Below are positions 1 to 19,385 of a stretch of 19,385 bases of DNA, piece by piece (the stretch's first letter is position 1; each line of letters begins with the position of its first letter). The translations under genes were made by a program, and so were the position numbers. Origin of the DNA: an uncultured Porphyromonas sp. (GTDB lineage: Bacteria > Bacteroidota > Bacteroidia > Bacteroidales > Porphyromonadaceae); assembly GCA_945867245.1 (NCBI GenBank), contig CAMBHQ010000004.1:1-19385 (forward strand), in the 5' to 3' direction. The notes beneath the pieces were generated by a model. The model had not been told where the DNA came from and ran no database searches. It saw only the letters and a list, made by a program, of their open reading frames with translations.

Positions 1-341
1 AGGTCAAGGCGCAGATACGTGCGCTGGGCTTGCCTAAGCCTGGGGTAGCCTTCGAGTATATCACTACCCGCAATATGGATATGTTCCGTACGCCACGCGC
101 TGTGGTGCCTGGCACAGCTAGTCGTGATGGTCAGACGCTACGCTTCACGGGCTGGCAGAATGTCGTTGCTTGGGAGGTCGTAGATGCCTCGGGCGGTCTC
201 GTCTATACCTCTACGGGCTGGCATCAGGACTTCGCAGCAGGTACAGCGGGCTTTACTCTGCCTGTTGAGCTCCCTTGGCAGACGGGTTATCGTGTGCGTG
301 CTATCTCGGCCGCAGGCCAGCGCACAGTGGTGACGCTGTAG
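1..341 (+). CDS. 3' end of a secreted-protein gene, possibly M60-like peptidase C-terminus (partial)
   Basis: The reading frame is open from base 3 to the TAG at 339-341, so the gene starts before the window and about 112 C-terminal residues are visible. The tail reads as a small beta-sandwich: alternating hydrophobic strands, a 'GWQNVVAWEVVDASGGLVY' strand pair and a final 'YRVRAISAAGQRTVVTL'. No catalytic motif falls in the visible part. The pattern TRNMDMFRTP, then GTASRDG, then GWQNVVAWEV reminds me of the C-terminal region of Bacteroidota M60-like (mucin-type) metallopeptidases. A type IX secretion CTD-like or Ig-like ending is an alternative. The family call is inference from memory; the coding call is firm. 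A heptad repeat element begins 2 bases after its stop. Confidence 0.6.
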   Translation, partial: VKAQIRALGLPKPGVAFEYITTRNMDMFRTPRAVVPGTASRDGQTLRFTGWQNVVAWEVVDASGGLVYTSTGWHQDFAAGTAGFTLPVELPWQTGYRVRAISAAGQRTVVTL

Positions 342-343
342 CG

Positions 344-500
344 AGTGGTCAGTGGGTTTTATAGTGGTCAGTGGCTAGTGGTCGGTGGTCAGTGGTCGGT
401 GGTCAGTGGTCAGTGGTCAGTGACTGGCGCACGCCACTGCCCACTGCATACTAGCCACTGATCACTGCGGGCTCTGCCCGCCCCACTGCCCACTACCCAC
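344..500. repeat. Heptad-repeat palindromic element, copy A
   Basis: Nine consecutive 7-mers in exact register fill 363-425 (AGTGGTC, AGTGGCT, GGTGGTC and variants). A TGGCG-CA-CGCCA core follows at 425-436, then complementary-sense 7-mers (ACTGCCC, ACTAGCC, ACTGATC) from 436. A GCGGGC-TCT-GCCCGC mini-hairpin lies in the right arm at 467-481. The whole element can fold as a long imperfect hairpin. It begins 2 bases after the stop codon of the upstream gene and ends about 10 bases before the -7 box of the M16 gene. Confidence 0.9.
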
Positions 501-510
501 CAAAAAACAC

Positions 511-518
511 TACCTTTG
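511..518 (+). promoter_or_regulatory. Bacteroidota-type -7 box for the M16 protease gene
   Basis: TACCTTTG matches the Bacteroidota -7 consensus TAnnTTTG and lies 29 bases before the ATG at 548. No clear TTTG -33 element is seen about 20 bases upstream, where the heptad repeat element ends, so the promoter may be weak or depend on other factors. Confidence 0.5.
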
Positions 519-547
519 TCTATTATCTTACCAAAAGACTAATAGAT

Positions 548-3373
548 ATGTTACTGACAATCGTTAAACGTGGTGTATTGGCAGTGGTGAGCCTTCTGGC
601 TGCTACTACTGTCAGCGTGGCACAGGAGATGCCCGCACTACCTATCGACCCTGCGGTCAAGATGGGCAAGCTCGACAATGGGCTGACCTACATCATCCGC
701 AAGAATCAGCATCCCGAGGGGAGAGCACACTTCTACATCGCTCAGCGTGTAGGCTCTATGCAGGAGGAGGAGAGCCAGCGTGGCCTAGCGCACTTCCTAG
801 AGCACATGGCCTTCAATGGCACCAAGAACTTCCCCGGCAAGACTATGACCAGCTGGCTAGAGACTATCGGGGTGAAGTTTGGCTCCAACCTCAATGCCTA
901 TACAGGCTTCGATGAGACTGTGTATCAGATTATGGATGCTCCCGTAGCACGTCAGACAGTAGTGGACTCGTGTCTGCTTATCCTGCACGACTGGAGCAAT
1001 GGCATCAGCCTCGAGGAGAAGGAAATCGATGCCGAGCGTGGTGTGATACAGGAGGAATGGCGCTCACGCAATACGGGTAACCTGCGCGTGCTAAGCAAGA
1101 CCATCGAGAACGCCTTCCCTGGTCTGCGCTATGGCAACCGTATGCCTATCGGTACGATGGAGGTGGTACGCAACTTCAAGTACGACGAGCTACGCAATTA
1201 TTACAAGCGTTGGTATCGCCCCGACCTACAGGGTATCATCGTAGTAGGGGATATAGACCCTGCCTACGTAGAGGCCAAGATCAAGAGCCTTTTCGGGGGT
1301 ATCAAGGTGCCAGCAGGCGCACCCGAGCGCACTTACCTACAGGTGCCTAAGTTCGAGGGCGTACGTGCTAGCATAGCTACCGACAAGGAGGCCGTAGGCT
1401 CGCAGGTGTCTGTGTACTTCGTCTCTGAGGCGATGCCCAAGAACTTCAAGGCTAGTCAGGCCGGTCTTATTACGGACTATATCCTGGGCATCATCAGCTC
1501 GGTAGCTGCTGAGCGCTTCGGGGATATCATCAAGAAGCCTAATGCGCCTTTCCTCAGAGCTAGCCTAGCTCAGGACGACTTCATCATCGACAAGTCTCAG
1601 ATGGCGTTTGCCTTCAGTGCTACGGCAGCCGATGGCAAGAGCGATGTCGCCCTCAAGGCCCTCGTAACAGAGATCGAGCGTCTAGCTAAGCATGGCATCA
1701 CCGCTGGCGAATACGATCGTGCTAAGCGCGAGGCTATGGCGAACCTCAAAAAGCTCTACGACGAACGCGAGAAGCGCAAGAATGGGGCTTACATAGAGGA
1801 GTACACCGAGTACTTCCTCAACGGTGGCTATATCCCTGGCATCGAGGCCGAGTATCAGATGCTCACGGCTATTGCCGACCAGATACCTGTGGCTGTCTTC
1901 AATCAGACTCTAGCCCAGTCGCTCGCAGCCAAGGATAATATCTTCGTCTCTATCACAGGTCCAGAGAAGGAGGGCATCAGCTATCCTACGGCCGAGCAGC
2001 TCGTGGCTAAGTTCAACGAATATCGTGCTCTGCCCGTAGAGGCCCTCAAGGAAGAGGTGAGCAATAGCAAGCTCATCGACAAGGCGCCAAAGGCAGGCCG
2101 TGTCATCAAGGAAAACAAGGCGGGCAAGTACGGCTCTACGGTGTGGACGCTCTCCAACGGCATCGAGGTCGTAGTACTGCCTACGACGCACAAGGAGGAC
2201 GAGATACGCTTCACGGCTCAGCGCTCGGGCGGTACCTCTACCTTCGGTCAGAAGGATGCCCTCGAAGTGCGTGCTATGCCTGGCGTTATCAACCTCGGCG
2301 GACTCGGCCAGTTCGATGCTAGCGCCCTCGGCAAGGCCCTCTCGGGACGTATCGCCAGCGCCTCGTCTGGCATCGACCTCACGAGCGAATCGCTCGGCGG
2401 TAGCTCTACCAAGGCCGACCTAGAGACGATGATGCAGCTATTGTATCTCAACTTCACGGCCAAGCGTAGCGACAAGGAGGCCTTCGCTGCCTATCAGGAG
2501 AAGGCTATCAATATGCGCAAGATGGTCGAGGCCAACCCAATGGGCTCTATCTCGGACAGCGTAACGCGTGCCCTCTTCCCCAACAACCCCGAGCTACTGA
2601 GCATGACCGAGGCCGAGATTAAGGCCATCAACTACGAGCGTGTGATGCAGATGTATCAGGAGCGCTTCGGCAATGCGCATGGCTTCAAGTTCGTCTTCGT
2701 CGGTAATATCGACCTCAAGACCTTCCGCCCACTGGTAGAGACTTATATCGCCTCACTGCCTGCCAAGAAGGGCATCAAGGCTGCCGATATGAGCAAGCTC
2801 CCCATGGAGCGCAAGGGTACCTACACCAACCACTATACCAAGAAGCAGGAGACGCCTATGGGCTTTGTCTTCGACTATTATAGCGGTAAGCTAGAGTATA
2901 GCCAGCGCAATGTGCTGACGATGAGAATCCTCAGCGAAGTGCTCGACCAAGTATATGTAGAGACGATCCGTGAGCGCGAGGGCGGTACCTATGGTGCTAG
3001 CACCGACGCCAGTCTCTCATTCGAGCGCAAGGGGCAGGCCAACGTGCAGGTTGTCTTCCAGACCGACCCCGACAAGGCTCAGCGCCTCAATCAGGTCGTG
3101 AACGAAGAGCTACAGCGTGTAGCCCGCGAAGGGGCCGACAAGGCTAAGTTCGACAAGGTAATCGCCAACATGGAGAAGAACTACGCCGAGAAGCAGAAGG
3201 AGAATGGCTATTGGACTAATCAGCTGATCACCTACTACTACCACGGCCTAGACAACCACACGAATTACCTCGCGACGCTCAAGGCCATCACGCCTGCCGA
3301 GGTCGGCACACTCCTCAAGCAGCTCCTCGACCAGAAGAACACGATTGAGGTGATGATGCTACCAGAGAAGTAG
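548..3373 (+). CDS. Secreted M16 family zinc protease (two-domain, insulinase/pitrilysin-like)
   Basis: A 941-residue protein starting with a Sec signal peptide (basic start, hydrophobic stretch about 9-24, probable cleavage near VAQ), so it acts in the periplasm or outer envelope. The inverted zinc motif HxxEH is intact as HFLEH at residues 82-86. Glu163, in 'EIDAERGVIQEEW', sits about 77 residues downstream as expected for the third ligand. A second M16-type half follows; its C-terminal part carries 'REREGGTYG' around residues 805-815, the conserved Arg/Tyr substrate-binding segment. Length fits the large Bacteroidota M16 proteases that degrade unfolded or short polypeptides. It appears monocistronic: repeat elements lie on both sides and a -7 box lies upstream. 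The ATG at 548 is chosen because it directly precedes the signal peptide. Confidence 0.93.
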   Translation: MLLTIVKRGVLAVVSLLAATTVSVAQEMPALPIDPAVKMGKLDNGLTYIIRKNQHPEGRAHFYIAQRVGSMQEEESQRGLAHFLEHMAFNGTKNFPGKTMTSWLETIGVKFGSNLNAYTGFDETVYQIMDAPVARQTVVDSCLLILHDWSNGISLEEKEIDAERGVIQEEWRSRNTGNLRVLSKTIENAFPGLRYGNRMPIGTMEVVRNFKYDELRNYYKRWYRPDLQGIIVVGDIDPAYVEAKIKSLFGGIKVPAGAPERTYLQVPKFEGVRASIATDKEAVGSQVSVYFVSEAMPKNFKASQAGLITDYILGIISSVAAERFGDIIKKPNAPFLRASLAQDDFIIDKSQMAFAFSATAADGKSDVALKALVTEIERLAKHGITAGEYDRAKREAMANLKKLYDEREKRKNGAYIEEYTEYFLNGGYIPGIEAEYQMLTAIADQIPVAVFNQTLAQSLAAKDNIFVSITGPEKEGISYPTAEQLVAKFNEYRALPVEALKEEVSNSKLIDKAPKAGRVIKENKAGKYGSTVWTLSNGIEVVVLPTTHKEDEIRFTAQRSGGTSTFGQKDALEVRAMPGVINLGGLGQFDASALGKALSGRIASASSGIDLTSESLGGSSTKADLETMMQLLYLNFTAKRSDKEAFAAYQEKAINMRKMVEANPMGSISDSVTRALFPNNPELLSMTEAEIKAINYERVMQMYQERFGNAHGFKFVFVGNIDLKTFRPLVETYIASLPAKKGIKAADMSKLPMERKGTYTNHYTKKQETPMGFVFDYYSGKLEYSQRNVLTMRILSEVLDQVYVETIREREGGTYGASTDASLSFERKGQANVQVVFQTDPDKAQRLNQVVNEELQRVAREGADKAKFDKVIANMEKNYAEKQKENGYWTNQLITYYYHGLDNHTNYLATLKAITPAEVGTLLKQLLDQKNTIEVMMLPEK

Positions 3374-3519
3374 TGGATCAGTGGGCGGGCAGAGCCCGCA
3401 GTGGTCAGTGATCGGTGGTCAGTGATCAGTGATCAGTGGTCAGTGGTCAGTGATCGGTGGTCAGTGATCAGTTGCTGGCGCACGCCACTGACCACTGCGT
3501 ACTGACCACTACTTACTGG
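3372..3519. repeat. Heptad-repeat palindromic element, copy B
   Basis: This copy starts inside the M16 stop codon: the TAG supplies the AG of the first AGTGG. A GCGGGC-AGA-GCCCGC mini-hairpin occupies 3385-3399. Eleven in-register 7-mers cover 3400-3476 (AGTGGTC, AGTGATC, GGTGGTC). The TGGCG-CA-CGCCA core is at 3476-3487, followed by ACTGACC-type 7-mers to about 3514. It is the longest left arm in the window. Confidence 0.9.
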
Positions 3520-3551
3520 CAACGGCTAGCCGAATTTTCGGCTAGCCGTTG
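3520..3551. terminator. Perfect 15-bp hairpin downstream of the M16 gene
   Basis: CAACGGCTAGCCGAA (3520-3534) and its exact reverse complement (3537-3551) are separated by only two bases. It lies directly after heptad copy B, 147 bases past the M16 stop. The bases after it are not T-rich, so it may terminate transcription, protect an mRNA 3' end, or be part of the adjoining repeat. It would work on either strand. Confidence 0.5.
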
Positions 3552-3563
3552 CTGCGTTTATGG

Positions 3564-3647
3564 CCACCTAATAACCCGACCAAGCTCCGCCTATTAGGCG
3601 GCCACTTGCCCGCCTAATAGGCGGACGATCGTCTACCTATTAGGTGG
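3564..3647. repeat. Four-unit array of 15-base palindromes with a 23-base period
   Basis: Units begin at exactly 3564, 3587, 3610 and 3633. The last three are near-perfect palindromes: CCGCCTATTAGGCGG, CCGCCTAATAGGCGG and CTACCTATTAGGTGG. The first, CCACCTAATAACCCG, keeps only its left half. Each palindrome is followed by an unrelated 8-base spacer (accaagct, ccacttgc, acgatcgt). Palindromes conserved at fixed spacing with unconserved spacers suggest binding sites for a dimeric DNA-binding protein, or a series of small hairpins. The array lies about 210-290 bases before the predicted susC -33 box. Confidence 0.8.
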
Positions 3648-3655
3648 ACTAGCCT

Positions 3656-3692
3656 AGCAAGATAGTGCCTTGCTGGGTTTATTAGTTTTTTT
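3656..3692 (+). terminator. Weak stem-loop followed by T7
   Basis: AGCAAG (3656-3661) pairs with CTTGCT (3669-3674) across a 7-base loop. GGGTTTATTAG and seven T residues (3686-3692) follow. The stem is short and the T-run begins 11 bases after it, so this is a marginal rho-independent terminator on the plus strand. It might block transcription entering the susC operon from upstream. Confidence 0.3.
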
Positions 3693-3854
3693 AATACTAG
3701 TTGTACTAGTAGCACTAGTGTAGCTAGTATTGGATAGACTGCTCAGTCTGATAGGTATTATGTCTGTAGTTGCGCATAGTGATGATTCGTTTTATTATTG
3801 TATTTCCTTTTAATAAAGGTTGGGGGCTTGTTTGGGGACTTGATAGGTATTGTT

Positions 3855-3887
3855 TTTTGGAAGGGAGCGGGGGATGTATTATTTTTG
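3855..3887 (+). promoter_or_regulatory. Predicted promoter of the SusC-SusD-GH18 operon
   Basis: A -33 element TTTG (3855-3858, within a run of six T) and a -7 element TATTTTTG (3880-3887) are spaced by 21 bases. This fits the Bacteroidota primary sigma consensus TTTG-N19-21-TAnnTTTG. Transcription would start near 3893-3895, giving a leader of about 185 bases before the ATG at 4079. No ECF sigma/anti-sigma pair, hybrid two-component sensor or SusR-like gene lies next to the operon in this window. Confidence 0.6.
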
Positions 3888-4078
3888 CCTACGAATACAA
3901 ATGATATGACAGATATAAACGGATGATAGCGTTTTAGCCGTGGCTATAGTTTGGGGCTATCAATTATCCTGTACTAGGGTAATTGCATAGCTGTACCATT
4001 GCAGAGTTATGTAAGGGGGAGAGCCCACGGCATAAATAATCAAAGAATATAAACATCACTACTAATAAACATAAGGAT

Positions 4079-7000
4079 ATGAAACGAAAGTTCTTAGGAG
4101 CTATGTCGCTTGTTGTGGCCTTGCCCTTCGCTGGAGTCCTCTCTGCGACGGCGGCTGCGAGCGTGGCGACGGCCCCCGCTGCCAACGTGCAGCAGGGTAA
4201 GACGATTACCGTCAAAGGTAAGGTGCTCGACAAGACTGGCGAGCCTATCATCGGCGCCAACGTACGCGTCGTAGGTACGGCCTCGGGTGCTAGCACAGAC
4301 CTCGATGGTAATTTTACGCTCAATGTGCCCGCTAATGCAAGCCTTGCGATTAGCTATGTGGGTATGAAGCCTCAGACCATCGCTATCGCAGGCCGTACAC
4401 AGCTAGAGGTCGTGCTAGAGGATGAGTCGCAGAGCCTCGATGCCGTAGTGGTTACCGCCCTCGGTATCAAGCGTAGCCAGAAGGCACTATCGTACAACGT
4501 GCAGGAGATGAAGAGCGATGCCCTCACCACGGTGAAGGACGCCAACTTTATGAATGCCCTCAGCGGTAAGGTAGCCGGCGTAAACATCAATGCCTCTGCC
4601 TCTGGCATCGGCGGTGCTACACGTGTCGTGATGCGTGGTCCTAAGTCGCTCAACCAAAGCAACCAGGCGCTCTACGTAATCGATGGGGTGCCTATGTTTA
4701 ATGTCAACGGTGGTGAGACAGGCGGGTGGAATGCCAGTCAGCCCAAGGGCGAAGGTATCTCGGACATCAACCCCGATGACATCGAGTCAATGAGCGTCCT
4801 CTCGGGTCCTGCTGCTGCCGCTCTGTACGGCTCTAGCGCTGCCCAGGGGGTGATAATGATTACCACCAAGAAGGGTAAGGAGGGTAAGGTATCGGTGATG
4901 CTGAGCAACAGCAGCTCGTTCTCTAACCCCTTCGTGATGCCTCAGTTCCAAAATGAGTACGTCAATAATCCTGGCGAGACGCGCTCGTGGGGTGCTAAGC
5001 AGGCCAGCCGCTTCGGTGCCTTCGACCCTGCGGACTTCTTCAATACGGGTACGAGCATCCTCAATACCGCCTCGCTGACCGTGGGTAGCGAGAAGAATCA
5101 GACGTACCTCTCTATCGGTACCTCCAATGCTACGGGTATCATACCCAACTCGGCTTACGACAAGTACAACTTTACCTTCCGTAATACGACCAAGTTCCTA
5201 CAGGATAAGATGACGCTGGACTTCGGCTTCAACTTCATCAAGCAGGACGACAAAAACCTGATGGCCCAGGGGCAGTACCTCAACCCTCTGGTACCTCTGT
5301 ACCTCTTCCCTCGTGGCGAGAGCTTCGACGCTGTGCGTACCTTCGAGGTCTGGGACCCTGTCCGCAAGATTTATACGCAGAACTGGGGCTATGGTAACGA
5401 CTTCCAGATGCAGAACCCTTACTGGGTAGCGCATCGTATGAATCGTACCAGCGACAAGAAGCGCTACATGGGTAACATCAACCTGAAGTATCAGGTGCTC
5501 GATTGGCTAGACGTTACGGGCCGTGTGCGTGCCGACATCAGCAACACGCTCTACGAGGACAAGCGCCATGCCTCTACGATTATGATCTTCGCCCACTCGC
5601 CTGCCGGCTACTATGGCTACGAAAAGGGTGAGGACATCGCCGTATATGCCGACCTGATGGCCAACATCAACAAGACCTTCGGCGAGGACTACAGCCTCAG
5701 TGCCAACGTAGGTCTATCGACCAACCGCAGCTACAGCGAGTCTCGTGGTTTCTGGGCAGGTCTGCGCAATATCCCCAACTTCTTCTCGCCTCAGGAGCAG
5801 GACTACGGCACGCCTACGGGTGCTAACCGTGCCACTTACTACGACCATCGCCACGTTACCAACTCTGCCTTCGCTAGTGCCGAGCTGGGCTACAAGCGTA
5901 TGCTCTACCTAACGCTGACAGGCCGTAGCGACTGGGACTCTGCACTCGCCTATACGAGCAGCAACCCATTCTTCTATCCCTCGGTAGGTCTGTCGGGTAT
6001 CATCAGCGAGATGGTGCAGCTACCCGATTGGTTCGATTACCTCAAGGTACGTGCCTCGTGGGCTAAGGTAGGTTCGCCTATCCCTCAGCAGCTCTCATCA
6101 CCTTACCGCTACGAGTACGACCCTGCTACGCAGAGCTATTCGACGGTAACGTATAAGTTCCCCGAGCAGTTCAAGCCAGAGATGACCACCTCGTGGGAGG
6201 CTGGTGTAACGGCTAAGTTCTTCCGCAACAAACTGAGCCTCGACGCTACTATCTACCAGTCTAATACGCACAACCAGACCTTCCCTGTACCTTATACACA
6301 GGAGCCTGGTTACTCTAGCATCTACATCCAGGCCGGTGATGTGCAGAACCGCGGTATCGAGCTCTCTCTGAGCTACAACCAGCAGTTTAGCAAGTCCTTC
6401 GACTGGACGACGACGCTGACCTTCTCGGCCAACGAAAACCGCATCAACGAGCTCTATGAGGGCCTAGACAACCCCATCAACAAGGGCGGTCTCAATGGTG
6501 CTAACGTCTACCTGCGTCCTGGTGGCACGATGGGTGATATATACATCGATAAGGCTGTACGCCGTGATAGCGAGGGCAATCCTGCGCTCGATGCTCTGGG
6601 CAATATGACTATCGAGACCCTCTCTACCCCACGCTATGCAGGCTCTGTACTGCCCGATGCCAACCTCGGCTGGCGCAACGACTTCTCGTGGCAGGGCTTC
6701 AACTTCGGCTTCCTGCTGACGGCACGTCTCGGGGGTATTGTACTCTCTCAGACGCAGGCTATCCTAGACAGCTATGGCGTGTCTAAGGCCTCTGCCGATG
6801 CCCGTAATAATGGCGGTATAGCATTCAACAAGGGTACTATCGATGCGCAGACCTTCTACTCTGCCGTAGGGGGCGAGTCGCCACTATGGAGCGAGTATAT
6901 CTACGACGCTACCAACGTGCGCCTACAGGAGGCCTTCATCTCTTATACGCTGCCCAAGAAGTGGTTCAAGGATAAGGCTAACGTTAGCCTCGGTCTGACG

Positions 7001-7144
7001 GCTCGTAACCTCCTGATGATTTACAACAAGGCTCCGTTCGACCCCGAGGTAACGGCTTCGACGGGTACTTACTATCAGGGCTTCGACTACTTCATGCAGC
7101 CTAGCCTACGTAACTTCGGCTTCAACGTCAAGGTACAGTTCTAA
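4079..7144 (+). CDS. SusC/RagA-family TonB-dependent outer-membrane glycan importer
   Basis: A 1021-residue protein with an N-terminal signal peptide (to about residue 28). A CarboxypepD_reg-like beta-sandwich follows at about 43-113 ('VKGKVLDKTGEPIIGANV', 'TDLDGNFTLNV'). The TonB-box region is near 121-127 (DAVVVTA) and the plug domain spans about 135-260. The rest is a 22-strand-type barrel ending in an aromatic residue ('NFGFNVKVQF'). No STN signalling domain precedes the beta-sandwich, so classical anti-sigma signalling through this receptor is unlikely. It should form the TonB-energised channel beneath the SusD-like lid encoded 20 bases downstream. With the GH18 gene in the operon, the likely cargo is released N-glycan. 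Its place in the operon matches GpdC of Capnocytophaga canimorsus. Confidence 0.93.
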   Translation: MKRKFLGAMSLVVALPFAGVLSATAAASVATAPAANVQQGKTITVKGKVLDKTGEPIIGANVRVVGTASGASTDLDGNFTLNVPANASLAISYVGMKPQTIAIAGRTQLEVVLEDESQSLDAVVVTALGIKRSQKALSYNVQEMKSDALTTVKDANFMNALSGKVAGVNINASASGIGGATRVVMRGPKSLNQSNQALYVIDGVPMFNVNGGETGGWNASQPKGEGISDINPDDIESMSVLSGPAAAALYGSSAAQGVIMITTKKGKEGKVSVMLSNSSSFSNPFVMPQFQNEYVNNPGETRSWGAKQASRFGAFDPADFFNTGTSILNTASLTVGSEKNQTYLSIGTSNATGIIPNSAYDKYNFTFRNTTKFLQDKMTLDFGFNFIKQDDKNLMAQGQYLNPLVPLYLFPRGESFDAVRTFEVWDPVRKIYTQNWGYGNDFQMQNPYWVAHRMNRTSDKKRYMGNINLKYQVLDWLDVTGRVRADISNTLYEDKRHASTIMIFAHSPAGYYGYEKGEDIAVYADLMANINKTFGEDYSLSANVGLSTNRSYSESRGFWAGLRNIPNFFSPQEQDYGTPTGANRATYYDHRHVTNSAFASAELGYKRMLYLTLTGRSDWDSALAYTSSNPFFYPSVGLSGIISEMVQLPDWFDYLKVRASWAKVGSPIPQQLSSPYRYEYDPATQSYSTVTYKFPEQFKPEMTTSWEAGVTAKFFRNKLSLDATIYQSNTHNQTFPVPYTQEPGYSSIYIQAGDVQNRGIELSLSYNQQFSKSFDWTTTLTFSANENRINELYEGLDNPINKGGLNGANVYLRPGGTMGDIYIDKAVRRDSEGNPALDALGNMTIETLSTPRYAGSVLPDANLGWRNDFSWQGFNFGFLLTARLGGIVLSQTQAILDSYGVSKASADARNNGGIAFNKGTIDAQTFYSAVGGESPLWSEYIYDATNVRLQEAFISYTLPKKWFKDKANVSLGLTARNLLMIYNKAPFDPEVTASTGTYYQGFDYFMQPSLRNFGFNVKVQF

Positions 7145-7164
7145 TATATAATAGAGCAAACACA

Positions 7165-8721
7165 ATGAAACAAAATATCACTAAGAGCACGCTGGTGGTG
7201 CTCGCCTCTATGGCGACGCTAGCGCTCGGCTCTTGTACTGCGGGCTTCGAGTCTATCAACGACCCTCGCGAGAAGGCTAATGCCGAGCTGCTCGGACGAG
7301 ATAATTATAATGTTACCTCGTTTATTGCCAACATACAGGACGCCTCTTTCCCTCAGCAGGAAAACCAGGCACAGATGACCAACGACCTTATCGGTCGCTA
7401 CCTCGGTCGCTACTTCACCTACACTGAGGGGGGCTGGTATGGTAAGAGCTTCGCTACCTTCAACGCCCCCGAGGGCTGGGTGCGGTGGCCTTATCGCAAT
7501 ATGATACCCAAGATTGTCGCCAACTTCAACGACGTTAAGCGTCTAGCTGGCGATAACTACGCAGAGGACCTCAACTACAACTGGGCGCTCATCACACGTG
7601 CGCACTCCTTCCTACAGATGACCGACATCTACGGCCCTCTGCCACTAGGTCTAGACCCCGCTAATCCTAATGCCTACAACAGTCAGGAGTTTATCTACAA
7701 GCAGCTCATCGCCGACCTCGACAAGGCTATCGCCTATATCGATGCTAATAAGGTGGGCGTAGTAGCTGCACTCAAGAATACGGACGAGTTCTACGGGGGC
7801 GACTTCGCCAAGTGGCGTCGCTTCGCCAACTCGCTCAAGCTCCGTATGGCCGTGCGTATGCGTCAGGTAGCGCCGGCCTATGCCCAGGAGGTGGCCGAGA
7901 AGGCTGTCCAGGATGGCGTAATCGAGTCTAATAGCGACAACCTAGTACGCTACTACAATCCGCTCGGTATCTACAAGACGAGCGTAGAGTGGGGTGATAG
8001 CCGTCTGTGTGCGGACCTCGATAGCTATATGAATGGCTACAACGACCCACGTCTAGCTAAGTACTTCAAGCCTGCTGCTGAGCCTACTGTCCGTCCGATT
8101 ATCGGTGCCCTAGCAGGGTCCAACATCGGTAACAAGGCCATCGCCGTTAAGCTCTACTCTGCGGCTAACGTAGAGCGTACGAGTGGCGAGCCCTTCGTAA
8201 CGGCTGCCGAGATGTACTTCTGCCGTGCCGAGGGCGCTCTCTACGGCTGGGCTATGAAGGGCGAGGCTCAGGCTATGTACGAGTCTGGGGTGAAGGCTTC
8301 CTTCGAGCAGTGGGGCGCAGGTGATGCTACGGCTTACCTCGCTAACAGCACCGCTCAGCCTGCTGCCTACACAGATGCTACCGGTGGCTATGGCTCTAGC
8401 CTGACGGCACCTAGTACCATCACCGTGGCTTGGAACGCCTCAGCTACTCAGGAGCTGAACCTCGAGCGTATCATCACGCAGAAGTGGATTGCCCTCTTCC
8501 CCAATGGACAGGAGGGGTGGACGGAAATACGCCGTACGGGTTATCCCAAGATTTTCGACATCCAGACCAGTAAGAACGGCTATACGCTACGCACGCCCAA
8601 CCGTGTGCCTTTCGACAGCGAAGAGAAGGTAAACAACCCTGCGGCTTATGCTGCTGGCGTTGCCCTACTAGGTGGTGCTGACAACTACGCTACGCCTATG
8701 TGGTGGGACCGTACTAACTAA
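7165..8721 (+). CDS. SusD-like (SusD_2 type) glycan-binding surface lipoprotein
   Basis: A 518-residue lipoprotein with lipobox LGSC and lipidated Cys24. Residues after the tether show the helical, TPR-like SusD layout, including 'RAHSFLQMTDIYGPLPLG' (about residues 146-163) and 'KWRRFANSLKLRMAVRMRQ' near 214-232. These are typical of the SusD-like_2 branch. The C-terminal part ('QKWIALFPNGQEGWTEIRRTGYP') is also typical. It should form the hinged lid over the SusC barrel and capture the oligosaccharide. The start follows the SusC stop by 20 bases in an A-rich stretch without a Shine-Dalgarno sequence, as usual for Bacteroidota. Its place in the operon matches GpdD. Confidence 0.92.
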   Translation: MKQNITKSTLVVLASMATLALGSCTAGFESINDPREKANAELLGRDNYNVTSFIANIQDASFPQQENQAQMTNDLIGRYLGRYFTYTEGGWYGKSFATFNAPEGWVRWPYRNMIPKIVANFNDVKRLAGDNYAEDLNYNWALITRAHSFLQMTDIYGPLPLGLDPANPNAYNSQEFIYKQLIADLDKAIAYIDANKVGVVAALKNTDEFYGGDFAKWRRFANSLKLRMAVRMRQVAPAYAQEVAEKAVQDGVIESNSDNLVRYYNPLGIYKTSVEWGDSRLCADLDSYMNGYNDPRLAKYFKPAAEPTVRPIIGALAGSNIGNKAIAVKLYSAANVERTSGEPFVTAAEMYFCRAEGALYGWAMKGEAQAMYESGVKASFEQWGAGDATAYLANSTAQPAAYTDATGGYGSSLTAPSTITVAWNASATQELNLERIITQKWIALFPNGQEGWTEIRRTGYPKIFDIQTSKNGYTLRTPNRVPFDSEEKVNNPAAYAAGVALLGGADNYATPMWWDRTN

Positions 8722-8736
8722 GATGACAACAAGACA

Positions 8737-9918
8737 ATGAAGAATATCAAATCTATCCTAGCCCTCTCGCTAGGGCTAGTGTCGCTAGCGGCTTGTAGCA
8801 AGTGGACAGACACGGAGGTCAAGAACCCCACGAGCCTAACGACCAGTAATAAGACTGATGGCTACTATGCTAGACTACGCGAGTACAAGAATAGCGACCA
8901 TCAGGTAACCTTCGGTTGGTTTAGTGGCTGGACGGCCAAGGGCTCGTCGCTACAGAGCTCACTGGCAGGTCTACCAGACTCTATCGATATCGTCTCTATG
9001 TGGGGCGGATGGAGCAACCTAGACGAGGCCAAGAAGGCCGACCTCAAGCACTTCCAAGAGGTGAAGGGCGGCAAGGCGCTCATCTGCTTCCTCATCCTCG
9101 ACATCGGTGCCTCTATCACGCCCGAGCTGACGGATGCCAAGCGCGCCGAGTATGCTGCCAAGGGTATTGCCACGGATAAGATGTGGACGACATGGCGCCA
9201 CGAGTTCTGGGACTGGTCTACAGAGGATACCGACGCCGGTCAGGCTAAGCGTATCGCTGCTGCCGAGAAGTATGCCAACGCTATCTGCGATACTATCTAC
9301 AAGTATGGCTACGATGGCTTCGACCTCGATGCCGAGCCTAGCTACGACCACCCCTTCGACACCGACTACGAGATGTGGAAAAAGCCTGGGGGCGGTGCGC
9401 TCGACTACGCACCTGCCGAGGCCTTCGTCAAGGCTATGGGTAAGCGCATCGGCCGTAAGGCAGAGACCGAGGAGGGGCGCAAGAAGCTCTTCGTTATCGA
9501 CGGTGAGCCCGAGGCTTTCTCCGGCGAGATGGGCCACTACTTCGACTACTTCATCTCTCAGGCCTACTACGATGGCAATACGCCTAGTGCTGACCGCTTG
9601 ACGAAGATGATCAATAGCTATGGCTCTGCTCTAAGCACGGAGGAGATCTGCAAGCGCTGGATTATCACGGCCAACTTCGAGAGCTATGCCTCTACCGGTG
9701 GTAACCCCGAGGGACAGATCCTTTCGTTCGCTGCCTATCAGCCTGCTGTAGCCGGAGTAACCTACCGCAAGGGCGGTGTCGGTGCCTTCCGCTTCGATAT
9801 GGGCTATAGCGCTAGCGTAGCCGATGTCGTGCAGGGCTTCTCTATGAAGGACGTACAGGGCACTGCGCACCCATGGATGCGTAAGGCTATCAAGATTATG
9901 AACCCAGTAATAGAATAA
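8737..9918 (+). CDS. GH18 endo-beta-N-acetylglucosaminidase-like surface lipoprotein
   Basis: A 393-residue lipoprotein (lipobox LAAC, Cys20). The GH18 active-site motif DxxDxDxE is intact as DGFDLDAE at residues 193-200, giving Glu200 as the catalytic acid and Asp198 as its partner in substrate-assisted hydrolysis. 'YFDYFISQAYYDG', downstream, supplies the conserved Gln/Tyr strand. Homologues in SusC/SusD operons (BT3987 and BT1044 in Bacteroides, GpdG in Capnocytophaga) cut the GlcNAc-beta-1,4-GlcNAc core of N-glycans on host glycoproteins. The same role is inferred here; chitinase activity is less likely given the context. No DUF1735 domain precedes the catalytic domain, unlike BT3987. High-mannose versus complex glycan preference cannot be read from the sequence. 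It sits 15 bases after the SusD stop and 5 bases before the next gene. Confidence 0.88.
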   Translation: MKNIKSILALSLGLVSLAACSKWTDTEVKNPTSLTTSNKTDGYYARLREYKNSDHQVTFGWFSGWTAKGSSLQSSLAGLPDSIDIVSMWGGWSNLDEAKKADLKHFQEVKGGKALICFLILDIGASITPELTDAKRAEYAAKGIATDKMWTTWRHEFWDWSTEDTDAGQAKRIAAAEKYANAICDTIYKYGYDGFDLDAEPSYDHPFDTDYEMWKKPGGGALDYAPAEAFVKAMGKRIGRKAETEEGRKKLFVIDGEPEAFSGEMGHYFDYFISQAYYDGNTPSADRLTKMINSYGSALSTEEICKRWIITANFESYASTGGNPEGQILSFAAYQPAVAGVTYRKGGVGAFRFDMGYSASVADVVQGFSMKDVQGTAHPWMRKAIKIMNPVIE

Positions 9919-9923
9919 AGACG

Positions 9924-11123
9924 ATGAACTATATCAAGTATATCGCACTCTCGGGCCTAATAGCCTTGGCGAGCTGTAAAAAGGACAACGCCGAGTATAG
10001 CGTCCTACGCGACCAGGCCTTCATTGCTCAGACCGAGACGAAGGCGGGTACAGTGGCTACTGTCAGTGTAGCCGCTGATAACCCTGCAGGCTCTACACAA
10101 AACCTCAATGTGCGCCTCTCTGATGTCGCTCAGGCTGACCGCAACTTCCGCCTAGAGCCCTTCACGGCAGAGGAGCTAGCAGCCTACAACAAGGCCAACG
10201 GCACCGCCTACGTTACCCTAGACAAGGCTAAGTACTCGATCTCTACAGAGACGGTAACGGTCAAGGCCGGTAGCTCGCTCTCGGACGCTGTGCAGGTAAC
10301 AATACTGCCCCTCTCTGAGACCGAGATTAACTCGGGCGAGATGTACACCCTGCCTCTGAAGCTACGCAGCACCGATGGCTGCAACATCCTAGCCGGTGGC
10401 GACGAGTATATCTACGTGGTGAAGCCTACGATTATATCGTCTGTGCCTGTCCTCGGTACCGACCCCAGCGACCGCGCCTGGAGACGTGCTAGCGCCAAGC
10501 TAGAGGGCGAGGTGCCTCTGCCTCAGTGGACTGTGGAGTTCCGTGTGAATATGACAGGCTTCGGGATGAATAACCAAGCGCTTTTCTCCAAGGGCGGACA
10601 GAACGAAATCTATGTGCGCTTCGGTGATGCTGCCACGCCATGGAATACGCTCCAGGTGAAGTTCGCTGGTACGCAGTTCGACAAGTCGAATACCGTCTTC
10701 GAGCCTAATAAGTGGTACCACGTAGCTATTGTATATAATGGCACTACGGTGGCGCTCTATGTCAACGGACAGAAGGACCTCGATACCGACAAGGCAGCGG
10801 GCAAGACCTTTACCCTCAAGGACGGCATCACCATTGCCGATGCACACCAGCAGTGGGTCAATGGTGTGATGCTCCACGAGTATCGTGTCTGGAACGTAGC
10901 GCGTACCCCAGCTCAGCTCAAGGAAGCCGAGTTTGGCGTATCGGCCAAGAGCCCAGGCCTACTGCACTACTGGAAGATGAACGAGGGTAGCGGACGTGAG
11001 TTTAAGAACTCTATAGCCGGTGCGCCTAGCATGTTTGTGCTGACACCAACGAATACAGAGGCTACGCCACGCTGGATGGATAATGTACGTTCGGACGGTG
11101 CAGGTCGTACCAAGATTGACTAG
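9924..11123 (+). CDS. DUF1735 + LamG-like surface glycan-binding lipoprotein
   Basis: A 399-residue lipoprotein (lipobox LASC, Cys18). Residues about 25-150 look like a DUF1735/BT_3987-type N-terminal beta-domain ('LEPFTAEELAAYNKANGTAY', then 'TVTVKAGSSLSDAVQVTI'). Residues about 195-370 form a Laminin_G_3/concanavalin-like jelly roll ('WTVEFRVNM', 'NKWYHVAIVYNGTTVALYVNG', 'LHYWKMNEGSG'). No catalytic residues are recognised, so it is most likely a surface glycan- or glycoprotein-binding protein that presents substrate to the GH18 enzyme and the SusC/SusD pair. It starts 5 bases after the GH18 stop, so translational coupling is likely. It occupies the position of GpdE. Confidence 0.85.
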   Translation: MNYIKYIALSGLIALASCKKDNAEYSVLRDQAFIAQTETKAGTVATVSVAADNPAGSTQNLNVRLSDVAQADRNFRLEPFTAEELAAYNKANGTAYVTLDKAKYSISTETVTVKAGSSLSDAVQVTILPLSETEINSGEMYTLPLKLRSTDGCNILAGGDEYIYVVKPTIISSVPVLGTDPSDRAWRRASAKLEGEVPLPQWTVEFRVNMTGFGMNNQALFSKGGQNEIYVRFGDAATPWNTLQVKFAGTQFDKSNTVFEPNKWYHVAIVYNGTTVALYVNGQKDLDTDKAAGKTFTLKDGITIADAHQQWVNGVMLHEYRVWNVARTPAQLKEAEFGVSAKSPGLLHYWKMNEGSGREFKNSIAGAPSMFVLTPTNTEATPRWMDNVRSDGAGRTKID

Positions 11124-11141
11124 TAACACTAAGGAATAACA

Positions 11142-11182
11142 CTCGGCATAAGGTGTGGAGACAAAACACGCCTTATGCCGAG
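11142..11182 (+). promoter_or_regulatory. 16-bp hairpin inside the operon, between its fourth and fifth genes
   Basis: CTCGGCATAAGGTGTG (11142-11157) pairs with CACGCCTTATGCCGAG (11167-11182) over a 9-base loop, with one G-U wobble. It starts 18 bases after the fourth gene's stop and ends 18 bases before the fifth gene's ATG. No T-run follows, so full termination is unlikely. Partial attenuation, processing or protection of the upstream mRNA segment would all fit. Confidence 0.75.
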
Positions 11183-11200
11183 GATAAAAGAAGCAAACCA

Positions 11201-12256
11201 ATGAATATCAAATCAATTGCTACGTGGGGACTCGTGTCGGCCCTCTCGCTGAGCGTCGTATCCTGCGACAACGAGCCCTTTGCTCTAGGCAGCGAGCTGA
11301 TACCTAGCGAAACGACAGACCCCAATATCCCAAGGGCTGCCCTCAAGGCGCCTAAGGCAAACTATATATCTATCGCGACCTTTGCGACGACCTTCGCTGC
11401 GCCCGATATCGTCGGCACAGAGGGCATTACCTCGACGCCTATAGAGATCCTCCTCAATAAGACGCAGGCTAATGCTACCTCGACCGTAACGCTAGCTATC
11501 ATACCTGCTAGCGAGGTTATCGAGGCCTTTACGGCTGCTGGCGGTGATGCCTCGGTCTTCCTAGGCGCTGCCCCCGATGGCCTATTCAAGCTAGAGAATA
11601 GCTCCGTAGAGGTGCCTGCTGGTAGCAAGACGGCTAAGACCAACCTCGTCTACGACGATAAGACCAAGATTACGGGTATGAAGGCTGACGGGAACTACCT
11701 CGTGGGCGTCAAGGTACTCTCTCTCTCTAATGGTGAGGTAGCCAGCAGTGGTACGACCCTCTTCGCTACGGTTAACTACTTCGAGAGAAAGGTGAAGCCT
11801 TATGCCGAGGCTAGTTTCGCGGGGATGACCAAGCTGGCCTACTCTGAGATCGAGAGCGCAGGCCCTGACGCTGGCTGGGGACCCTATGCTGAGCCTGCGA
11901 ATGCCTTCGATGGTAGTATCAACAATGGCATGCAATGGATTGCCTCTAGGACGGAGTATGGCAACTACCTCGATGTAATTCTCAAGAGTCCTACCACTAT
12001 CAAGGGGCTTCGCCTAGCTCCTATTACAGGGACCTATCGCAACCAGACTCTCCGTAGGGCTAGGATTGTGTTCTACGATGCCAACGACGAGGAAATCCTC
12101 GACCTAGGCGTGCACGCGGTGCATACTACTGCCAACCTTGTGGATGGTTACCTCAACCTAGAGCTATATGCGCCAGTAACGGCTAAGCGTGTCATCATAT
12201 ACGACGAAAGCAACAGAAGCTTAATCGGCCTAAGTGAGCTAGAGCTCTACAAGTAG
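11201..12256 (+). CDS. DUF1735 + discoidin (F5/8 type C)-like surface lipoprotein
   Basis: A 351-residue lipoprotein. The start at 11201 is chosen because it directly begins the signal peptide MNIKSIATWGLVSALSLSVVSC with Cys22; an in-frame ATG at 11153 lies inside the preceding hairpin and adds 16 hydrophilic residues. Residues about 75-195 resemble DUF1735 ('LFKLENSSVEVPAGSKTAKT', 'YLVGVKVLSLSNGEVASSG'). Residues about 205-351 resemble a discoidin/CBM32-like fold ('AFDGSINNGMQWIA', 'NYLDVILKSPTTIKGLRL', 'IIYDESNRSLIGLSELELYK'). This suggests sugar or glycoprotein binding at the cell surface. It is the last gene of the operon and ends 16 bases before the terminator stem. It occupies the position of GpdF. 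Confidence 0.82.
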   Translation: MNIKSIATWGLVSALSLSVVSCDNEPFALGSELIPSETTDPNIPRAALKAPKANYISIATFATTFAAPDIVGTEGITSTPIEILLNKTQANATSTVTLAIIPASEVIEAFTAAGGDASVFLGAAPDGLFKLENSSVEVPAGSKTAKTNLVYDDKTKITGMKADGNYLVGVKVLSLSNGEVASSGTTLFATVNYFERKVKPYAEASFAGMTKLAYSEIESAGPDAGWGPYAEPANAFDGSINNGMQWIASRTEYGNYLDVILKSPTTIKGLRLAPITGTYRNQTLRRARIVFYDANDEEILDLGVHAVHTTANLVDGYLNLELYAPVTAKRVIIYDESNRSLIGLSELELYK

Positions 12257-12272
12257 AGACGAGGCTCTATAT

Positions 12273-12320
12273 AAACGACCCGCCCCCGAGTGCCATTTGG
12301 CGCTCTGGGGCGGGTCGTTT
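12273..12320. terminator. Strong terminator of the susC operon, probably bidirectional
   Basis: AAACGACCCGCCCC (12273-12286) pairs exactly with GGGGCGGGTCGTTT (12307-12320), with a further inner stem around GCC-ATTT-GGC. The outer A-T pairs supply T residues at the 3' side on both strands. It lies 16 bases after the last gene of the plus-strand operon. It could also stop transcription of the convergent rlmH gene, which ends at 12441. Confidence 0.88.
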
Positions 12321-12441
12321 AGTGGTCAGTGGTCGGTGGGGCGGGCGGAGCCCGCAGTGATCAGTGGCTAGTGATTAGTGGTCAGTGGCTGGCGCAAGCA
12401 ACTGACCACTGCTTACTGCTCACTGCTTACTGGGCACTGCT
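12321..12441. repeat. Heptad-repeat palindromic element, copy C
   Basis: The left arm starts directly after the operon terminator (AGTGGTC, GGTGG, then a GCGGGC-GGA-GCCCGC mini-hairpin at 12341-12355, AGTGATC, AGTGGCT, AGTGATT). The core is a degenerate TGGCG-CAAG-CA near 12390-12400. The right arm of ACTG-type 7-mers (ACTGACC, ACTGCTT, ACTGCTC) runs to the rlmH stop codon. The core has lost symmetry compared with copies A and B. Confidence 0.85.
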
Positions 12442-12914
12442 CACTCGTGATGATACGGCTCGCCACGGAGGATGGTCATAGCTCGGTATATCTGCTCGGT
12501 GATGAATAGGCGCACCATCTGATGCGAGAAAGTCATTCGGCTCAGGGTGAGCTGTTCGTCTGCTCGGGCATAGACCTCGGGAGCGAAGCCGTAAGGCCCT
12601 CCGATAACGAAGACGAGACGCTTGTCGCTGGCGAGCATACGGCGCTCTAGATGCTGAGCAAACTCTACGCTTGTGTAGGCCTTGCCTCGCTCATCGAGGA
12701 GTATTAGGCGGTCGCCCGTCTGTAGCTCGGCTAGTATAGCGCGTCCCTCGGCCGTGCGTTGCTCGTCGTGGCTGGTCTTGCCACTGCGACGCACATCGGG
12801 CAGCACCTTCATCTCGTAGGGGAGGTAGTGTGGTATGCGCTTGGCGTAGGTCTGTATGAGTTCGTCTAGCGCCTTGCTGTCCGTCTTGCCGATGGCTAGG
12901 AGGAGGATTTTCAT
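12441..12914 (-). CDS. rlmH: RlmH, 23S rRNA pseudouridine-1915 N3-methyltransferase
   Basis: A 157-residue protein of normal RlmH length. It carries the SPOUT SAM-binding knot signature 'FVIGGPYGF' at 102-110, 'TFSHQMVRLFITEQIYRA' at 128-145 and the family's C-terminal 'GEPYHHE'. RlmH adds the methyl group to m3-pseudouridine at position 1915 in helix 69 of 23S rRNA on assembled 70S ribosomes, using SAM. Upstream on the same strand are the DUF3127 gene and trpS; heptad copy D separates it from the DUF3127 stop. Its ATG is directly preceded by nine C residues on the coding strand, which is unusual for a translation start region. Confidence 0.97.
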   Translation of the reverse strand: MKILLLAIGKTDSKALDELIQTYAKRIPHYLPYEMKVLPDVRRSGKTSHDEQRTAEGRAILAELQTGDRLILLDERGKAYTSVEFAQHLERRMLASDKRLVFVIGGPYGFAPEVYARADEQLTLSRMTFSHQMVRLFITEQIYRAMTILRGEPYHHE

Positions 12915-12923
12915 GGGGGGGGG
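12915..12923 (-). other. C9 homopolymer directly before the rlmH start codon
   Basis: Nine G on the plus strand (nine C in the rlmH mRNA sense) abut the ATG. Homopolymers of this length are prone to slippage. Here a length change would alter the leader rather than the frame. Confidence 0.7.
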
Positions 12924-12925
12924 AG

Positions 12926-13050
12926 AGTGGGCAGTGGCTAGTGGTCAGTGGGGCGGGCAGAGCCCGCAGTGGTCGGTGATCAGTGGTCAGTGGTCGGTTG
13001 TGTGCGCCAGCCCACTGACCACTAGCCACTAGCCACTGCCCACCGACCAC
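12926..13050. repeat. Heptad-repeat palindromic element, copy D
   Basis: AGTGGGC, AGTGGCT, AGTGGTC and AGTGG are followed by a GCGGGC-AGA-GCCCGC mini-hairpin (12953-12967) and further 7-mers to about 13000. The core is degenerate (TTGTGTGCGCCAG). Right-arm 7-mers (ACTGACC, ACTAGCC, ACTGCCC, ACCGACC) run to 13050, 2 bases from the DUF3127 stop. It fills nearly the whole gap between the two minus-strand genes. Confidence 0.88.
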
Positions 13051-13052
13051 TA

Positions 13053-13487
13053 TTAAAACGGCAGGTCGTCTGGCACCTGAGGTGCAGGCGCTGTGGCAGG
13101 GTCGAAGGTCTGTGGCTGTACACCCCCGAAAGGCCCTGCTGCCGCTGGTGCTGGCTGTGGCTGAGGAGCAGCGAAGCCCGACTGAGGCGCTACACCAGGC
13201 TGCTGTAGGCTCACGAGCCCACGGTCTACACGCCAAGCCTTAACGTCCGTGTACCAACGGCCATTGAACTCGCGGCTCTCGATGTCTATCTGTAGTGTTA
13301 CCTGCTCGCCCACTACTAGCTGTGTGCGGTCGATGAGGTCGCCCCAGAGCGAGAAGCATACCTTGCGTGGGAACTGCCCGTCGGGTATCTCGATGATATA
13401 CTCCTGCTTCTTCCACTCCTTACCGCTGGCCTTGCCGACTCCGCTCTGCAGGGGGAGCACCTGTATGATCTGTCCTTGTATTTCCAT
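13053..13487 (-). CDS. DUF3127 protein, OB-fold-like with SSB-type acidic tail
   Basis: A 144-residue protein. Residues 1-95 form a compact beta-rich domain matching the Bacteroidota DUF3127 family ('KKQEYIIEIPDGQFPRKVCFSLWGD', 'VGEQVTLQIDIESREFNGRWYTDVKAWRV'), which I read as OB-like. Residues 96-138 are a Pro/Gln/Ala-rich linker. The last five residues are DDLPF, like the acidic C-terminal tip through which bacterial SSBs recruit partners. A single-strand nucleic-acid-binding role is therefore plausible but inferred; it is not the housekeeping SSB by sequence. It starts 33 bases after the trpS stop and is probably cotranscribed with it. Confidence 0.85.
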   Translation of the reverse strand: MEIQGQIIQVLPLQSGVGKASGKEWKKQEYIIEIPDGQFPRKVCFSLWGDLIDRTQLVVGEQVTLQIDIESREFNGRWYTDVKAWRVDRGLVSLQQPGVAPQSGFAAPQPQPAPAAAGPFGGVQPQTFDPATAPAPQVPDDLPF

Positions 13488-13520
13488 ATTGCTTATAATA
13501 TAATGGGTTATTCTAATGTC

Positions 13521-14510
13521 TTAGCGTGGGCGGAAGCCGATAATCTCACGCACCTCGGCGAGTGTCCGCTGTGCATGGATGCGGGCACGCTCGGCCCCCT
13601 CGCGGGCTACTCGGCGCAGTAGCTCTCTATCGCTGCTGTACTCGGCTATGCGCTCGCGGATGGGTGCTGCATAGGCGTTGATATCGGCAGCGAGCTGCTT
13701 CTTCATATCGCCATAGCGTATCTGACAGCTGTTGTATAGCTCGTCGAAGTGCTGGTAGGTCTCGGGCGCAGAGACGATCTCCATAAAGGTGAATAGGTTC
13801 TGTATCACCTCGGGCTTCTCTTGGTTGGGCTCGGTGGGGCCGCTATCGGTAACGGCCTTCATTACCTTTTTGCTGATGGTCTTCTCGTCATCCATGAGGT
13901 AGATGCAGTTGCCCTCGCTCTTGCCCATCTTGCCAGAGCCGTCGAGGCCTGGCACCTTGATGCCCTTGCCGGCCATAGAGAAGCTCTCGGGCTCGGCGAA
14001 GTAGTCCACGCCGTAGATGGTATTGAATCTGCGGGCGAACTTGCGAGCCATCTCCATATTCTGCTCTTGGTCCTTACCTACAGGCACTTTCTCGCCCTTA
14101 TGGATGAGGATATCGGCCGCCATTAGGGTGGGGTAGGTCAGCAGGCCAGCATTAACGTTGTCGGGCTGCTGGCGCGCCTTGTCCTTGAAGCTCGTAGTGC
14201 GCTCTAGCTCGCCTAGATAGGCGTTCATATTGAGGTATAGATACAGCTCTAGTACCTCTGGCACATCGCTCTGTACATATATAATAGACTTCTCGGGGTC
14301 AAGACCGCAGGCCAGATATTCGGCTAGGATAGTCTCGGCGTTGCGCTGGATATCCTCGGGCTTGGGATGCGTAGTCAGCGAGTGCCAGTCCGCGATGAAG
14401 AAACGACAGTCATACTGATGTTGCATCTCTAGGAAGGCGCGCACAGCACCGAAGTAATTGCCTAGGTGCAGATTGCCTGTGGGGCGAATACCACTAACTA
14501 CGGTTTGCAT
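13521..14510 (-). CDS. trpS: Tryptophanyl-tRNA synthetase
   Basis: A 329-residue class I aminoacyl-tRNA synthetase, cytoplasmic, charging tRNA-Trp. The first signature is TGNLHLGNYFG (HIGH equivalent HLGN at residues 15-18); the KMSKS equivalent is KMGKS at 194-198. 'AADIL' and 'PVGKDQEQNMEMAR' fit the TrpRS Rossmann core. The ATG at 14510 is preferred to a TTG at 14522 four codons earlier, because MQTVVSGIRPTG is the normal TrpRS beginning. It is the first gene of a probable trpS-DUF3127-rlmH minus-strand unit. Confidence 0.97.
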   Translation of the reverse strand: MQTVVSGIRPTGNLHLGNYFGAVRAFLEMQHQYDCRFFIADWHSLTTHPKPEDIQRNAETILAEYLACGLDPEKSIIYVQSDVPEVLELYLYLNMNAYLGELERTTSFKDKARQQPDNVNAGLLTYPTLMAADILIHKGEKVPVGKDQEQNMEMARKFARRFNTIYGVDYFAEPESFSMAGKGIKVPGLDGSGKMGKSEGNCIYLMDDEKTISKKVMKAVTDSGPTEPNQEKPEVIQNLFTFMEIVSAPETYQHFDELYNSCQIRYGDMKKQLAADINAYAAPIRERIAEYSSDRELLRRVAREGAERARIHAQRTLAEVREIIGFRPR

Positions 14511-14548
14511 AAATTCGTTCAATCTTTTGTGTATAGTTATAATAGCTA

Positions 14549-14556
14549 CAAAGATA
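14549..14556 (-). promoter_or_regulatory. Bacteroidota-type -7 box for trpS
   Basis: On the minus strand this reads TATCTTTG, matching TAnnTTTG, 38 bases before the chosen trpS ATG. The expected -33 region falls within the start of heptad copy E and has no clear TTTG. Confidence 0.5.
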
Positions 14557-14569
14557 CGAAATAGTTGTC

Positions 14570-14730
14570 AGTGGCCGGTGGGGCGGGCTCTGCCCGCAGT
14601 GGCTAGTGGCTAGTGGTCGGTTGCTGGCGCACGCTATGCCTAGTGTCTCTAGTATGCCTAGTGTCCCTAGTGTCCCTAGTATCTCTAGGAATGCTAGCCG
14701 CCGACCACTAGCTCACTGCCCACAGATCAC
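14570..14730. repeat. Heptad-repeat element, copy E, interrupted by a 9-base array
   Basis: The left arm has AGTGGCC, a GCGGGC-TCT-GCCCGC mini-hairpin (14583-14597), AGTGGCT repeats and GGTTGCT. The core starts normally as TGGCGCACGC, but a 9-base CTAG array (14638-14700) follows at once. Only then do ACTAGCT- and ACTGCCC-like right-arm units appear (14701-14730). The array therefore looks inserted into, or grown from, the right arm. Confidence 0.85.
14638..14700. repeat. 9-base CTAG-centred tandem array, copy 1
   Basis: Seven in-register 9-mers: GCCTAGTGT, CTCTAGTAT, GCCTAGTGT, CCCTAGTGT, CCCTAGTAT, CTCTAGGAA and TGCTAGCCG. The central CTAG is invariant while the flanks vary. A plus-strand frame through it reads as Ser-Val-Pro-type repeats, but that follows simply from the 9-base period and is not evidence of coding. 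Confidence 0.9.
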
Positions 14731-14743
14731 CGTCAGGCACAGC

Positions 14744-14786
14744 AATAAGCCGAGCAATATCACGATTGGATATTGCTCGGCTTATT
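14744..14786 (-). terminator. 18-bp perfect hairpin downstream of the fimbrillin-like gene
   Basis: AATAAGCCGAGCAATATC (14744-14761) pairs perfectly with its reverse complement at 14769-14786 around a 7-base loop. It lies 34 bases past the stop of the minus-strand lipoprotein gene. The closing A-T pairs give a short U-containing end (CTTATT), but no long T-run follows. It is probably that gene's terminator or 3'-end protector. Confidence 0.75.
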
Positions 14787-14820
14787 CTCTGTAGTGTACT
14801 GTATTAGGCTATATGCCCTG

Positions 14821-16044
14821 TTAGTTGCGGGTCATACGTATGGTGTAGGACTTACCCTCTTGGTAGGTATCACGCGTTACTGTCAGACCACTCGCCCTGC
14901 GGTAGAAAGTAGTGCCATCATACTGGTGGTTGTTAGCGGCACTCTTGTATAAAGATGGCTGAATAATCTCTGACGTTTTTTTGGGGCGAGAAGGTGTAGG
15001 GAGCACCCATAGGTATAGCAGTCGTTTGCCTCCGGGAGCTACTTCCTTGACAGTGCGATTGCGATTGACATCGGGGAAGTGGTAGTGTATATAGCCATCG
15101 GTAACCTCCTGGCGCGTTACACTAGCGGCCTGGTCTACACTGCCATCGGCAGCGAAGGCGAGGTTTTGGTCTAGCTTAACCAGTATATGGTTGACAAGCA
15201 TAGCGTCGTTGACGCTGCGGCTAGGGTTGCCCTGCACATTGTAGAGAGCTACAGAGGAGAAGCTTGCTGGGGTGCTAGCCTTATTCTCAAATAGTATGCG
15301 CAGTAGTGAGCCAATAGGCTTGAAGACAACATTATTGCTTGTATAGCTTGGGTTGCCTCCTGTCGGGCTCGTAAAGCGCACATGCGTCCAATCGGTCTCC
15401 ATGGGTAGGGGACGCACAGGGAAGCCATCCCACTTGCCAGAGAGGTACTCCCCAATCGTTACCTGAGTGGTCCCGGGCGTTACATCCCAGAGACTATCGA
15501 ACACGAAGCGCACCTGATTGATAGTAGGGTCGGTCTCGTTGGCTGTGCTGTGTGCAGGCCAATTGCCACCTACGCCAATCTTCTCGGGATAGCCCCCGAT
15601 AAACATCTTGACGTACCAGTCATTCCAGTTGGACTGATTGACATAGCTATTCAGCTCGGGTATTGCCGAGAAGGTGCGGTATAGCTTGTTGCTCCCTTTG
15701 ACAGTATTAAACATCAGCTTGACATGTACCATCTGGTTCGTCGTCTTGTTGCGGAAGAATGCCATCACAGGGACATCATTCGTGTCGCCAGCTGCGCCAA
15801 AGGTGATTTTGGGGAGCTTAAACTCATCCGTCCCGAAGGTATAACCTAGGGCACGAGCATACTCTGCGTCCTCCTGAAACTCGACCTGCTCAGCACCGAA
15901 GCCAATCTGAATAGACTTCTCCTGCGTCTGCTCTTGCTTGGCCTCTTCGTTTAGCGGGCTAGCGCTGTCTTTGCTACAGCTCGTCGCTAGTAGGCATAGT
16001 AGCCCCATCCCTAGGGCTACGATTTTGTATCCTGTCGTCTTCAT
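14821..16044 (-). CDS. Putative fimbrillin-like cell-surface lipoprotein
   Basis: A 407-residue lipoprotein starting at 16044 (MKTTGYKIVALG..., lipobox LATSC, Cys23). An in-frame start at 16065 would add seven hydrophilic residues before the signal peptide and is rejected. The mature part begins with a Ser/Glu/Gln-rich linker (about 24-48) and then looks all-beta. 'NVVFKPIGSLLRILFENK' near residue 240 resembles the conserved strand of Bacteroidota FimA/Mfa-like fimbrillins, and 'YLWVLPT' and 'YTIRMTRN' fit late strands. The family call is weak; other all-beta surface lipoproteins remain possible. Its ATG overlaps the stop of a 52-residue ORF as TAATG, so the two should be translationally coupled. 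Confidence 0.75.
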   Translation of the reverse strand: MKTTGYKIVALGMGLLCLLATSCSKDSASPLNEEAKQEQTQEKSIQIGFGAEQVEFQEDAEYARALGYTFGTDEFKLPKITFGAAGDTNDVPVMAFFRNKTTNQMVHVKLMFNTVKGSNKLYRTFSAIPELNSYVNQSNWNDWYVKMFIGGYPEKIGVGGNWPAHSTANETDPTINQVRFVFDSLWDVTPGTTQVTIGEYLSGKWDGFPVRPLPMETDWTHVRFTSPTGGNPSYTSNNVVFKPIGSLLRILFENKASTPASFSSVALYNVQGNPSRSVNDAMLVNHILVKLDQNLAFAADGSVDQAASVTRQEVTDGYIHYHFPDVNRNRTVKEVAPGGKRLLYLWVLPTPSRPKKTSEIIQPSLYKSAANNHQYDGTTFYRRASGLTVTRDTYQEGKSYTIRMTRN

Positions 16045-16202
16045 TATACTGTCTCTACTGTCCAATCTTCTACTGGCATACCACTGTCTTCAAAGTCTAG
16101 AAAATCTCCACCGAGCGATGAGCTGGAGAGTAGACTTTGTCTGGGGGAAACGGCCCCAAGTCTCTCTATACTTGGGGGCATGTAAGCTTTCTTTACGAGC
16201 AT
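16044..16202 (-). CDS. 52-residue ORF overlapping the fimbrillin-like gene
   Basis: On the minus strand, ATG at 16202 opens a 52-codon frame ending in TAA at 16046-16044. Its last base is the first base of the downstream ATG (TAATG). The peptide begins MLVKKAYMPPSIERLGAVSP, has a Ser-rich middle (LLSSSSLGG, about 24-32) and an acidic end (DFLDFEDSGMPVEDWTVETV, 33-52). There is no signal peptide, membrane segment or cysteine. The layout KxYxxPSI, then a LL-Ser patch, then an acidic Asp/Glu-Gly-Pro tail resembles short uncharacterised Bacteroidota proteins I recall. A predicted -7 box lies 123 bases upstream. Function unknown; a peptide precursor, a chaperone or regulator of the lipoprotein, or a coupled leader peptide are all possible. 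Confidence 0.72.
   Translation of the reverse strand: MLVKKAYMPPSIERLGAVSPRQSLLSSSSLGGDFLDFEDSGMPVEDWTVETV
16091..16139 (-). other. Two-part stem-loop inside the 52-residue ORF
   Basis: CAAAGTCTA (16091-16099) pairs with TAGACTTTG (16131-16139), and inside it TCTCCA (16105-16110) pairs with TGGAGA (16124-16129). It lies within the coding region, about 50-95 bases before the downstream lipoprotein ATG, and could affect coupling between the two frames. Confidence 0.55.
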
Positions 16203-16314
16203 CTCTTAGTTATTTTTATTCAATTCTTTTTATCCGATAGGTGCTTGTTCTAGGGGGCAGGAGGATTTTCTGCTTGGTCCTATTGAGACTACAGCTAAAG
16301 CTTACCTCACCCCC
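16153..16314 (-). promoter_or_regulatory. Structured leader with competing pairings over the 52-residue ORF start
   Basis: Two pairings compete. Hairpin 1: CCCCAAGT (16154-16161 on plus) with ACTTGGGG (16170-16177). Long-range stem: GTAAGCTTT (16182-16190) with AAAGCTTAC (16297-16305), extended by GGGGG (16174-16178) with CCCCC (16310-16314). Both use the same G-run (C-run in the mRNA). The long-range form encloses the ATG at 16202 and buries codons 5-10. This is switch-like geometry, but it is predicted by eye only. Confidence 0.45.
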
Positions 16315-16324
16315 TAAGCGGCGA

Positions 16325-16332
16325 CAAAGGTA
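16325..16332 (-). promoter_or_regulatory. Bacteroidota-type -7 box for the 52-residue ORF and lipoprotein
   Basis: On the minus strand this reads TACCTTTG, identical to the -7 box before the M16 gene. A TTT run (ATATTTTAT) lies about 21 bases upstream where a -33 TTTG is expected, but no G is present. The predicted leader before the 16202 ATG is about 115 bases. Confidence 0.5.
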
Positions 16333-16408
16333 GTTCATTGGATGCGATCTATAAAATATGTGAAGCGACGTATTAGCTTTTTTGGGTTTGTTTATTGTTA
16401 TTTCGTAT

Positions 16409-16480
16409 CGATAGTATCCCTAGTGATCCTAGTGAGTCTAGTGTGCCTAGTATCCCTAGTGATCCTAGGAATGCTAGCCA
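16409..16480. repeat. 9-base CTAG-centred tandem array, copy 2
   Basis: Eight in-register 9-mers: CGATAGTAT, CCCTAGTGA, TCCTAGTGA, GTCTAGTGT, GCCTAGTAT, CCCTAGTGA, TCCTAGGAA and TGCTAGCCA. The last two units (CTAGGAA, TGCTAGCC) are nearly the same as at the end of copy 1, and both arrays then run into ACTAGCC/ACTGCCC heptads. They are therefore the same composite element. Confidence 0.9.
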
Positions 16481-16516
16481 CTGCCCACCGACCACTAGCC
16501 CACTAGCCACTGCCTA
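16472..16516. repeat. Heptad-repeat element, copy F (right arm only)
   Basis: GCTAGCC, ACTGCCC, ACCGACC, ACTAGCC and ACTGCCT-type units run from the 9-base array into the stop codon of the ABC permease gene. No left arm, GCGGGC hairpin or TGGCG core is present; the 9-base array occupies their place. Confidence 0.8.
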
Positions 16517-17860
16517 CAGCTGTCGTAGCTTAGGCAGGGCCAGGGCAAAGAGCGCTAGCGCCATCAGATATAGCGGGGCCAAGAGCGACCACACACGATA
16601 GTCCCGTCTGGGCGTGTAGCGCTCGGGCGTGGCATAGCGACTCCAGTCTACCGAGGTGGCAGGGCGCTCCTCGAAGATTGCCGGATAAAAAGCCCGTCGC
16701 TTCGCCTCGTGAAAGCGGGCCGTAGCCTCTAGGAAGTCCAGATGGGCGTTGAGGTCGCTACCCGCTAGCTCGTTCATTCCCAGCTGTAGGCCTACGGGCG
16801 GTAATAGCAGTGCTATGCGTGCTGCCATAGCCTCTCGGGCGCGCACCTTACTGAGCATAGCGGCCTGCTCCTGCCTACTCTCTAGGTCGCCCATATGCTG
16901 CATGGCGTAGTACCAACCCCAGGTAAAGCCCGAGTCGGGTACGCTGTACTGGCTTAGCTCGGGGTAGCAGGCCACGAAGCGACGCATCGTCTCCTGCTTG
17001 TCGGTATCCCAGCGCTTGTGATATTCGTCTCTCTGCTTGATCGTGAGCGAGAGCGCATCATCTATAGGGTACCTAGAGCTGAGGTAGTTATTTATCCCTA
17101 CGGGCAGTAGGATACAGAGGACAAGCCACAGCGAGAGCAATACCACGGCATTGACACTGCTCGTACGCCCCCAGCTAACGACGAGGAGGCTAAGGGCAAA
17201 CCAAAACAGGATATAGCCCACGGCCATGCCAAACATCACCAGTAGGCGCCCCTCTATCGGCAGAGCTAGGACGAGGATGGCCACGCCGAAGAGCAGTACG
17301 AGGGCCGAGAGGACCACGCCTACACGTATAGCGAGCTTAGCCAGTAGGAAGCCCAGGGGCGAGCGTCCCTGTACCCTGATGATACGCCAAGTGCCACGCT
17401 CTACCTCCTCGTGCCAGAGGTTGAAGCCGAGGGCAATGATGACCAGCGGGAAGAGGAAGACCAGCACGAAGCTCAGGTCTAGATGCCCCACTTGCTGTCG
17501 GCTCGGGCTGACAAGGTCGGTGTCGTACTTCTGTCCCTCTAGGGCTAGGATGGTGAGGTGCTGTATGCTGTTATTGAGGTCCGTCTGCCCGATGCTGAGG
17601 CCAGAGAGCGGATTGAGCGGATGGATAAAGGCGAAGCGCAGATAGTACAGTACTAGCCCGAGGTCGTCTGGGTGGTAGGCGGTCTGTGCCTCTATATGCC
17701 GTGTCTGCATGGCGGCAACCTCGGTCTCGCTCGCACGCTTGCTCTCTAGGTGTCCACGGCCCACGAATATAGCGCTGAGGCCTAGCCCTATGAGGAGGAC
17801 AAAGGCGAGCAGGGTGATACGCTGCCGTGTAAATAGGCGGAGTAATGGGGCGTAAATCAT
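16514..17860 (-). CDS. ABC-2 type permease, DUF3526 family (second of pair)
   Basis: A 448-residue inner-membrane protein. TM1 lies at about 15-33, followed by an extracytoplasmic stretch (35-125). TM2 is at 129-148, then the ABC-2 elbow motif 'HEEVERGTWRIIRVQG' (150-165). TM3-TM5 are at about 177-200, 208-229 and 236-254, then comes a large extracytoplasmic domain (about 258-420) and a last TM at about 425-443. This matches DUF3526 permeases, which work with a separate ATPase. The substrate is unknown. It shares an 'HPL-P-S' segment before TM2 and the E/R-rich elbow with the gene upstream, so the two are paralogues that probably form a heterodimer. Its ATG overlaps the upstream stop by one base (TAATG). 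Confidence 0.85.
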   Translation of the reverse strand: MIYAPLLRLFTRQRITLLAFVLLIGLGLSAIFVGRGHLESKRASETEVAAMQTRHIEAQTAYHPDDLGLVLYYLRFAFIHPLNPLSGLSIGQTDLNNSIQHLTILALEGQKYDTDLVSPSRQQVGHLDLSFVLVFLFPLVIIALGFNLWHEEVERGTWRIIRVQGRSPLGFLLAKLAIRVGVVLSALVLLFGVAILVLALPIEGRLLVMFGMAVGYILFWFALSLLVVSWGRTSSVNAVVLLSLWLVLCILLPVGINNYLSSRYPIDDALSLTIKQRDEYHKRWDTDKQETMRRFVACYPELSQYSVPDSGFTWGWYYAMQHMGDLESRQEQAAMLSKVRAREAMAARIALLLPPVGLQLGMNELAGSDLNAHLDFLEATARFHEAKRRAFYPAIFEERPATSVDWSRYATPERYTPRRDYRVWSLLAPLYLMALALFALALPKLRQL

Positions 17861-19308
17861 TAGCGGATAGGTATTAGGGCTGAGGTACGATAGCTGATGC
17901 CCACGAGTAGCAGTAGCATGAGCGCCAGCGAGATGAGTGGTAGGGCCTGCCCGCCGAGGCTCTGCCCCACGCTAGGATAGCGGTAGGCAAAGGGCGGGAA
18001 GCGACGGAACTCCTCCCTGCTGATGGCATTGCGCTTGCCCTCGCTCCCGCCTGTCCACTGGGGATTGACATACTGCTCCTGTAGCTTGGCCATGTGTGTA
18101 GCCAGGCGATAGCGGTAGTCCTCGGCTTGTAATAAGAAGTCGTTGTAGGTGGCGTAGTCGGTCCCCGATAGGCTCATAGAGAGGTCGCGTATAGCTAGGT
18201 AGGGGTCTATGAGCGAGAGCCATTGGCTGAGCTTATTCTGCTGTATATAGCGTTCGCTGAGCTCGGCCTGATACTTGCTGTGGATGCCAGCGGTGAGGCG
18301 TTCGCCTAGCCCCATCACATAGCCTGCGAAGTTGAAGGGTAGCTGCTGTACCGAGTCCACACCATAGGCACGCAGTAGCGAGTCTCGCACGCCACGGAAG
18401 TAGGGGTCGTTGGGGTTGTGGCTGTCGCCTATCTGTAGTATCTCGTGCTCGATAGCTGCCATCTGGGCAATCTTCGTCTTATTGGGCCATAGGGCGTAGC
18501 CTAGGCTTTGGCTTGCCTTGGGCAGGACGACGAAGAGGAGGAGCCAGCATCCAAGTAGCGTGAGCAGTGCCTGTGTGCTGCTGCGACTCCAGGCGGAGAC
18601 GAGTACCGTGCCCAGACAGAGGATAAGCAGGAAGACGAGGTACAGAATGGTCAGCAGGCAGATACGCAGTAGTGTCTCCTGCCCGAGGTCGGGCACCTCG
18701 AGGGCGAGCGTAGCCCATAGGAGGGCGAGCGTAGGCAGGGCGAAAAGCCCCGCCAGCATCATCAGCCCGAGGGTCTTGCCGTAGACCAACTCGCGTAGCT
18801 CTACCCCCTGCATATACATCAGACGTAGTATGCGACGCTCACGCTCGCGACTGACGGCATCGAAGCCGATAAAGAAGATGAGGAGTGGCAGTATCAGGAT
18901 AAGGAGCATAGACGGGTGCAAGTCGCCGAAGCGTATTAGACCCGTAGAGAGGCTCGCTTCGGAGAAGTTGGCCGTATTCTGCTTGTGGGCCTCTAGGAAG
19001 ACGACGTTTCCCGTGTAACTCTCTAGCCCGTTGTCGAAGGTGCTTAGCGGATGGGGCAGACGGAAGGCGAAGGCGCCGAAGTGGGCCATGCGGTGCGGGT
19101 GCTTGTCGGGGTTCTGCTCCCAGCTCTGGCGGTCGCGCTCCTGATGCTCGTGTCGGCTCTCGGCCTGATGCTGATAGCTATGCCAGCGCGAGATGCCGAG
19201 CCCTACGAGGCTAAGGATATATATCCCCAGTAGGACGAGCATCCCCCACGAGCGTAGCTTGTGGCCGAAGAAGCGTCGAGCGATAGTGCTTATTATAGTA
19301 GTGCGCAT
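17860..19308 (-). CDS. ABC-2 type permease, DUF3526 family (first of pair)
   Basis: A 482-residue inner-membrane protein with the same plan as its neighbour. TM1 is at about 21-40, then a charged extracytoplasmic region rich in His/Glu/Arg (42-75). TM2 is at 133-149, followed by the elbow 'DAVSRERERRILRLMYMQG' (150-168). TM3-TM5 are at about 178-202, 213-239 and 246-263, then comes an extracytoplasmic domain (265-450) and a final TM at about 455-475. No Walker motifs are present, so an ATP-binding subunit must come from another gene, probably just beyond 19385 on the same strand. The start at 19308 follows heptad copy G closely; no promoter box is seen, so transcription probably enters from upstream. 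Confidence 0.85.
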   Translation of the reverse strand: MRTTIISTIARRFFGHKLRSWGMLVLLGIYILSLVGLGISRWHSYQHQAESRHEHQERDRQSWEQNPDKHPHRMAHFGAFAFRLPHPLSTFDNGLESYTGNVVFLEAHKQNTANFSEASLSTGLIRFGDLHPSMLLILILPLLIFFIGFDAVSRERERRILRLMYMQGVELRELVYGKTLGLMMLAGLFALPTLALLWATLALEVPDLGQETLLRICLLTILYLVFLLILCLGTVLVSAWSRSSTQALLTLLGCWLLLFVVLPKASQSLGYALWPNKTKIAQMAAIEHEILQIGDSHNPNDPYFRGVRDSLLRAYGVDSVQQLPFNFAGYVMGLGERLTAGIHSKYQAELSERYIQQNKLSQWLSLIDPYLAIRDLSMSLSGTDYATYNDFLLQAEDYRYRLATHMAKLQEQYVNPQWTGGSEGKRNAISREEFRRFPPFAYRYPSVGQSLGGQALPLISLALMLLLLVGISYRTSALIPIR

Positions 19309-19312
19309 ATAG

Positions 19313-19385
19313 TCGGTGGTGGTCGGTGGGGCGGGCAGAGCCCGCAGTGGTCAGTGGCTAGTGGTCGGTGGTCAGTGGGGCGGGC
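19313..19385. repeat. Heptad-repeat element, copy G (cut by window end)
   Basis: GGTGGTC units, a GCGGGC-AGA-GCCCGC mini-hairpin at 19331-19345, then AGTGGTC, AGTGGCT, AGTGGTC and GGTGGTC, and the first half of a second GGGGCGGGC at the window edge. It begins about 5 bases from the start codon of the first DUF3526 permease gene. Confidence 0.85.

Follow-up and report, generated by a model that had tools for sequence, protein, structure and literature searches.

What are the seven-base repeats that occupy most of the intergenic gaps in this stretch of Porphyromonas DNA, and what kind of process could have placed them there? The window, by which we mean the whole 19,385-nucleotide stretch that was analysed, is contig C4 of assembly G000 (1,368,916 bases in 270 contigs, 54.58% complete, reported contamination 0.08%), and its SusD and TonB-plug genes are consistent with the Bacteroidota. 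The seven gaps considered are all those of at least 60 bp in the window as read from the list of ORFs, the last of them ending at the contig end. A first-pass annotation had described in them in-register RGTGRYY heptads, and these proved real, with 34 strict pairs and 24 triples where 200 dinucleotide shuffles average 0.03 and 0.000, and with no strict pair elsewhere in the window. In positional order the gaps hold 9, 9, 5, 6, 2, 0 and 3 strict pairs; the sixth (16472-16516), which has none, carries one three-unit run under the looser pattern RGTRNNY. The same annotation had read a single architecture into all seven gaps, which stands for the heptads (strict in six, looser in the gap at 16472-16516) but not for the shared core, since GGCRCANGC or its reverse is present in five of the seven, at 426, 3477, 12391 (as the variant GGCGCAAGC), 13000 (reversed) and 14626.

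Full copies are modular, and consist of a left heptad arm, whose units in the window are of the AGTGGTC type, a core (TT)GCTGGCGCACGCYA, a right arm of reverse-complement heptads and often a 15-bp GC palindrome, GCGGGCNNNGCCCGC, which is found in six of the seven window gaps and was absent from the earlier list. The copies in the window are as follows.

Copy A, 344..500, plus strand: nine left-arm units at 363-425, the core at 426-434, four right-arm units at 439-466 and the GC palindrome at 467-481.
Copy B, 3372..3519, plus strand: the GC palindrome at 3385-3399, ten left-arm units at 3400-3469, the core at 3477-3485 and four right-arm units at 3490-3517.
Copy C, 12321..12441, plus strand: left units at 12321-12334, the GC palindrome at 12341-12355, five left-arm units at 12356-12390, the core variant GGCGCAAGC at 12391-12399 and a degenerate right arm that runs to 12441.
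Copy D, 12926..13050, minus strand, core reversed: left units at 12926-12946, the GC palindrome at 12953-12967, the left arm at 12968-12995, the core at 13000-13008 and six right-arm units at 13010-13051.
Copy E, 14570..14730, plus strand: the GC palindrome at 14583-14597, three left-arm units at 14598-14618, the core at 14626-14634 and, past the core, CTAG 9-mer units and a short distal right arm.
Copy F, 16412..16516, no strand assigned, partial: CTAG 9-mer units, then a right arm, with the looser run at 16476-16496; no left heptad arm, core or strict in-register pair.
Copy G, 19313..19385, plus strand, truncated where the contig stops: left heptad units, the GC palindrome at 19331-19345, and no core in the part present.

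Separate hairpins adjoin copies C (12272-12321, directly before it) and E (14744-14786). Left arms of nine units in A and eleven in B had been reported; nine is correct for A, ten were counted in B, and both right arms have four, these counts depending on the unit definition used in the present analysis.

The copies had further been proposed to expand and contract while staying palindromic, and this was not borne out. Arm lengths are not correlated (Spearman -0.32, p 0.10, 27 pairs), mirrored units match at 0.711 against 0.713 when shuffled (sd 0.011, p 0.61), and over the same 27 pairs they match no better than swapped partners (p 0.91). The element is thus palindromic only at the level of the consensus and its arms are not mirror copies, so that the hairpin is better regarded as a property of the shared vocabulary than of pairwise upkeep. 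That vocabulary is small: among 454 units the commonest words are AGTGGTC (120), AGTGGCT (87), AGTGATC (48), AGTGGGC (41), AGTATGC (31) and GGTGGTC (25), and the last two bases after RGTGG are TC in 145, CT in 103 and GC in 51. AGTGGTC and AGTGGCT differ at two positions, yet the one-step intermediates are rare (CC 7, TT 7), and because the words are discrete in this way block copying fits better than drift in place. Similarity between adjacent units falls below that of shuffled ones (0.692 against 0.723, sd 0.007), at a distance of two units it lies above (0.749 against 0.722, sd 0.008), and at three it is no different. Neighbours thus avoid identity, which indicates that recent change was not mainly slippage by one unit; two-unit growth would fit.

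Folding the copies as RNA, which had been proposed as a check, gave in six of the seven gaps stretches much stronger than their shuffles, with z of -6.72 at 360-480 (A), -4.66 at 3398-3520 (B), -5.13 at 12320-12441 (C), -6.05 at 12926-13050 (D), -4.65 at 14571-14720 (E) and -5.21 at 16400-16514 (F). Copy G at the contig end reached z -2.11, with 7 of 200 shuffles equally good.

The family is dispersed, as first suggested, but its spread is not genome-wide. In a sample of 35 of the 270 contigs (400,551 bases, window included; some were picked for search hits, so the sample is not random) there are 83 runs of at least three units on 14 contigs, and strict tandem pairs occur on the same 14, with none on the other 21, which total 228,550 bases and include C2, C8, C9, C12-C26 and C28-C30. 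All but 6 of the 83 runs lie outside ORFs of at least 100 aa (77/83), and three of those six are copy D, masked by a spurious ORF. By automatic ORF calls, runs are present in 38 of 66 gaps of at least 60 bp, namely 24 of 47 tandem, 8 of 11 divergent and 6 of 8 convergent gaps. The GC palindrome occurs 28 times on 8 of the 14 heptad contigs and never on the 21 heptad-free ones, and the core, allowing at most one mismatch in 17 positions, has 21 copies in the assembly. The 30 core matches beside heptads in 18 contigs examined are divided between the orientations (14 and 16), and relative to genes 11 cores lie in the same and 5 in the opposite direction (p 0.21). Copies from different contigs align at about 69-85% over 120-240 bp. 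A search of the whole assembly for three units in a row gave 68 forward and 46 reverse matches, the reversed version of this pattern being a rotation of the pattern itself and hence no valid control; the 100 matches listed in contig order lie on 12 contigs up to C63, which are 8 of C1-C11, 3 of C12-C62 and C63.

This uneven distribution may reflect a mixed bin of two close genomes. Among those 100 matches, arrays are found on 8 of the 11 longest contigs against 3 of the next 51 (C12-C62), an excess on long contigs that a two-genome bin predicts and that an element spreading freely in one genome does not. Against a mixed bin, codon usage overlaps between the two kinds of contig, contamination is reported at 0.08%, and both kinds are equally near the nearest congener, G015, with median identities of 66.8% (8 proteins) and 67.6% (18) for the 26 of 286 proteins that passed 50% identity and 60% length against 500 kb of G015. 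Other private repeats also lie on both kinds. One is a second palindrome family with core GACGATCGTC and arm units of about 23 bp of the CCTAWTAGGCGGCCACTT type, present in the window at 3586-3650 and at 28 loci on contigs C1-C149, heptad-bearing and heptad-free alike, with one match among 25 congeners; by eye it is unlike the BrickBuilt sequence. The presence of this family on both kinds of contig and their equal distance from G015 speak for one lineage.

Comparison with related genomes, another check that had been proposed, separates the core from the heptads. Among 26 genus genomes the heptads occur in one, G000; AGTGRYCAGTGRYCAGTG is found in none of the 25 congeners, nor is the core at up to one mismatch in 17 positions, and 12 other genomes of the family gave one single-mismatch core match. 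The core family is private to the G000 lineage. At the site of copy D, the rlmH-DUF3127 gap is comparable in 23 congeners with rlmH, and heptads are found there in none; in the 18 congeners whose DUF3127 match reaches at least residue 139 of 144 the gap is at most 34 bp in 12 and about 100-320 bp in 6. By eye, the nearest congeners, G015 and G019, have in this gap a terminator-like hairpin and no heptads.

The heptad class AGTGRYC, on the other hand, is not private, and occurs in scattered bacteria of many phyla and in phages. A scan with one genome per species returned at least 118 stretches, and the titles of 80 of these name Planctomycetota, Acidobacteria, Chloroflexi, Cyanobacteria (Anabaena, Nostoc), Bacillota, Deltaproteobacteria, Gemmatimonadota, Bacteroidetes and others. 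The class is present in 15 of 395 sampled genomes of the window's phylum, G000 included, and in 13 of 149 from the phylum to which an Acidobacteria record belongs, and some heptad-bearing genomes in these two samples hold dozens of matches. The Acidobacteria-phylum sample gave 215 matches against 16 for the reversed pattern. In the window's phylum the figures are 81 and 49, with 32 of the 49 in G138 and G287, whose listed arrays are AGTGACC and match both patterns alike; leaving these two out, 51 matches (22 in G000) stand against 17 (14 in one genome). In a viral collection AGTGRYC matched 115 stretches against 43 for the reversed pattern (12 shared), 5 for GTAGRYC, 24 for AGGTRYC and 2 for TGAGRYC, related viral contigs being counted apart, so that viral stretches are not independent events.

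These arrays obey a rule of order. Where runs on opposite strands face each other, counting AGTG/CACT-type heptads alone, the AGTG run comes first and the CACT run second: the ratio is 27:0 on the contigs of G000 for runs at most 120 bp apart, with same-strand pairs at 4 and 4, and one CACT-first neighbourhood, of 129 bp and so beyond that limit, lies between two complete elements in a single gap on C10. Among the 80 loci taken from the at least 118 of many phyla, 24 are AGTG-first and one (L126) CACT-first (p 1.5e-6), 10 being too near an end and 45 having no partner within 150 bp; some of these loci come from a common genome. When each run must have at least three units, non-identical pairs in these genomes stand at 21:0 (same-strand 2 and 2). 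Viral stretches hold an AGTG-first pair in 38 cases and a CACT-first pair in none, many of the contigs being related, and their non-identical pairs stand at 36:0 (same-strand 15 and 12). Loci of the Acidobacteria phylum gave 5:0 and those of the window's phylum 7:0, although two of the latter are from G000. Single arrays tend to read inward from the nearer gene, in 35 of 50 cases in the many-phyla genomes, 84 of 120 in viruses and 10 of 15 in G000 (p 0.0066, 1.4e-5 and 0.3); within 30 bp of the gene the counts are 17 of 24, 40 of 50 and 4 of 5, and within 60 bp, provided that the far side has 120 bp free, they are 11 of 18, 16 of 35 and 5 of 6.

The same units placed in the opposite order would form the same duplex, so by this reasoning, which involved no computation, hairpin stability does not explain the rule. 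The order points instead to a directional copying or binding process, and since it is nearly without exception in separate data sets it is a hard constraint on any cause, checkable in any genome; neither simple slippage nor simple selection for a hairpin predicts it. One might go further and propose a pan-bacterial class of "heptad brackets", in which AGTG-first arrays face each other across an intergenic centre through a directional process and of which the published TAACTGA repeats are one dialect, an extension that we consider improbable. Were it true, a candidate agent would be an enzyme by which heptads are added or copied at the 3' ends to either side of a gap, or alternatively a protein that acts only on facing arrays. 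Telomerase-like repeat addition by a bacterial reverse transcriptase has been reported for DRT10, with other repeats (preprint PMC12632851). The sole RVT_1 domain found in G000 is retron-like and so lends no support to such an enzyme; it lies at C128 2-913 (L494), is cut by the contig end and has RT-Protease_XI, RT-TIR_XII and Retron_TIR as its best models, none over the NCBIfam cut-off. It lies near a WYL-domain gene and fmt. A Chi-like signal, which the polarity also suggested, was rejected because the words are not in excess in coding DNA: over 298,923 coding bases, with ORFs containing tandem heptads dropped and 60 bases trimmed from each ORF end, observed and expected counts are 26 and 28.5 for AGTGGTC, 56 and 59.8 for AGTGGCT, and 8 and 5.8 for AGTGATC.

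Phages such as L418 may offer a small system for finding the mechanism. In L418 arrays occupy 9 of 11 gaps and have a core of their own, AGTAAAGGC...GCCTTTACT, common to L385, L395 and L326; L316 has another centre. In the phages a stop codon marks the beginning of several left arms, several right arms run up to just short of a start codon, and in the L418/L385/L395/L326 group some arrays span from stop codon to start codon. Ten proteins of L418, L350 and L316 were scanned, of which two, both from L418, are baseplate or tail proteins, one from L350 gave a weak match below the cut-off and seven had no match. The 12 viral matches to the G000 core are not copies of the element, as 11 of them fall inside ORFs and each has at most one heptad within 60 bases, and the combination GTGG-GC-palindrome-AGTGG has no match in the viral collection.

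Seven related phage pairs were aligned. In L337-L385 and L337-L386 the arrays diverge less than the rest (0.005 and 0.000 of 203 array columns against 0.059 and 0.040 elsewhere), so a function may apply; the two pairs share L337, and L385 and L386 are 99% alike. For L418-L385 the arrays stand at 0.199 of 342 columns against 0.218 for the rest, with gaps within arrays; for L350-L389 at 0 against 0, with one 50-bp difference within an array; for L325-L399 at 0.062 of 32 columns against 0.050, with one 21-bp gap; and for L330-L413 at 0 of 21 columns against 0.096, while L364-L369 are identical over their main match. Taken together, the pairs suggest that the arrays are not clearly hypervariable and that they change by more than one step size. 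In L350, four-heptad blocks recur at 50-bp spacing (6405-6532 and 7718-7845), and in L418 the remainder of a 50-bp unit begins AGTAAAGGC.

Heptamer repeats have been noted for years in scattered genomes with no agreed cause; those of Calothrix carry the name STRR. The absence of a match to any catalogued family, which the first-pass annotation had made the measure of novelty, holds in part: the literature searches made gave no published description of the palindromic element, the results listed for its heptad words looking unrelated by title, while heptamer repeats of the same sequence class are already published. The closest are the TAACTGA repeats of Beggiatoaceae, Cyanobacteria and five Bacteroidetes (MacGregor 2015, PMC4679880), which in the best-studied genome are mostly forward and ahead of start codons, with one inverted case among 170 sets and no predicted secondary structure; horizontal transfer or a common binding protein is favoured there, with the S1, Csp and Csr families as candidates. 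Like them, the present repeats are seven-base units in register, intergenic, mixed with related heptamers and patchy, being scattered among near relatives and present in distant phyla. A TAACTGA array is moreover (GATAACT)n, whose reverse complement (AGTTATC)n is built of an AGT-NN-TC word, as the present arrays are; ahead of start codons the TAACTGA array has the orientation of the present right-hand arm. Unlike those direct repeats, as they are described there, which lack an inverted partner or structure, the present arrays commonly face each other around a shared core (27 facing pairs) and form very strong hairpins. The element is therefore best read as a variant, palindromic and polar, of the intergenic heptamer repeats already known and not as a plain member.

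Other published heptamers differ further. The GGGAATC and GGGGA(C/T)T heptamers of Xanthomonas and Nostoc, described in a paper that also cites the slippage idea, Calothrix heptamers and the Helicobacter repeat GTGATTA, a rotation of AGTGATT, are likewise intergenic and sometimes inverted, with slippage discussed, but they are G-quadruplex-forming words with four units preferred, and the relevant parts of that paper describe no fixed core or polarity rule (PMC4692102). The BrickBuilt MITE of Porphyromonas gingivalis is also an intergenic tandem repeat of variable copy number in the same genus; its 23-nt unit AGAYCATARTATCCTCTCRTRTG, with leader, tail and terminal inverted repeats, is by eye unlike the heptads, the core and the GACGATCGTC family (PMC4596501). 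Arm lengths here also vary freely, as they do not in a typical MITE. Rfam 15 gave no match in the window at gathering score, and the original impression of an unrecognised family is upheld in that Rfam, the BrickBuilt 23-mer (compared by eye) and the REP/RAYT system (in an assembly 54.6% complete) gave no match; terminator, REP/RAYT, BrickBuilt and Chi readings of the element lack support. New here are the wide reach of the AGTGRYC class, the order of facing arrays, and the few discrete words whose neighbours avoid identity.

The reading that we favour, at a probability of roughly 45%, is that these gaps contain copies of a non-coding, dispersing hairpin repeat private to the species. Whole elements or blocks would be copied from gap to gap within the lineage in the manner of a MITE or REPIN, the arms would change length in heptad steps, the strong hairpin would be tolerated in any type of gap without serving one class of gene, and the order of the facing arrays would stem from the directional copying or binding process. 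This dispersal is suggested by the recurrence of the core and of a few heptad words in unrelated gaps in both orientations, and by congeners that do not have the element. The absence of arrays from 21 of 35 sampled contigs speaks against dispersal in one genome, as does the lack of any Y1 transposase in the G000 assembly (54.6% complete). Element ends, target duplications and empty sites could not be defined, the congeners being too divergent, and no second genome of the species was found. It is unlikely that the arrays are simple heptamer satellites that grow and shrink in place by polymerase slippage, as proposed by Mrazek 2007 (cited in PMC4692102 and PMC4679880), with the hairpin as a by-product. 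A seven-base unit in register, array lengths that vary from copy to copy, and the report that heptanucleotides outnumber other long simple repeats in most genomes rich in repeats (PMC4679880) would all suit slippage. The likeness of units two apart and unlikeness of neighbours is, however, the reverse of what recent one-unit duplication leaves, although two-unit duplication would fit, and slippage accounts neither for a core and GC palindrome common to dozens of places nor for the order of facing arrays.

Hairpins acting at mRNA ends as terminators, insulators or mRNA stabilisers had been put forward as a role, and they would suit folds far above shuffles (on both strands in the three copies so tested), some copies that begin at a stop codon (on C3, for instance, runs at 6779 and 7384 against gene ends at 6780 and 7385) and the terminator-like hairpin that G015 and G019 have where G000 has copy D. 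We hold a common role of this kind to be quite unlikely, since runs occupy 8 of 11 divergent gaps, none of the 14 terminator-like sites in the window falls on a heptad arm while separate hairpins stand beside copies C and E, the core has no firm orientation to genes, the arms are not kept complementary unit by unit, and the opposite arm order would, on the same reasoning as above, give the same duplex and leaves polarity unexplained. Putative binding-site arrays for an architectural or RNA-binding protein that needs facing sites would agree with the discrete words, the strict order and the low array divergence in one phage comparison; with heptads in 1 of 26 genus genomes the binder or its use would have to be equally patchy, and we judge this reading distinctly improbable. 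Least of all do we expect a REP/REPIN system moved by a RAYT (Y1) transposase. In REPINs the same tetranucleotide points outward on both sides and GTAG precedes the REP, so that dispersed intergenic palindromes, the order of the paired arms and the GTGG ahead of the GC palindrome all resemble that system. Besides the absence of Y1_Tnp from G000, however, this domain occurs in 14 of 14 heptad-bearing (one match weak, E 9.9e-4) against 23 of 28 heptad-free genomes of the phylum (p 0.15) and in 17 of 19 heptad-bearing genomes of other phyla, being absent in G422 and G428, and none of 30 Y1 loci, drawn from heptad-bearing and heptad-free genomes other than G000, has an array of at least three units within about 3 kb.

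Two further features accompany the arrays. CTAG 9-mer arrays lie beside heptad cores at 14637-14690 and 16412-16475 of the window, which has 14 spaced CTAG matches, and such matches are far commoner on heptad contigs than on the other sampled contigs. The Bacteroidota -7 promoter box is TAnnTTTG, and TACCTTTG, at 511-518 just past copy A, fits it; the same word follows arms on C7 and C10 and, reversed, precedes one arm on C11.
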